In this document: piece after piece, positions 1 to 64,000 of the stretch | Layout: every line of letters begins with the position of its first letter | How positions within the stretch are numbered: position 1 is the first letter of the stretch | NCBI RefSeq assembly: GCF_014199615.1 | Contig: NZ_JACHOB010000005.1 | Coordinates: forward strand, 186,001-250,000 | Direction: 5' to 3' | Length of the DNA: 64,000 nucleotides | Origin: Parvularcula dongshanensis | GTDB lineage: Bacteria > Pseudomonadota > Alphaproteobacteria > Caulobacterales > Parvularculaceae | The notes under the pieces: model-generated | What the model saw: only the letters and a program-made list of their open reading frames with translations | The model's database searches: none | Told to the model about the DNA's origin: nothing | Made by a program: the position numbers and the translations under genes

Positions 1-1122
1 CTCTCCGAGGTTCGCAGGCAGATCGATCGTTGTCAGCGGCCCCCGCCAACCGTGGCGCCGGTCATAGTCCTCGAGCCCCGCACGCAGCGCGCGTTGCGCG
101 GCGTCCTGAAGGCGCGGATCCAAGGTCGCGCGGATCGACAGCCCCTCGTCGTAGAGCGCTTCGACGCCATAACGGCTTGCGATCCGCCGCCGCACATCCT
201 CCGCGAAGTACTCGGAGTCCGACGACCGCGCCCCTAGGGGCGGCGAGATATGCGCACCGAGCGGTGCCGCCTGGTACTCCTCGACTTCCGCCTCGCTGAG
301 GTAGCCGTTCTCACCCATCTGTCCGAGGATCCAGTTGCGCCTCGCGATCGCGCGGTCCGCCTGCCGGACCGGATGGTAGTTCGACGGCGCCTTCGGCAGC
401 GTTGCGAGGTAGGCCGCCTCGGCGGGATTCAGCTCGTCGAGCGGCTTGTCGAAGTAGTTCAGCGCCCCTGCCGCGACGCCGTAAGAGCGGTTCCCGAGGT
501 AGATCTCGTTCAAGTAAAGTTCGAGGATCTGGTCCTTGGTGAAGGCCCGCTCCATGCGCCGCGCGATCAGTGCCTCTTTGACCTTCCGCTCGATTTTGCG
601 GTCGGAGGTCAGAAGGAAGACCTTTGCGACCTGCTGCGTGATGGTCGATGCGCCGACGACCCTTTGCCCCTGAATGACCCGCGGCAGGTTCGACTTGACG
701 AAGGCGAGCGGGTCGATGCCGGAATGTTCGTAGAAGTTCTTGTCCTCGGCCGACATGAAAGCCTGCTTCACCACGTCCGGGATCGCCTCGGCAGGCACGA
801 AGAGGCGCCGCTCCCGTGCGAACTCGGCGACGAGGCTACCGTCGCCTCCGTGTACGCGCGTGGTCACGGCGGGTTCGTAGTCGGCGAGGACTTCGTAGTC
901 CGGCACGTCGAGCTTGCTGATGTAGGACCAGGCGTAGAACCCGGCGCCGACCGCAGCGATCACGCCGAGGATGCACAAGACGCCGAAGATGCGCAGCGCC
1001 AGCCGCAGCTTGCTCTTCTTCTTGCGCGGCGCGCGCTGCGGTTCGTCGTAGAGGGGCTCTGCCGCGAAGAGGTCTTCTTCGGGCTCGTCATACGCCCTTC
1101 GGCGCGAATCAGTGATCGTCAT
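1..1122 (-). CDS. mrcA: Penicillin-binding protein 1A, N-terminal 374 residues (gene cut by window start)
   Basis: This is a bifunctional peptidoglycan synthase (glycosyltransferase plus transpeptidase) anchored in the inner membrane; only the first 374 residues lie in the window and no stop is reached. The reading frame runs from ATG at 1122 to base 1. A basic cytoplasmic tail (KKKSK near residue 35) is followed by a membrane segment at about 41-64. The GT51 signatures are all present: EDKNFYEHSG with the presumed catalytic Glu at 126, GASTITQQ at about 157-164, and ELYLNEIYLG. The transpeptidase domain is outside the window. It lies about 100 bases downstream of amiC on the same strand, a common alphaproteobacterial arrangement, and is probably co-transcribed with it. 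Family assignment is firm; the exact start is likely but not proven. Confidence 0.95.
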   Translation of the reverse strand, partial: MTITDSRRRAYDEPEEDLFAAEPLYDEPQRAPRKKKSKLRLALRIFGVLCILGVIAAVGAGFYAWSYISKLDVPDYEVLADYEPAVTTRVHGGDGSLVAEFARERRLFVPAEAIPDVVKQAFMSAEDKNFYEHSGIDPLAFVKSNLPRVIQGQRVVGASTITQQVAKVFLLTSDRKIERKVKEALIARRMERAFTKDQILELYLNEIYLGNRSYGVAAGALNYFDKPLDELNPAEAAYLATLPKAPSNYHPVRQADRAIARRNWILGQMGENGYLSEAEVEEYQAAPLGAHISPPLGARSSDSEYFAEDVRRRIASRYGVEALYDEGLSIRATLDPRLQDAAQRALRAGLEDYDRRHGWRGPLTTIDLPANLGE

Positions 1123-1228
1123 GCTCCGCCCCTGCGTGTGCGATTACTCTTGCCCGGATGCCCCCGAGCGACAACCAAGCTTTCGGTTAGGAATGCTGGT
1201 CCGGAAAGATGGCGAGAGGACGGCCCCC

Positions 1229-2509
1229 TCACCCCCCCGAGACGGCGCTGATGGCCTGCGCCGCCATCCGTTCGCCGAAGTAGTCGTCGATACCGTCCGC
1301 CACAGCGCCCATCGCCATCCGTCGCCAGCGCGGCGAGCGAAGGTTTCCTTCGTCTTCGGGGTTCGAGATGAATGCCATCTCAACGAGGACCGCCGGCACG
1401 TCCGCGGCAAGGAGCACCTTCAGGCTCGCCTTGCGATGAGTGTTGTTGATCATCGGGACGGAGCCCGAGAGCGAGGACACGAGTGCTCCTGCGAGGCGTC
1501 CCGACTCGTTCTGGGTCGCTTCGTTGGCGAGGTCGAAGAGGATCGCCCCGACGTCGCGCTCGTCCTCGGCTAGCGACACGTCGTAGAGAGAGAAGTTTCC
1601 CGCGTCCTTCGCCTCCGCTGCGAAGCGAGCGGAACGCTTCTCGGAGAGGGTGTAGACGGACGCACCGCGCAAGGAGTGATCTTCGTGCGCGTCCGCATGC
1701 AGCGACAAGAAGAGTTCCGCACCGGAGCGCCGCGCCATCTCGATCCGCTGCTCGTGCTCGACGTAGGAGTCGTCCTCCCGGGTCAGGATCACCTCGTAGC
1801 CGCGGGCCGTCAGGATGGTGCGCAGGGTCTTCGCAGCTTCCAGCGTCGCCATCTCCTCGGCGTATCCCGAAGGCCCTGCTGCGCCAGGGTCGAAGCCGCC
1901 GTGGCCAGGGTCGATCACGACGAGCTTGGCGGTGCGGCGGAGCGGGGCGTCCGTCTCGGCGACGGCCGCCGGCGTCTCCTCGCTCGCCGGCTTGATGCTG
2001 GGTGCGGGGACCAGATCGGCAAGCTCGGTAGGCGTGTCCGCAGCCCGGGGCGTCGGGGCGGGAGCGGCGCTCGCCTCCGCAAAGGTTTCCGGCGAGACGC
2101 CTCCGAGATCGATGACCAGTCGGTAGTGATCGACGCCGCCCGCGGGGGGTAGGACGAAGCTGTCCACCGGCAAGGCGGGGCCGCCCAGGTTAAGGGTCAG
2201 CATGCCGCCTTCGGCTGCGTAGGAAGCGACAATGCCGAGGCCTTCGCCCTTCGCATCTTCGTAGGTCGCACCGTCCACCGCGATGCGGATGCGTTCGCCC
2301 GTTTGCGGCGTTACGGTGAAATGCGGGCGCGCATCCATGTCGAGCACGACCCGCGTGCGGCCCTGCGCGTCCACACCGAGGCGAACGTCTTCGATCGTCG
2401 GCGTCGTCATCGCCTCCTCGGCAGCCGCAAGCAGCGCCCACAGGCCGGCGACGAGCGGCGCGGCGACGAGCGCCGGCTTGTACGTCAGAAGCCGAACGGC
2501 CCAGCCCAT
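1229..2509 (-). CDS. amiC: N-acetylmuramoyl-L-alanine amidase, AmiC type
   Basis: Periplasmic zinc amidase that cleaves the bond between MurNAc and L-Ala to split septal peptidoglycan. The ATG at 2509 is chosen over the longer frame (2614) because AGGAG sits six bases upstream and the protein then begins with a hydrophobic export segment (about residues 5-30). An AMIN localisation domain covers about residues 35-130, followed by a Pro/Ala-rich linker. The Amidase_3 domain fills the C-terminal half. It has the zinc-binding and catalytic motifs DPGHGG, YAEE, LSLHADAH and VLVEMAFISN. Length (426 aa) is normal for the family. It precedes mrcA on the same strand. A perfect TTAA-N7-TTAA site lies 81 bases upstream of the start, suggesting CtrA cell-cycle control. 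Confidence 0.95.
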   Translation of the reverse strand: MGWAVRLLTYKPALVAAPLVAGLWALLAAAEEAMTTPTIEDVRLGVDAQGRTRVVLDMDARPHFTVTPQTGERIRIAVDGATYEDAKGEGLGIVASYAAEGGMLTLNLGGPALPVDSFVLPPAGGVDHYRLVIDLGGVSPETFAEASAAPAPTPRAADTPTELADLVPAPSIKPASEETPAAVAETDAPLRRTAKLVVIDPGHGGFDPGAAGPSGYAEEMATLEAAKTLRTILTARGYEVILTREDDSYVEHEQRIEMARRSGAELFLSLHADAHEDHSLRGASVYTLSEKRSARFAAEAKDAGNFSLYDVSLAEDERDVGAILFDLANEATQNESGRLAGALVSSLSGSVPMINNTHRKASLKVLLAADVPAVLVEMAFISNPEDEGNLRSPRWRRMAMGAVADGIDDYFGERMAAQAISAVSGG

Positions 2510-3099
2510 GGATATCTCCTCTGCCCTTTGCCCGTCGTCAGATGCCAAAGGCGGGCGCAAGTGGGAAGCACCGGTTTGGCGCGGCGTCGTTAAGGACGTG
2601 TTAACCCGGCGCAACCGACTTCACGTCCCGTTCACCCTGCCGGTCCATGAAGGCTTGCGAACTATCGCCTTGCGCCCGACATGCCGGGCGTATCGGCTGC
2701 CGCTACGGCGTTCGCCGGCCCTTACGCGCCGCGCCTCTCGCTTGAGGCGAGCGCCGGTTTCGGGCAGAACGTGAACTTGAGGCCGGCACGCAGCGAAGCG
2801 AGACCGGTCGTCGATCCGGCCGCTCCGCCGGTCGGCCCGGCACGGACAAGGCGCTTCGAAGGCGCCTCCCCCCGGACCTGAGGAGCGCAATCGGGCGCGA
2901 CGCGCCCCGCGACCCATCCGCCTGCAAGGGCGCCGCCCTTCGGGGCAAGAATTGGAAACCGAGCCTGTGGTGCTTGCCGCCCTCTCCCTTCTCCTGATGA
3001 CCGCGAGCTCCGGCGCGCGGCAGGGAACGGACTCCGCGCGGCCCCACACCACCGCTCCTTCGCCCGGCAGCGCGAGCGCGCGCCGGGAAGCGAGATATC
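2510..3099. other. 590-base gene-free interval between divergent amiC and rne; likely long rne leader
   Basis: No convincing protein is encoded here; the open frames on both strands are Arg/Pro/Gly-rich and look like GC-rich noise. The amiC side (2510-2640) holds the CtrA-like box. The rne side is rich in short dyads, for example AGGCGC...GCGCCT around 2851-2869 and AAGGGCG...CGCCCTT near 2925-2941. RNase E autoregulates through its structured 5' leader in enterobacteria, so a structured leader here would be unsurprising, but no known leader family can be recognised by eye. Confidence 0.5.
2590..2604. promoter_or_regulatory. Candidate CtrA-binding box upstream of amiC
   Basis: TTAA, seven bases, TTAA, followed by C on either strand. 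This matches the full CtrA consensus of alphaproteobacteria exactly. It lies 81 bases upstream of the chosen amiC start and about 500 bases before rne. CtrA is the master cell-cycle regulator in this class and commonly controls division genes. Binding is inferred, not shown. Confidence 0.5.
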
Positions 3100-6069
3100 A
3101 TGTCAAAGAAGATGCTGATCGACGCGAGCCACCCGGAGGAGACTCGCGTCTCCGTCCTGTCGGGCGGCAAGGTCGAGGACTTCGACTTCGAGTCGCTGTC
3201 CCGCAGGCCGCTTAGAGGGAACATCTACCTCGCCCGGATCACCCGGGTCGAACCGAGCCTCCAGGCCGCCTTCGTCGAGTATGGCGGCAACCGCCACGGC
3301 TTCCTCGCCTTCAGCGAGATCCATCCCGACTACTACCAGATCCCGGTGTCCGACCGCGAAGTGCTTCGCAAGGCCGAAGCGATCGAGGCTGAGCTCGCCG
3401 AGAAGCTCGCGGCTCTGTCCGGTGACGAGGAGCCCGACGCTCTAGAGCTCGACGAGGATGACGACGACATCCGCGCCTTCAGCGACGATGCCGACGCGGA
3501 GGTCGATGATGACGACGACGACGACGAGCCCGCCGAGGAAGAGGAAGAGGAAGAAGAACGAGAGGCCGAACACGGCGGCGACGCCGGCACGCCCGTAAAG
3601 GCCGAGGACGCACCGGCCGACTATGCCGGTGAGGAGTCGGCGGAAGACGCAGGCTGGCACGCGATCGAGGAAGAGGAGATCGCCGGCCTGCCCAAGGAAG
3701 AGGCGAGCCACTCCCCGGGTCCCGAGGCCGACGAGCCCGCAGCCCCGGCGCAGAGCAAGGGCGCGTCTACCGGAACGAGCGAGACCGAGGCGCTTCGTAC
3801 GGAAGATGCGCGGGTCTCAACACCCGCCGATCAGGACGAAGACGCCGAGGCGAAGGCCGAAGACGGCGACGAGACCGATCAGAAGTCCGAGGGCGGCGAA
3901 GATGGCGACGCCCGTCCCCGCCGCCGCCGCCGCCGCGGCGGCCGAGGACGCCGTCGGCGCGGCAGCAATGCGGAGGACACCGACTCGGAAGACGAGGACG
4001 AGGGCGAGACGGTCGCCCGTCACGTCGCCGAGGACGAGGAGGACGCCCCCGAATCGGCGCCGTCCGGCCGCAAGAGCGGCTCGTCCAACCCTCGCACGCA
4101 GGAGATCGCCGACCTCGAGCGCCGCTACGAAGAAGCCAAGCGCGAGCGCGCCCGCCTGCTGCGCAACTACCGCATCCAGGAAGTCATCAAGCGCCGCCAG
4201 ATCATGCTGGTCCAGGCGGTCAAGGAAGAGCGCGGCAACAAGGGCGCCGCGCTGACGACTTACCTGTCGCTCGCCGGCCGCTACGGCGTCCTGATGCCGA
4301 ACACGGCGCGCGGCGGCGGCGTCAGCCGCAAGATCACCAACGCCGCCGACCGCAAGCGCCTTCGCAAGGCGATGAGCGAGCTCGACATCCCGTCCGGCCA
4401 GGGCCTCATCATCCGCACGGCCGGGGCGAAGCGGACCAAGGCCGAGATCAAGCGCGACTACGACTACCTGTCGCGCCTGTGGGACACGATCCGCGAGACG
4501 ACCATGCGATCGGTCGCGCCGTGCCTGATCTACGAAGAGGCGAGCCTCATCAAGCGGGCCATCCGGGACCTCTACGACAAGGATACGGGCGAGATCCTGG
4601 TCCAGGGCGAAGAGGGCTACCGCGAGGCCAAGGACTTCATGAAGATGCTCATGCCGTCCCACGCTCGGAACGTGCAGCCCTATCGCGAAGAGGTTCCCCT
4701 CTTCCTCAAATACCACGTCGAGCAGCAGATCGACGAGATGTACTCCCCGACGGTGAAGCTGAAGTCGGGCGGCTACCTCGTCATTCAGCAGACCGAGGCC
4801 TTGGTCTCGATCGACGTGAACTCGGGCAAGTCCACGAAGGAGCGCAACGTCGAGGCGACGGCGCTCAAGACCAACCTCGAGGCCGCGGAGGAAGTGGCGC
4901 GTCAGTGCAAGCTGCGCGACCTCGCGGGGCTTGTCGTGATCGACTTCATCGACATGGACGAGGGCAAGAACAACCGCGCCGTCGAGAAGAAGCTCAAGGA
5001 CGCGATGAAGACCGACCGGGCACGCATTCAGCTCGGCTCGATCTCGAACTTCGGCCTGCTGGAGTTCTCCCGCCAACGCCGCCGCTCCGGCATCGTGGAC
5101 GGTACGACCCGCCAATGTCCCCTCTGCGAGGGCGCGGGCGCGATCCGCTCGGTCGAGATGGCGGCACTGCGCATCCTCCGCTCGGTCGAAGAAGAGGCGA
5201 TCAAGGGCAAGGCTGGCGTCATCACCGTGCAGACGGCGATGGACGTGGCGCTCTACGTCCTCAACCAGAAGCGTGACTGGCTGAACCGGATCGAAGGGAC
5301 CTACGGTCTGTCGGTCGAGGTGACGGGTGATCCGCACAAGAACGGCGACCAGTTCGAGATCACGACGCGCGGCGAGCCGCGCACGCCGCAGAGCCTCCGC
5401 CAGGCTCCGCGCGCGGAGCTCGAGACGCTGGACGACGACGAACCGGCGAAGGCCGACAGCGATGACGGCCCCGCAGAGGTCGCTGGGAAGGTCGAGAAGG
5501 CCGAAGCCGAAGCCGAAGCGAACGACGACAGCGACGAGGCGCAAGAGCGCAATAAGAAGCGTCGACGCCGCGGCCGTCGTGGCGGTCGTCGCAACCGGCG
5601 CAGCGAAGACGGTGGCCAGGACGAGGACGGATCCTCGGCGGCGTCCGGTGACGACAAAGGCGAGACCCCAGACACGCCGTCCGCCAACCGGCCGAAGGAC
5701 GCCGAACAGCCCGTCCTCGCCGAGCAGGACGATGAAACGAAGGTCGAGGCAGCGACACCGCAGAGCGCAACCCAACCGGTGCAAGACGAGGCGACGGACG
5801 ACGAGCCTTCGAAACCGGAAGAGGTGACGAGCGGCGAGGCCGAGTCGTCCGACACGACCTCGGAAGAGGATGCCGGGTCCGTCTCTTCCGAAGACGCGGA
5901 ACAGACGCCTGATAGCGCGCCTGCCGCCGAGCCGGTCGCGGCACCCGAGCGTGAAGGTCAGTCCGCGCCGGAACCGGACACCGCGAAGAGCCCGCGCGTC
6001 GTCCGGGAGGACACCAAGCCCGAGGGTCCGAAGCGTGGCGGATGGTGGCAACGCGCGCTCGGCCGGTAA
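3100..6069 (+). CDS. rne: Ribonuclease E/G (degradosome scaffold endoribonuclease)
   Basis: Endoribonuclease that initiates mRNA decay and matures rRNA and tRNA. It is 989 residues long. The S1 domain begins at about residue 38 and is split by a roughly 230-residue acidic insert (about 105-335) that contains an Arg-rich patch near 275-290. The catalytic core resumes at about 335. It has the DNase-I-like motifs SIDVNSG (about 570) and VIDFIDMD (about 612) that carry the two catalytic Asp residues, and the zinc-link CPLCEG (about 673). The C-terminal third is disordered and acidic with an RRRRGRRGGRR-type patch. It ends in KRGGWWQRALGR; in Caulobacter a terminal GWW motif binds PNPase. GGGAAG before the ATG serves as ribosome-binding site. 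A strong terminator follows at once. Confidence 0.97.
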   Translation: MSKKMLIDASHPEETRVSVLSGGKVEDFDFESLSRRPLRGNIYLARITRVEPSLQAAFVEYGGNRHGFLAFSEIHPDYYQIPVSDREVLRKAEAIEAELAEKLAALSGDEEPDALELDEDDDDIRAFSDDADAEVDDDDDDDEPAEEEEEEEEREAEHGGDAGTPVKAEDAPADYAGEESAEDAGWHAIEEEEIAGLPKEEASHSPGPEADEPAAPAQSKGASTGTSETEALRTEDARVSTPADQDEDAEAKAEDGDETDQKSEGGEDGDARPRRRRRRGGRGRRRRGSNAEDTDSEDEDEGETVARHVAEDEEDAPESAPSGRKSGSSNPRTQEIADLERRYEEAKRERARLLRNYRIQEVIKRRQIMLVQAVKEERGNKGAALTTYLSLAGRYGVLMPNTARGGGVSRKITNAADRKRLRKAMSELDIPSGQGLIIRTAGAKRTKAEIKRDYDYLSRLWDTIRETTMRSVAPCLIYEEASLIKRAIRDLYDKDTGEILVQGEEGYREAKDFMKMLMPSHARNVQPYREEVPLFLKYHVEQQIDEMYSPTVKLKSGGYLVIQQTEALVSIDVNSGKSTKERNVEATALKTNLEAAEEVARQCKLRDLAGLVVIDFIDMDEGKNNRAVEKKLKDAMKTDRARIQLGSISNFGLLEFSRQRRRSGIVDGTTRQCPLCEGAGAIRSVEMAALRILRSVEEEAIKGKAGVITVQTAMDVALYVLNQKRDWLNRIEGTYGLSVEVTGDPHKNGDQFEITTRGEPRTPQSLRQAPRAELETLDDDEPAKADSDDGPAEVAGKVEKAEAEAEANDDSDEAQERNKKRRRRGRRGGRRNRRSEDGGQDEDGSSAASGDDKGETPDTPSANRPKDAEQPVLAEQDDETKVEAATPQSATQPVQDEATDDEPSKPEEVTSGEAESSDTTSEEDAGSVSSEDAEQTPDSAPAAEPVAAPEREGQSAPEPDTAKSPRVVREDTKPEGPKRGGWWQRALGR

Positions 6070-6074
6070 AGATC

Positions 6075-6103
6075 GGGGCAAGGCGACCGCCTTGCCCCTT
6101 TCT
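6075..6103 (+). terminator. Rho-independent terminator of rne
   Basis: A near-perfect 11-base stem, GGGGCAAGGCG pairing with CGCCTTGCCCC, has a very small loop and is followed by TTTCTC. It begins six bases after the rne stop codon. The tract of T residues is short, but stem strength and position make this a convincing terminator. Confidence 0.85.
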
Positions 6104-6163
6104 CACCTTGCGATGGCCCGGGCCCTGCTAGCCTGGGCCATGAGTGACCGAGCGGGGGCCCGC

Positions 6164-7543
6164 ATGCACCGACGACGACCCATTCGCAGCGCCATCCTGA
6201 GCGCCTTCGGCGCGCTCGCCTGCGCGGGCGCTCTGCTTGCACAGGCAAGCGCGCAGACCCTGCTGCGCGATGCGGAGATCGAGGAGTGGCTCGAGGAGTA
6301 CACCGAGCCGCTCGTCGAGGCGGCCGGCCTCGCGCCCGGCAGCGTCGACATCTACATCCTCGGCGACTCGTCGCTGAACGCCTTCGTGGCGGGCGGCTCG
6401 AACATGTTCGTGCATACCGGACTCATCACGACCGCTGACACGCCGAACCAGATCGAAGGCGTCCTCGCGCACGAGACCGGCCACATCGCCGGTGCTCACC
6501 TCGCGCGCGGCGCGGAGGCCATGGCGCAGGCCGGACGTCCCGCTATGCTGAGCCTCGTCCTCGGCGCGGCGTTGATCGCGGCGGGCGCGCCGCCCGAAGC
6601 GGGCATGGCCGCGGTCGGCCTCGGCCAGACCGTGGGCGTGAGCAACTACCTCGCCTACAGCCGAGGTCAGGAGTCGGCGGCCGACCAGGCCGGCCTCTCC
6701 TACCTCGACCGGGTCGGCCACTCCGGCGAGGGCCTGATCGAGACCTTCGACAAGCTCGGCAACCGTCAGCTGCTCAGCTCGCGGGCGATCGATCCTTACA
6801 TGCAGACCCACCCCCTCAGCCGGGACCGCGTCGCTCGCCTTCGGGACCGCGCATCGCAGATGGCCCACTGGGAGGTGAGGGACACGCCGGAGGAGATTGA
6901 ACGCCTGCAGATGATTCAGGGCAAGATCAACGGCTTCATGGACGCCCCCTACACGACCCTACGCCGCTATCCCTTGTCGGATCAGAGCGCACCGGCCCGC
7001 TATGCACGCGCCGTCGCCTACTACCGGATGTCGGACCTCGATAAGGCGTCGACGGAGATCGATCGGTTGATCGAGGAGCAGCCGGAGAACCCCTACTTTG
7101 CCGAGCTCAAAGGCCAGATGCTGTTCGAACACGGAAAGATCGCCGACTCGATCGCGCCTCACCGACGCTCGACCGAACTCGCGCCCGATGAGCCTCTTCT
7201 GAAGATCAACCTCGCCCGGGCCCTCGTGGCGATGGACGACCAGAAGGACGTCGAGGAGGCGGTCGGCATCCTGGGAGTGGCGCTGCAGATGGAGTCGGAC
7301 AACAGCTTCGCTTGGACAGAGCTCGCCCGCGCGCAAGCTCGTCTGGGCCGGGAGGCGCTCGCGAGCCTCGCTCAAGCCGAGGCGTTCTTCTCGGCCGGCG
7401 ACCTTCCCTCGGCGCACCGCTTCGCGAGCCGCGCCAGCGATAAGCTCGAAGCCGGTACGCCGGAGCATCAGCAAGCCCTCGACATCATGAATGCCAGCGA
7501 GGACGCCGCCCGCAAAGCACGGCGCAGCCGCGGTCGCGGCTAG
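6164..7543 (+). CDS. Periplasmic M48-family metalloprotease with TPR repeats (BepA-like)
   Basis: Zinc protease/chaperone of the BepA (YfgC) type, expected to act in the periplasm on outer-membrane protein assembly. With the start at 6164 the protein begins with an HRRR basic stretch, a hydrophobic core and an AQASAQ cleavage site near residue 31. In-frame ATGs at 6113 and 6140 are possible, but only 6164 has a purine-rich GAGCGGGGG stretch before it. The zinc site HETGH is at residues 103-107, with the third ligand probably Glu170 (RGQESAAD). TPR-like helices fill about residues 235-420. The length of 459 residues fits BepA. It follows the rne terminator and is probably co-transcribed with the DsbA-like gene 12 bases downstream. 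Confidence 0.88.
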   Translation: MHRRRPIRSAILSAFGALACAGALLAQASAQTLLRDAEIEEWLEEYTEPLVEAAGLAPGSVDIYILGDSSLNAFVAGGSNMFVHTGLITTADTPNQIEGVLAHETGHIAGAHLARGAEAMAQAGRPAMLSLVLGAALIAAGAPPEAGMAAVGLGQTVGVSNYLAYSRGQESAADQAGLSYLDRVGHSGEGLIETFDKLGNRQLLSSRAIDPYMQTHPLSRDRVARLRDRASQMAHWEVRDTPEEIERLQMIQGKINGFMDAPYTTLRRYPLSDQSAPARYARAVAYYRMSDLDKASTEIDRLIEEQPENPYFAELKGQMLFEHGKIADSIAPHRRSTELAPDEPLLKINLARALVAMDDQKDVEEAVGILGVALQMESDNSFAWTELARAQARLGREALASLAQAEAFFSAGDLPSAHRFASRASDKLEAGTPEHQQALDIMNASEDAARKARRSRGRG

Positions 7544-7555
7544 AGAGGAACCGAA

Positions 7556-8299
7556 ATGAAGCCGCTTACCCTCGCGGGCCTCGCCGCCCTCGCCCCCCTG
7601 CCCTTGGCGGCGCAAGACGCTCCGCGCACCACGGCCGAGATCGAAGAGGTCGTTCGCGAGTACCTCCTCGCCCACCCCGAGCTGATCATCGAATCGCTTG
7701 AGGGCTACCAGGCACGCGAAGCGAACGCCGCCACGGCTCGTGCCGAGGCCGCGGTCCGCCGACACTGGCCGCAACTGAAGTCCGCCGCCTACGGCAACGC
7801 GCTCGGCGCGGAGGAGGACGAAGCGGAAGTCGTGATCGTCGAGTTCTTCGACTACCACTGCGGGTACTGCCGCAGGGCGGGTGACTTCGTCCTGGATCTT
7901 GCCAGGGAAGACGGCGTGCGCGTCGTCTTCCAGGACCTGCCCATCTTGAAAGAAGAGAGCCGAACCGCAGCCCTGGCCGGACTCGCGGCGGGGGAGCAAG
8001 GTTCGTTCGAGGCAGTCTACCGACAGCTTCTAAGAACGTCGGGCACGCTGGACCGAAAGGCGATCGATCAGGCCGTTCGGCGCGCCGGGGCGAAGCCGTT
8101 GCGCCAACTCGACGACGCCGCGGCGGTCGCCCGCTACGACGCCAAGATCGCGCAGTCCGAGGCTATTGCCGAAGCGATGGAAGTCGCAGGAACACCCGCC
8201 TTCATCATCGCAAGTCCGAACGCCGAGCGCGTCGTTCTCGTGCCCGGCTACGGACCTGACGAGATCCAACGGGCGGTCGCGAGCCTACGCGAGCGATAA
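7556..8299 (+). CDS. DsbA-family periplasmic thiol oxidoreductase
   Basis: Thioredoxin-fold protein that makes or shuffles disulfides in exported proteins. It has an N-terminal signal peptide ending near LAAQ (residue 20). A helical N-terminal extension (about 25-80) of the type seen in ScsC/Com1-like proteins is followed by the active site CGYC at residues 102-105. The cis-Pro loop is GTP at 212-214. AGAGGA lies six bases before the ATG. It is probably in an operon with the preceding M48 protease, which suggests a shared envelope-protein quality-control role. The specific partner (DsbB or DsbD) is not in the window. The subfamily is uncertain. Confidence 0.9.
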   Translation: MKPLTLAGLAALAPLPLAAQDAPRTTAEIEEVVREYLLAHPELIIESLEGYQAREANAATARAEAAVRRHWPQLKSAAYGNALGAEEDEAEVVIVEFFDYHCGYCRRAGDFVLDLAREDGVRVVFQDLPILKEESRTAALAGLAAGEQGSFEAVYRQLLRTSGTLDRKAIDQAVRRAGAKPLRQLDDAAAVARYDAKIAQSEAIAEAMEVAGTPAFIIASPNAERVVLVPGYGPDEIQRAVASLRER

Positions 8300-8410
8300 A
8301 ATATTTCCCGTTGAGGGCATCTCGCTAGCACAGCGTGTGACATAAATGTCATGCCAAGAGAGAACGAACTTAGGCCGTTCGTTTTCTGTACGATTGGATA
8401 GACCCCCCCG

Positions 8411-8439
8411 TTGACAGTTTCTTGATCGTCATCTTACAG
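8411..8439 (+). promoter_or_regulatory. Candidate promoter of the TonB-dependent receptor gene
   Basis: TTGACA at 8411-8416 is a perfect -35 element; 17 bases later TTACAG (8434-8439) serves as a plausible -10. The surrounding DNA is clearly AT-richer than the rest of the window. A perfect palindrome (TTTTGCA-C-TGCAAAA, 8441-8455) begins one base after the -10 and could be an operator. Confidence 0.45.
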
Positions 8440-8440
8440 T

Positions 8441-8455
8441 TTTTGCACTGCAAAA
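8441..8455. promoter_or_regulatory. Perfect palindrome just downstream of the candidate promoter (putative operator)
   Basis: TTTTGCA-C-TGCAAAA is a 7-1-7 perfect inverted repeat, positioned where a transcription start would be. Two further dyads follow in the same leader: GTGGG/CCCAC at 8470-8488 and ATCCGAC-GCA-GTCGGAT at 8496-8512. The cognate regulator is unknown. Confidence 0.4.
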
Positions 8456-8530
8456 CTGAGCAGATCAGTGTGGGCAAACTCAACCCACTAATGGAATCCG
8501 ACGCAGTCGGATCGTTTCCACGGGATTGAT

Positions 8531-11500
8531 ATGACGATCAAGAACGAAGCGGGCTTGAAGGCCCTACTTGTGGCTGGTGCATCGGCGCTGGCGCTCGTAC
8601 CCAGCGTTTCTTGGGCACAGCAAGTGCCGACGGATGACGATGTTGATCTCATCGAAGAGGCGCAACAACAAAGTCCAGGCGAAGACACCATCGTCGTCAC
8701 GGGCTCCCGTATTCGCCGCGACGCCTTCAGCTCCACCGCTCCGCTTCAAGTCGTTGAAGGCGAGACGATCTCCGCCGCAGGTTTTATCAACCTTAGCGAG
8801 GCGCTCCAAACTACGCCTGTGGTGAACGGCGTTCAGACTACCGCTACGGTCTCTTCGCAGTTCATTTCCGACAACGGTCCGGGCGCGCAGAACATTGGTT
8901 TGCGCGGCCTTGGTGAAGACCGTACCCTTGTTCTTATCAACGGTCGCCGGTTTGCACCTGCCGGTATCGAGGGGGCGCCTTCGAACCCGGATGCTGGCCT
9001 TATCCCGACTTCGATCGTTGAGCGCGTGGACCTGCTGCTCGATGGTGCGTCCTCCGTGTACGGCTCCGACGCAGTTTCGGGCGTCGTGAACATCGTGCTC
9101 CGCGATGAGTTCGAGGGCATCTCGATCGGTGGGCAGCACAACCAGCCCGAGTTCGGGAACGGCGAGTCTTCTTCTGTCAACTTCATCATGGGTTCATCGA
9201 ACGACGATTTCGATTTTCTCTTCGCTGGTGAATACTTCAACCAGCAGGCCCTTTACGGCAACGACCGCGGTTGGATGTGTGTCGATGTCGATCCCGAAAT
9301 TTACCCTGACTTCGCCACGGGCCAGCAATTCTGTGGCTCTCGCGACGTCACCGGCGAGAGCACTTCTCTCGGGACGGCCGGACAGTTCCAAAGCTTCGTC
9401 GCCTACCCCTTCGGCGCCATCCTTTTGGGCCGGCCGGGGACGGACAACCCTGCGGCGGGCATTCCGAACTTCGAAGTCGCCGACCTGGCTGGAAACTTCA
9501 ACGGCCTCTATAGGCTCAGCGTCCCTCTTCGCGAGGACGTCATGGTCGTGCCAGAGTTCGAGCGTGTAACGCTGTTCTTCAAATCAGACTATGATCTGTC
9601 TGACTACGTACCCGGCACCAACCTTTTCACCGAGTTCAACTTCGCCAATCGCCAAAGTTATTCGCAGAATGACTATGGGGTTATTGGGGTCGTTGTTCAG
9701 CCGGACAACCCGTTCATCCAGACCGAAGGGTTCACGATTGGCGGCGAAGGGCCAAACGCAAACTTCGACATGCGTCCGGTCAATCCGGTCCGCGGGGGCG
9801 TCGAAGCCGAACTTCAGCAATATCGCCTGTTCACCGGCCTTCAGGGCGATCTCGGTTTCATCGGTTCGGAAGACTGGAACTACGAAGCTTTCGTCGGCTA
9901 CACGCGCTCGCAAGGGTACTCGACCCGCCCGGTCATCCTCGAAGAAAACCTAGTACGTTCGCTGAACACCACCGTCGATCCGGACACTGGCGCCATCGTT
10001 TGCGCGGACGTTCCCAACCCCACGGCGCCATTCAACTCGGGCGTGACGCGTGAGCCCTGCGTTCCCTTCAACCCGTTCTATGCCGGGCTCTATCCGCTCG
10101 ACGGTAGTGCGCCGACGTTTGAGGACCCTCTGCTACGCGACTACCTTGAGGGTTCTCGTTCTTCGACCACGTTCGTCGATCAGCGGATCGCCGGCGCTTA
10201 TATCACCGGTCCGGTCTTCGATCTCCCTGCGGGTCCGATCGAGACGGTGTTCGGTTACGAGTGGCGTGAAGAATCCATCGATACGCGTTCTGACGACGTA
10301 ACTTCGCGTGGCTTGGGCGACGGATTCTTCCTCGACCGGCCGACGAAAGGCAACGTCGAGCTTTGGGAACTCTACGGCGAGGTCCTCCTACCTATCCTAT
10401 CTGGACAGCCCTTTGCTGAGGTTCTCGAGGTCGAAGCCGCTGGTCGGTACGTGAACCACGAGTTTTACGGCTCGAACGAGACCTACTCCTTCAAAGGTCG
10501 GTACAAGCCGGTCGACTCACTGACCGTCCGTGGCACCTACGGTACGTCGTTCCGTGCCCCCAACCTGCGGGAACTCTTCCTTGCTGGTCAGTCGGGCTTC
10601 CAGGCCGTGAACGATCCCTGTGAAGTCCCGGTTCTTGCGCAGATCGACACGGACGGCGACGGCGTTCTCGACTCCTACAATCCAGGTGACGACAATGATG
10701 GTGACGGTCGCCCTGACAACGATCCTCGTGATCCCGTCGTGCTCTCGAACTGTCAGGCGGAGGGTCTCGATCCGTTCAGCCTAGCGCTCGGCGTCAACAC
10801 TGGCTCGGTCGAGACGCTCAGCGCGGGCAACATCGGCCTCGATCCCGAGACGTCGAAGTCCTACACCTTCGGGGCCGTCTTCACGCAGCCTTGGTTCGAC
10901 AGCTTCGACCTCGAACTGGCCGTCACCGCGTGGAACATCGAGATCTCCAACTCGGTGTACGAGCCGACCGCCGGTTTCCTGGTTGGTGAGTGCTACACGT
11001 CCGACACGTTCCCGAACGATCCCTTCTGTACCCGTCGCCTCCGCAACGCGACGACCGGCTATCTTCAAGAAATTGATGCTACGCCGTTCAACATTGCCGA
11101 GGAACGCGCGAAAGGTGTCGACTACAACGTGCGTGCAAGCACCGACTTCGAGGCGTTCGGACAGTCGTTCGACGTCAGCCTCAGCACGCTCGCTACCTAT
11201 CAAGATGAACTAAGTCAGACGATCATCTTCGAGGGAAGCGATCCGGACTACGAGGACTTCGCAGGTCTCATTGGCAACCCCCAGTGGCGCATCACGAGCA
11301 ACCAAACGGTACAATGGAACGACTTCCAAGCGTTCTGGCAACTGCGTTACATCGCAGGCCAGGAGCAACGCGACCTGACGGATATTCCGGACAACTGTAA
11401 TCCGGACGAGGGCGACACGATGAACTTCGTGCCGAACTGCTACTCGACCGACGATACTGTTTACCACGACGTGTCGTTCCAATACGCGCCCGAGAACTTC

Positions 11501-11659
11501 ACGGTCAGGGTCGGTGTCAGAAACATCTTTGATAAGGAACCGCAGACGATCGATGAAGACACGGGCGGCGTTACTCTCAGCCCGCGGGACGTACCGCTCG
11601 GGGTGGGTTACGATCGGATCGGTCGGACGTTCTTCATCAACGTCGAGAAACTCTTCTGA
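8531..11659 (+). CDS. TonB-dependent outer-membrane receptor with a calcium-repeat-like loop insert
   Basis: Outer-membrane active transporter of 1042 residues; the substrate is unknown. A signal peptide ends near SWAQQ (residue 31), and the acidic/Gln-rich N-terminus leads to TIVVTGSRIRRDAF, typical of the Caulobacter/Sphingomonas-type receptor family. The plug domain covers about residues 55-190 (SIVERVDLLLDGASSVYGSDAVSG). The beta barrel follows and ends in the aromatic-terminated strand IGRTFFINVEKLF. At about residues 707-735 a D-rich stretch (DTDGDGVLDS, DDNDGDGRPDND) resembles thrombospondin type-3 calcium repeats and is bracketed by two cysteines, in what should be an extracellular loop. 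Codon use is less GC-biased than in neighbours. It stands alone, with its own candidate promoter and terminator. GGGA lies eight bases before the start. Confidence 0.95.
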   Translation: MTIKNEAGLKALLVAGASALALVPSVSWAQQVPTDDDVDLIEEAQQQSPGEDTIVVTGSRIRRDAFSSTAPLQVVEGETISAAGFINLSEALQTTPVVNGVQTTATVSSQFISDNGPGAQNIGLRGLGEDRTLVLINGRRFAPAGIEGAPSNPDAGLIPTSIVERVDLLLDGASSVYGSDAVSGVVNIVLRDEFEGISIGGQHNQPEFGNGESSSVNFIMGSSNDDFDFLFAGEYFNQQALYGNDRGWMCVDVDPEIYPDFATGQQFCGSRDVTGESTSLGTAGQFQSFVAYPFGAILLGRPGTDNPAAGIPNFEVADLAGNFNGLYRLSVPLREDVMVVPEFERVTLFFKSDYDLSDYVPGTNLFTEFNFANRQSYSQNDYGVIGVVVQPDNPFIQTEGFTIGGEGPNANFDMRPVNPVRGGVEAELQQYRLFTGLQGDLGFIGSEDWNYEAFVGYTRSQGYSTRPVILEENLVRSLNTTVDPDTGAIVCADVPNPTAPFNSGVTREPCVPFNPFYAGLYPLDGSAPTFEDPLLRDYLEGSRSSTTFVDQRIAGAYITGPVFDLPAGPIETVFGYEWREESIDTRSDDVTSRGLGDGFFLDRPTKGNVELWELYGEVLLPILSGQPFAEVLEVEAAGRYVNHEFYGSNETYSFKGRYKPVDSLTVRGTYGTSFRAPNLRELFLAGQSGFQAVNDPCEVPVLAQIDTDGDGVLDSYNPGDDNDGDGRPDNDPRDPVVLSNCQAEGLDPFSLALGVNTGSVETLSAGNIGLDPETSKSYTFGAVFTQPWFDSFDLELAVTAWNIEISNSVYEPTAGFLVGECYTSDTFPNDPFCTRRLRNATTGYLQEIDATPFNIAEERAKGVDYNVRASTDFEAFGQSFDVSLSTLATYQDELSQTIIFEGSDPDYEDFAGLIGNPQWRITSNQTVQWNDFQAFWQLRYIAGQEQRDLTDIPDNCNPDEGDTMNFVPNCYSTDDTVYHDVSFQYAPENFTVRVGVRNIFDKEPQTIDEDTGGVTLSPRDVPLGVGYDRIGRTFFINVEKLF

Positions 11660-11684
11660 CGCTTGCTAGAAGATGAAAGTACGA

Positions 11685-11715
11685 AGGGGCGGCTGCGGCC
11701 GCCCCTTTTCTTTTC
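11685..11715. terminator. Terminator between the receptor gene and thiG (possibly bidirectional)
   Basis: An eight-base stem GGGGCGGC / GCCGCCCC with a four-base loop is preceded by A residues and followed by TTTTCTTTTC. It lies between the convergent receptor and thiG genes. The T-rich tail is on the plus strand, so it mainly serves the receptor gene. Confidence 0.85.
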
Positions 11716-12510
11716 TCAGATCAGCCCAGCCAACGGGCTGCTCGGATCCGCATACATTCGGCGTGGCATCCGCCCCGCCAGGTACGCTTCGCGTCCCGCG
11801 ACCACGGCGTGCTTCATCGCCTGAGCCATCCGAACCGGCTCTCTCGCTTCGGCGATCGCACTGTTCATCAGCACCGCGTCGCAGCCGAGCTCCATGGCGA
11901 GGGCGGCGTCCGAGGCCGTGCCGACGCCCGCATCGACAACGACCGGCACTTCGGACTGCTCGACGATCAGGCGGATGTCGAGCGGGTTTTGAAGACCGAG
12001 GCCGGAGCCGATCGGGGCACCAAGCGGCATGATCGCGGCTGCGCCCGCCTCCTCCATCCTCTTCGCCGTGACCGGGTCCGAGGTCGTGTAGACCATCACT
12101 TGGAAGCCGTCCTTCACCAGCATCTCGAGCGCCCGCATCGTCTCGAAGACGTCCGGGTAGAGGGTCTTCGGATCGGAAAGGACCTCGAGCTTGACGAGGT
12201 CCCAGCCCCCCGCCTCCCGCGCCAGGCGCAGCGTGCGCACGGCGTCCTCGCCGGTGTAGCAGCCGGCCGTGTTGGGCAGGAAGGTGAAGCGTTCGGGGCT
12301 GACGTGATCGACCAACATGGGCTGGGTCGGATCGGTCAGGTTCACGCGGCGCACCGCGACGGTGACGACCTCCGCCCCCGCCGCCTCGGCGCAGGCCGCG
12401 TTCTCGGCGAAGTCCGCATACTTGCCCGTGCCGACGATGAGGCGGGAGGTGAAGGTCCGGCCCGCGACGGTGAAGGGCTTATCCTCGACCCGGCGTTCGA
12501 AACCGTCCAT
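11716..12510 (-). CDS. thiG: Thiazole synthase ThiG
   Basis: ThiG forms the thiazole phosphate of thiamine from 1-deoxyxylulose 5-phosphate, dehydroglycine and ThiS thiocarboxylate. The 264-residue protein has the normal TIM-barrel length. Recognisable motifs include [10 protein letters not shown] near residue 24, the Schiff-base-region [15 protein letters not shown] (its first Lys is the expected active-site Lys), and the phosphate loops [11 protein letters not shown] and [14 protein letters not shown]. Its start overlaps the stop of thiS by one base (TGATG), so the two are translationally coupled. No thiO, thiE or thiC gene is adjacent and I find no TPP riboswitch upstream of thiS. Confidence 0.96.
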
Positions 12511-12710
12511 CAGCCGCCCCCGACGAAGGCGACGATCTCAATCTTGTCGCCGTCGGCGAGCGCCGTGTCGGCGTAGGTCGATTTCGGCACGATCTCGCGG
12601 TTCCGCTCGATCGCGACCTTCCTTTCAGGCAGACCGAACACGCCCAGCAGACCGGCTACGGTCAGCCCAGCCTCGACGTCCCTTCCCTCTCCGTTGACGG
12701 TGATCTGCAT
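12510..12710 (-). CDS. thiS: Thiamine biosynthesis sulfur carrier ThiS
   Basis: A 66-residue ubiquitin-fold sulfur carrier. The C-terminus is VAFVGGG, giving the Gly-Gly tail that is adenylated and converted to a thiocarboxylate; the same three-Gly ending occurs in Bacillus ThiS. The motif [15 protein letters not shown] is typical of the family. It lies immediately upstream of thiG in a two-gene unit. The 84-base gap to the divergent aroQ gene must hold both promoters. Confidence 0.93.
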
Positions 12711-12794
12711 GAACGCCTCCTTGCCCGGGCGGCCCGGATCGGCCTAACCCGCATGTATTGAAGGCCGTGTGGCCTCGCAAGCGGGAGGCTTCGC

Positions 12795-13235
12795 ATGGGC
12801 GTAGCCGTCTTGAACGGCCCGAACCTGAACCTGCTCGGCGAACGCGAGCCGGACATCTACGGCCGGACGACGCTCGGCGAGATCGAGAGCGCCTGCAAGA
12901 AGGCCTGTGACGCCAAGGGGATAGACCTCACCTTCGCGCAGACCAACGGCGAAGGCGCTTTGATCGACCTTGTTCAGGCAGCCCGTGCAGGCGACGGCAT
13001 CGTCATCAACCCCGGCGGGTACACGCATACGTCGGTGGCCCTGCGCGACGCGCTGTCGGCCTGCCCCTGCCCGGTGATCGAGCTTCACCTGTCGAACCCC
13101 GCCGCCCGCGAGGATTTCCGGCACAGATCGCTCACCGCACCGGTCGTGACGGGTATCGTTGCCGGTTTCGGAGCGGACGGCTACACGCTGGCACTGAATG
13201 CGCTGTTCGGCCTCATGGACAGAGACAAGAGTTGA
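12795..13235 (+). CDS. aroQ: 3-dehydroquinate dehydratase, type II
   Basis: Third step of the shikimate pathway, in the dodecameric type II family. The 146-residue length is standard. The family motif LNGPNLNLLGEREPDIYG carries the flexible-lid Arg and the catalytic Tyr (in DIYG); NPGGYTHTSVALRDAL and the catalytic His in ELHLSNP are intact. One oddity is that the usual QSNHEG reads QTNGEG here, so a normally conserved His is Gly. The gene overlaps or abuts accB, the same aroQ-accB-accC order as in E. coli, so it probably heads that operon. Confidence 0.95.
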   Translation: MGVAVLNGPNLNLLGEREPDIYGRTTLGEIESACKKACDAKGIDLTFAQTNGEGALIDLVQAARAGDGIVINPGGYTHTSVALRDALSACPCPVIELHLSNPAAREDFRHRSLTAPVVTGIVAGFGADGYTLALNALFGLMDRDKS

Positions 13236-13246
13236 GAAGGGACGGG

Positions 13247-13705
13247 ATGTCCGAAGCAGAAAAGATGGAACGCGACCTCGAAGCGATCCGCGCCCTCGCA
13301 GGCGTTTTGGACGAGACGGGCTTGTCGGAAGTCGAGATCGAGCGGGGCGGCTTGCGTCTTCGCGTCAGCAAGGGCCAGGTCGTCAGCACGGTCGCCGCGC
13401 CTGCCGCCGCAACCAGTGTAGCGGCACCTGCGCCTGCGGGCACGCCCGCGGCGGTGCCAGCAGCCCCGGAGGCCGGGGCCGTCCGCTCGCCCATGGTCGG
13501 CACGGCCTACCTTTCCCCATCGCCCGGTGCGGCGCCTTTCGTCACGGTGGGCGCGCAAGTCTCTCAAGGTCAGACGGTCATGATCGTCGAGGCGATGAAG
13601 ACGATGAACGAGATCAAGGCGCCTCACGCCGGTACGGTGAAGGAGATCCTCGCCCGAGACGCCGAGCCCGTCGAGTACGACGAGACTCTGCTGATCATCG
13701 CGTGA
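13247..13705 (+). CDS. accB: Biotin carboxyl carrier protein of acetyl-CoA carboxylase
   Basis: Carries biotin between the carboxylase and carboxyltransferase half-reactions in fatty-acid synthesis. The start at 13247 is preferred over 13232 because GAAGGG lies just upstream and the protein then begins MSEAEK. The N-terminal part is followed by an Ala/Pro-rich hinge (about residues 50-80) and the biotinyl domain. The biotinylated Lys is in EAMKTMNEI, where the usual EAMKM/L has Thr after Lys. It is 152 residues long and part of aroQ-accB-accC. Confidence 0.95.
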
Positions 13706-13745
13706 TGATCGAGGCTTACGACGCCACCGGCACGAGGACAGCCTG

Positions 13746-15095
13746 ATGTTTCAGAAGGTGCTCATCGCGAACCGCGGCGAGATCGCGCTTCGCATTCATC
13801 GGGCTTGTCAGGAGCTCGGCATTCATACGGTCGCGGTGCACTCGACCGCCGACGCGAACGCCATGCACGTTCGCCTCGCCGACGAGAGCGTCTGCATCGG
13901 GCCACCCGCGGCGAAGGACAGCTACCTCGACATCAGCCGCATCATCGCGGCGGCCGAGATCACCGGCGCCGACGCGATCCATCCGGGTTACGGCTTCCTG
14001 TCGGAGAACGCGCGCTTCGCCGAGATCGTCGCGGCGCACGGCATCACCTTCATCGGTCCCTCCGCCGACCACATCCGGGTCATGGGCGACAAGATCGCCG
14101 CCAAGGACACCATGGGCAGAGCGGGCATCCCGCTCGTCCCCGGTTCCGACGGCGGCATCGGCAGCGTCGAGGAGGGACGGAAGGTCGCCGAGAGCATCGG
14201 CTACCCGGTGCTCGTCAAGGCGGCCTCCGGCGGCGGCGGACGCGGCATGAAGCTCGCGCGGACGCCGGCCGACTTCGACGACGCCATGCTGACGGCGAAG
14301 TCGGAGGCGAAGGCGGCCTTCGGCGACGACGCAGTCTACCTCGAGAAGTACCTCGAGCTTCCCCGCCACATCGAGATTCAGATCGCCGCCGACAGCCACG
14401 GCAACGTGGTGCAGTTCGGGGAGCGGGACTGCTCCTTGCAGCGGCGCAACCAGAAGGTCGTCGAAGAGGCCTTGTCCCCTGCCCTGACGCAGGAACAGCG
14501 GGCCGAGATCGGCGAGATCACCCGCGCGGCGATCGAGAAGCTCGGCTACTTGGGCGTCGGGACGATCGAGTACCTCTACGAGAACGACCGCTTCTACTTC
14601 ATCGAGATGAACACCCGGATTCAGGTCGAGCACCCGATCACCGAGCAGGTGACGGACACGGACCTGATCCGCGAGCAGATCCGCATCGCGGCCGGGGAGA
14701 AGCTCTCGAAGACGCAAGATCAGATCACCTTCCGCGGGCATGCCATCGAATGCCGGATCAACGCCGAGGACCCGCAGACCTTCACCCCGAGCCCTGGCAA
14801 GATCACCGACTTCCACCCGCCCGGCGGCCCAGGCGTCAGGTTCGATTCCGGCGTCTATGACGGCTACACGATCCCGCCCTACTACGACTCGATGATCGGT
14901 AAGCTGATAGTGTTCGGCGACACTCGGGAGCTGTGCCTCGCCCGCTTGCGTCGGGCCCTGTCCGAAACGGTCATCACCGGCGTGAAGACCACCCTGCCCC
15001 TCTTCGAGCGCCTTCTGAACGAGCCGGACTTCCTCTCCGGCAACTATCACATCCACTGGCTCGAGCATTGGATGGAAGGGGCCGGCGACTCGTGA
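13746..15095 (+). CDS. accC: Biotin carboxylase of acetyl-CoA carboxylase
   Basis: ATP-grasp enzyme that carboxylates the biotin on AccB. It is 449 residues long, full length for the family. The N-terminal signature [13 protein letters not shown], the glycine-rich ATP loop [12 protein letters not shown] at about residue 159, the motif [14 protein letters not shown] and the catalytic [14 protein letters not shown] are all intact. It lies 40 bases after accB. Its stop overlaps the GTG start of pgsA (GTGA), so the phospholipid gene is translationally coupled to it. Confidence 0.97.
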
Positions 15096-15616
15096 CCGTC
15101 GCGACCTGGCTGACGATCGGGCGGATCGTGCTGATCCTGCCCTTCGCGGCTGCGTTGCTTGCGGGCTTGCCGTGGATCGCGGCGATCGTCTTCGCGCTGG
15201 CAGGATTGACCGACTGGTTCGATGGCTGGGTCGCGCGCAAGCGCGGCGAGGTGTCTGCCCTCGGCGCCACGCTGGACCCGGTCGCCGACAAGATGCTGAC
15301 GGCCGCCGCCCTGATTCTCTTCGCGGCGACGGGCGCGATTGCGGGCTGGCACCTCGTCGCAGCCCTAGTCATCGCGCTGCGCGAAGCCTTGATCGGCGGT
15401 TTGAGGGAAGCGACGGCGTCCGACGGCATCAAGCTGCCGGTCACTCCGCTCGCCAAGTGGAAGACGACGGCACAGTTCGCCGCCTTCCTCTTCTTGTGCT
15501 TCGGACCGAACGTCGTCGGGCTCGTCCTGTTGTGGCTGGCAGCGGCCCTGACGGCGGTCACAGGCTATCAGTACACGGCAAAGGCCGTCAGCGCCCTCAG
15601 CCTTCCCAGCGAGTGA
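15092..15616 (+). CDS. pgsA: CDP-diacylglycerol--glycerol-3-phosphate 3-phosphatidyltransferase
   Basis: Integral membrane enzyme making phosphatidylglycerol phosphate. The GTG start at 15092 overlaps the accC stop and gives a 174-residue protein of normal length. The CDP-alcohol phosphotransferase motif is complete: D44-G45, A48-R49, G58, D62 and D66. Several hydrophobic segments (about 5-35, 68-90, 130-165) fit a six-helix membrane protein. Its last 20 bases overlap, in the opposite direction, the end of the nitroreductase gene. The pairing with accBC links fatty-acid and phospholipid synthesis. Confidence 0.9.
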
Positions 15617-16211
15617 CGATGGCGTCCATGTCCGGGCGGTCGCGTTCCAGCGGCTGCTCGGCAGCCGTACCGAGGTGCAGGAAGCCTGCGATCCGCTCGT
15701 TCGGTTCGAGCGCCAAGCTTTCACGGACGGTCGCATCGTAAGCGGCGCTGCCGGTCAGCCACTGCCCCGCGAAACCATAGGCGGAAGCAGCGATCAGGAG
15801 GTTCTGGCAGACCGCGCCGGCCGTCAGCACCTGCTCCCATTCCGGCGTCTTGTGCTCGCGGTCGACCGACGAAACCACCGCGACGGTAACGGGCGCCTGA
15901 ACGAAGAGGGCGGCGTCCTTGCCAGCCTTACGCTCCGACAGGTCCGGGTCGCGCGCCAGGGCCGCCTTGGTAAGCACGTCGCCGAAGGCGCCGCGCGCCG
16001 TTCCTTCGAAGACGACGAAACGGAATGGCACGAGCTTTCGGTGGTCGGGCACACGGGCGGCGATCCGCAAGATCACGTCGAGCTGCGATGCGTCAGGCCC
16101 CGGCTCGTGCAAGAGTTGGAGCGGCGTCGATCGGCGCCGCGCCAGGAGCGCGAGCGTCTCGTCGGAGGGATGGGCGGCGGGAAGCGGCGTGCCGGGTTCG
16201 ATCATGTCCAT
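15597..16211 (-). CDS. Nitroreductase-family flavoprotein (YdjA-like)
   Basis: FMN-dependent oxidoreductase of the nitroreductase fold, 204 residues. The motifs are ALLARRRSTPLQLL (FMN phosphate region), RVPDHRKLVPFRFVVF and a C-terminal GFLHLGTAA, typical of the small YdjA branch. An alternative start is the ATG at 16205. It lies 39 bases after ftsA on the same strand, in the place where ftsZ normally follows, so it is the last gene of the dcw run. Its 3' end overlaps the convergent pgsA end by 20 bases. The physiological substrate is unknown. Confidence 0.88.
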   Translation of the reverse strand: MDMIEPGTPLPAAHPSDETLALLARRRSTPLQLLHEPGPDASQLDVILRIAARVPDHRKLVPFRFVVFEGTARGAFGDVLTKAALARDPDLSERKAGKDAALFVQAPVTVAVVSSVDREHKTPEWEQVLTAGAVCQNLLIAASAYGFAGQWLTGSAAYDATVRESLALEPNERIAGFLHLGTAAEQPLERDRPDMDAIVTRWEG

Positions 16212-16250
16212 GACGCCGGTCTGCCCAACGCGCGCCGCCGCTGCAACGCG

Positions 16251-17303
16251 TCAGAACCGTTCCTTGAGCCAGTCCAGAAGGCCCGGGCGGTTCGGCGTCG
16301 GTAGCTTCGCGACCGCGCGATCTCGGCTGCCGCGAAGTCCCGACACGATGAAACCGCCCCCGGCCAAAAGCGGATCGCGCGCGAGTTCGCTCGGCATCGC
16401 GCTCGGCACGGATGCTTCCCCCCGCCATGACCGCAGCGCGTTCGCCGGTAGCCCGCTGATCACCGCGGAGGTGCCAGTGGGGACGCCGGCTCTGGTCGCA
16501 GCTTCCTGAAGAAGGTCGTCGAGTTCTTCCAAACGCGCGGCGATCACCTTCTCGGCTTCGTCGTCCGGCCGACCGGACAGTACCCTGTCGACGCGGGCGG
16601 CCGCCCCGTCCGTCATCCCGAAGGCCTGGGCGACGTCCTGCTCCAGATGGCGACGGCCGATCGGAACGCGCGCCGCTGCGGTGAGGCCATCGTCGGTCGC
16701 GCGTACCATGACGCAGTCGCCGTAGCCGAGATGGATGGCGACGCCCTCGCCGCTCGGAAGGAACGCGGCCGCGGCGGCTTCTTCGGCTGGGATCACGCCG
16801 TCTAGCCTCGCCCCCGCCGAGCGGACAGCGGCGTCGAAGGCCGATAGGATCGCGATCGGTGCCGTCAGCGCGATGAGGTCGAGGGTGAGGTCCCGCCCCT
16901 TCCGTCCCATCGCATCGGGCACGGTCTTACCGTCGAGGACATAGGTGGCTGGGCGGCAGGAAAGGACTGCGGTGCCGGGGGTCGCGACGGCGTCGCGTGC
17001 ACGGCCGATCCCCTCGTCCAGCACGCTATGCGTGATCAACCCACCGACTGGGAGGTTGACTTCGATGCGACGCGGCGCGGCAACGCCGCCCGGCAGAACG
17101 AGGATGAGTCCGCCCGGTGCTTTCGCTTGGGTCAGCAGGTCGCGCAGGACCGTGCCAGCCGCCTCGCTCGGCCCTCCTTGGCGCGTAAGGCTTGGCCGGT
17201 CGCTCGTCGCGTGACGAAGGATGCTCAGCGTGCCGCCGCGCCCCGCCTCGCAGGTAAGGACGGCGGTGCCGGCCCGGCCGAGCCTGGCGACGGCGTGTGT
17301 CAT
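16251..17303 (-). CDS. ftsA: FtsA-like division protein with eroded nucleotide-binding motifs
   Basis: The position after ftsQ and the overall layout identify an FtsA homologue, expected to tether the Z-ring to the membrane. The evidence is the 1C-like segment with VNLPVGGLITHSV (about 83-94), PATYVLDG (118-125), VPIGRRHLEQDVAQAFG (213-229), and a terminal WLKERF amphipathic helix. At 350 residues it is shorter than the usual 400-430. The actin-fold motifs are degraded. No DIGTS-like phosphate-1 loop exists at the N-terminus. Phosphate-2 reads HLGYGDC (191-197) where DLGGGTT is expected, and the adenosine motif reads VISGLPANAL. The start at 17303 lies seven bases after the ftsQ stop; the longer upstream frame is a shadow of ftsQ. 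ATP binding is therefore doubtful. The assignment rests partly on synteny. Confidence 0.8.
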   Translation of the reverse strand: MTHAVARLGRAGTAVLTCEAGRGGTLSILRHATSDRPSLTRQGGPSEAAGTVLRDLLTQAKAPGGLILVLPGGVAAPRRIEVNLPVGGLITHSVLDEGIGRARDAVATPGTAVLSCRPATYVLDGKTVPDAMGRKGRDLTLDLIALTAPIAILSAFDAAVRSAGARLDGVIPAEEAAAAAFLPSGEGVAIHLGYGDCVMVRATDDGLTAAARVPIGRRHLEQDVAQAFGMTDGAAARVDRVLSGRPDDEAEKVIAARLEELDDLLQEAATRAGVPTGTSAVISGLPANALRSWRGEASVPSAMPSELARDPLLAGGGFIVSGLRGSRDRAVAKLPTPNRPGLLDWLKERF

Positions 17304-17310
17304 ATCGAAA

Positions 17311-18234
17311 TCAGTCCGCCTTCGGCTTGTAGTACGCCCATTTCGGGTCGCGAAGGTCGATGTAGTCGAGCGACGAGGCGAGCTTGCCCGTCCCCGCGCC
17401 GAGACCCTCCAGACGCTGCAACGCTTCCTCGATCCCTTCTTCGGGCAGCTTGGCGGTGAAGTCGTTGCGGAAACGCAGGTCGTAGCGGCGGTCCGAGACG
17501 CTGACGATGGCGGCCACGGTCTTGAGAAGCTGAGGATGCCGCTTGAGCTCACTGAGGACCGGGATCGCGGCGCCCGGCGCACTGGTGCCGACGATGACCG
17601 GCAGGTCCGTACGCTCCGCAGGCGCTACGGGACGCAGGGAGACGCCCTCCCCGTCGATCAGGTGCAAGACCCCACCGCTATCCTGCCAGAGCGCTTCGGG
17701 GCTACGCTCGATGACGGAGACGTGGATCGTGTTCGGCCAGAGCTTGGCAACTGCGGCGTAGCGAACGGGGCCGAGCGCTTCGAGCTTCCCGCGCGCGGCC
17801 TCCGCATCGAAGTGGACCAGAGAACGGCCGAGGACGGAGCCCTCTTCGTCCGTCCACAGTGCACGCAGCACTTCCCGCTCCGTCAGGCTGTGCCCCCCCT
17901 TGAGCGTGACGCGGCTGACCGAGAAGCCCGCCGCTCGCGCGGCGCCCGCCGTGATGCCGCCCAGGCGCTCGCCCATGTTGACGAAGTAGCCGCCCGCGAA
18001 GAGCGCGAAGAGGGCGATCAGGCCCATCGCGGTGACACCCGCCGCTGCGTAGGTGAGGAAGCCCGACCAGGCGCGCTTGAAGACATCGTCGAGGCGCGCG
18101 CCGGTGCGCTGCATCGCGCCGCCCTTGGGCGCCGTCTTCCGGGTACGCGCTGCCGTCGTGCCGCGGCGCTTGGCGGGGGCCTTGCGCTTCGCGGTCGTCT
18201 TCGCAGCAGGCTTGCGCTTGGTCACCTTAGGCAA
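17311..18234 (-). CDS. ftsQ: Cell division protein FtsQ
   Basis: Bitopic divisome protein linking early and late division proteins. It is 307 residues long. An unusually Lys/Arg/Ala/Thr-rich cytoplasmic tail (about 1-45) precedes one membrane helix (about 63-85). A POTRA domain follows (VSRVTLKGGHSLTEREVL), then the FtsQ beta domain (LWPNTIHVSVIERSPEALWQ). Its start overlaps the 3' end of ddl by 13 bases. It is followed by the ftsA-like gene, in the canonical ddl-ftsQ-ftsA order. Confidence 0.93.
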   Translation of the reverse strand: MPKVTKRKPAAKTTAKRKAPAKRRGTTAARTRKTAPKGGAMQRTGARLDDVFKRAWSGFLTYAAAGVTAMGLIALFALFAGGYFVNMGERLGGITAGAARAAGFSVSRVTLKGGHSLTEREVLRALWTDEEGSVLGRSLVHFDAEAARGKLEALGPVRYAAVAKLWPNTIHVSVIERSPEALWQDSGGVLHLIDGEGVSLRPVAPAERTDLPVIVGTSAPGAAIPVLSELKRHPQLLKTVAAIVSVSDRRYDLRFRNDFTAKLPEEGIEEALQRLEGLGAGTGKLASSLDYIDLRDPKWAYYKPKAD

Positions 18235-19151
18235 GAAGCGTCCTCCACCATCCAGCGGACGAGGTCGCCGAAACTCATGCCTTTGTAGGCGGCCTGTTCG
18301 GGCGCGAGGGAGGTCGGCGTCAGTCCGGGTTGGGTATTCACCTCTAGGATGAAGAGCCCGTTAACCCCGTTCTCGTCGTCCCAACGAAAGTCCGTGCGCG
18401 AGACGCCCCGGCACCCAAGCGCGCGCGCCGCCTGTGCAGCCATGTCGAGGCAGGTGGCGGTGATCTCTTCGGGGAGCTCGGCGGGCACGACGTGGCGAGA
18501 ACCGCCCGCCTGGTACTTCGCCGCGTAGTCGTAGAAGCCGGCCGTCGGAATGATCTCGGTCACGGCGAGCGGCTCGTCGCCGATGCAGGCCACCGTCAAC
18601 TCGCGTCCGGGAATGAAGGGCTCAACGAGGGCGAGGCCGTGAAACAGCGAGTCCTCCAACAGGTCTGCGTGCGGACCGCTGTCCGCCTCGCTCTTGACGA
18701 TGTGGACGCCGAAGGAGGAGCCGTCGCCCACCGGCTTCACGACGTAAGGCACGGGCAGAGGGTGGCTGCCGTCGAAGCTCCCGACCGGAACCATCTTGCC
18801 GCCGGGCACGGGCAGGCCCGCATCGTGCATGATCGCCTTCGCGCGCTGCTTGTGCATGCAGGCGGCCGAGGCGAGGACGCCGGAGTGCGTATAGGGCAGG
18901 CCCATGATCTCCAGCATGCCCTGGACCGTGCCGTCCTCGCCGAAGGGGCCGTGAAGGGCGTTGAAGACGACCTCGGGGCCTTCGCCCCCGAAGGTCGCGC
19001 GGAGGTCCGCAGCGAGGTCTCGGGTGACGTCCACGCGCTCGACCGCAAAGCCTTGCTCTTCGAGCGCATCGGCCGCCGCCCCGCCGGAGACGAGGCTGAC
19101 GCCCCGCTCCGCGCCCCAGCCGCCCATCAGCACCGCCACCCGCTTCGTCAT
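18222..19151 (-). CDS. ddl: D-alanine--D-alanine ligase
   Basis: ATP-grasp ligase supplying D-Ala-D-Ala for the peptidoglycan stem peptide. It is 309 residues long, the usual DdlB length. Motifs include VAVLMGGWGAERGVSL at the N-terminus (where GGxSxE is more usual), HGPFGEDGTVQG, YVVKPVGDGSSFGVHIV and the C-terminal FILEVNTQPGLTPTSL. It shares a four-base ATGA overlap with murB. In the dcw operon between murB and ftsQ. Confidence 0.95.
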   Translation of the reverse strand: MTKRVAVLMGGWGAERGVSLVSGGAAADALEEQGFAVERVDVTRDLAADLRATFGGEGPEVVFNALHGPFGEDGTVQGMLEIMGLPYTHSGVLASAACMHKQRAKAIMHDAGLPVPGGKMVPVGSFDGSHPLPVPYVVKPVGDGSSFGVHIVKSEADSGPHADLLEDSLFHGLALVEPFIPGRELTVACIGDEPLAVTEIIPTAGFYDYAAKYQAGGSRHVVPAELPEEITATCLDMAAQAARALGCRGVSRTDFRWDDENGVNGLFILEVNTQPGLTPTSLAPEQAAYKGMSFGDLVRWMVEDASCLR

Positions 19152-20026
19152 GCCGCCCGTCCTATCCGCTTGATTTCCCAGTCGAGCCGCACGCCCTCCT
19201 GGCGCTGAACGTCCTCGCGGATGCCCTCGCCCAGCGCTTCGAGGTCCGCCGCAGTCGCGTCGCCCGTGTTGATCATGAAGTTGGCGTGCAGCTCGGACAT
19301 CTGCGCGCCGCCGACGCGGCGTCCCCGACCGCCGACCGCGTCGACGAGCTGCCAGGAGGACCGGTCGGTCTGGTCCTTAGGGTTCTTGAAGGTCGAGCCG
19401 CCGGTGCGCTCACGCACCGGCTGGCTTGCCTCGCGCTTCTGCATGATCGCGTCCATCCGTGCCGTGACGGCCTCGGGATCGTCTTCCCGCCCCTCGAAGA
19501 CGGCGCCCATGAAGATGAACTCCTCCGGCAGACCGCAATGGCGATAGGTGTAGCCGAGGTCACTGGCGGCGAAGTCGTGGAGGCGCCCCTGCCTGTCCAC
19601 CGCGCGGGCCGAGACGAGGACGTCCTTCGTCTCGCCGCCATAGGCACCCGCGTTCATGCGCAGAGCGCCGCCGATCGTGCCGGGGATGCCCCTGTAGAAC
19701 TCGAGCCCACCGATCCCCGCCGCGGCCGCTTGCTTGGCGACGTTCGCATCGAGCGCGGCTGCGCCGGCCGTGACGCGCGTACCGTCGACGGCGATACGTC
19801 CGAAGCCTGGGCCCAGGCGGATCACCGTTCCCTCGATCCCGCCGTCCCGTACGAGGAGATTAGAGCCGACGCCGATGACGCTCACACGCTCGTCCGCAGG
19901 CAGATCCGCGAGGAAGGCGGAGAGCTCGGCTTCGTCCTTCGGCATGAAGAAGCGGTCCGCGGGCCCGCCGACACGGAACCAAGTGTAGGGCGCCAGCGCT
20001 TGTCGCTCGGTGACGCGACCCTTCAC
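19148..20026 (-). CDS. murB: UDP-N-acetylenolpyruvoylglucosamine reductase
   Basis: FAD enzyme completing UDP-MurNAc synthesis. It is 292 residues long, the type II short form common in alphaproteobacteria. The FAD-binding loop [14 protein letters not shown] (about 50-63), the [23 protein letters not shown] segment region around residue 118, and the catalytic-Ser region GSTFKNP are intact. It overlaps murC and ddl by four bases each (ATGA), so it sits in the tightly coupled run murG-murC-murB-ddl. Confidence 0.96.
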
Positions 20027-21453
20027 CCCCGCCCCCGCCCGGCGAGCGCGGCAGGCAGGGCGGCGGCGTGCTTGGTCACATCGCCCGCACCGAGGCAGAC
20101 GACGAGGTCGCCCGGTTCCGTCGCCTCGGCGATCAGTTCCGCGAGGTCCGACCAGCCGCCGAGCGGGCGCACGTCGCGATGACCATGGGCCGTCAGACCG
20201 TCCACGAGCGCCTCCTTGCTAGCCCCTTCGATCGGCGCTTCCCCCGCGGCGTAGACGTCCGAGACGATCACCGTGTCCGCATCGTTGAAGCACGCGCAGA
20301 ACTCGTCGAAGAGCGATGCGAGCCGCGAGTATCGGTGCGGCTGGACCACGGCGACGACCTTGCCGTCCGTCACGCTGCGCGCCGCCTTGAGGACGGCTGC
20401 GATCTCCACCGGGTGATGCCCGTAATCGTCGATGATCCGTACGCCGTCCACACGTCCGACCTCGGTGAAGCGGCGCCCCACCCCTTCGAAACGCTCGAAG
20501 CCTTCGCGGATCGCCTCGTCGGAAATCCCGAGCTCCCGCGCCACGATCGCGGCGGCGGTCGCGTTGAGGACGTTGTGCGTGCCAGGCATCGGAATGCGCA
20601 GCCCTTCGATCCGGTGCGGATCCTTGCCGCGGAACACGACGTCGAAGCGCGTGCCCTCCGCTCCCGGCTCGATCCGCTCGATCCGCACGTCGGCCTGCGG
20701 GTTGAGGCCGTAGGTGACGAGGCGGCGGTCGGTGATGCGCCCGACCAGGGCCTGCACCTCAGGGTGGTCGAGGCAGACGACGCCGAAGCCGTAGAAGGGC
20801 GTGTTCTCGACGAACTGGTCGAAGGCGCGGCGAAGGCTGTCGAAGTCACCGTAGTGGTCGAGGTGCTCGGGGTCGATGTTGGTGATGACCGATACGGTCG
20901 ATGGCAGCCGGATGAAGGTGCCGTCGCTCTCGTCGGCCTCGACGACCATCCAGTCGCCCTCCCCCGCCCGCGCGTTCGATCCGTAGGCGTTGATGACGCC
21001 GCCGTTGATCACCGTCGGATCGAGCCCGCCCGCATCGAGGAGCGCTGCGACCATCGAAGTCGTCGTCGTCTTTCCATGCGTGCCCGCGACGCAGACGTTC
21101 CACTTGAGCCGCATCAGCTCGGCCAGCATGTCGGCGCGCTTGACGACCGGCACGTGCCGCGCGCGGGCAGCCGCGAGCTCTGGGTTGTCCCCTCTGATCG
21201 CGGTCGAAACGACCACGGCGGTGGCGTCCCCGACGTTGGAGGCGTCATGCCCGATCTCGACCCGAATGCCACGCTCGCGCAGGCGCGCGACCTGCGCCCC
21301 TTCCGCGATGTCGGAGCCCGACACCTCGTAGCCGAGGTTGTTCATCACCCGCGCGATGCCGGACATGCCGATGCCGCCTATACCGACGAAGTGGATGCGG
21401 CCGATCGGGAACGGCAAGCGGATCGGGGGCGCTTCTGTCAAGGCGGACCTCAC
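20023..21453 (-). CDS. murC: UDP-N-acetylmuramate--L-alanine ligase
   Basis: Adds L-Ala to UDP-MurNAc. It is 476 residues long, full length. The N-terminal nucleotide fold [14 protein letters not shown], the P-loop [11 protein letters not shown], the metal-site EADESDGTF, the ligand motif [14 protein letters not shown] and the C-terminal [11 protein letters not shown] are all intact, in clear contrast to the murD product of the same operon. It overlaps murG and murB by four bases each. Confidence 0.97.
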
Positions 21454-22553
21454 GTCTTCGGAAGCGGCGCCTCTAGCAGCCTCTCGCAGAGGTCGGCTAG
21501 CCGCCCGGCCGCATCGTCCGGCATCCGCCCCGTCGCCGCGTCCGCCATACGAGCGAGCCTTCCTTCTTCGCCAAGTAGGCCCTCGAGCGAGGCGGACGCC
21601 GCGTCGACGGTGAAGCCCGCTTCGAGCAGAACGTCTGCGGCGCCCGCAGCTTCCAAGACTTCCGCGTTGGCGCGCTGGTGGTCGTCCATCGCGATGCCGA
21701 GCGGAATGAGGAGCGAGGGGCGGCCGAGGACGGCCAGTTCCGTCACGCTGGACGCGCCCGAGCGGGCGACGACCAGATGGCTGTCGGCCATGCGCGCCGG
21801 AAGATCGGCGAAGAAGGGCGCGAGCGTCGCTTCGATCTCTGCGTTGGCGTAGACCTCCGCGACGCGGTCCTTCTCCTCGTCCCGCGCCTGCTGCGTCACA
21901 TGCAGGCGGCGGCGGACCGTTTCGGGCAGCGTCGCGAGGGCCTCGGGCAGGACGCGGCTGAAGAGGCTCGCCCCCTGGCTGCCGCCGAAGACGAGGACGT
22001 TGATCGTGCCGTCGGCGCCTGGCGGATCGAAGGGCTTTCGCGCGGCGCGCACACCGTCGCGGATCGGGTTGCCGGTCTGCACGACCTCACCCTTGACCTG
22101 TCCCAGCCTGTCGAGGCGGGGAAAGGCATGGGCGACGAAGTCGGCCCCCGGGGCGATCCGGCGATTGACGCGTCCGAGAACAGCGTTCTGCTCATGCACG
22201 CCATGACGGCGGCGCTGCAGCTTTGCGGCGAGCATGGCAGGCGCGGACGGGTAGCCGCCGAATCCGACGACCAGCGCCGGGTCGTGCCGCCGCAGGGCTG
22301 CGGAGGCCTGGCGGAAGCCGGCCGCCATCGCCTTGGCCATGGACAGCTTCGCTGCGGGGCCGCGCACGTTGGGGTTCGCGGCCGAGAGTTGGACGATCGC
22401 GTCGGCCGGGAAGCCATCGGCGAAGCGTATGCCGCGCGCGTCGGTCAGGAGGAGGACGGACCAGCCACGCCGCTTCATCTCCTCGGCCAGCGCCTGAGCG
22501 GGGAACATGTGCCCGCCCGTGCCGCCCGCTGCGAGCGCGATCGTTCGCGTCAC
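21450..22553 (-). CDS. murG: UDP-GlcNAc:undecaprenyl-PP-MurNAc-pentapeptide GlcNAc transferase
   Basis: Membrane-associated glycosyltransferase that makes lipid II from lipid I. The start is GTG at 22553, overlapping the ftsW stop (GTGA). This gives 367 residues beginning [19 protein letters not shown], which carries the essential GGTGGH loop close to the N-terminus as expected; the longer open frame is a shadow of ftsW. The second signature region is [12 protein letters not shown], with the donor-site [11 protein letters not shown] near residue 265. Canonical place after ftsW. Confidence 0.96.
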
Positions 22554-23692
22554 GTGCGCCGCCGCGTCAGCGCCAGGAGGAGGCCCATGGCAATGCCGGT
22601 CGCAACCAGCGAGGAGCCGCCATAGCTGACGAAGGGCAGTGTCATGCCCTTGGCCGGCAGGACCGAGAGGTTCACCCCGATGTTCACCGTCGCCTGGAAG
22701 GCGAGCTGCGCCGAGAGCCCGCAGACCGCGCATCGAAGGAAGACCGAGCGCGTTTCGCCCGCGAACTTGAACCCGCGGAACGCGATCGCGGCGAAGAGGG
22801 CCAGGATCAGCGCGCAAAGGAGGAAGCCGAACTCTTCGCCCGCTACGGCGAAGACAAAGTCAGTATGCGCATCCGGGAGCGATGCTTTTACCCCTTCGGT
22901 TCCGTGAAGGTCATGGCCGAGCGCCCCACCGCCCGAGATCGCTTCGAGCGCCTTGTCGGTCTGATAGGTGTCGTTGCCTTCCGGGTTTAGGAAGCGGTCG
23001 ATCCGGCTGCGCACGTGAGGTGCGATCCGATAGCCGAGCGCGAGCGCACCGGCAGCTGCCGTCCCGAGGCCCGCGATCCAGGCCCAGGACCAGCCGGCGA
23101 TGAAGAACATGACGCCCCAGATCGCGGTCAGCAGGATCCATTGGCCGTAGTCCGGTTGCAGGAGCAGCGTCGCAGAGCACGCAAGGTACAGGCCGAGGCT
23201 CACGATGCCGCCGGGGAAGCTCCTATCCCTCGCGCCCTCGGCCAGGAACCAGGCGCTCGCGATGACGAAGCCCGGCTTCATGAACTCCGACGGCTGAAGG
23301 CTGAACGGCCCAAGGTCGAGCCAGCGGTGTGCGCCCTTGATCTCAGGGCCTACGAGAAGGGCCAGCCACATGGCGAAGAACGCCCCCGCTCCGAGCACGA
23401 CGCCGAGACGCCGTGCGGTCAGGGCGTCCAGCGTCGACAGCGTCGCCATGACGAGGAGCGCAGGAACGAGGAAGACGATCTGCCGCTCGAAGAAGTGCAT
23501 CGGGTTCGAGATGCCGATCCGCGCCGCGGCTACCGGTCCGGCAGCGAGGCAGAGGACGAGCCCGATCAGGATCAGTGCGGCCGTGACCGTCACCAAGGCG
23601 GGGTCGAGGCTGCCCCACCAGGCCCGAACGGAACGCCAGGCGATGGGCGCAGAACCGTTGTGGGAGCGTGTCGTTCTCATCGTGTCAGCCAT
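22550..23692 (-). CDS. ftsW: Peptidoglycan glycosyltransferase FtsW
   Basis: SEDS-family polytopic membrane polymerase working with FtsI at the septum. The start at 23692 (MADTMRT) overlaps murD by eight bases and has AAGGCGG upstream; an ATG at 23680 would avoid the overlap. About ten hydrophobic segments are visible. Family motifs include FFERQIVFL, GAHRWLDLGPFSLQPSEFMK, the catalytic-Asp region DAHTDFVFAVAGEEFGF and the terminal LPFVSYGGSSL. It is about 380 residues long. In the dcw operon between murD and murG. Confidence 0.95.
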   Translation of the reverse strand: MADTMRTTRSHNGSAPIAWRSVRAWWGSLDPALVTVTAALILIGLVLCLAAGPVAAARIGISNPMHFFERQIVFLVPALLVMATLSTLDALTARRLGVVLGAGAFFAMWLALLVGPEIKGAHRWLDLGPFSLQPSEFMKPGFVIASAWFLAEGARDRSFPGGIVSLGLYLACSATLLLQPDYGQWILLTAIWGVMFFIAGWSWAWIAGLGTAAAGALALGYRIAPHVRSRIDRFLNPEGNDTYQTDKALEAISGGGALGHDLHGTEGVKASLPDAHTDFVFAVAGEEFGFLLCALILALFAAIAFRGFKFAGETRSVFLRCAVCGLSAQLAFQATVNIGVNLSVLPAKGMTLPFVSYGGSSLVATGIAMGLLLALTRRRT

Positions 23693-25046
23693 GCTGGACC
23701 GCCTTTTCGATGCCGTTACCCAGCAGCTCGCGGAACTCTTGCGCATTCGCCGGTCCGCCCGGCGAGAACAGCACGACGGGTGCACAATGCGGCTCACCGC
23801 GCGCCAGGGCCTGCGCATCGCGGCGGGCCGCCTCGAGCGCGGCGCCTAGATTGTCGAAGCGCGAACAAGGAACTTCGATACCGCCGCGGGCCTCGCCCGG
23901 TCCGAATAGGTACGCGGCGCGCAACGTCGGGTGTGCACCCTTCAAAGACGCCCCCGCCGCCTGGCCGATCCAGAAGACGTCCGGGCAGCTGTCGATGGCG
24001 AGGCCGACCGAGACGGGCAAGCGGGCACGGTGATCGTCGACGAACAGCACGCTGCCCTCGGAACCGAGCGCCTGGAACCGCCCCTCCAGCCCCTTGTAGC
24101 GATGCAGCGCCTTGATGATCAGCTGAGGCGGCACGTCGAGGGCGAGGCTCGCTGCGATGGCGGCGGCAGCGTCCTGGTTCAAATGCTTGCCTGAGAGCGC
24201 CCCGACGCGGGTGAAGTCGCCGACGGCGTGGGTCTTGCCTTCCCGCGAGGAGAAGGCGAGGCCTTCGAGGGCGAAGACGCCGTGCCCGAGGCTGGCCTCC
24301 CCCGATGCTGGGATGACACGGGCCCGACCGACCTTCGCCGCGTCGCCGGACTGAAGGGCCGTGCAGACCTTGAGACCGATGCCGTCGTCGACGCTGATGA
24401 CCGCCGCGTCGCCGTGCTGATGCTGACGGAAGAGGCGCATGACGGCCCGCAAAGCGGCATCGAACCCGTCCATCTCGCCGCAGGGGCCGAGGCTGAGCAT
24501 GACGGACACGTCGCAGCGGAAGCGCCGCGCCGCTGCCAGCCGCGCGACCGGAAGCTCGACGATGTAGGTCATCCCGGCCTCGGGCGCCGGTAGGGACAGA
24601 CAGGGTGCGATGCCGCCGCCCCCGAGGACCGCCTTGCTGCCGTTCGCCTCGACGGCGCGCGCGATCAAGGTGGCGGTTACCGTCTTGCCGGCGGCGCCGG
24701 TCACGCCGACCACCCGGGGCCGTTCCCGGCTGGGCAGGGACTCGATGGTGCTCGAGAACAGGTCGAGATCCGTCAGGATGGCGATACGCTGCGCCTTGGC
24801 CCTGGGCAGGACGATCTTGGCGCCGCCCGACACGCCGCCGTCGCACAGGACGATCGCGTCGAGCCCGTCCAGGCTCGCTCGCGGCCCCTTCACCGTGAAC
24901 GACGCTGCCTCGCGCCGCGAAGCGTCGTCGTCCCAGACCGAAACCTTGGCGCCCGCCGCCCGCAACGCCTCCGCCGCCGCCCGCCCCGCAGGACCGAGCC
25001 CGAGGACGCGTACGGTCGTGCCCTTCATCTGAGGCAGAGGAAACAT
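23685..25046 (-). CDS. murD: MurD-family ligase lacking key catalytic motifs
   Basis: By position (mraY-murD-ftsW) and overall similarity this is the UDP-MurNAc-L-Ala--D-Glu ligase, 453 residues. The N-terminal GLGPAG fold, P-loop GVTGAAGKT (114-122) and a metal-site Glu (VELPVARL, Glu164) remain. The central motif that should read NxTPDHLDRHG is missing five to six residues: LSLGP runs straight into CGEMDGF (184-195), deleting the metal-binding His. The usual carbamylated Lys a few residues later is absent (FDAALRAVMRLF). The C-terminal DSKATN motif reads DHRARL (338-343), and LSPACASFDQF reads FSPGGPANAQEF. The frame is open throughout, with no frameshift. It is either a pseudo-ligase or an extremely divergent MurD. 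Confidence 0.8.
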   Translation of the reverse strand: MFPLPQMKGTTVRVLGLGPAGRAAAEALRAAGAKVSVWDDDASRREAASFTVKGPRASLDGLDAIVLCDGGVSGGAKIVLPRAKAQRIAILTDLDLFSSTIESLPSRERPRVVGVTGAAGKTVTATLIARAVEANGSKAVLGGGGIAPCLSLPAPEAGMTYIVELPVARLAAARRFRCDVSVMLSLGPCGEMDGFDAALRAVMRLFRQHQHGDAAVISVDDGIGLKVCTALQSGDAAKVGRARVIPASGEASLGHGVFALEGLAFSSREGKTHAVGDFTRVGALSGKHLNQDAAAAIAASLALDVPPQLIIKALHRYKGLEGRFQALGSEGSVLFVDDHRARLPVSVGLAIDSCPDVFWIGQAAGASLKGAHPTLRAAYLFGPGEARGGIEVPCSRFDNLGAALEAARRDAQALARGEPHCAPVVLFSPGGPANAQEFRELLGNGIEKAVQHG

Positions 25047-25056
25047 GCGACTCTCC

Positions 25057-26169
25057 CTATCGCAGCTTCAGCGAGCTGAGCCCGACCAGCGCTAGGATGA
25101 CGGCGATGATCCAGAAGCGGATCACGACCGTCGGCTCCTTCCAGCCGAGCTGCTCGAAGTGGTGGTGGACCGGCGCCATCTTGAAGACGCGCTTGCCGGT
25201 CAGCTTGAAGCTGGCGATCTGAATCATCACGGACAGGGCTTCGAAGACGAAGAGACCGCCGATGATGGCGAGGACGAGTTCGAACTTGGTCGCGACGGCC
25301 ATCGCGCCGAGCGCTCCGCCGAGGGACAGCGAGCCCGTGTCGCCCATGAAGATCATCGCGGGCGGTGCGTTGAACCAGAGGAAGCCGAGGCCCGCCCCGA
25401 GGATCGCGCCGCAGACGACCGCAAGCTCGCCGACCTCCGGCACGTAGGTGATCTGAAGGTAGTCCGCGTAGATTGCGTTGCCCACGAGGTAGGCGATCAT
25501 CCCGAAGCTGCCGGCCGCGATCATGACGGGCACGATGGCGAGGCCGTCGAGGCCGTCCGTCAGGTTCACCGCGTTCGAGCTCCCGACGATGACGAACGCC
25601 GCGAAGACGATGATGCCCACGAGCCCGAGCGGCAGGAACACGCCCTTGAAGAAGGGGATGGCGACGCCGGTCGCGATCTGCGGATCGAGCCCTTCGGTCG
25701 CGCGGAGGGCGAAGACGCATGCCGCCCCCGCCGCGAAGGCGAGCGCGAACTGGAAGACGAGCTTGCCCGATCCGACGACGCCGGTAGCGGTCTGCTTCGT
25801 GACCTTCAGGTAGTCGTCATAGAAGCCGAGCAGGCCGAAACCTGCGGTCACGCCGATCACGACCCAGACGTACACGTTGTCGAGCGGCGCCCAAAGGAGG
25901 GTGGAGACGAGCATGGAGACGAGGATCAGTACCCCGCCCATCGTGGGCGTACCGGCCTTCTCGACGATGTGGCTCTGCGGACCGTCCTTGCGGATGGGTT
26001 GGCCCTTGCCCTGCTTCTTCCGCATCCAGTTGATCATTCCGGGGCCGAAGACGAACGCGATCAACAGCGCCGTTACCACCGCGCCGCCGGTGCGGAAGGT
26101 GATGTAGCGGAACACGTTGAAGCCAGGGATGGTCCCGGCGAGCTGTTCGTAGAGCAGGTGATAAAGCAT
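25057..26169 (-). CDS. mraY: Phospho-N-acetylmuramoyl-pentapeptide transferase
   Basis: Polytopic membrane enzyme that makes lipid I from UDP-MurNAc-pentapeptide and undecaprenyl phosphate. It is 370 residues long, as expected. The motifs are intact: GTPTMGG, the catalytic-Asp pair [33 protein letters not shown] and the histidine loop [12 protein letters not shown]. It ends just before the murD start and follows murF immediately. About ten membrane segments are visible. Confidence 0.97.
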
Positions 26170-27666
26170 TCAGGCAGCGGCCCCCTCGGCACGCGACAAA
26201 AGTTCCGAAAGAAGCGCGCCGACACGGCTCGCGTTCGATCCCTTGAAGAGCACGACGTCCCCGTCGCGGAAGGTGGAAGTGAGGTCGTCCGCGAGGCTCA
26301 GCGCCGCGGCGGCGTGGACGCCGCGCTTCGCTTCGGGCAGCGCGTCGCGAAGCGCAAGCATTCCTTCGCCCGCCGTGTGTACAAGATCGACTTGAGCGGC
26401 CTGAACGGGTTCGGCGAGGGCGGCGTGCAGCTTTGCCCCGTCGCGACCGAGTTCCCGCATCTCGCCCAAGACCGCGATGCGTCGTCCGTTATCTGAGGGG
26501 TTCGCCTCGCCGAGGACACGCAGCGAGGCGGCCATCGAGGCGGGATTCGCATTGTAGCTTTCGTCGATCAGCGTCACGCGCGCCCCGCCGAGCGTGACCT
26601 CGTGGCGCGCCCCGCGCCCGCCCCCGGCACGGAAGGTCTCGAGCCCGCGAACGACGCGATCGAGGTCGGCGCCGGCAGCCAAGGCCGCAGCGAGGACGGC
26701 CGTCGCGTTCACGGCCTGATGCCGTCCGGGAGCGGAGAGAACGAAGCTGACTTCACGGCCCGCGACGTCCGCCGTCACCTTCGAGCCCGACGCTTCGGGC
26801 ATGCAGGACAGAAGCCTGACGGCACCCTCGCCTTCCGCCGTCTCCCCGAAGGGCACGATGCGGGCGACGCCGTTTCTTTCCGCCTCGGCACGAAGGAAGC
26901 TGAAGTACGGGTTGTCTGCAGGTAGCACGGCCACGCCGCCTCGGCGCAGGCCGGTGAGGATCTCGGCCTTCGCTGCCGCGATCTCCTCGACGGAAGAGAA
27001 GAACTCGAGATGCGCGGCAGCGACCGTCGTGATGACGGCGACGTGCGGCCAGACGAGCTTCACCAGCGGCGTGATCTCGCCGGGATGGTTCATACCGATC
27101 TCGAAGACGCCGTAGCGTGCCGAGCCAGGCAGCGCCGCGAGCGTCAGCGGCACGCCGAGATGGTTGTTAAAGCTCGCCGCCGCTGCGTGCACTTCGCCGC
27201 AGGGCGTCAGCGCGGCACGGAGCATCTCCTTGACCGACGTCTTGCCTGCGCTGCCTGTCACCGCGATCAGCTTGCCGAAGCAGCGGTCGCGCGCCGCTGC
27301 CGCCAAGCCATGAAGGCCGTGCATCGTCCCGCCGAGCGCCTCGGGAACGATGAGAAGCGGCTTGTCCTTCGGCGCGCCCATCGGCGCCTTGGAGACGAGG
27401 GCCGCAGAGGCACCTGCCGCGAAGGCGTCGGGCACGAAGTCATGTCCGTCCCGGGCGTCCCGCACGGCGACGAAGATGTCGCCGGGGCGCAGCGTCCTCG
27501 TATCGATCGACAAGCCCGTCGCCGCCCAATCTTCTTCCGGCAGCCGCTCCGCGTCCCAGGCCGCCGCTTCCCCGACCGCGCCGAGATGACCGCCGGTCGC
27601 CGCGGCGGCCTCGAACGCGGTCCAGAGGATCCGCGCGGACAGGCTCGAAGTTCCGGGTCCACTCAT
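26170..27666 (-). CDS. murF: UDP-MurNAc-tripeptide--D-alanyl-D-alanine ligase
   Basis: Adds D-Ala-D-Ala to the tripeptide precursor. The start at 27666 (MSGPGTSS) is preferred over 27687 because GGGAGGG lies just upstream; the 27687 ATG would give the ATGA overlap with murE seen elsewhere in the operon, so it remains possible. The P-loop VTGSAGKTSVKEM, FEIGMNHPGEI, the conserved AHLEFF metal motif, and LIDESYNANPASM are intact. It is about 498 residues long. Directly followed by mraY. Confidence 0.95.
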   Translation of the reverse strand: MSGPGTSSLSARILWTAFEAAAATGGHLGAVGEAAAWDAERLPEEDWAATGLSIDTRTLRPGDIFVAVRDARDGHDFVPDAFAAGASAALVSKAPMGAPKDKPLLIVPEALGGTMHGLHGLAAAARDRCFGKLIAVTGSAGKTSVKEMLRAALTPCGEVHAAAASFNNHLGVPLTLAALPGSARYGVFEIGMNHPGEITPLVKLVWPHVAVITTVAAAHLEFFSSVEEIAAAKAEILTGLRRGGVAVLPADNPYFSFLRAEAERNGVARIVPFGETAEGEGAVRLLSCMPEASGSKVTADVAGREVSFVLSAPGRHQAVNATAVLAAALAAGADLDRVVRGLETFRAGGGRGARHEVTLGGARVTLIDESYNANPASMAASLRVLGEANPSDNGRRIAVLGEMRELGRDGAKLHAALAEPVQAAQVDLVHTAGEGMLALRDALPEAKRGVHAAAALSLADDLTSTFRDGDVVLFKGSNASRVGALLSELLSRAEGAAA

Positions 27667-27683
27667 GTCACCCTCCCACACCC

Positions 27684-29132
27684 TCATGCGGAGACGGAGG
27701 CGGCCTTCGCCGCCTCCCCTGCCACGGCCACGTCGTCGAAGGGGTAAGTCACGTCCCCGACGATCTGGTACTTCTCGTGTCCCTTGCCGGCGACGATGAG
27801 AACGTCCCCGGGCTCCAGCGCGTCCACGGCGGCGCCGATCGCCTCGGCCCTGTTCGCGACGATGCGGGCACCCGGCGCGCCGGAGGCTACCGCCTCGCGG
27901 ATCGGTCCGGCTTCTTCGGTGCGCGGATTGTCATCGGTGACGAAGACGAGGTCCGCGCCCTCGGCGGCGGCCCTGCCCATCAGGGGGCGTTTCGCGCGGT
28001 CGCGGTCCCCGCCCGCCCCGAGCAGGACGGCGACCCGGCCCTCGGCGTGCGGCCGGGCGGCGGCGAGCGCGGTGCGAACCGCGTCGGGCGTATGCGCATA
28101 GTCGACGTAGATCGCCGCCTCTCCCCCTGCCATCCTCTTCGTACCCGCATGCTCCATGCGGCCGGGTGCGGCGGAGATCTCGGCGAGGCAGGGCAAGACC
28201 GCAGCGAGGTCATGTCCGCTCGTGACCGCGAGCCCCGCTGCGACGAGGGCGTTGTCCGCCTGGAACGCCCCAATGAGCGGCAGGTGCAACTCGTGACTGC
28301 GGCCGTCCGCCTCGACGACGATCCGAAGACCCGTCGGCGTTGGGGCGAGGTCCACAAGCTTGAGGTCGGATCCTTCTCGTCCGGTCGAAAAGACGGTCCG
28401 GCCCGCCGCCCGGGTCTCTTCCATGACCCGGTCCGCCCCGGCACCGTCCGCGCAGATCACGGCCGTCCGGCCTTCCGGCAGCAGGCCTGTCAGGAGCCGG
28501 AGCTTCGCTTTGAAGTAGTCCTCGAAGTCCGGATGATAGTCGAGGTGATCCTGCGTTATGTTCGTGAACGCGCCTTGCGAGAACGCGACCCCGTCCGCGC
28601 GGTGTTGAGCGAGGCCGTGGCTAGAGACCTCCATCGCGAGGTGCGTCGTGCCGAGCGAGGCCATGGTCGAGAGGACTTGGTGGATCTCGACCGGATCCGG
28701 TGTCGTGTGGCGAAGCGCGTAGTCGTAGCCGGGCGCGACCGCGCCGAGCGTGCCGAGCGTGCCGGCCTTGTGGCCGAGCGCATTCCAGAGCTGCCCGGTG
28801 AACCGCGCGACCGAGGTCTTGCCGTTCGTACCCGTGATGCCGGCGACGTGCGCGGGCTGGCCGTGGTGAAGCCGGCTCGCGATCTCGGCGAGCGTGAGGC
28901 GTGGCTCCTCGCTCTCGAGCACGGGCACGTCCGCCTTCGTACCCGTCGGTGCGATGATGGCCACGGCGCCCGCTTCGACCGCTTGCGGAATGAAACGGCG
29001 ACCATCGGCCCGGCTGCCAGGCAGAGCGGCGAAGACGAAACCCGGTTCGACGGCACGGCTGTCCGCCGTCACGCCCGTAACCTCTGCATCCGGCAGCTCG
29101 GCCGCCAGGGGGTGAAGGTGTTGCAGCTTCAT
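27684..29132 (-). CDS. murE: UDP-MurNAc-L-Ala-D-Glu--meso-diaminopimelate ligase
   Basis: Adds the third stem-peptide residue. The DNPR signature (TDDNPRTEEAG) indicates meso-diaminopimelate as substrate. It is 482 residues long. The P-loop GITGTNGKTSVA, AMEVSSHGL, NITQDHLDYHPDFEDYFKAKLRL (with metal His and the Lys to be carbamylated) and the VDYAHTPDAV motif are intact. The same central motif is deleted in the murD product. It overlaps ftsI by four bases. Confidence 0.97.
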   Translation of the reverse strand: MKLQHLHPLAAELPDAEVTGVTADSRAVEPGFVFAALPGSRADGRRFIPQAVEAGAVAIIAPTGTKADVPVLESEEPRLTLAEIASRLHHGQPAHVAGITGTNGKTSVARFTGQLWNALGHKAGTLGTLGAVAPGYDYALRHTTPDPVEIHQVLSTMASLGTTHLAMEVSSHGLAQHRADGVAFSQGAFTNITQDHLDYHPDFEDYFKAKLRLLTGLLPEGRTAVICADGAGADRVMEETRAAGRTVFSTGREGSDLKLVDLAPTPTGLRIVVEADGRSHELHLPLIGAFQADNALVAAGLAVTSGHDLAAVLPCLAEISAAPGRMEHAGTKRMAGGEAAIYVDYAHTPDAVRTALAAARPHAEGRVAVLLGAGGDRDRAKRPLMGRAAAEGADLVFVTDDNPRTEEAGPIREAVASGAPGARIVANRAEAIGAAVDALEPGDVLIVAGKGHEKYQIVGDVTYPFDDVAVAGEAAKAASVSA

Positions 29133-30883
29133 AGCGCGGCCTCCGCGAGGAGCGCCGCCAGCGCGTCGAGAGGCTCGCCCTCCCCCTCGATCGGCTCGTC
29201 CGACCGGCGCAGGCCGACGAAACCGTCGAACGCCACTTCGTCACCGACCGGCATGAGGCCGAGCGTCGGCGCGACCCGTTCTACCACCCGGCGGAAGACG
29301 GGCGCCGCGTTGTAGCCGGCGGTCCTGAAGCCGTAGGTCTCCGCGATGCCTTCGGGATCGTCGAGCGAGACGATCATGACGTAGGCGGGATCGTAGCCGG
29401 GGAAGGCGCCGACGAAGCTGGAGATCACCCCGTTGCGGCCATAGCCTTTGGAGCCGGGTTTGTCGGCGGTCGAGGTCTTGCCGATCACGTGGTAACCGAC
29501 GGCCTCCGCGTTGCCGCCTGTGCCGTCGGTGACGACCCGTCGCAGCGCCATCCGCATCGACGCGGCGGTCCGCTGACTGAACACCTGCCGTCCCCTCACC
29601 GGCGTGTCCATCAAGAAGCGCGGCGTATGATAGACGCCGCCGTTGACGACGGCGGCCGTCGCCGCGGCAAGTTGGAGCGGCGTCACCGCGATGCCCTGCC
29701 CGTAAGACGCGGTAGCGAGCTCCGCCTCTCCCCAGCGGGCGGGAAGCATCGGCGTGCGGCTTTCCGGAAGATCGGTCTCGAGCGGGGTCTTGAGACCCAG
29801 CTCGTCCAACATCGTCTCGAACCCTTGAGCGCCGAGGCGTTGAACGATCTGTACGGTGCCGATGTTCGAAGAGTACTGCAGCACCTCTCCGGCCGTCAGG
29901 GGGTGCGGCTTTGCGGTGAAGTCGGAAATGGACCAGTCGCCGACGCGGATCGGCTTGGAGACGTCGAACCGCTCGCCTTCCTTGATCAGGCCCGCATCGA
30001 CGGCGGCGGCGATGGTCAGGGTCTTGAACGCCGAACCGAGCTCGTAAGCGTCGGACATCGCCCGGTTGCGGCGATGGGCGGCGGGCGATGCGCCCGGCAT
30101 GTTGGGGTCGTAGTCGGGCAGGCTCGCGAGCGCGACCACCGAGCCGTCGCGGGCGTCCATCAGCACGCCCCAGGCCGCCTTCGCCGAGAAGGTGTCCATC
30201 GCGACGGACAGTTCGTCCTCGAGGACTTGTTGGGCGGCAAGGTCCAAAGTGAGGCGGACCGCAGACGCCCCCTCCTTCGTATCGTTCAGGATACGCTCAA
30301 CGCCCACCACGCCGCCTCGCCCGGCGATCGTGTAGCCGAGCACGTGGGCACCGACGCTGCCGTGCGGATAAACCCGGGCCTCGCCCTGCGGAAAGCGCAT
30401 GCCCGGCAGGCCAAGGGCGACGACCGCCGCCTTCTCGTCCGGTGTCAGGCTCTGACGGACGAAGGCATAGCGGCCTTCCGACAACCGCTGGCGCAGGCGG
30501 GACGTGTCGACGCCCGGCAGGACCGAGGCGACGCCTTGCACCGTCTCCTCCACATCCCAGACGTCGCGGCCGTCGATCGCCAGACCCTCGGTCTCTCGGT
30601 TCATCACCAGGGGCCGGCCCTGCCGGTCCAGGACGTCGGGACGGCTGACCTCTCCTCTTTCCGCACGGACCAGGGCGACCTCGTCCTTCATGCCGAAGGA
30701 GACGTAGGCCAAGCGGAGGCCGAGCAGGCAGAAGGTGCACAGGAACGCGCCGAGGACCAGGCGAATGCGCCCGGTCATCTCTCGGCCTTCCAGGGCAGGC
30801 GCGTCGCCCACACCTCCATCTTGCGACAGGACGCGCACCCTCGCGAGGGGACGAAGCCCTGCATCGGCGTCGGCCCGGTTCAT
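29129..30883 (-). CDS. ftsI: Septal peptidoglycan transpeptidase FtsI (PBP3) with KTS in place of KTG
   Basis: Class B penicillin-binding protein crosslinking septal peptidoglycan with FtsW. It is 584 residues long if read from 30883, which gives an ATGA overlap with ftsL; a later ATG (residue 36) would shorten the cytoplasmic tail. The membrane helix is at about 40-63. The transpeptidase motifs are SAFK (Ser284, Lys287) and SSN (338-340). The third motif reads GKTSTADK (Lys469-Thr470-Ser471), where KTG is near-universal. The C-terminal ETYGFRTAGYNAAPVF segment is typical of alphaproteobacterial FtsI. Otherwise full length and intact. Confidence 0.94.
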   Translation of the reverse strand: MNRADADAGLRPLARVRVLSQDGGVGDAPALEGREMTGRIRLVLGAFLCTFCLLGLRLAYVSFGMKDEVALVRAERGEVSRPDVLDRQGRPLVMNRETEGLAIDGRDVWDVEETVQGVASVLPGVDTSRLRQRLSEGRYAFVRQSLTPDEKAAVVALGLPGMRFPQGEARVYPHGSVGAHVLGYTIAGRGGVVGVERILNDTKEGASAVRLTLDLAAQQVLEDELSVAMDTFSAKAAWGVLMDARDGSVVALASLPDYDPNMPGASPAAHRRNRAMSDAYELGSAFKTLTIAAAVDAGLIKEGERFDVSKPIRVGDWSISDFTAKPHPLTAGEVLQYSSNIGTVQIVQRLGAQGFETMLDELGLKTPLETDLPESRTPMLPARWGEAELATASYGQGIAVTPLQLAAATAAVVNGGVYHTPRFLMDTPVRGRQVFSQRTAASMRMALRRVVTDGTGGNAEAVGYHVIGKTSTADKPGSKGYGRNGVISSFVGAFPGYDPAYVMIVSLDDPEGIAETYGFRTAGYNAAPVFRRVVERVAPTLGLMPVGDEVAFDGFVGLRRSDEPIEGEGEPLDALAALLAEAAL

Positions 30884-31266
30884 TGCCGCCCCCCGCTAAG
30901 AAGGACAGCGTCAGGGTCGCTCATCGTGATCGCGTTGCCGATCGTATCGGCCTGGGCGTCCAGACGATGGTCGGGCTTCGCCTCGCGGCCGATCATGGCC
31001 GCGAAGTCCTCCCGGGTGGTCATCTGCTCGGGCCGGGCGGCGCCGAGACCGACGGTCTGGGCGTTGAGGCTCGTAAGGCGCGAGGCGGATTCGAGCACCT
31101 CGACTTCCATCCGCAGCCGGCGCTCGCGCTCTTCTTCGTCCGCAAGCGCGCTGCGCACGGAGGAGAGCTCGACCCGCGCTTCGCGGACGCTCGCTTCCGC
31201 GTGGTAGCGGCCCGCAGCCGCCGCAGCGAGCATGAGACAAAGCGCAGGTGTCAGAACACGGATCAT
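30880..31266 (-). CDS. ftsL: Cell division protein FtsL-like
   Basis: Small bitopic divisome protein of 128 residues. The ATG at 31266 overlaps the rsmH stop (ATGA) and gives MIRVLTPALCLMLAAAAAG, one membrane helix right at the N-terminus. A heptad-like, charged region (about 25-62, VREARVELSSVRSALADEEE) should form a coiled coil with FtsB. FtsL is poorly conserved, so the call rests on size, topology and its place between rsmH and ftsI. The longer frame upstream is a shadow of rsmH. Confidence 0.85.
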   Translation of the reverse strand: MIRVLTPALCLMLAAAAAGRYHAEASVREARVELSSVRSALADEEERERRLRMEVEVLESASRLTSLNAQTVGLGAARPEQMTTREDFAAMIGREAKPDHRLDAQADTIGNAITMSDPDAVLLSGGRQ

Positions 31267-32264
31267 GAAGCCCAACGTGCTTGCAAAGGGGAAAAGGTGA
31301 TTGGCGGCGCGCCAAGCGCGCTCAAGCGTTCGTCCGACCACTCGCGAAGAGGCTGCTCGGTCCGCTCGGCGACCCGAAGCTTGGCCGAGCGGGCGCGCGG
31401 GTTGACGCGGACTTCGGCTTCGCTCGGCGCGATCGGCTTGCGTCCGATCGGGATCAGGGTCGCGGCCTCCGCCTGGGCGGCAGGCTGGTGGCGCGACCGG
31501 CTCTCCGCGGATCCCGACGCCGCGGCGATGAAGCGCTTGGCAATCCGGTCTTCGAGGGAGTGGAAGGTGACGACGGCGAGGCGACCGCCCGCCCGAAGGC
31601 AGGCCTCCGCCGCGACGAGGCCGCGGACGACCTGCCCGAGTTCGTCGTTCACGAGGATCCTGATCGCTTGGAACATGCGCGTCGCGGGGTGAATCTTCTC
31701 CCGCGTGCCAAGAGCACGTTCGGCGATCGCGGCGAGGCGCCCGGTCGTTTCGATCGGCGCCTCCTGGCGAGCCAGCACGATCGCATGGGCCAGTCTGCGC
31801 GATCGTCGCTCCTCACCATACTGATAGATGACGTTCGCGATGTCCGCTTCGTCCGCCTCGTTCACAAAAGCGGCGGCGGCGATGCCTGCGCCCATTCGCA
31901 TGTCGAGCGGGCCGTCGCGCAAGAACGAGAAACCGCGCTCCGCCTGATCGAGCTGCATGGACGACACGCCGAGGTCGAAGACGACGCCGTCGACCGGCAA
32001 TGCCCCTTGGACACCGAGAGCGGCTCGCATGTCGGCAAAGGGCGCTTCGATCAAGGTCAGGCGGCCGTCGCTCGATGCTTCGCGCACGCGTCCGGCTTCG
32101 ATCGCGGTGCGATCGCGATCGAAGGCGAAGACGCGCCCGCCCCCTGCCAGGAGAAGTTCCGTGTACCCGCCGGCACCGAAGGTCGCGTCGACGAAGGCAC
32201 CGCCTTCGTGCGCGCGAAGCGCGGAGACGGCCTCTTCCGCGAGGACAGGAACGTGACCGCTCAT
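31263..32264 (-). CDS. rsmH: 16S rRNA (cytosine-1402-N4)-methyltransferase
   Basis: SAM-dependent methyltransferase modifying C1402 in the ribosomal P site; formerly mraW. It is 333 residues long. Motifs include HVPVLAEEAV at the N-terminus, DATFGAGGYTELLL (SAM loop), FDLGVSSMQLDQAERGFSF, GPLDMRM and the VTFHSLEDRIAK motif. The second gene of the dcw operon, overlapping mraZ and ftsL by four bases each. Confidence 0.97.
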   Translation of the reverse strand: MSGHVPVLAEEAVSALRAHEGGAFVDATFGAGGYTELLLAGGGRVFAFDRDRTAIEAGRVREASSDGRLTLIEAPFADMRAALGVQGALPVDGVVFDLGVSSMQLDQAERGFSFLRDGPLDMRMGAGIAAAAFVNEADEADIANVIYQYGEERRSRRLAHAIVLARQEAPIETTGRLAAIAERALGTREKIHPATRMFQAIRILVNDELGQVVRGLVAAEACLRAGGRLAVVTFHSLEDRIAKRFIAAASGSAESRSRHQPAAQAEAATLIPIGRKPIAPSEAEVRVNPRARSAKLRVAERTEQPLREWSDERLSALGAPPITFSPLQARWAS

Positions 32265-32785
32265 CCGCGCCTCCCCTCGACCACGGAGGGAAGCGTGCGG
32301 GCCTTCAGCGTGTCGCGATGGCGCGCTGCTGCGGCGCGCGCAAGGCTTCGGCGGTCCGCAAGGAAGCTCGGCGCCGCGAGAACGAAGCGCTGGCCGCGCC
32401 CTGCGAAGCTCGCCTGCCCTTCGATGACGGCATGCTCACGCAGGCTCGGCGGCAAGACGATGCGGCCGTTGTCGTCGAAGGCGAGGCGCTGGGTCTCTTC
32501 CGTGATCGCCTCCTCCATCGCCCAGCGGTCCTCGTCGTAGACGTCGAGGTTCGAGACGACGGAGAGGAGAAGGCCGACGAGGTCTGCCCCGCCGCACTCG
32601 ATCACGGGATCGGTCAGCGAAGCGAAGGCGTAGAGCGGCTCGCCCTCGCCGAGCGCGCGGCGGAAGTCCGCGGGCACGGAGACCCTGCCCTTCGCGTCCA
32701 CCTTGCACTCGGCGCGGCCGACGAAGCGCGCGGCCGAGCGTGCGCTCGCCGCCTCCCCGCCTCGTTCCGTCGCGACCGCCTGCAT
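32261..32785 (-). CDS. mraZ: Transcriptional regulator MraZ
   Basis: AbrB-fold repressor that heads the dcw operon and normally represses it. At 174 residues it is slightly longer than the E. coli protein. Two MraZ half-domains are visible, with KVDAKGRVSVPADFR near residue 32 and FDDNGRIVLPPSLREHA near residue 108. A purine-rich GGGAGAGG stretch lies just upstream of the ATG. Four 10-base-spaced TGGNN repeats lie 75-110 bases upstream and overlap a candidate promoter, so autoregulation is likely. Confidence 0.95.
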   Translation of the reverse strand: MQAVATERGGEAASARSAARFVGRAECKVDAKGRVSVPADFRRALGEGEPLYAFASLTDPVIECGGADLVGLLLSVVSNLDVYDEDRWAMEEAITEETQRLAFDDNGRIVLPPSLREHAVIEGQASFAGRGQRFVLAAPSFLADRRSLARAAAARHRDTLKARTLPSVVEGRRG

Positions 32786-32859
32786 GAGGACACACCTCTC
32801 CCGTTGCGCGCGGGACAGCCCCGCTGCGTGATCGTCTACCTGCCCGAGATGCCCCTTCG

Positions 32860-32894
32860 TGGTGATCGATGGGATATCATGGGATTTCGTGGAC
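32860..32894. promoter_or_regulatory. MraZ-type operator: four direct TGG repeats at 10-base spacing
   Basis: On the plus strand, TGGTG (32860), TGGGA (32870), TGGGA (32880) and TGGAC (32890) occur at exact 10-base intervals; the two central copies match TGGGN perfectly. In E. coli MraZ binds three TGGGN repeats separated by five bases. The array spans the candidate -10 and spacer of the mraZ promoter. Confidence 0.72.
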
Positions 32895-32900
32895 GGTCAA
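32871..32900 (-). promoter_or_regulatory. Candidate mraZ (dcw operon) promoter
   Basis: On the minus strand TTGACC (32900-32895) is followed after 18 bases by TATCCC (32876-32871). The -10 is weak, but the location 85-115 bases before mraZ and the overlap with the MraZ repeats support it. Confidence 0.4.
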
Positions 32901-32914
32901 CGTGAGTCAGAAGG

Positions 32915-32923
32915 TGTGGATAA
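32915..32923 (-). promoter_or_regulatory. Perfect DnaA box upstream of the dcw operon
   Basis: TTATCCACA on the minus strand, an exact match to the strict DnaA consensus. It lies about 15 bases upstream of the candidate -35 of mraZ. A partial CtrA-like half site (GGTTAA, 32926-32931) follows within three bases. This suggests coupling of division-gene expression to replication control. No cluster of boxes is present, so it is not an origin. Confidence 0.5.
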
Positions 32924-32999
32924 GTGGTTAAGGCGTAGAACAAAGGGTGATCGAGAATAGGTAAGTAATGTCCCGGCCCCGTGTTCTGGGGCGGAACGT

Positions 33000-33389
33000 G
33001 GCGTCAGACGGCCTGTAAGCCGGGTTCTGTCCGGGGCCTTTCGACCCCTGAGCGACCATTCCTCTCGCCCGCCCCTTGCGGGACGGGTCCAGCGACACAC
33101 CCGGACGGCGGGGCCTGACGGCGGGCCCTGCAACCCTTGCGGGCTGCGATGCCGTCCCTACTCGGTCTTGCTCCGGGCGGGGCTTGCCATGCCCGCCCCG
33201 TTGCCGGGGCGGCGGTGGGCTCTTACCCCACCTTTTCAGCCTTACCGCGGGCGGGCCCGCGGCGGTCTACTCTCTGTGGCGCTTTCCCTCGGCTCGCGCC
33301 GGCCGGGCGTTACCCGGCACCCTGCCGTCATGGAGCCCGGACTTTCCTCGAGAGCCAAAGCCCTCGCGGCCGCCCAGCCGTCTGACCGA
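33000..33389 (-). ncRNA. rnpB: RNase P RNA (type A)
   Basis: The catalytic RNA of RNase P, which matures tRNA 5' ends. The minus-strand transcript begins near 33389 with GGTCAGACGGC and ends near 33000 with GCCGTCTGACGC; these pair to form helix P1. The universally conserved 5' block GAGGAAAGTCCGGGCTCC (about 33358-33341) and the 3' block CAGAACCCGGCTTACAGGCC (about 33030-33011) are both present. So are the internal AGAGTAGACCGCC and AAGGTGGGGTAAGAG-type segments. Length is about 390 bases. The ends are estimated from P1 pairing. Confidence 0.95.
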
Positions 33390-33415
33390 ATCGGGGTGCC
33401 GGGTGCCGAGACTCT

Positions 33416-33421
33416 CGTCAA
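33416..33421 (-). promoter_or_regulatory. Candidate -35 element of rnpB
   Basis: TTGACG on the minus strand, about 30 bases upstream of the predicted RNA 5' end. No clear AT-rich -10 is visible in the GC-rich spacer, so this is only suggestive. Confidence 0.3.
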
Positions 33422-33449
33422 GCGCAAACGAGCGGGCTAACGGACGAGC

Positions 33450-34865
33450 ATGACAAAGACCGCTCACATGATCGGCCTGTGCGGCGCAGGCATGTCCGCC
33501 GTGGCTCACCTTCTTCAAGAGGCGGGCTACGCCGTCACCGGCTCGGACGAAGGCTTCTACCCGCCCGTGTCGGACTACCTGACCAAGCTCGGCATCCCCT
33601 GCTCTACGCCCTACGCCGCCGCGAACCTGCCGGACGATCCGGACCTCGTCGTCATCGGCAAGAACGCGAAGCTGGTGCCCGAGACCAATGACGAGGTCCG
33701 CGTCGCGCTGAAACGCTACCGGGACCGCGTCCGCTCCTTCCCCGAGGTGCTGGCCGAGCTGACGGCGGAGCGCGACCGGATCGTCGTCGCGGGCTCTTAT
33801 GGGAAGTCGTCCCTGACCTCGATCATCACGCACTGCCTCGCGCGGGCAGGCAAGGAGCCCGGCTTCTTCATCGGCGCGATCCCGAAGGACCTCGACACCT
33901 CGTCGAGCCTGGGCGGCGATGGCCCCTTCATCTTCGAAGGCGACGAGTATCCGTCCGCGAACTGGGACGACCAGGCGAAGTTCCTTCACTACGCCCCGCA
34001 AACCGTCGTCCTGACGAGCGCGACCCACGACCACGTCAACATCTACCCGACGCTGCGCGACTACCACGCGCCGTTCCTGGCGCTGCTCGAAGGGCTCGAA
34101 GAGCGAGGCGGGACGCTGATCGCGTGTGCGGACGAAGCGGAAGCGTCGCGTCTCTACTCTAGCTATCACGGCCCCAGGGCCCGCTACGGCTTCGATGCGA
34201 ACCGCGATTGGCGGGCGGTCAACGTGGTCTCGGGGAACCCGACCCGCTTCGACCTCGTCGGCGGCGGCGTGACCTATCCGGGCTTCACGACGACGCAGAT
34301 CGGGCGGCACGCAGTCGAGAACATGGTCGGCGCGGCGGCCGTCCTCTTGGGCGGCGGCTACCTCACGCCGGAGGAACTTCAGGACGGCATAGCCAGCTTC
34401 TCAGGCCTCACCCGCCGCCTCGACAAGAAGACGGACCGCTCACGCCTGACGATCTACGAGGGCTTCGGCTCCTCCTACGAGAAGGCTCGCGCCGCGATCG
34501 AAGCCATGCGCGACCACTTCGCGGGAAAGAAGCTGACCGTCCTCTTCGAGCCCCACACCTTCACCTGGCGGAACCGCGCGGCGCTCGGCCAGTACGGCAC
34601 GGCGTTCGAGGACACGGCGAAGGTCTGGCTCTACAGCCCGCCGACCCAAGGCGCGGGCACGCACGACCAGGTGACGCTCGACGAGATCGCGGCGGTCGCC
34701 CGCGAAGCGCACGCCGACGTCCGGACGTTTCAGAGGGACGAAGCGGAACGGATCGTGCGCGATGCGGATCCGGACGAGGACGTCGTCCTGATCCTTTCGT
34801 CAGGCAGCTTCGACGGCGCGCTGACGGAGGTCATCGCTGCCGCCGATAGGGTCTGGCCTGCCTAG
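33450..34865 (+). CDS. Mur-ligase-family protein (Mpl/MurC-like, non-canonical)
   Basis: A 471-residue three-domain Mur ligase. The N-terminal fold MIGLCGAGMSAVAHLL and the general layout are closest to Mpl, which reloads murein tripeptide onto UDP-MurNAc, and to MurC. The P-loop region reads AGSYGKSSLTS, the metal site FEGDEYPSANW, and TSATHDHVNIY keeps the metal-binding His. The usual DDFAHHP motif of Mpl/MurC is replaced by YEGFGSSYEKAR, and EPHTFTWRNR occupies the following strand. It begins about 60 bases beyond the rnpB 5' end, divergent from the dcw operon. Its last four bases overlap the end of the convergent ilvE gene. The substrate cannot be settled from sequence; muropeptide recycling is the conservative guess. 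Confidence 0.8.
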   Translation: MTKTAHMIGLCGAGMSAVAHLLQEAGYAVTGSDEGFYPPVSDYLTKLGIPCSTPYAAANLPDDPDLVVIGKNAKLVPETNDEVRVALKRYRDRVRSFPEVLAELTAERDRIVVAGSYGKSSLTSIITHCLARAGKEPGFFIGAIPKDLDTSSSLGGDGPFIFEGDEYPSANWDDQAKFLHYAPQTVVLTSATHDHVNIYPTLRDYHAPFLALLEGLEERGGTLIACADEAEASRLYSSYHGPRARYGFDANRDWRAVNVVSGNPTRFDLVGGGVTYPGFTTTQIGRHAVENMVGAAAVLLGGGYLTPEELQDGIASFSGLTRRLDKKTDRSRLTIYEGFGSSYEKARAAIEAMRDHFAGKKLTVLFEPHTFTWRNRAALGQYGTAFEDTAKVWLYSPPTQGAGTHDQVTLDEIAAVAREAHADVRTFQRDEAERIVRDADPDEDVVLILSSGSFDGALTEVIAAADRVWPA

Positions 34866-35794
34866 CCCTTCACCGGCCTCAGCCAGTCGTGCTCGTCCTC
34901 GGTCGTTCCGTCGAAGAGTCCGAAGAAGCGCTTCTGGACTTCCTTCGTCACCGGGCGCTCCTGATTGCCGCCGCCGACCGCGAGGCCATCGACCGAGCGC
35001 ACCGGCGTCACCTCCGCGGCGGTGCCGGTCATGAAGAGCTCGTCGCAGCCGTAGAGGAGTTCGCGCGGGATCGCCTGCTCGACGACCTCGACGTTCATGT
35101 CGTTCAGGAACGTCAGTACCGTGTCCCGCGTGATGCCGCCGAGGATCGAAGAGGCGAGCGGCGGGGTCAGGACCCGGCCGTCCTTGACGATGAAGAGGTT
35201 CTCGCCGCCGCCCTCCGAGACCGTGCCGTCATGGCTGAGTCCGATCCCCTCGACCATGCCGCGCACCTTCGCCTCGGTCGTGATGAGGCGGGAAGAGAGG
35301 TAGTTGCCCGCGACCTTAGCGCCGGCGGGCAGCGTGCCTTGAGCCGTCCTGCGCCAGGAGGAGACGCAGGCGTCGATCCCCTCCTCGATCGCCTCGGCCC
35401 CGAGGTAGCGGCCCCAGGGGAAGGCCGCGATGACGAGGTCGTCGGGGCAGCCCGTCGCCGAGGGGCTCATCTCGCCGTAGCCCAGATAGGCGTTGACGCG
35501 AATGTAGGCGGATTTGAGCTCGTTCTCCCGCACCGTGCGCAGGATCGCTTCGTTCACTTCGGCCTCGGAGTAGTCGATGCCGATCCCGTAGATGCGGGCG
35601 GAGTAGAAGAGCCGTTTGGTGTGCTCCTCGAGGCGGAAGACGCAGGTGCCCTTATGCGGCGTGTCGTAGGCGCGGATGCCCTCGAACGCGCAGGTGCCGT
35701 AGAGGAGCGCGTGGGTGAGGACGTGCGTGGTCGCCTCGGCCCAGGGAATCATCTCACCGTTCTTCCAGATGAACTTGGCTTCCTGAATCGGCAC
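34862..35794 (-). CDS. ilvE: Branched-chain amino acid aminotransferase
   Basis: PLP class IV transaminase acting on Leu, Ile and Val. The GTG start at 35794 has AAGGAG seven bases upstream and gives 310 residues beginning VPIQEAKFIWKNGEMIPW, typical of the family; the longer frame is spurious. Motifs include HALLYGTCAFEGIRAY, the PLP-Lys region GAKVAGNYLSSR, and SEGGGENLFIVKDG. The C-terminal GTAAEVTPVRSVDG is intact. It diverges from mazG, with 85 bases between starts. Confidence 0.95.
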   Translation of the reverse strand: MPIQEAKFIWKNGEMIPWAEATTHVLTHALLYGTCAFEGIRAYDTPHKGTCVFRLEEHTKRLFYSARIYGIGIDYSEAEVNEAILRTVRENELKSAYIRVNAYLGYGEMSPSATGCPDDLVIAAFPWGRYLGAEAIEEGIDACVSSWRRTAQGTLPAGAKVAGNYLSSRLITTEAKVRGMVEGIGLSHDGTVSEGGGENLFIVKDGRVLTPPLASSILGGITRDTVLTFLNDMNVEVVEQAIPRELLYGCDELFMTGTAAEVTPVRSVDGLAVGGGNQERPVTKEVQKRFFGLFDGTTEDEHDWLRPVKG

Positions 35795-35879
35795 GGCGGG
35801 ACTCCTTCTTCCGGCCTCTCCGTGTAACACCGCCGGAAGCCGCCGCAAGCGGCTCACTGCGCGCAGCGAAAGACACGAC

Positions 35880-36683
35880 ATGCCCTTCGATCCGCCGAAG
35901 AACCCTCGGTCCATGGACGCCGTCCTCGAGATGATGCGGCGCCTACGCGACCCCGAGGGCGGCTGTCCCTGGGACCTCGAGCAGACCTCGGCGTCGATCG
36001 CGCCCTACTGCATCGAGGAGGCCTACGAGGTCGTCGACGCGATCGAGAACGGCACCGACGCCGACTTGGCGGGCGAGCTCGGCGACCTCCTCCTCCAGGT
36101 CGTCTTCCACGCGCAGATGGCCGAGGACCGCGGCGCCTTCACCTTCGCGGACGTCTGCGAGGCGCTGGTGACCAAGATGGTCCGCCGCCACCCCCACGTC
36201 TTCGCGGACGGCGAGGAACGCGACGCGGAGGGCCAGACGCGCGCCTGGGAGGTCATCAAGGCGCAAGAGCGCGCCGAGAAGGGCGAGGACGAGAGCGCCC
36301 TGTCCGGCGTGCCGGTCGGCTTGCCCGCCTTCACCAGGGCCGAGAAGCTCGGCAAGCGCGCGAGCCGCGCGGGCTTCGACTGGACCGAGCGCCGTGATGT
36401 GCTGGCCAAGGTCCGCGAGGAAACCGACGAGATCGAGGAAGCGCTCGACGGCGACCCGGACCATCTAGCCTCCGAGGTCGGCGACCTGCTCTTCGCCTGC
36501 GCGATGCTGACGCGGAAGCTCGGCCTGCAAGGCGAGACCGTTCTTCGCGCCGCCAACGCCAAGTTCGAGCGCCGCTTCTCGCACCTCGAAGCGTCCGCCG
36601 AGGCGGCCGGGCGGCCGATGGACGATCACAGCCTCGAAGAGCTCGAAGCCTACTGGACCGACGCCAAAGCCAAGGGCCTCTAG
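35880..36683 (+). CDS. mazG: Nucleoside triphosphate pyrophosphohydrolase MazG
   Basis: Hydrolyses non-canonical (d)NTPs to monophosphates as a house-cleaning enzyme. It is 267 residues long with two MazG domains. The first (about 25-110) carries GGCPWDLEQT and EEAYEVVDAI...GELGDLLLQVVFHA. The second (about 165-230) carries REETDEIEEAL and SEVGDLLFACAML. Both have the ExxE and ExxD metal-binding motifs. The 3' end overlaps the GH15 gene on the other strand by four bases. Confidence 0.96.
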   Translation: MPFDPPKNPRSMDAVLEMMRRLRDPEGGCPWDLEQTSASIAPYCIEEAYEVVDAIENGTDADLAGELGDLLLQVVFHAQMAEDRGAFTFADVCEALVTKMVRRHPHVFADGEERDAEGQTRAWEVIKAQERAEKGEDESALSGVPVGLPAFTRAEKLGKRASRAGFDWTERRDVLAKVREETDEIEEALDGDPDHLASEVGDLLFACAMLTRKLGLQGETVLRAANAKFERRFSHLEASAEAAGRPMDDHSLEELEAYWTDAKAKGL

Positions 36684-38467
36684 TCGCCGAGCATCCGGTT
36701 GAGCGTGAACGCCGCGCTGATCAGCGCGAGGTGCGTGAAGGCTTGGGGGAAGTTGCCCAGGGGCTCGCCGGCCGGCCCCGTCTCCTCCGCGAAGAGGCCG
36801 AGCGGGTTCGCATAGCCGAGCATCTTGTCGAACAAGAACCGCGCCTGCGCGAGGTCGCCCGCCCGCGCGAGGCACTCGACGTACCAGAAGCTGCACATGT
36901 TGAAGGTGCCTTCTAGTCCATCGAGCCCGTCCTCGGTCGTGTCGGCCGAGTAGCGATAGACGAGGCTGTCATCCATCAGATGCGTCTTCACCGCCTGCAA
37001 TGTCGACAGCCACTTCGGATCCGTCGCGCTGACGAAGCGGACGAGCGGCATGAGCAGGCAGGCCGCGTCGAGCGCGTACCCGCCCTTCGTCTGCACGAAG
37101 GCCTTCAACTCCTCGTTCCAGAAGTTCTCGTGCACGTCCTCGTAGATCGCGTCCCTCTCGCGCCGCCACCGTTCGATCGGCGCCGGGATGCCGCGCTTGT
37201 TCGCGAGACGCACGGCGCGATCGAAGGCAACCCAGCACATGACCCGACTGTGCAGCGTGTGTTGCCGCCCGCTGCGCGGCTCCCAGATGCCCTCGTCCGG
37301 CTGGTTCCAGTTCTCCGCCAGCCAGTCCATCATCTGTGACAGGTACTGCCAGTCCGCCGACCAAATCGGGTTGGTGTACTTGTCCGACAGGTAGATCGCG
37401 TCCATCAGCTCGCCGTAGATGTCGAGCTGAAGCTGTCCCGCCGCAGCGTTCCCGGTACGGACCGGCCGTGACCCTCTGTAGCCGGAAAGATGGTCGAGTT
37501 CCTGCTCCGCCGGGGCCGGGCTTCCGTCCAGCGTGAAGAGAAGCGGGAGCGGCCCTGGCGGCCCCTCGACCTTCAGCCCCCGCAGCCAGACCTGATACGC
37601 CGTCGCCTCCTCGTAGAACCCGAGGCGTAGAAAGGCGTACATGGTGAAAGCGGAATCCCGGATCCAAGCATAGCGATAGTCCCAGTTCCGGCCCGCCCCC
37701 GGCGCCTCGGGCAGGCCGAACGTCACAGCGGCCGAGACCGATCCGTACTCCGCCGACGTCAACAGCTTGAGGACCAGCGCCGAGCGCATGACCTCTGGCC
37801 GCCAGCGCCCGCGATAGGTCGAGCGGGACACCCAGTCCCGCCAGTAGTTCGTCGTCCGCTTGAACGCCTCCGCCGTGTAGCTCTCGACCGACGAACAGCC
37901 GCCGAGAGCGAGCCCCCCATCCTCGAGGACGAAGGTCGCGGCCTCTCCCGGCCTGAGCGTGAACGTAGTCGTCGCCTCACCGTTCCCGGCCGACAGCGGA
38001 ACCGAAGCCCGCAGGCGCAACCGCGTAGCGTCGTCGCCAGTCGAAGCGAAGATGACGGCGCCGTCCTCGCGGGTCACCTTGGCTTCGGCGCGGGCGTAGT
38101 CGAAGCGCGGCGCGCAGCGCACGTCGAACCTGATCTCGCGGCGGATCGCCTTCACCCGCCGTACCATGCGCTGGCCGCCGTCCTCGTCGCCGATCGCCAT
38201 GAAGTCCGAGATCTCGCTGACGCCTTCCTCGGCCAAGTGACGGGTCAGCAGGACGTTGGTGTCGGGCAGGTAGAGTTGCTGGCAGCGGGTGTCTTCGAGT
38301 TGCGGCGAGATCTCGAACGCACCGCCCTTCTCGTGATCCAGGAGGCGCGCGAAGACGCTCGGACTGTCGAGCCGCGGCCAGCAGAGGAAGTCGATCGCAC
38401 CGTCCGTGCCGACGAGCGCCGCCGTGCGGAGGTCGCCGATGACGCCGTGGTCCTCGATACCCAGCAT
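36680..38467 (-). CDS. Glycoside hydrolase family 15 protein (glucoamylase/trehalase-like)
   Basis: Hydrolase of alpha-glucosidic bonds, cytoplasmic (no signal peptide). It is 595 residues long, the usual length for the bacterial GH15 branch that includes mycobacterial trehalases. The N-terminal beta-sandwich starts IEDHGVIGDLRTAALVGTDGAIDFLCWPR, characteristic of this branch. The (alpha/alpha)6 barrel follows with NWDYRYAWIRDSAFTMYAFL and EPRSGRQHTLHSRVMCWVAFDRA. The late EGTFNMCSFWYVE region is expected to carry the second catalytic acid. The substrate could be trehalose or short maltodextrins; the sequence alone does not decide. It stands alone between mazG and the divergent PKS operon. 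Confidence 0.92.
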   Translation of the reverse strand: MLGIEDHGVIGDLRTAALVGTDGAIDFLCWPRLDSPSVFARLLDHEKGGAFEISPQLEDTRCQQLYLPDTNVLLTRHLAEEGVSEISDFMAIGDEDGGQRMVRRVKAIRREIRFDVRCAPRFDYARAEAKVTREDGAVIFASTGDDATRLRLRASVPLSAGNGEATTTFTLRPGEAATFVLEDGGLALGGCSSVESYTAEAFKRTTNYWRDWVSRSTYRGRWRPEVMRSALVLKLLTSAEYGSVSAAVTFGLPEAPGAGRNWDYRYAWIRDSAFTMYAFLRLGFYEEATAYQVWLRGLKVEGPPGPLPLLFTLDGSPAPAEQELDHLSGYRGSRPVRTGNAAAGQLQLDIYGELMDAIYLSDKYTNPIWSADWQYLSQMMDWLAENWNQPDEGIWEPRSGRQHTLHSRVMCWVAFDRAVRLANKRGIPAPIERWRRERDAIYEDVHENFWNEELKAFVQTKGGYALDAACLLMPLVRFVSATDPKWLSTLQAVKTHLMDDSLVYRYSADTTEDGLDGLEGTFNMCSFWYVECLARAGDLAQARFLFDKMLGYANPLGLFAEETGPAGEPLGNFPQAFTHLALISAAFTLNRMLGD

Positions 38468-38567
38468 GTACGCGGTGCCCTTGCCGACTTCCCTCGGAAC
38501 TTAGAGGCTTACGGCGTTACGACGAACGCGACAGACGCCGCTCGCAAATCTTCCGCGTTACGCTAGC

Positions 38568-39629
38568 TTGAGCCGAGTGACCCGGGCCCATCTCAACGCT
38601 GCCTCTGTCGCCGTGCCCGATCACGAGGTGCATGGCCTGTTCAAGGACTTCGCCCGGCGGCAGATCACCGACCGGCGGCGCGTCCTCCTCGACCGCATGA
38701 TGGAACGCTCCGGCATCGAGGCGCGCTGGTCGACCCTCACCCCCGCGCCGTCCGAAGCGGGAATGGACGCCGAGGGCTTCTACCGCTTCGGCAGCTTCCC
38801 GAGCACCGCGGAGCGCATGCGGGTCTACGACCGCGAGGCGACGACGCTGGCCGAGCGGGCCGCGCGGGGCCTCGGCACCGATCTCTCAGGCGTCACTCAC
38901 CTGCTCGTCACTTCTTGTACCGGCTTCGCCGCGCCCGGCGTCGACCTGCAGCTCGTGGACCGGCTCGGTCTCGATCCCGGGGTCGAGCGCACGCTGATCG
39001 GCTTCATGGGCTGCTACGCGGCGATCAACGCGCTTCGCCTCGCGCGGCAGATCGTCCTCGCCGAACCCGACGCGCGCGTGCTCTGCGTTTCGGTCGAGCT
39101 CTGCACGCTCCACCTTCAAGAAACGGACGACCTCGAGACCGTCCTCTCCTTCTCGATCTTCGGCGACGGCGCCGCAGCCGCGCTCGTGACCGCCGACCCC
39201 TTCGGCTTCTCGCTCGACAAGTTCCGCACGCAGGTCATGCCGGACGAGCGCTCGCTCATCACCTGGCATGTCGGCGATCAGGGCTTCGACATGGTGCTGT
39301 CGGGCGAGGTGCCTTCCGCGCTCAAGCGCAGCTTGCCGGAAGCTGCCCGCGCGATCGTGCCGGAGGGGCACGAAGAGATCGGCCTCTGGGCCGTCCACCC
39401 CGGCGGGCGGTCGATCTTGGACGTGGTCGAAGCGTCGCTGGCGCTGCCGAGCGACGCACTCCTCCCCTCGCGTGAAGTCCTGCGCCGCTTCGGCAACATG
39501 TCCTCGCCGACCGTCCTCTTCGTGCTCGAAGCCATGCTGCGCGCGGGCGCGGCGCCCGGCACGCCCGGCCTCGCCCTCGCCTTCGGCCCCGGCCTCACCG
39601 CCGAGGCCATGCGCTTCACCGCCGTCTGA
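38568..39629 (+). CDS. Type III polyketide synthase
   Basis: A chalcone-synthase-fold homodimeric enzyme that extends an acyl-CoA starter with malonyl-CoA to pyrones, resorcinols or phloroglucinols. It is 353 residues long. The catalytic triad is present: Cys149 in GFMGCYAAIN, His277 in WAVHPGG and Asn310 in GNMSSPT. The start is either TTG at 38568 or GTG at 38577; neither has a clear ribosome-binding site, so the message may be leaderless or weakly translated. The stop overlaps the methyltransferase start (TGATG). Gene order PKS-methyltransferase-oxidoreductase marks a small biosynthetic operon. The product cannot be predicted from sequence. Confidence 0.94.
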   Translation: MSRVTRAHLNAASVAVPDHEVHGLFKDFARRQITDRRRVLLDRMMERSGIEARWSTLTPAPSEAGMDAEGFYRFGSFPSTAERMRVYDREATTLAERAARGLGTDLSGVTHLLVTSCTGFAAPGVDLQLVDRLGLDPGVERTLIGFMGCYAAINALRLARQIVLAEPDARVLCVSVELCTLHLQETDDLETVLSFSIFGDGAAAALVTADPFGFSLDKFRTQVMPDERSLITWHVGDQGFDMVLSGEVPSALKRSLPEAARAIVPEGHEEIGLWAVHPGGRSILDVVEASLALPSDALLPSREVLRRFGNMSSPTVLFVLEAMLRAGAAPGTPGLALAFGPGLTAEAMRFTAV

Positions 39630-40366
39630 TGCCAGGCGCGATCCGCCGCGATTACGGCGCCCGCGCGGCGCCCCAAACCCTCCCTGAGCGGATGGACGGC
39701 GAGACCGACTACGAGACCTTCCGCGCGACGCTGTCGAGCCTCGCGAGCGTGAACCGTCTCACCTCCGGCTACGCGCCGATCCGCGCCTTCCTGGACCAGG
39801 TGCTGGAGCGCGGACTGCCCGAACGGCCCTTGCGACTCCTCGACCTCGGCTCGGGCTACGGTGACGGGTTGAGGGCGGCGGCGCGCTATTTGTCGGAGAG
39901 AGGCGTGCGGGCCGAGCTGACCGGCGTCGACCTCAACCCCCATGCCGCGATGGCGGCCCGGGAAGCGCAGGATACTGAGCATGAGGGCGTGACGATCTCC
40001 TACGTCACCGCCGACGTCTTCGACTACGCGCAGCGCGCGCCGCAGCCCGACCTCGTCACCTGCGCCCTGTTCACGCACCATCTTGAGGACGAGGAGGTCG
40101 TGCGCCTCCTCTCATGGATGGACCGCACGGCGTCGCGCGGTTGGCTCGTCAACGACCTCTACCGCAGCCGCGTCGCCGCCGCCGGCTTCAGGGTACTTTC
40201 GACGCTTCTCGGCAAGCATCCTTACGTCCGGCACGACGGGCCGGTCAGCTTCGCGCGCAGCTTCCGCCGCGCCGACTGGGACCGCTACTTGAGCGAGGCG
40301 AAGGTCGAGGGGGCACGCATCTTCATCGGCGCGCCCTTCCGTCTCTGCGTCGAGAAGCATGCCTGA
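39629..40366 (+). CDS. SAM-dependent methyltransferase of the type III PKS operon
   Basis: Class I methyltransferase, 245 residues. The SAM loop LLDLGSGYGDGLR is at about residues 69-81, followed by the acidic LTGVDLNPHA that should hold the ribose hydroxyls, and YVTADVFDY. It probably O- or C-methylates the polyketide made by the upstream enzyme; a pairing of type III PKS and methyltransferase also occurs in Bacillus bpsA-bpsB. It is translationally coupled on both sides, with a one-base overlap with the PKS gene and an eight-base overlap with the oxidoreductase gene. Confidence 0.88.
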   Translation: MPGAIRRDYGARAAPQTLPERMDGETDYETFRATLSSLASVNRLTSGYAPIRAFLDQVLERGLPERPLRLLDLGSGYGDGLRAAARYLSERGVRAELTGVDLNPHAAMAAREAQDTEHEGVTISYVTADVFDYAQRAPQPDLVTCALFTHHLEDEEVVRLLSWMDRTASRGWLVNDLYRSRVAAAGFRVLSTLLGKHPYVRHDGPVSFARSFRRADWDRYLSEAKVEGARIFIGAPFRLCVEKHA

Positions 40367-41450
40367 CGTCCTGATCGTGGGCGGCGGCCTTGCGGGTAGC
40401 GCTGCGGCGATCACCCTCGCCCGCCGGGGCGCAGCCGTGACGTTGGTGGAGCGCAGCGAGGCGGTCCATGACAAGGTCTGCGGCGAGTTCCTATCCGGAG
40501 AGGCACTGGCGGAGCTCACCGCGCTAGGCTGCGATCCGCGGGCACTCGGCGCGGTTCCGCTTCATGCCGTGCGCGCCTGTGCAGGCGGGGACGCCGTGCG
40601 GGCGCTCCTGCCCTTCCCGGCCCTTTCCGTCACCCGACGTCTTCTGGACGAGGCCCTCTTGGAGCGTGCGAGCGGGAACGGCGTTCTGGTTCTTCGCGGC
40701 GTGTCGGCACGAACGGCCGACGGTGGTGAGGTTCGCTTGTCGGACGGTCGGTGCCTGCGTCCCGAGCACCTCGTCCTCGCGACCGGAAAGCACGACCTTC
40801 GCGGCCACCGGCGCCCGGCGGGGATTCATAGCGACCTCGTCGGCCTCAAGGCCTACTTCCGCCTCGTCCCCCGCCTGGCGGCCGATCTCGCCGGACACGT
40901 CGACGTCGTTTTCTTCCCGGGCGGCTATCTGGGCCTGCAGCCGGTCGAGAGCGGCGAGGCCAACGCCTGCCTCGTCGTCAGCAAGGCCGAGCTCGCAAGG
41001 CTCGGCGGCGATCCTTGGGCGGTTTTCCGCCACGTAAAGGCCCATGCCCCTCACGCCGCCCGCCTCCTCGAAGGTGCAACGCCAACGCTGGGCAAGCCGC
41101 TCGCCGTCAGCGCCATTCCCTACGGCTACGTCCGGATGCGGAGCGAGGGCGCCTTCCACGTCGGCGACCAAGCCGCCGTCATTCCCTCGTTCTGCGGCGA
41201 AGGCATGGGCATCGCCCTACGCTCGGGACGGCTAGCCGCCGAAGCGATCCTCGCTGGCGAGCACGCAACCGCCTTCCAGGCGCGCTTCGGCCGCCTCGTC
41301 TACGCACGGGTGAAGGGGGCAGCGCTTCTCTCCCGCGCGCTCTCCTCGGTCCCCCTTCAGCGCACCGCTGTCGGCGCGGCGAGCCTCGCCCCGCACCTCC
41401 TCACCGCGCTCGCCGCAGCGACGAGAACGCCTCAGCCGTCCTCTCCGTAG
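40359..41450 (+). CDS. FAD-dependent oxidoreductase of the type III PKS operon
   Basis: Flavoprotein of the geranylgeranyl-reductase / aromatic-hydroxylase superfamily, 363 residues. The dinucleotide fold VLIVGGGLAGSAAAITLARRG is at the N-terminus. KVCGEFLSGEA follows, a motif common in the branch containing polyketide-tailoring enzymes. The second FAD motif is HVGDQAAVIPSFCGEGMGIAL near residue 265. A hydrophobic C-terminus (about 325-355) suggests membrane association. It probably hydroxylates or reduces the methylated polyketide. The 3' end overlaps the convergent metallopeptidase gene by 19 bases. Confidence 0.88.
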   Translation: MPDVLIVGGGLAGSAAAITLARRGAAVTLVERSEAVHDKVCGEFLSGEALAELTALGCDPRALGAVPLHAVRACAGGDAVRALLPFPALSVTRRLLDEALLERASGNGVLVLRGVSARTADGGEVRLSDGRCLRPEHLVLATGKHDLRGHRRPAGIHSDLVGLKAYFRLVPRLAADLAGHVDVVFFPGGYLGLQPVESGEANACLVVSKAELARLGGDPWAVFRHVKAHAPHAARLLEGATPTLGKPLAVSAIPYGYVRMRSEGAFHVGDQAAVIPSFCGEGMGIALRSGRLAAEAILAGEHATAFQARFGRLVYARVKGAALLSRALSSVPLQRTAVGAASLAPHLLTALAAATRTPQPSSP

Positions 41451-41827
41451 GCGTCGTCCTCGAGACCGTACATGTCGTCGTCGGAGAGACCGAAGTGGTG
41501 GCCGATCTCGTGGACGAGGACGTGCCGCACGATCTCGTCCAGCGTGTCCGGTCCCGTCTGCCAGAACCGCAGGATCGGACGGCGGTACAAGAACACCATG
41601 TCCGGCTGGGCGTGCACGTCCCAGAGGCTTTTCTGCGTGACGTCGACTCCGTGATAGAGGCCGAGCAGGTCGTAAGGGTCGTCGATCTCGAGGTCCGCGA
41701 GCACGTCGTCCTCGGCGAAATCCGCCACTCGGATCATCACGTCGGCGGACATTCGCCGGAACGCTTCGGGCAGTTCGTCATAGGCCGTCTGCGCCATCTT
41801 ACCGAAGGTCTCGAGGTCCGGCTTCAT
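41432..41827 (-). CDS. Small zincin-like metallopeptidase-family protein
   Basis: A 131-residue acidic protein with a C-terminal HEIGHHFGLSDDDM motif. HExxHxxG is the zinc-binding signature of the minimal zincins often annotated as metallopeptidase family (formerly DUF1025). No signal peptide is present. The ATG at 41827 overlaps the stop of the phosphatase gene (ATGA), so it is coupled to it; the longer frame is a shadow. Substrate and physiological role are unknown for the family. Confidence 0.85.
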   Translation of the reverse strand: MKPDLETFGKMAQTAYDELPEAFRRMSADVMIRVADFAEDDVLADLEIDDPYDLLGLYHGVDVTQKSLWDVHAQPDMVFLYRRPILRFWQTGPDTLDEIVRHVLVHEIGHHFGLSDDDMYGLEDDAYGEDG

Positions 41828-42630
41828 CGCAACAGCGCCTCCGCGTAGGCGTCCCACAACGCCGCGTCGCCGCAGCAAAGCATAGGGCGGTTGGCCTGTC
41901 TGATCGGCCGGTAGGGCTCGCCGCCTGGCAGCATGCCCGTCCGCCCGCCCGCCTCGTCCACGAGGAGGACGCCCGGCGCGTGGTCCCACACCGTCATCTG
42001 ATACTGAAAGACGAAGTCCGCCTCGCCCTTTGCGACCTCGAGGTACGCCCACGCCGAGCAGCGGCCCGCATGGCTGCCTCCCGCGCCTTCCAGCGCGTCG
42101 GCGAAGCGGCTCCGCAACGGCTCATCCACGTACTGCCGAGAATAGTCGCCATAGGCACGCTCGAAGCCCACGCCTTTGCGAGTCCAGATCGGCCTGCCAC
42201 CGAACGTCGCGCCCGCTCCCTTCTCCGCCACCGCACAGTCGCCGGTGGTCGGTGGGTAGACGAGCCCGAGCACGGTCTCGCCGCGCCGAACGAGCGCGAC
42301 CATGACGCCGAAGCGCTCCTTGCCCTTTACGAAGTTGCCGGTGCCGTCGACCGGATCGACGATCCAGACCGCATCCGCATCGAGCCGGTCCAGCACGGAA
42401 GGGTCAGCGCTGACCGCCTCCTCGCCGACGACCGTCGAACCCGGCAAGAGGTCCAGCAGGCGGCGCGCCAGCAGCGCTTCGGCCTCGCGGTCGGCGACGG
42501 TGACGAGATCGTCGGGACCGGTCTTCTCGTCGATCTGCGAGCCGCCGAGCGCGCGGAAGCGGGGCAGGATCGCCTCCTCAGCGACCTCTCGGATCACGGC
42601 TTCGGCGCGCTGGGCGAGGCTCTCTGTCAT
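41824..42630 (-). CDS. Inositol-monophosphatase-family histidinol phosphatase (HisN-like)
   Basis: Mg2+-dependent phosphatase, about 268 residues. The metal-site motifs are GEEAVS, the DPVDGTGNF loop and WDHAPGVLLVDEAGG. In many alphaproteobacteria this branch provides histidinol phosphatase, but inositol or other sugar phosphates are possible. The start is uncertain: ATG at 42630 gives a normal N-terminus, while TTG at 42666 would sit four bases before the preceding gene's stop. No strong ribosome-binding site marks either. In a minus-strand run with the CNT transporter and the small metallopeptidase. Confidence 0.82.
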   Translation of the reverse strand: MTESLAQRAEAVIREVAEEAILPRFRALGGSQIDEKTGPDDLVTVADREAEALLARRLLDLLPGSTVVGEEAVSADPSVLDRLDADAVWIVDPVDGTGNFVKGKERFGVMVALVRRGETVLGLVYPPTTGDCAVAEKGAGATFGGRPIWTRKGVGFERAYGDYSRQYVDEPLRSRFADALEGAGGSHAGRCSAWAYLEVAKGEADFVFQYQMTVWDHAPGVLLVDEAGGRTGMLPGGEPYRPIRQANRPMLCCGDAALWDAYAEALLR

Positions 42631-42669
42631 GACCGAAGAGGTGTCAGTCACAGGAGGGGTATGCAAGCC

Positions 42670-43947
42670 TCAGTAGACGAGCCCGACGCAAGCCCCCGAC
42701 CCGAGCGTCGCGAGCGTGCCCGCGACGATGCCCTTCGGGGCGAGGTCCAGCACGTCGCGCCGCCTCGAGGGCTCGAGGGCGGAGAGCCCGCCGATGACGA
42801 TGCCGATCGAGGAGACGTTGGCGAAGCCGCATAGGGCGTAGATCATCACCAGCTCGGAGCGGGGGTCGAACGTACCAGGTTCCGACCCAACGAGCGCGAT
42901 GTAGGCCACGACCTCGTTCACGGCCGTCTTGATGCCCATCAGCTCGCCCGCGTCCATCGCCTCGCCCGCCGGGATGCCGGCGAGCCAGACGAGCGGCGCG
43001 AAGAGCCAGCCGAGCATCCGTTCGAGCGTCAGCGGCGCGCCGTTCACGTCCGGCAGCCAGGCGCCCATGATGATGTTCAGGAGCCCCACCAACGCCACGA
43101 AGGCGAGAATCGCGATGATGATGTTCGCCCAGAGCTTGCCGCCCTCGGTCGCGCCGGTGACGAAGGCATCCATCGTGTCCTCGTACTCGAACCCCTCGCC
43201 GGCCGCTGCCGTGGTCGCCTCTTCGCCCTCGCGCGGGGGCACCATGATGCGGGCGAGGAGCAGACCGCCGAGGACGGCGATGATGGAAGCGACGATGATG
43301 TGGCCGAGGACGTCGGGCCGCAGGGTCCCCAGGATCGTCGCGTAGAGAACCATCACCGTGCCCGCGACCGTGGCGTAGCCGCAGGTGATGACGGCGAAGA
43401 GCTCTGCGCGTGTGAGGCTCGCGAGGTAGGCGCGGATGAGAAGGGGCGCCTCCGTCTGACCGAGGAGGACGTTGGCGGACGCCGCTAGGCTGACGGCCCC
43501 ACCGGTGCCGAGGACCCGGGAGAGGACGAGCGCGAAGCCGCGAATGACGAGCTTGAGGATCCCCCAATGCCATAGGACCGCCGAGAGCGCGGAGACCACC
43601 ACGAGGAGCGGCAGCGCCTGGAAGGCGAAGACGAAGAGAAGGCCTCCATTCTCGCCCGTGACGGCGAAGGGCGTGTCCGTCGAGCCGACATAGCCGAACA
43701 GGAACTCGGTCCCTTGCTGGGTCGCGGCGGAGACGGCTGCGACGAGTCCGTTCAGCGCGTCGAGCGAGTTCCGCGCCGCAGGCACGCGCAGGAAGAAGGC
43801 GGCGAGGACGATCTGAAGTGGAAGGGTGATCGCCACCTGACGCCAGGGAAAGGCGCTCTTTCGTTCGGAAAGCGCCCACGCGATCCCGCAGAAGGCGAAG
43901 AGCCCGAGAACGCTTTGCAGCCGTGGTCCGATGGCGGTGAAGTCCAT
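42670..43947 (-). CDS. Concentrative nucleoside transporter (CNT/NupC family)
   Basis: Inner-membrane symporter for nucleosides, about 425 residues with ten or more hydrophobic segments. The start at 43947 (MDFTAIGPRLQ) is chosen because AGGGA lies about ten bases upstream and homologues begin here; the longer frame adds a non-hydrophobic tail. Family motifs include LLGQTEAPLLIRAYL (substrate-binding GQTEAP), SRAELFAVITCGYATVAGTVM-type helix and KTAVNEVVAYIAL, followed by ALCGFANVSSIGI. Whether it is Na+ or H+ driven cannot be told here. Confidence 0.93.
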   Translation of the reverse strand: MDFTAIGPRLQSVLGLFAFCGIAWALSERKSAFPWRQVAITLPLQIVLAAFFLRVPAARNSLDALNGLVAAVSAATQQGTEFLFGYVGSTDTPFAVTGENGGLLFVFAFQALPLLVVVSALSAVLWHWGILKLVIRGFALVLSRVLGTGGAVSLAASANVLLGQTEAPLLIRAYLASLTRAELFAVITCGYATVAGTVMVLYATILGTLRPDVLGHIIVASIIAVLGGLLLARIMVPPREGEEATTAAAGEGFEYEDTMDAFVTGATEGGKLWANIIIAILAFVALVGLLNIIMGAWLPDVNGAPLTLERMLGWLFAPLVWLAGIPAGEAMDAGELMGIKTAVNEVVAYIALVGSEPGTFDPRSELVMIYALCGFANVSSIGIVIGGLSALEPSRRRDVLDLAPKGIVAGTLATLGSGACVGLVY

Positions 43948-44055
43948 GCGTCGCGATCCCTGCCCTGAGACTCCAAGGCCTCTAGCGGGCTCGGCGACGA
44001 AGGTCACGCGTTTGAGAGCGAGAAGGCGTCGGGGGGCGGTGCGGCCGGAACGGCC

Positions 44056-44265
44056 TCAGTCCTGCTCCTCGTAGAGGAGGATGTCGCCGGGCTGGCAGTC
44101 GAGCGCCCGGCAGATCTTCTCGAGGGTCGTGAAGCGGACCGCCTTCGCCTTGCCGGTCTTGAGGATCGACAGGTTCGCGATGGTCACGCCGACGGCGTCC
44201 GATAGTTCGGTCAAGGACATACGCCGTTCGGCGAGCATCCGATCGAGATGGACGGTGATGGCCAA
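44056..44265 (-). CDS. Small Cro/CI-type HTH regulator (YozG-like)
   Basis: A 69-residue DNA-binding protein consisting of one helix-turn-helix domain (MSLTELSDAVGVTIANLSILKTGKAKA) ending in DCQPGDILLYEE, very typical of the YozG/HTH_26 group. The best start is TTG at 44265 (LAITVHLDRML) with AAAGGA about eleven bases upstream. An ATG-initiated extension to 44343 adds 26 residues with no family match. Relatives usually sit beside a gene for a membrane protein; here a 41-residue membrane peptide gene lies 78 bases upstream on the same strand. Confidence 0.85.
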   Translation of the reverse strand: MAITVHLDRMLAERRMSLTELSDAVGVTIANLSILKTGKAKAVRFTTLEKICRALDCQPGDILLYEEQD

Positions 44266-44342
44266 GGCGGGCGCGTTCCTTTCATTCCGGTAACACCCAG
44301 GTGTCGCGGAAGTGCCGCGCGCCCGCAAGGTGGCCATCATCA

Positions 44343-44468
44343 CTAGATGAGAACATTGAGATCGTTCACGGCGCCGATCATGGCAACTCCGATGAAGATC
44401 GTCGCGACCGCCGGCAGGACCCGGGTAACAAGGCCCGAGGTGATCGCGGAGAGCTTGAACGGCGACAT
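44343..44468 (-). CDS. Putative 41-residue single-span membrane protein
   Basis: Reads MSPFKLSAITSGLVTRVLPAV then a hydrophobic run to DLNVLI and TAG. It has one membrane helix (about residues 14-36) preceded by a basic N-terminus. AAAGGA lies about eleven bases before the ATG, the same spacing as before the HTH gene downstream. It is not recognised as a known family. Adjacent position and orientation suggest co-expression with the small HTH regulator, perhaps as a regulated or regulating membrane partner. A longer frame to 44624 exists but overlaps rdgB and looks spurious. Confidence 0.5.
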   Translation of the reverse strand: MSPFKLSAITSGLVTRVLPAVATIFIGVAMIGAVNDLNVLI

Positions 44469-44567
44469 TGGAATGTGGTCCTTTCTTCTAAGATCCGAAG
44501 GCCGGCCAATCCGTCCTTCGTTGCTATTCGATATGGAATTGCCGTTTCTCGATAAAAGAGGGGGCGG

Positions 44568-45179
44568 ATGAAAAATTCGCACACGCGTCGTTTCGAAGGG
44601 GACCGCCTCGTCCTCGCCAGCCACAACCGGGGGAAGCTCGCAGAGCTGCGCGCGCTCCTGGATCCGTTGGGAATCAGCGTGCTGAGCGCTGCCGACGCCG
44701 GGCTCGAAGCCCCCGACGAGACAGGCGAGACCTTCGAAGAAAACGCAGCGCTAAAAGCTCGCGCGGCGGTGGAGGCGACCGGCCAGCCCGCCTTGGCGGA
44801 TGATTCGGGCCTCTCGGTCGACGCGCTGGGCGGGGCGCCGGGCGTCTACTCCGCCCGCTGGGCTGCGCCGGACGGCGACCATTCCCCCGCGATCGCCCGC
44901 GTCGAACGGGAGCTCGGTGAGCAGGACGGGACGGCACGGTTCGTCTGCGTTCTCGCCCTCGCTTGGCCGGACGGCCACGTCGAGACGGCGCGAGGCGAGT
45001 GCCATGGCCGCCTCGTCTTCCCGCCGCGCGGCGAAGGCGGCTTCGGCTACGACCCCATCTTCGTCCCCGAAGGCGCCGAGCGGACCTTCGGTGAGATGGG
45101 CCCCGACCAGAAGCGCGCCTTCTCGCATCGCTCTCACGCGATGACGGCAATGATGGAGAAGGTCTTCGTGCCCTCGTGA
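44568..45179 (+). CDS. rdgB: XTP/dITP diphosphatase (Ham1/RdgB)
   Basis: Removes dITP, XTP and related deaminated nucleotides. It is 203 residues long. Motifs include LVLASHNRGKLAELRALL, ETFEENAALKARAA, ADDSGLSVDALGGAPGVYSARW and FGYDPIFVPEG; the C-terminal SHRSHAM is intact. GAGGGGG precedes the ATG. The stop overlaps the GTG start of hemW, the usual rdgB-hemW pairing. Confidence 0.96.
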   Translation: MKNSHTRRFEGDRLVLASHNRGKLAELRALLDPLGISVLSAADAGLEAPDETGETFEENAALKARAAVEATGQPALADDSGLSVDALGGAPGVYSARWAAPDGDHSPAIARVERELGEQDGTARFVCVLALAWPDGHVETARGECHGRLVFPPRGEGGFGYDPIFVPEGAERTFGEMGPDQKRAFSHRSHAMTAMMEKVFVPS

Positions 45180-46297
45180 GTCCGCCCACCGGCCTTTACG
45201 TTCACTGGCCCTACTGCGCCCGCATCTGCCCCTACTGCGACTTCAACGTCGTCCGGGCGCGCAGCGTGGACGAGGAGGCGTGGGCGAAGGCCTTCGAGGC
45301 GGACCTCACCCACCTTCTGGCCCGCTTCGGACGCCGCCCTCTCGTCAGCCTCTACCTCGGCGGCGGCACCCCGAGCCTGATGTCCGCGAATCTCATCGGC
45401 CGGATCAGGGAAGCGGCCAACAGGCTGTTCGGCCTCGAAACCGGCGCAGAAGTCACGTTGGAGGCGAACCCGAACGACGTGACGGAGGCGAGCGTCGCCC
45501 AGTGGCAGGGGGCCGGCGTGAACCGGCTGTCGCTCGGTGTGCAGAGCTTCGACGACGCCAGCCTACGCTTCGTCGGCCGCGATCACGACGCCCGCGCTGC
45601 GCGCCGAGCGGTGGATCTCACCTTGCGCGTCTTCGCGCGATCGAGCTTCGATCTCATCTACGCCCTCCCCGGCCAGACGTCCGATGACTGGGAAACCGAG
45701 CTCAAAGGAGCGCTCGCGACGGGGGCACGGCACCTGTCGATCTATCAGCTGACGGTCGAGCCCGGCACGGCCTTCGGCCGCCAAGTCGCACGCGGCGAGT
45801 GGGCGCCGCCCGGCGAAGGTCTCGATGCCGACCTCTACGAGTTGACCCATGACGTCACCACGGCGGCGGGACTGCCGCCCTACGAGGTGTCGAGCCACGC
45901 CGCGGCGGGGAACGAAGCGGTGCATAACGGCCTCTACTGGACCGGTGCGGACTGGCTCGCCATCGGACCGGGCGCGCACGGACGCCTGACGACGCCTCAG
46001 GGGCGCGTCGCTACTGAAGGCACGCGCAACATTCATGCCTACCTCGACGCACCGTCCCGGCAGCGCCTGCGCGAGGAGATGCTAGACGACGGCGCCGTGC
46101 TGACAGAACGCGTCTCGGCGGGCCTGCGCCGCGTGAAGGGAATCGAGATCGCAACGCTCGGTCCCGCCGCGCCCCGCCTTCTGGACGCAGCGAGGCCGTG
46201 GGCCGCCGAGGGGTTGCTCGAGATCGTCGACGGTCATCTCATGGCGACGCGGACAGGGCGACAGGTCCTCGACGCCCTTCTCGCCGAGATCCTCTAG
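45176..46297 (+). CDS. hemW: Radical SAM protein HemW (heme chaperone)
   Basis: HemW-type radical SAM protein, long annotated as a coproporphyrinogen III oxidase-like enzyme and now regarded as a heme chaperone. It is 373 residues long. YVHWPYCARICPYCDFN carries the CxxxCxxC cluster motif plus the HemW-specific extra Cys pattern. Also present are SLYLGGGTPSLM, EANPNDVT, RLSLGVQSFDD and the C-terminal HemN domain. The GTG start overlaps the rdgB stop (GTGA). Convergent with the histidine-kinase gene, overlapping it by four bases. Confidence 0.95.
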   Translation: MSPPTGLYVHWPYCARICPYCDFNVVRARSVDEEAWAKAFEADLTHLLARFGRRPLVSLYLGGGTPSLMSANLIGRIREAANRLFGLETGAEVTLEANPNDVTEASVAQWQGAGVNRLSLGVQSFDDASLRFVGRDHDARAARRAVDLTLRVFARSSFDLIYALPGQTSDDWETELKGALATGARHLSIYQLTVEPGTAFGRQVARGEWAPPGEGLDADLYELTHDVTTAAGLPPYEVSSHAAAGNEAVHNGLYWTGADWLAIGPGAHGRLTTPQGRVATEGTRNIHAYLDAPSRQRLREEMLDDGAVLTERVSAGLRRVKGIEIATLGPAAPRLLDAARPWAAEGLLEIVDGHLMATRTGRQVLDALLAEIL

Positions 46298-48195
46298 GCG
46301 GCGCCGCGCGCCTTCGCCTTTTCGCCCGTCGTCCACTGATCGATGACCGCGATCAGGTCCGCGGGGTCGAAGGGCTTCGACAGAAAGTCGTCCATGCCGA
46401 CCTCGAGGCAGATCTCGCGGTCAGTCCGCATCGCGTTCGCCGTCAGGGCGATGATCGGCAGGTTCGCGTCCTCGCCGCCCGCCGCGCGGATGCGCTTGGT
46501 CGCTTCGAGCCCGTCCATGACCGGCATGTGCATGTCCATCAGCACGAGGTCGTAGGGCGCTTGCTCCAACGCCTCGATCGCTTCGCGCCCGTTACCGGCG
46601 ACGTCGACGTGATGCCCGGCGCGCCGGATGATCGCCGTCGCCAGGACGGCGTTGATCTGATTGTCCTCTGCCAAGAGGATTCGCTTCTTGTCGCCCGTGG
46701 GCTTCGCAGCCAGCGCTGGAGCGTCGAGGCGTGCGGGTTCGGTCGGCTTGTCGGGCACAGCATCCCTTGTCGAGAGCCTCTCGGCCAGGCTCGCTTGGCG
46801 GATTGGTTTGATGAGGTAGCCGTCGAAGCCGGCGCGCCGGAACGCTTCGAGGCGACCCCGCGCGACGGGGGACAGCATGACGATCGCGCGGCTGGCCAAC
46901 TTTGCGAGGCGCTGACCGGCGACGGCTGCGATCGGCAGATCGCATAGGAGGATCGCGCCGGGCGACCGCTGCAGATACTTGGCCGCCTCGTCGGCGTTTC
47001 CGGCGATGTCGAAGCCGCCGACGCCGAGAGCCCTGAGCTGAAGGCTCAGGATGCGCGCGAGGATGTCGCTCGTGGTCGCGACGACCACGGGCGCGCGCGG
47101 AGGCGTCGTTACGGGTTGGCGGGCGTTCCCTTCGGCCATGAGTGGCACCTCGAACGCGAAGGTGCTGCCTTGTCCGAGCGTGCTCTCGACCGTCACGTCG
47201 CCGCCCATGGCGCGGACGATGCGTCGTGCGATGGAAAGGCCCAGCCCCGTTCCTTCGTGCGCCCGAGCCCTCGTCTCGTCGGCCTGTGCGAACTCCTCGA
47301 AGATCGTTTGGGTGGCTTGCGGCGAGATGCCGATGCCCGTGTCGCGCACCTCGACCCGCAAAGAGTGCCGTCCGTCGCCAAGGGCCTTCGACTTCACCTC
47401 GATCGAGACGCCGCCTTCCTCGGTGAACTTCACGCCGTTGCCGCCGAGGTTCAGCAGCACCTGACGCAAGCGTCCCTCGTCCCCGCGCAGGCGCGCGGGC
47501 ACCTCGGGACTGACATAGGCTGCGATCTCGAGGTCCTTATGAGCGGCCCTCGGGCTCAGCAGCTCGCTGACCGACTGCACCAGCCCCGCCGGGTCGAAGA
47601 CGTGATCGTCGAGTTCGAGGTGCCCCGCTTCGATCTTAGAGTAGTCGAGGATGTCGTTGATGAGGCCGAGCAGCGCCGACCCTGATTCGCGTACCGCCTC
47701 CGCATAGGCCGTCTGGTTCGCGTCCAAGCCGGTATCGAGCAGCAAGCCCGTCATGCCCAGGATGCCGTTGAGCGGCGTGCGCATCTCGTGGCTCATCGTC
47801 GCGAGGAAGCGCATCTTCGATTCGGAGGCGTCGGCGGCGGTCTTGGCGAGCGCCTTCAGCTCGCGCCATGCGGCCCGGTCGCGCGTGACGTCCAAGCCGA
47901 GATAAAGCGTGCCCGTACTCAGACGGGAGCCGCGCCACTGGATGAGCTGCATCCCCTCGCCGGCGTCGAGCGCGGTGGTGAAGTCCTCGATGTGACGGTG
48001 ACCGTCGATGCGCTGCCGACGCGTGATCTTCAACGGCGCGGGCACACCCTGTGCGCCGAAGACCTCGCCCTTGAGGCCGGCCATGACCGTGCCGAGGGCC
48101 CACGTCTCGGCGCCCATCCGGACGATCCGGTCCTCCTCGTCCGTCAGAATCGACAGCAGGGAGAGGGAGTCGAGAAGGTCTTGGCTAGGCGTCAT
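46294..48195 (-). CDS. Hybrid sensor histidine kinase with two receiver-like domains
   Basis: A 633-residue cytoplasmic hybrid kinase with no membrane segment. A PAS-like sensor occupies about residues 1-105. The HisKA domain follows with the phospho-acceptor His136 in FLATMSHEMRTPLNG, then HATPase_c with NGVKFTEEG, DTGIGISPQ and GTGLGLSIAR. A first receiver-like domain (about 360-470) has lost the N-terminal acidic pair (VVVATTSD), although an Asp in LLCDLP and the Lys in YLIKP remain. A second, complete receiver follows with Asp554 in LMDMHMP and the Lys in FLSKPFDP. The signal and the output partner are unknown; no response regulator or Hpt gene is adjacent. Confidence 0.93.
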   Translation of the reverse strand: MTPSQDLLDSLSLLSILTDEEDRIVRMGAETWALGTVMAGLKGEVFGAQGVPAPLKITRRQRIDGHRHIEDFTTALDAGEGMQLIQWRGSRLSTGTLYLGLDVTRDRAAWRELKALAKTAADASESKMRFLATMSHEMRTPLNGILGMTGLLLDTGLDANQTAYAEAVRESGSALLGLINDILDYSKIEAGHLELDDHVFDPAGLVQSVSELLSPRAAHKDLEIAAYVSPEVPARLRGDEGRLRQVLLNLGGNGVKFTEEGGVSIEVKSKALGDGRHSLRVEVRDTGIGISPQATQTIFEEFAQADETRARAHEGTGLGLSIARRIVRAMGGDVTVESTLGQGSTFAFEVPLMAEGNARQPVTTPPRAPVVVATTSDILARILSLQLRALGVGGFDIAGNADEAAKYLQRSPGAILLCDLPIAAVAGQRLAKLASRAIVMLSPVARGRLEAFRRAGFDGYLIKPIRQASLAERLSTRDAVPDKPTEPARLDAPALAAKPTGDKKRILLAEDNQINAVLATAIIRRAGHHVDVAGNGREAIEALEQAPYDLVLMDMHMPVMDGLEATKRIRAAGGEDANLPIIALTANAMRTDREICLEVGMDDFLSKPFDPADLIAVIDQWTTGEKAKARGAA

Positions 48196-48257
48196 TCGGG
48201 CACCGTTGAACGTCCGCCACCCTTCGCAGGGACAGCTTACGTTTTGGTTGCCCGAGG

Positions 48258-49787
48258 CTAAGCCGAAAGCGTCCGGCCGGTCGTCGGAACCCCCGGTTCA
48301 TGCCGCCTGAAGCTGATCGCCTCCGCGACGTGACGCCTTAACACGGCATCGTGACCCTCTAGGTCGGCGAGCGTCCGAGCGACCCGCAAAGTCCGGGTAT
48401 AGGCCCGGGCGGACAGGGACAGCGCTTCGCAGGCGCGCACGAGGAGCGCTGCCCCCGCTTCGTCCGGGGCGGCGTGCCTGGCGAGCGCGGTCTCCCCGAG
48501 GTGGGCGTTGAGAACGCCTTCCTGGCGTCCGAGTTGCGCGGCTCGAGCCTTCGCGACGCGCGCCGCGACGATTTCGGTCGTCTCGCCGTCCGCGGGCCGG
48601 GCGAGGTCCAGGGCGGAGACGGGCGGCGTGTCGATGGCGAGGTCCATCCTGTCCAAGAAGGGTCCCGACACCCTGGACTGGTACTTCGCTTCGCAGTTCG
48701 GCCCCTGCCCGCAGGCCCGCCCGGACGCCTTGCCGTAACCGCAGCGGCAGGGGTTCATGGCCGCGACGAGCTGGAAGCGAGCCGGATAGCGGACATGCGC
48801 GTTCGCCCGGGCGATCATCACGTCGCCTGTCTCCAGCGGTTGTCGCAGGCTGTCGAGAACGCTCGCCGAGAACTCGGGCAGCTCGTCGAGGAAGAGGACC
48901 CCGTGATGCGCGAGCGAGGCCTCGCCGGGCTTCGCTCGCATCCCGCCGCCGACCATCGCCGCCATGGAGGCGGAGTGGTGCGGCGCGCGGTACGGCCTGA
49001 TTCGCGACAGCCGGCCTTCGTCGATGAGGCCCGCGACCGACTGCACCATCGAGACTTCGAGCATCTCCTTCGGCGTCAGGGGCGGCAGGAGACCCGGCAG
49101 GCGGGCGGCCATCATCGACTTTCCCGACCCGGGCGGGCCGGTCATCAGAAGGTTGTGCCCGCCGGCCGCCGCGACCTCGAGCGCGCGCTTGGCGGTCTCC
49201 TGCCCCTTCACCTCGCGCAGGTCCGGCACGGCCGCGCCCGCCTCGAGCGGACCCGGCTCCGGCGCGCTCAGGACCTGAGTGCCCTTGAGGTGGTTCGCGA
49301 GTGCGATCAGCGAGGCGGGCGCGAGGACGCTCGCGCCGTCGCCGGCCCAAGCGGCCTCCGGCCCCGACCTCTCCGCGCAGATGAGGCCGAGACCCAGGCC
49401 GTTCGCGGCGACCGCGGCCGGAAGCGCCCCAGCGGTCGGCTCGATCCGTCCATCGAGGCCGAGCTCGCCGATGACCGCGTAGCCTTCGGCGGCGTCGGCC
49501 GGCAGCGCCCCCATCTCGACCATCAGGGCCACCGCGATCGGCAGGTCGAAGTGCGAGCCTTCCTTTCGCAGGTCGGCAGGCGCGAGGTTCACCGTGATGC
49601 GCTTCGGTGGCAGGCCGAGGCCGATGGCGCTGAAGGCGGCGTGGATCCGCTCGCGCGACTCCGACACCGACTTGTCCGGCAGGCCGACGATGAAGAAGTT
49701 CGGGTTCCCGCCCGAGAGCTGGCACTGCACCGAGACCGGCTTCGCCTCGACCCCCTCGAACGCGAAGGTTGTGACCCGCGTGACCAT
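48258..49787 (-). CDS. YifB/ComM-family AAA+ ATPase (Mg-chelatase-like)
   Basis: A 509-residue protein of the ComM/YifB family, which in naturally competent bacteria promotes branch migration during transformation. The N-terminal Lon-substrate-like domain (AFEGVEAKPVSVQCQLSGGNPNFFIVGLPD) covers about 1-180. The AAA+ module has Walker A GPPGSGKSMMA near residue 220 and Walker B VLFLDELPEF. The zinc-finger-like CRCGYGKASGRACGQGPNC lies near residue 350, and a C-terminal Mg-chelatase domain follows. No competence gene is nearby. Confidence 0.95.
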   Translation of the reverse strand: MVTRVTTFAFEGVEAKPVSVQCQLSGGNPNFFIVGLPDKSVSESRERIHAAFSAIGLGLPPKRITVNLAPADLRKEGSHFDLPIAVALMVEMGALPADAAEGYAVIGELGLDGRIEPTAGALPAAVAANGLGLGLICAERSGPEAAWAGDGASVLAPASLIALANHLKGTQVLSAPEPGPLEAGAAVPDLREVKGQETAKRALEVAAAGGHNLLMTGPPGSGKSMMAARLPGLLPPLTPKEMLEVSMVQSVAGLIDEGRLSRIRPYRAPHHSASMAAMVGGGMRAKPGEASLAHHGVLFLDELPEFSASVLDSLRQPLETGDVMIARANAHVRYPARFQLVAAMNPCRCGYGKASGRACGQGPNCEAKYQSRVSGPFLDRMDLAIDTPPVSALDLARPADGETTEIVAARVAKARAAQLGRQEGVLNAHLGETALARHAAPDEAGAALLVRACEALSLSARAYTRTLRVARTLADLEGHDAVLRRHVAEAISFRRHEPGVPTTGRTLSA

Positions 49788-49876
49788 GATGCCCCCGAAG
49801 ACTGCCCCGGCGCAGCTTGGGCGCGCTTCGCCGGATCAGACAACCCCGGCAGGCACTTGTGCCGAAACGCGACGCT

Positions 49877-50428
49877 TCAGAACGGCAGGTCGAGCCGCTT
49901 CTTCGGCTTGATGCCGCGCGACCTGATGCGCGATTCGAGCAGCGACTCGTAGACGTCCTCGGCTTCGAACGCCGCGCGCCCCGCGTCTTCCTCGTCGTCG
50001 AGAAGAACGATCACGGCGACCATGCTCCTGAAGCCATATCGGTCGCTGAGCGTGCCGTCGATGTCGGCCTCCGACCGCGCCTCGAGGAGGGCCGCGTAGC
50101 TACCGATCCAGCGTGCCTCGGCGACCGAGAAGTCGGGCACGAGACGCAGCCGCGCTTCGTCGTAGTCGACGAAGGTGATGGCGAAGCGCGGCGCCTCCGC
50201 GCGCATCGCCTCGCCGGCTGCGCGCGTCAGCAGCGCGAGCTCCATGTCATCGGTCGAGTGAATCAGGGGCGTGCTGGCCGAGACGCGAAGCGTGCTCGAA
50301 TCGACCTTCGTCACCTCGGTGAGGCTCACCACCTGCCGCCAAGCGCGGCTGCGGACTTCGGCTTCGGGGTTCGGCCCTGTCGTACAGGCGCCGAGGGCGA
50401 GCAGAATCAGGGCAGCGCGCAGCCACAT
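49877..50428 (-). CDS. Putative lipoprotein of unknown function
   Basis: A 183-residue protein with a lipoprotein signal: MWLRAALILLALGAC, lipobox LGAC with Cys15, then TTGPNPEAE. The remainder is soluble, mixed alpha/beta and acidic, ending KPKKRLDLPF. I recognise no family. It lies 89 bases upstream of the YifB gene on the same strand and may share a transcript. The residue after Cys is Thr, so outer-membrane sorting is plausible. Confidence 0.72.
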   Translation of the reverse strand: MWLRAALILLALGACTTGPNPEAEVRSRAWRQVVSLTEVTKVDSSTLRVSASTPLIHSTDDMELALLTRAAGEAMRAEAPRFAITFVDYDEARLRLVPDFSVAEARWIGSYAALLEARSEADIDGTLSDRYGFRSMVAVIVLLDDEEDAGRAAFEAEDVYESLLESRIRSRGIKPKKRLDLPF

Positions 50429-50577
50429 AGAAGGCCTCGTAGCGGTTCGTCCCGGGCTTCTCGCGCATGGGAGTTAAGGTTTCCATCCCCATGGCGAGGC
50501 GGCGGGACCGAGCCGATCCGCCGCGTGGTAGAAACGCGCGTCGCCCCTACCTATGAAGCAACCCGAAGGAGATCCGA

Positions 50578-50790
50578 ATGCTCGGCGCCCTGCAGTACGT
50601 CCTCATCCCGCTCGCCATACTCGCGGTCACCGTGTTCCTGGTGCTCGGGATCTACTCGCTCGCCAAGGGCGGTGACTTCGCGAAGAACAACTCGAACAAG
50701 CTGATGCGCGCTCGCGTGGCGGCCCAGGGAATCGCGATCGCGCTCCTCGTGCTCTTCGCCTACCTCGTCTCGCGCGGAAACGGCGCATAA
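50578..50790 (+). CDS. Twin-transmembrane HIG1-domain protein
   Basis: A 70-residue inner-membrane protein with two helices (about 8-28 and 46-64) joined by a polar loop KGGDFAKNNSNKLMRARV, the hallmark of HIG1-type twin-TM proteins of alphaproteobacteria. Mitochondrial relatives associate with cytochrome oxidase. GAAGGAG lies just upstream. The cobalamin adenosyltransferase gene starts ten bases after its stop, so they are likely co-transcribed; this pairing recurs in alphaproteobacteria. Confidence 0.88.
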   Translation: MLGALQYVLIPLAILAVTVFLVLGIYSLAKGGDFAKNNSNKLMRARVAAQGIAIALLVLFAYLVSRGNGA

Positions 50791-50800
50791 GGGAAACGGC

Positions 50801-51379
50801 ATGGTCCTTCTGAACAAGATCTACACCCGCACCGGCGACGCGGGCGAGACCGGCCTCGTCACTGGAGACAGGCTTTCCAAGACCCATCCGCGGATCGAAG
50901 CCATCGGCGCCGTCGACGAGCTGAACGCGGCTCTTGGGGTCGCCCTCTCGGCGGTGAAGGATGAGGATCTGCGCGGCGTCCTCCTCGCCATTCAGAACGA
51001 CCTCTTCGACCTCGGCGCGGACCTGGCGACGCCCAAGACGCTGCGCGGTGAGCTTCGCCTCGCCGAGGCACGCGTCGCGCGCCTCGAAGAGGCGATCGAC
51101 GGACTCACCGAGGCGCTTCCCCCGCTCGAAAGCTTCGTCCTGCCCTCGGGCCCGGGGGGCGCCGGCGCCCTCCACCTCGCGCGCGCCATCGCGCGCCGGG
51201 CAGAGCGCATGGTCTGGGCCGTCGGGGCGCTGCCGGGCGACGAGGGACACCTCTCGGCGCCGGTGCCCCGCTACCTCAACCGGCTCTCGGACTACCTCTT
51301 CGTCGCCGCCCGAAAGGCGAGCCGGGATGCCGGCGGCGAGGTGTTGTGGGTCCCCGGCGGCGGATCCGACGACGAGTGA
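50801..51379 (+). CDS. Cob(I)yrinic acid a,c-diamide adenosyltransferase (PduO type)
   Basis: Transfers the adenosyl group of ATP to cobalamin. It is 192 residues long. The N-terminal signature KIYTRTGDAGETGLVTGDRLSK is typical of the PduO ATP loop. DELNAALG and the helical motif ARAIARRAERMVWAV with RYLNRLSDYLFVAAR, which carries the conserved Arg and Asp, complete the family pattern. The GTG start of the next small gene overlaps its stop. No cobalamin riboswitch is visible upstream. Confidence 0.93.
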   Translation: MVLLNKIYTRTGDAGETGLVTGDRLSKTHPRIEAIGAVDELNAALGVALSAVKDEDLRGVLLAIQNDLFDLGADLATPKTLRGELRLAEARVARLEEAIDGLTEALPPLESFVLPSGPGGAGALHLARAIARRAERMVWAVGALPGDEGHLSAPVPRYLNRLSDYLFVAARKASRDAGGEVLWVPGGGSDDE

Positions 51380-51870
51380 AGCGCGCCTTCGCCGTCCTTC
51401 TGATCGCCGCCTGCACGCCCGCTTCCGCCTTGCCCCCGCCCGACCCCCCGGCACGGCAAGCGCGTGGAGGCAGCCCGCTCGACAAGTTTCCGGGGCCGCA
51501 GGACGGCTTCATGATCCGGCTCCAGTCTCTCTGCACGGGCACCGAAGCCTACGGGACGGAGGACGGCACCACGCTGCGCCGTATGGGTTGCCGCATCGAA
51601 GCCGGACATCTCGAGGAGATCGAACTCGCCGTGGTTCGCGCTGAGAGGCGCCCCCTCGCGCCCAAGCTGGGGCGTGCCGGTATCGGCCTACACCTCGAGG
51701 TCACGGCGGCGAATGAGACCGTCTTCTCGGACCACGCGAAGGGGCGTGGCACGTTCACTCGGCAAGCCTTCGGCCCCGAAGAAGCCTGGGCTGTCGAGAT
51801 CGTACCTGGCGACAGCCTCAGCCTGACTGGGCCCGAAACGCAGCTCTTCTTCGGGCTCGGTGGGCGCTAG
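51376..51870 (+). CDS. Small exported protein of unknown function
   Basis: A 164-residue protein starting at GTG 51376, overlapping the adenosyltransferase stop (GTGA). It begins VKRAFAVLLIAACTPASALPP. The signal sequence could be a lipoprotein type (lipobox IAAC, Cys14) or be cleaved after ASA. The mature part contains two further Cys (LCTG, GCRIE), possibly a disulfide, and looks mostly beta. It is not recognised. It overlaps the convergent BLUF gene by four bases. Context offers only co-expression with cobalamin adenosylation. Confidence 0.7.
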   Translation: MKRAFAVLLIAACTPASALPPPDPPARQARGGSPLDKFPGPQDGFMIRLQSLCTGTEAYGTEDGTTLRRMGCRIEAGHLEEIELAVVRAERRPLAPKLGRAGIGLHLEVTAANETVFSDHAKGRGTFTRQAFGPEEAWAVEIVPGDSLSLTGPETQLFFGLGGR

Positions 51871-52283
51871 GCCGCGTAGCGACGCTGAACGTGGAAGAAG
51901 GTCCGGACCATGACCCGGATCACGGGCGGCGTGTCGATCGCCAGCTTGCGGGACATCGCCTCCGGCGTCAGGGCGAACGCCCCCTCCTCGTCGATCGTCG
52001 CGCAGCCCATCGACCACTCGCCAAAGGACCGTTCGGGCACCACGCCGTCAAAGAGGACTTGAACGCCGTGATGACGCGTATCCGCCTTTATTCGGCGCAG
52101 AACGCGAGCGAGCGACTTCTCCTCGCCCTCGAGGACCTGAAGGAAGCTGCCGGAATCGAAGAGCAACACGCCGGTCACGTCGTCTCGTGCGTTGTTGCGG
52201 CGGGAGACGGCCAGCACCTCGCGAAGCGCTTCCTCGCTGAAGCCTTTGATGGCGGAACTCGTGTAGACGACCGATCGATACAT
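51867..52283 (-). CDS. BLUF-domain blue-light photoreceptor
   Basis: A 138-residue single-domain flavin photosensor. The BLUF residues needed for the photocycle are in place: Tyr7 (VVYTSS), Asn31 (RNNARDDVTGVLL), Gln49 in FLQVLEGE, and Trp90-Ser-Met92 (FGEWSMG). About 40 residues follow the core, with no output domain, so it is of the short type that signals through a partner protein. The ATG at 52283 is the natural start; the long upstream frame is a shadow of etfB. A direct repeat (GAAAACT, twelve-base spacing) lies in its leader. No GGDEF, EAL or HTH partner is adjacent. Confidence 0.92.
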   Translation of the reverse strand: MYRSVVYTSSAIKGFSEEALREVLAVSRRNNARDDVTGVLLFDSGSFLQVLEGEEKSLARVLRRIKADTRHHGVQVLFDGVVPERSFGEWSMGCATIDEEGAFALTPEAMSRKLAIDTPPVIRVMVRTFFHVQRRYAA

Positions 52284-52299
52284 GATGCCCCATCCCCAG

Positions 52300-52318
52300 G
52301 AAAACTTTGGCGAAAACT
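52300..52318. repeat. Tandem direct repeat in the BLUF/etfB intergenic region
   Basis: GAAAACT occurs twice (52300-52306 and 52312-52318), separated by five bases. It lies 17 bases upstream of the BLUF start and about 130 bases upstream of etfB. It could be a regulator site, but the sequence is short. Confidence 0.3.
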
Positions 52319-52445
52319 CCGGCCCGCACCTTAAGAAACGCTTTCGAGATGCGTGACTTCGCCGCTTCGTGAACCCTGCCCGCAAGGATTGAAGGGCGCG
52401 GCGGCCCTCCCTACTGTCCCGGCAAAACAGATCAGGAGCGCTCGC

Positions 52446-53195
52446 ATGAAGGTCCTCGTGCCCGTCAAGCGCGTGGTCGACTACAACGTGAAGGTCCGGG
52501 TGAAGCCCGACCAGAGCGGCGTCGACCTCGCCAACGTCAAGATGTCGATGAACCCGTTCGACGAGATCGCCGTGGAGGAGGCCGTACGCCTGAAGGAGGC
52601 CGGCACAGTGGAGGAGATCGTCGTCGTCTCGATCGGGCCCGAGAAGGCGCAGGACCAGATCCGCCAGGCGCTCGCCATGGGCGCGGACCGGGGGCTGCTC
52701 ATCACGGCAGAGGGCGAGGTCGAGAGCCTCGCCGTCGCGAAGCTCCTCAAGGCCGTCTGCGAGGAGGAGAAGCCCGACGTCGTGCTCCTCGGAAAGCAGG
52801 CGATCGACGACGACCGCAACCAGACGGGCCAGATGCTCGCGGCGCTGATGGGTTGGTCCCAGGGGACCTTCGCCTCGAAGGTCGAGAAGGACGGAGACAA
52901 GCTGCACGTCACGCGCGAGGTGGACGGCGGGCTTCAGACGATCGCCCTCTCCCTCCCCGCGGTCGTCACGACCGACCTCCGCCTCAACGAGCCGCGTTAC
53001 GCTTCGCTGCCTAACATCATGAAGGCGAAGAAGAAGCCGCTCGACAAGAAGGCGGCTTCGGAGTTCGGGGTCGACCTTACGCCCCGGCTCGAGACCCTGA
53101 AGGTCACCGAGCCGCCCAAGCGCGAGGCCGGCATAAAGGTCGAGAGCGTCGAAGAGCTCGTCGACAAGCTGAAGAACGAAGCGGGGGTCCTCTAA
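52446..53195 (+). CDS. etfB: Electron transfer flavoprotein, beta subunit
   Basis: Small subunit of the ETF heterodimer, which passes electrons from acyl-CoA and other dehydrogenases to ETF-ubiquinone oxidoreductase. It is 249 residues long. The start [19 protein letters not shown] has CAGGAG about eight bases upstream; the longer frame is not needed. Signature features are the AMP-binding region and [18 protein letters not shown], which includes the recognition-loop segment with [21 protein letters not shown]. Its stop directly abuts the etfA start. Confidence 0.97.
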
Positions 53196-54128
53196 ATGAC
53201 TGCACTCGTCATCGCCGAACATGACGGCGAGCACCTCTCGGATGCTACCGCGAAGACGGTGACCGCCGCGACCAAGCTAGGCGGGGACGTCCACGTCCTC
53301 GTCGCCGGACCAGATGCCATCGCGCAGGCCGCATCGAAGCTCGGCGGCGTCACCAAAGTCCTGCACGCGGGCGACGACGCCTACGCGAAGCAGCTCGCAG
53401 AGCCCATGGCCGCACTGATCGTCGGCCTTGCCGGCGACTACGATGCGATCCTCGCGCCAGCGGGCACGGACGGAAAGAACTTCCTGCCCCGCGTCGCGGC
53501 GCTCCTAGACGTGATGCAGATCAGCGCCATCACCGGGGTCGAGGGGCCGGACACCTTCCTGCGTCCAATCTACGCGGGCAACGCGGTCGCGACCGTGAAG
53601 TCGTCCGATGCGAAGAAGGTCATCACCGTTCAGGCGACCGCCTTCGAAGCGCCGTCCGGCGAGGGCTCCGCCCCCGTCGAGCCCGTCGGCGAAGGCGTCG
53701 AGCTTCCGTCCGTGTCGGACTTCGTCGCGGAGGAACTCACCCACTCGGACCGGCCCGAGCTTCAAGGCGCGAAGATCGTCATCTCGGGCGGCCGTGCGCT
53801 CGGCTCGACCGAGAACTTCGAGGAGTACATCTTCCCGATCGCGGACAAGATCGGCGCCGCGGTCGGCGCGTCCCGCGCCGCGGTCGATGCGGGCTACGTC
53901 CCCAACGACTATCAGGTCGGCCAGACCGGCAAGGTCGTCGCACCCGACCTCTACATCGCGGTCGGCATCTCCGGGGCGATCCAGCACCTCGCGGGCATGA
54001 AGGACTCCAAGGTCATCGTCGCGATCAACAAGGACGAGGAGGCGCCGATCTTCTCGGTCGCCGATTACGGCCTCGTCGCGGACCTCTTCGAGGCGCTGCC
54101 AAAGCTGAAGGACGCGCTCGGGGCGTGA
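53196..54128 (+). CDS. etfA: Electron transfer flavoprotein, alpha subunit
   Basis: FAD-binding large subunit of ETF. It is 310 residues long. The N-terminal [14 protein letters not shown] is typical. The C-terminal FAD domain carries [50 protein letters not shown] and the [16 protein letters not shown] motif, all intact. The ATG follows the etfB stop with no gap, implying coupling. It ends four bases before the convergent DASS transporter gene, with no terminator hairpin between them. Confidence 0.97.
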
Positions 54129-54132
54129 GGCC

Positions 54133-55614
54133 TCACGTCACGGCCGGGACCAGGAACCTGGCCACGGCCGTGATGATCAGGATGCCGATGAGGTTGAGGC
54201 GAAGGCCGATCCTCGCCATCCGGGCGATCGACAGCTCCCCCGTCGCATAGGCGATGGCGTTCGGCGCCGTCGCCATCGGGAACATGAAGGCGCAGGTCGC
54301 CGCCAAGGCAACCGGCATCGCGATCTCTTCGGCGACCAGGCCCGCCCCCGCCGCCATGGCGACGATTACCGGCGTCAGCGCCGCGGCCGTCGCGACGTTC
54401 GAAGTCAGCTCGGTCGCGAAGATGACGAACGTCGTCAGCACCAGGATGACGAGGACCGCGGGCAACGAACCGAGCCCGACGAAGCCCGACGCCATCGCCG
54501 CGCCGAGGCCCGTAGCCGTGACGGCCGACGCCAGGCTGAGCCCGCCGCCGAAGAGGAGGACGACGCCCCAGGGCAGGCGCACGGCCCCCTCCCAGTCGAG
54601 GAGCGCGGTGCCCCGCTCTTTCATGCTGCCGGACGGCACGAGGAAGACGGCGATGGCGCCGGCGACGGCGATGCCGGCGTCTGACAGACCGGCAAGAGGC
54701 GCGACGCCGCCGATCTCGACGCTCTGCAGGACGCCGCGGGCGATCCAGAAGAAGGCCAGGACACCAAGGACTATCAGCGTGCGCCGCTCCGGCACCGACC
54801 AGGCGCCGAGCGCGGCGAGCCGTTCCCGCACCAACGCCCTCGCCTCTCCTCCGTGAGCCGCGTGCTGGACGCCGCGTAGGCGACTGAGGACGAGGTAGGC
54901 CGCGCCCAGAAGAAGCGCCACGGTCGGTACCCCGAACGCCATCCAGGCCGGAAAGCCGATGTGGCCGTGCCCTGCCGCTTCGAGGCCACCGAGCACGATC
55001 AGGTTCGTGGGCGTGCCGATGGGGGTCGCGAGCCCCCCGATCGACGCGCCGTACGCCACGGCCAGGATCAACCCTACCGAAAGCGGATCGGACGCGCCCC
55101 GCCGCGCGCCGAGCGACGCCGCTACGGACAGCGCGACCGGCATCAGCATGATCGTCGTTGCCGTGTTCGATATCCATGCCGAGAGAAGCGCGGAGGCGCA
55201 GAGGAAGCCCGCAATCATCCCCCGCGCGCCCGCCCCGGCCCGGCTGACCGTCAGAAGCGCGAGCCGCTCATGCAGGTTCCACCGCTCGACCGAGCGCGCG
55301 ACGATGAAGCCGCCGAGGAGGAGGACGATGATCGGGCTGAAGTAGGGCGCCGACGCCTCCCCCATCGAGGTCACCCCGAAGAGCGGCAAGACGACGAGCG
55401 GCGAGAGCGAAGTGATGGGGATCGGGATCGCCTCGAACACCCACCAACAGGCCATCAGCGCCAGGAGCGCCAGGATGACCCGTGCGTCGAAGCTCAGCTC
55501 GCCCGGCAGCGGCAGGAGGAGGAGCGTGACGAACGCCGCGACACCAAGCACGAGGCCGAGACCCCGAGCGGTCCGATCAGACTGGCCGCCGGTTCCGTCA
55601 GCCTCCTCCCCCAC
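54133..55614 (-). CDS. DASS-family anion/sodium symporter (SLC13-like)
   Basis: Inner-membrane transporter of the divalent anion:Na+ symporter family, 493 residues with about 11-12 hydrophobic segments. The two family SNT-type motifs are [15 protein letters not shown] near residue 150 and [15 protein letters not shown] near residue 415; in the second, Thr is Val (SNV). IGTPTNLI follows the first repeat. Substrates in the family are di- or tricarboxylates, or sulfate. It lies 12 bases downstream of the alpha-glucuronidase gene on the same strand, so an organic-acid cargo linked to glucuronate use is conceivable but unproven. Confidence 0.92.
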
Positions 55615-55626
55615 TCGCGAACGACC

Positions 55627-57672
55627 TCAGTTCCCAGGCGCGTAGGGGAAGCTCTGCGCCTTATACCAGGCGAGGTCGTGCTCGGGCGGCCGCGCCCCCT
55701 CGGGCAGATCCAGGCCGTTCACGCTCTGCCAATAGGCGATGGACGCGTCGCGCCACCAGCGCGCTTCCTTCTCCTGGATGGCGAGGAAGTCCGCCGTCTG
55801 CGCATAGCGATCTTCGTCGATCTTCCCTTCGAGGCCCGCCCAGGTCTCGCGCATCGCCTGTACCTCAGCGACGCCGCGATCGTAGTGGGCGACGAGCGAC
55901 TGCCAGAGGGTGCTGCCATCCTTCACCTCGTGATCCCACGGCACACGGTGGAACCACAGAAGCAATTCTTCCGGCGTCGTCTCGACCTCGTTCCACTGCG
56001 ATGCCAGCGGCTCGTGGTATTGCGAGACCGCGTCCGACCCGCTCTCGGTCCGGTCGAAGCCGACCGCGTCCTTCGTGGCGCGGTGATAGTAGTAGGGCGT
56101 CCAGTCGGCACGGCCGAGGTCGTCGACCCACGGCGCGGGACCGTAGTGATGTCCCGTGCCCATGAGATGCGTGAGGCCGAGCGGCGTCATGTAGTCCACG
56201 ACGGCCTCGCGCGAACGCATCATCATGCCGACGATCCGATCCACGGCCTCGGCGTCGTCCGTGAACGTCTGGCGTACCCAGTCACGCGCGATCGCCTCGG
56301 GCTCCGCCTTCGGGTCCCAGGCGAGCCGTCCGAAGGCGTACCAGTTGGCCTGCGCGAACTGGGAGCCCGACCAGTTCCGGTCCGTCCCGATGTTCGCGAC
56401 GCCCGCCAGGCCGTCCACCCTGTCCGCGACCAGGCTGTCCTTGCCGCGCGCGTGCGTGTCCGCCGTCAACGCCTCGGACCAGAGGGGACCGAGGTAGGAG
56501 AGGTGCGTCGCGAACCCCAGGTACTCCTTGGTGATCTGAAGCTCCGCCAGGAGCGGCGTCTTCGGCATGGCGCCGAAGAGCGGCGAGAAGGGCTCGCGCG
56601 GCTGGAAGTCGAGGGGACCGTTCTTGACCTGCACGAGGACGTTGTCCGCGAACTTCCCGTCGAGGGGGACGAACTCCGTGTAGGCCTGCTTCACGCGGTC
56701 CTCGGGCTCCTCCGCCGAGTAGACGAAGGCCCGCCACATGACGATGCCACCATGCGGTTCGACGGCACGCGCGAGCATGTTGGCCCCATCCGCGTGGGTC
56801 CGGCCGTAGTCCTGCGGTCCCGGTTGGCCTTCGGAGTTCGCCTTGACGAGGAAGCCGCCGAAGTCGGGGATCGCGGCGTAGATCTCGTCCGCCTTCGCCT
56901 TCCACCACGCGGCCACCTCCCCATCGAGCGGGTCGGCCGTTTCGAGCCCGCCGATCTCGATCGGGGCGGAGAACCGCGCGGTGAGGTAGACCTTGATGCC
57001 GTAGGGCCGGAAGACGCCTGCAAGCGCCGCAACCTTCTCGATGAAGGGCGGGGTCAGCACGGTCGCGTCCGCGTTCACGTTGGTCAGTGAGACGCCGTTG
57101 ATTCCGATCGACGCGTTCGCGCGGGCGTAGTCCGTGTAGCGCGGATCGAGGTAGTCCGGCAGCAAGTGCCAGTTCCAGATCGACTCGCCCGAATAACCAC
57201 GCTCCACGTGCCGGTCGAGGTTGTCCCAGTGGTTCAGGAGGCGGAGCCGCTTCGCCGGCTGCTCGGTCAGACCGTCCTCCGGCATCGCCTCCCCGGTCGA
57301 GACAGCGCGGATCAGCCGATAGGTGCCGTAAAGAGCGCCGACGTCGGAGCGAGCGGTGATGACGTAGCCCTCACCGTCCATCGCGATCCTGTACCCCTCC
57401 TCGCCGACGTCGCGCTGACGGGGCAGTCGCGGCGAGCCCTCACCGCGGCAGGAAGACGTTGCGAAGCGGACGGTTCCGTGCGGCAAGGCGGCCGACAGTT
57501 CGTCCCGAGCGATCGTCAGGGTCTCGCTCGGCTCGTCGCAAGGAAGCGTGACATCGGCACCGCCGCCCTCGGCTCGCAGCCAAAGGCGGTAACCATCCTC
57601 GGCCCCAGCGCTTCCCCCTACGCCGAACAGAAGCACCGTCACGGCGCCCAGAGCGCCCAGAACTCGACCCAT
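55627..57672 (-). CDS. Secreted alpha-glucuronidase, glycoside hydrolase family 67
   Basis: Removes (4-O-methyl-)glucuronic acid from the ends of xylo-oligosaccharides. It is 681 residues long, full family length. The start at 57672 has GGGAGGAT immediately upstream, and a signal peptide (about 1-22, ending GSAGA) indicates export. GH67 landmarks are LLNHWDNLDRHVERGYSG, INGVSLTNVNAD, the FGGFLVKANSEGQPGPQDYG region, VMWRAFVY and the late RVPWDHEVKDG; the expected general acid and base Glu/Asp residues fall in these blocks. No xylanase, xylosidase or uronate gene is in the window. Downstream on the same strand is a DASS transporter. Confidence 0.95.
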   Translation of the reverse strand: MGRVLGALGAVTVLLFGVGGSAGAEDGYRLWLRAEGGGADVTLPCDEPSETLTIARDELSAALPHGTVRFATSSCRGEGSPRLPRQRDVGEEGYRIAMDGEGYVITARSDVGALYGTYRLIRAVSTGEAMPEDGLTEQPAKRLRLLNHWDNLDRHVERGYSGESIWNWHLLPDYLDPRYTDYARANASIGINGVSLTNVNADATVLTPPFIEKVAALAGVFRPYGIKVYLTARFSAPIEIGGLETADPLDGEVAAWWKAKADEIYAAIPDFGGFLVKANSEGQPGPQDYGRTHADGANMLARAVEPHGGIVMWRAFVYSAEEPEDRVKQAYTEFVPLDGKFADNVLVQVKNGPLDFQPREPFSPLFGAMPKTPLLAELQITKEYLGFATHLSYLGPLWSEALTADTHARGKDSLVADRVDGLAGVANIGTDRNWSGSQFAQANWYAFGRLAWDPKAEPEAIARDWVRQTFTDDAEAVDRIVGMMMRSREAVVDYMTPLGLTHLMGTGHHYGPAPWVDDLGRADWTPYYYHRATKDAVGFDRTESGSDAVSQYHEPLASQWNEVETTPEELLLWFHRVPWDHEVKDGSTLWQSLVAHYDRGVAEVQAMRETWAGLEGKIDEDRYAQTADFLAIQEKEARWWRDASIAYWQSVNGLDLPEGARPPEHDLAWYKAQSFPYAPGN

Positions 57673-57714
57673 CGATCCTCCCACGCGTCGCTCCGCCTCT
57701 TGTCGGGCGGGTGA

Positions 57715-57790
57715 TGGTGGGCGGTGAGAGGCTCGAACTCCCGACATCCTCGGTGTAAACGAGGCGCTCTACCAACTGAGCTAACCGCCC
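57715..57790 (-). tRNA. tRNA-Val (anticodon UAC)
   Basis: A 76-base minus-strand cloverleaf. The acceptor stem GGGCGGT (57790-57784) pairs with ACCGCCC, and CCA is encoded (57717-57715). The D arm is AGCTCAGTTGGTAGAGC. The anticodon stem-loop is CCTCG-TTTACAC-CGAGG with anticodon TAC, reading GUA and GUG Val codons. The T arm contains GTTCGAGCC. It lies between secG and the alpha-glucuronidase gene, on the same strand as both. Confidence 0.97.
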
Positions 57791-57843
57791 TTCGTCCCGT
57801 CGGTAGCGCGTCGGGACGTAAGGTTCAACGCGACGGGACGGGC

Positions 57844-58287
57844 TTACTCGTCTTCCGGGGTTTCCGGTGCTGCCTCGGAAGCCGGCTCAGTCATCTGTTC
57901 CAACGGCGCCTCGGTTTGAGGCGCTTGGGTTTGAGGCGCCGCGTCGGGCGCGTCCGAGCCGATCGCGTCGAGAAGGTCGCCCGAGTTGACCGCCCCAGGC
58001 ACCACGGTCCGGCTCGGCTGCTCCTCGCCGGTCAGCTCGCGCAGGATGTCGCTCTGGTCCGTGCCGCGGTCGGCGGTCAGGGCCAGCAGAAGCGAAGAAG
58101 CGAAGAAGATGGTCGCGAGCACGGTCGTCGTGCGCGTCAGCGCGTTGGCCGCGCCGCGCCCCGACATGAAGCCGCCGCCCCCGCCACCGCCCATGCCGAG
58201 CGCGCCGCCTTCGGACCGCTGCAGCAGTACGACGATCACGAGCGCGACGACGATGAAGGTGTGAATGGCGAGGAGGATTGCGGTCAT
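57844..58287 (-). CDS. secG: Preprotein translocase subunit SecG
   Basis: Small accessory subunit of the SecYEG channel. It is 147 residues long, with two membrane helices (about 3-22 and 53-75) and the signature VVLLQRSEGGALGMGGGGGGGFMSGRGAANALTRTT region between them. The C-terminal tail (about 80-147) is Pro/Ala/Glu-rich and disordered, longer than in E. coli but common in alphaproteobacteria. It is followed on the same strand by tRNA-Val. Confidence 0.95.
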   Translation of the reverse strand: MTAILLAIHTFIVVALVIVVLLQRSEGGALGMGGGGGGGFMSGRGAANALTRTTTVLATIFFASSLLLALTADRGTDQSDILRELTGEEQPSRTVVPGAVNSGDLLDAIGSDAPDAAPQTQAPQTEAPLEQMTEPASEAAPETPEDE

Positions 58288-58380
58288 GGCGCTTCGAAGT
58301 TCCGTTCGGGAACGCGCGACCTAAGCCCCGGGGGGCGGGGACGCAAGGCCGAGGGGAGCGCCCAACCTTGCGACCATGAT

Positions 58381-58411
58381 CGAAGCGCCGGGCGCATGGC
58401 CCGGCGCTTCG
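58381..58411 (-). terminator. Strong hairpin after katG (probable transcription end, no U-tract)
   Basis: A perfect 13-base stem, CGAAGCGCCGGGC / GCCCGGCGCTTCG with a five-base loop, lies seven bases after the katG stop. No T-run follows on the minus strand, so it may be an I-shaped terminator or a 3' mRNA stabiliser. Confidence 0.6.
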
Positions 58412-58417
58412 AGGTCG

Positions 58418-60902
<2,485 letters not shown>

Positions 60903-61756
60903 ATGACCGACATGGCTGCCCGCATCGCTGTACTGCTCGATACCGACGTTACGAAGGTCCATCCGCTGGGGGTCGGCAGCTCGGGAAGCGGCGCGGTCCT
61001 GACGCGCGTCACGCTCGCGGACGGCCAGGACGTCGTGGCGAAGTCGGCGGAAGCCGAATTCTCCGGCCTCACCTTGGAAGCGTGGATGCTCGAGACGTTG
61101 GCGAGCCACGGCCTTCCCGTGCCCGCCGTCCATCACGCCGAGGACCGGCTGCTGGTGATGGACTACGTCCCCTCGAACGGAGGGCTCGACACGAAGGCGC
61201 AGGAGAATGCCGCCGATGCGGTCGCCGCCCTTCACGACGTGACGGGCGAGTGCTTCGGCTTGGATCGCGACACGGTCATCGGTCCCCTGCCCCAGCCGAA
61301 CCCGCAGGCGGAGGACTGGCGTGTCTTCTTCGCCGAACACCGCCTGCGCCGGTTCGCGAGGAAGGCGCGAGACGAAGGGCGGTTGAGCGCGAAGACCGCG
61401 GCCTCGATCGACCGCGTCGCGGACCGGGTCGATAAGCTCATACCCGCTGGCTCCGTCCCCTCGCTGATCCACGGCGATCTTTGGGGCGGCAACGTGATGG
61501 TCGGCGCAGACGGCCGCTGCCGCTTCATCGACCCGGCCATCTACTACGCCGATGCGGAGGTCGAACTTGCCTACTCGACCCTCTCCGGCACGTTCGGGGA
61601 CGCATTCTTCGGCCGCTACCGGGAACACCGGCCGATAGCGCCGGGCTTCTTCGAGGAGCGGCGGGACCTCTACAACCTCTACCCGCTCCTCGTGCACACG
61701 CGGCTCTTCGGCGGACACTACGCGCAATCCGTCGAGCGGATCGCGGCGCGCTTTGC

Positions 61757-61760
<4 letters not shown>
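60903..61760 (+). CDS. Fructosamine-3-kinase-family protein
   Basis: Aminoglycoside-phosphotransferase-fold kinase that phosphorylates glycated amines so that they can be released from proteins (protein deglycation). It is 285 residues long. It has the G-loop region VGSSGSGAVLTRVTL, the catalytic loop SLIHGDLWGGNVMV (Asp at the centre of HGD) and FIDPAIYYADAEVELAY, whose Asp coordinates Mg. It has the LHDVTGECFGLD helix and the ending typical of the family. It diverges from katG. The stop overlaps the convergent antiporter gene by four bases. Confidence 0.92.
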
Positions 61761-63007
<1,247 letters not shown>

Positions 63008-63094
63008 GCGTGTTCCCCCGGGTCCGGTTACGCCCGAGTCGGGCTTTCGGAACGGTAGGGGTGCCAGGCGGCCCGCTCAACAGCGCTCAGGCGC

Positions 63095-64000
<906 letters not shown>

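Follow-up and report, generated by a model that had tools for sequence, protein, structure and literature searches.

Division around FtsZ does not everywhere involve FtsA. In Actinobacteria it is SepF-based and FtsA is absent, and in Caulobacter FzlC is an anchor for FtsZ. SepF-based division without FtsA is described, for instance, in archaea (PMC8178401). Where FtsA is present, its nucleotide site has been altered in E. coli, and one study (PMC10213515) reports that replacing the phosphate-1 residue E14 (E14R) abolishes function in vivo, with 0% rings, that D210A ranks with the mutants that restore growth least well, again with 0% rings, and that the ATP-pocket mutant S84L loses function as E14R does. 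In vitro, E14R retains ATP binding and hydrolyses ATP at a lower rate; losing a single ligand is therefore no proof that binding is lost. Elsewhere in FtsA, S12-S13 of subdomain 2B are needed for FtsZ recruitment, and subdomain 1C serves self-interaction and the recruitment of FtsQ and FtsN (PMC4281207).

Results

A descendant of ftsA in the dcw cluster

The window analysed here is a stretch of 64,000 nucleotides from Parvularcula dongshanensis, part of a 3.13 Mb assembly in 16 contigs with a listed completeness of 99.98%. Its minus strand carries a dcw cluster in the order mraY-murD-ftsW-murG-murC-murB-ddl-ftsQ-ftsA, followed by a nitroreductase-like gene (15597-16211, minus strand; named by reading) at the place where ftsZ would be expected; the names of most cluster genes come from reading, that of ftsQ from Pfam and that of murD from an NCBIfam match below cut-off. 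The ftsA gene (16251-17303, minus strand; 350 aa) is open from its ATG, 7 bp past the stop of ftsQ, which lies directly upstream (17311-18234, minus strand; Pfam and comparison of the genus loci). Since so little space separates the two genes, there is no hidden upstream 5' part that could hold a phosphate-1 loop, and a missed 5' part or frameshift was ruled out. The order ddl-ftsQ-ftsA-nitroreductase is kept in nine loci of the genus.

The earlier note on this DNA had called the product an FtsA homologue without a recognisable ATP site, and the reading frame, profile homology and motif columns in nine proteins of the genus bear this out. The window protein scores 31.6 bits against TIGR01174, short of the curated cut-off of 175.85, and stays below cut-off against both PF02491 (17.7 bits, cut-off 25.4) and PF14450. 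A profile-profile comparison of the nine genus proteins with 17 alphaproteobacterial FtsAs nevertheless gave a probability of 99.6% and an E of 1.4e-24 over columns 59-353; the hhalign alignment omitted the N-terminus, where alignment is uncertain. The nine-protein profile also matches three solved FtsA sequences, with E from 9e-10 to 2e-9.

The structure prediction proposed in the earlier note was run, and in the model the FtsA fold is kept, strand 1 and the phosphate-1 loop being without a counterpart. The AlphaFold2 model of the window protein (48-row alignment) reached a pLDDT of 78.4 and a pTM of 0.76; because its alignment consisted of canonical FtsAs only, the model leans towards the FtsA fold, and its low pLDDT may just reflect the small number of relatives. 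Foldseek returned FtsA as the best match, and VIA-align 2 placed 310 residues of the model on E. coli FtsA with Z 24.9 and rmsd 3.1. A control model, the canonical FtsA of the Parvularculaceae MAG L106 (47-row alignment, pLDDT 89.2), gave Z 44.8 over 372 residues with rmsd 2.4 in the same comparison. Position, profile homology and predicted fold together show that the window gene is a direct descendant of the dcw-cluster ftsA.

The earlier note's reading presupposed a single ftsA, and a TIGR01174 search of the 16-contig assembly, in which gaps are possible, found no second one in the window genome. Two other, weak matches fall in ORFs of 371 and 703 aa, which by length and matched region only are read as MreB-like and DnaK-like.

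Two features of the surroundings were also recorded. accB, accC and a pgsA-like gene (names assigned by reading; window 13232-15616, plus strand) converge on the ftsA/nitroreductase end; the pgsA-like and nitroreductase-like genes keep their order in all ten genus loci and accC is found in nine, the short G008 contig ending before it. Further upstream, murD (23685-25046, minus strand) is eroded too, with 108.6 bits against TIGR01087 (cut-off 211.95). The other genus MurDs scanned (four of ten proteins, the window's included) score 122 (G002), 123 (G004) and 117 (G006), and outside the genus the values are 173 for Aquisalinus L050 and 343 and 352 for the Parvularculaceae L051 and L047. Six aligned genus proteins, and L050 as well, lack the SPDH and DSKATN stretches that L051, L047 and L046 have.

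The ATP site: what is gone and what lingers

Comparison proteins came from 80 loci among the matches listed in a Ddl search, 76 of which gave an FtsA while the other four end soon after ddl; 72 of the 76 passed a filter on length and a P1-like pattern, 49 were kept for diversity and 47 were used, L173 and L180 being excluded. The phosphate-1 loop, reported missing from the window protein, is missing from the genus: within the first 60 residues the motif occurs in 0/9 genus proteins as against 47/47 comparison proteins, the latter having been chosen through a P1-like pattern (72/76 when unselected proteins are held to a stricter one). Anywhere in the chain, the pattern matches one of the nine. 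Residues 1-15 of the window protein (17259-17303, minus strand), which take the place of FtsA strand 1 and the phosphate-1 loop, contain no D/E-x-G-x-x-K motif. The structural alignment of the model begins at its residue 10, equivalent to E. coli FtsA residue 17 and thus behind E. coli E14, the phosphate-1 residue; in sequence alignments the place of E14 is taken by arginine, either R7 or R10 according to the aligner used. Model residues 1-11 have a pLDDT below 50, and the phosphate-1 block of the control (residues 11-20) averages 96. In the joint alignment with the 47 canonical proteins, D15 is kept in one, G17 in two and K20 in none of the nine genus proteins.

At the phosphate-2 position the HLGYGDC stretch singled out by the earlier note is present (16713-16733, minus strand). 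There the acid, D214, is absent from all nine genus proteins, G216 is kept in three and the threonine T220 in six, the window protein not being among them. The weight placed on this stretch does not hold in isolation: HLGYGD alone is not decisive, because the ATP-binding FtsA of Thermotoga, solved with ATP (1e4g), has NLGYNFT there. E259 is kept in 3/9 and the lysine of AERxK, K262, in 0/9. The adenosine motif was rightly described as degraded, with SGLP replacing TGGG/TGGA at the adenosine-loop position in joint and profile alignments (16446-16457, minus strand); among the genus proteins T333 survives once, G334 nine times and the second glycine, G335, once. Indeed, when the remnant pocket was followed into relatives, all nine genus proteins proved to be in the same degenerate state.

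Judged from sequence, the alignments show that the FtsA of this genus no longer has strand 1 and its phosphate-1 loop, the acid of phosphate-2 or the GG of the adenosine motif, and that about 23 residues of 2B are gone as well. We infer that the protein would neither bind ATP nor form ATP-dependent filaments.

Loss from 2B and retention elsewhere

The window protein was described as 60-80 residues short, and at 350 aa it is 77 below the median of 427 for the 47 trimmed alphaproteobacterial FtsAs. The shortening is spread over the chain: the N-terminal stretch up to D142 has a median of 109 residues in the genus vs 148 in canonical proteins, the D246-R305 spacing 38 (34-39) vs 61 (58-62), and the C-terminal stretch 73 vs 85. 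About 23 residues between D246 and R305 are absent from 9/9 genus proteins, and the junction lies around residues 237-250 of the window protein (16554-16595, minus strand), where, from the control model and the D246-R305 spacing, the part that holds the 2B beta-hairpin is missing. In the control model this stretch holds a beta-hairpin with strands 278-282 and 290-294, which on the model is taken for S12-S13 of 2B.

Just beyond the junction, on the helix presumed to bind FtsZ, R305 and E308 are present in 9/9 genus proteins. In the window protein these are the invariant R and E of R257-L-E-E260 (16524-16535, minus strand), and by alignment count R305 equals window R257 and Thermotoga FtsA R301, which we take to be a contact of the FtsZ peptide in 4a2a. 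For FtsA residues that contact FtsZ, the accessible literature, including parts of PMC7613929 and PMC5508204, yielded no account. Across the protein, 55 columns are at least 90% conserved in the 47 canonical FtsAs and eight of them are kept in all nine genus proteins (D142, G152, G239, D246, A258, R305, E308 and G334); that both R305 and E308 are among the eight has p = 0.019 under a random draw, a post hoc figure. Only 15 columns are invariant among the nine genus proteins, in an alignment that lacks the last residue in 7/9 rows and in which start codons were guessed except for the window protein's. Unchanged in all nine are the W of the terminal helix, R257, E260, D124 and G133 (window numbering).

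Subdomain 1C (residues ~76-149; 16857-17078, minus strand) is the best-predicted part of the model. Its PF02491 match is the sub-threshold one given above, the profile matches to PDB sequences cover it, and all seven blocks over residues 81-150 have a pLDDT of 92-98. The terminal WLKERF helix of the earlier note is likewise present, as LDWLKERF (16254-16280, minus strand), with its W in 9/9 genus proteins. Hydrophobic moments of this helix range from 0.34 to 0.84 in the genus, and the canonical mean is 0.68 (37 of 47); the window helix, at 0.34, a value reached by 58% of shuffles, is not clearly amphipathic.

Distribution and loss of the gene

No genome of the genus (0/10) passes the TIGR01174 cut-off, vs 47/52 in other genera of Parvularculaceae. 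Among the five misses in the latter group, four genomes give no match at all and have a completeness of 78-89%, and the single match (169.7 bits) starts at a contig end. Of the genus genomes themselves, 8/10 reach a completeness of 90% or more with contamination of 5% or less, G001 being 89% complete and G008 having 6% contamination. With a profile built from the genus, the degenerate ftsA is found in nine of the ten, short, open and in the same place. The tenth, G006, is a single contig of 2,902,643 bases in which the nitroreductase-like gene comes straight after ftsQ, a clean loss of ftsA (L086:8867-8935), and neither TIGR01174 nor the genus profile found a relocated intact copy there. Thus ftsA is dispensable in G006, and since this genome has none, the function of the gene in the genus is replaceable. 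Because G006 lost ftsA and kept its nitroreductase-like neighbour, ftsA cannot be an obligatory partner of that gene.

In a FastTree phylogeny of eight joined proteins, with gaps for incomplete loci, the genus holds together with support 1.0 and has Aquisalinus as its sister (1.0). G006 groups with G007 (0.951), which carries a degenerate gene, so the deletion came after the degeneration; the other nodes within the genus are weak (0.768, 0.695, 0.472 and one without a value).

A wider sample comprised 389 Alphaproteobacteria with a listed completeness of 95% or more, of which 376 match FtsA at E 1e-20 and 365 pass the cut-off. Thirteen lack a match at that threshold. The window genome is the largest of them, and since the other 12 measure 0.9-1.9 Mb, a genome of 3.1 Mb in this class is unusual in the sample. 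FtsA may have eroded in those 12 small genomes too. The genus f54 g70 (~0.9 Mb) includes one of them, and its other four sampled members match only very weakly, at E 8e-25 to 6e-21.

Selection on ftsA

The ftsA frame is free of stops in 9/9 divergent species of the genus. By the Nei-Gojobori method its dN/dS is 0.18-0.51 in seven of eight pairs, the eighth being saturated; with dS at 1.03-2.95, these values are only rough. They exceed those of ftsQ (0.15-0.33) in 6/7 pairs and those of the nitroreductase-like gene (0.11-0.31) in 6/7, and between the window genome and G002 the ftsA products are 0.47 identical vs 0.67 for FtsQ. A dN/dS below 1 yet mostly above that of the neighbours makes selection look relaxed, not absent. 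With an open frame in 9/9 species and dN/dS below 1 in 7/8 pairs, the ftsA descendant appears still to make a selected protein.

FtsZ and candidate anchors

Each of the ten genus genomes has one FtsZ, and in all ten, G006 included, it ends in the core (L/V)(E/D)(I/V)PAFLR(R/K), resembling most other alphaproteobacterial FtsZ termini compared, with L166 a clear exception. In other Parvularculaceae, seven FtsZs terminate with SFLRKK(K/R) followed by two further residues, and those of the genus and Aquisalinus with AFLR(R/K) (L004, L065-L073 and L105 compared with L087-L092, L095 and L109). As G006 combines a normal-looking FtsZ with no ftsA, another membrane partner of FtsZ in the genus is probable; something besides FtsA presumably uses the FtsZ C-terminal core in G006.

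In the window genome the only ftsZ over cut-off lies on a different contig (G000:C2:428401), so the earlier remark that ftsZ is no longer adjacent was correct. A connection with the altered ATP site was not borne out: ftsZ follows ftsA by ~1.5 kb in Aquisalinus luteolus (L105, L050) and is not within 2.5 kb after the canonical ftsA of L090 (Aquisalinus) and L093 (another genus), so ftsZ can be displaced where the ATP site is intact. Relatives in at least four other genus loci exist for four neighbours of ftsZ, by reading a reductase, an isomerase, an uncharacterised protein and a short secreted acidic protein.

SepF and ZipA were rejected as replacement anchors. The SepF domain (PF04472) was found in 0/61 genomes, the ten of the genus among them, with matches in 7/14 controls, and ZipA (PF04354) in 0/10 genus genomes, with a match in E. 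coli among the 14 controls. FtsE, a possible FtsZ contact, occurs in all ten genomes, nine times over cut-off, which neither proves nor excludes it as the anchor. A basic N-terminal tail of FtsQ was considered as an anchor, an idea taken from PMC10036325; by eye the tail is basic in all 18 family FtsQs viewed (10 of the genus, 8 others), and because it is basic in those eight as well, the feature is not genus-specific.

Discussion

We lean, by a little more than an even chance, towards the view that the window protein serves the divisome as an adaptor that does without ATP, that selection on it is relaxed and that FtsA is on its way to being lost. Such an adaptor would work independently of nucleotide and would form no ATP-dependent actin-like filaments. 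Its C-terminal helix would sit at the membrane, and its 1C subdomain would contact the late divisome, by analogy with the known FtsA 1C that recruits FtsQ and FtsN. Contact with the C-terminal peptide of FtsZ may persist through the conserved R..E helix, FtsZ would probably have another membrane partner, and the genus would represent an intermediate stage of FtsA loss. Against the adaptor stand T220 in 6/9 proteins and G334 in 9/9, the ATP-binding Thermotoga FtsA with its unusual phosphate-2 sequence, the ATP binding of E. coli E14R, the terminal helix of the window protein with its low hydrophobic moment, the dispensability of the gene in G006 and the loss of the 2B hairpin, which tells against FtsZ binding. 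The interpretation offered in the earlier note is supported in its premises, namely the unrecognisable ATP site, the lack of a second ftsA and the position of ftsZ, and the state extends across the genus. Its picture of a simple membrane tether is less well supported, with ~23 residues of 2B gone, although the invariant R..E pair of the next helix points the other way. A tether for FtsZ is possible; it is not our main reading because the late-divisome side is kept and the FtsZ side damaged, by the assignment in PMC4281207.

The gene could instead be a decaying relic with no important role left, under relaxed selection and leaving the whole genus as it has left G006. We consider this unlikely, while giving it real weight. 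Loss in one of ten genomes speaks for it, as do an evolutionary rate above that of each neighbour in 6/7 pairs and the mere 15 invariant columns; yet for a relic of such age a frameshift would be expected somewhere, and the frame is open in all nine divergent species with dN/dS below 1, while the terminal-helix W, R257, E260, D124 and G133 have not changed.

It is improbable that the protein is a working FtsA ATPase whose divergent pocket still binds ATP through substituted ligands, as the kept fold, the phosphate-2 threonine in 6/9, the NLGYNFT of ATP-bound Thermotoga FtsA and the ATP binding of E. coli E14R in vitro (PMC10213515) might suggest: the phosphate-1 lysine and the phosphate-2 acid are each found in 0/9 and the second adenosine glycine in 1/9, and the phosphate-1 strand has no counterpart in the structural alignment of the model. 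Neofunctionalisation outside division, for example as a partner of ftsQ or the nitroreductase-like gene with FtsA as scaffold only, would fit the lost 2B hairpin and the neighbour conserved in nine loci but is very improbable for a protein that keeps the FtsA-type terminal helix and the R..E pair at a locus still within the division cluster.

If the adaptor reading is right, the genus may document an evolutionary series in which ATP binding and ATP-driven filaments were lost, a nucleotide-free adaptor persisted and the gene was then deleted, so that G006 divides with FtsZ and without FtsA, SepF or ZipA; we regard this series as an evenly balanced proposition. Were it true, proteobacterial division would not strictly depend on ATP use by FtsA, and FtsZ in this genus would have an anchor other than FtsA, SepF or ZipA. 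A pocket removed by evolution, together with a clean-deletion member, makes it possible to ask which FtsA functions need nucleotide, and the genus with its ftsA-less member offers a natural experiment on the reason for which division ordinarily requires FtsA. The open-licence literature, covered mostly through listings and abstracts and so a weak negative, gave no report of FtsA loss in the Parvularcula group; in one paper that mentions both FtsA and Parvularcula, the terms occur in unrelated sections.

Several known systems invite comparison. After FtsA, the next best folds for the window model are PilM (Z 20.6) and EutJ (Z 16.6). PilM belongs to a pilus gene context, which the window gene does not share, its context being dcw in nine loci; by their titles, PilM entries among the structural matches were solved with ATP, ADP, AMP-PNP or a partner peptide. 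The cytoplasmic domain of GspL in type II secretion has an actin-like fold and is a nucleotide-free membrane-side adaptor; it belongs to a different system from the window FtsA. SepF-based systems divide with FtsZ and without FtsA, as we infer for G006, but SepF was found in 0/61 of the relatives. The closest relatives remain the FtsA structures themselves (E. coli 7q6d, Xenorhabdus 7q6g, Vibrio 7q6f and Thermotoga 1e4g/4a2a), which match the window model with Z 23.8-25.6 over 302-313 residues. Unlike these known FtsAs, the window and genus proteins have no phosphate-1 motif, no acidic phosphate-2 residue and no AERxK lysine, keep the second adenosine glycine in 1/9 and have lost some 23 residues of 2B; with them they share the operon position, the overall fold and 1C subdomain as predicted, the R..E pair and the W motif of the terminal helix.
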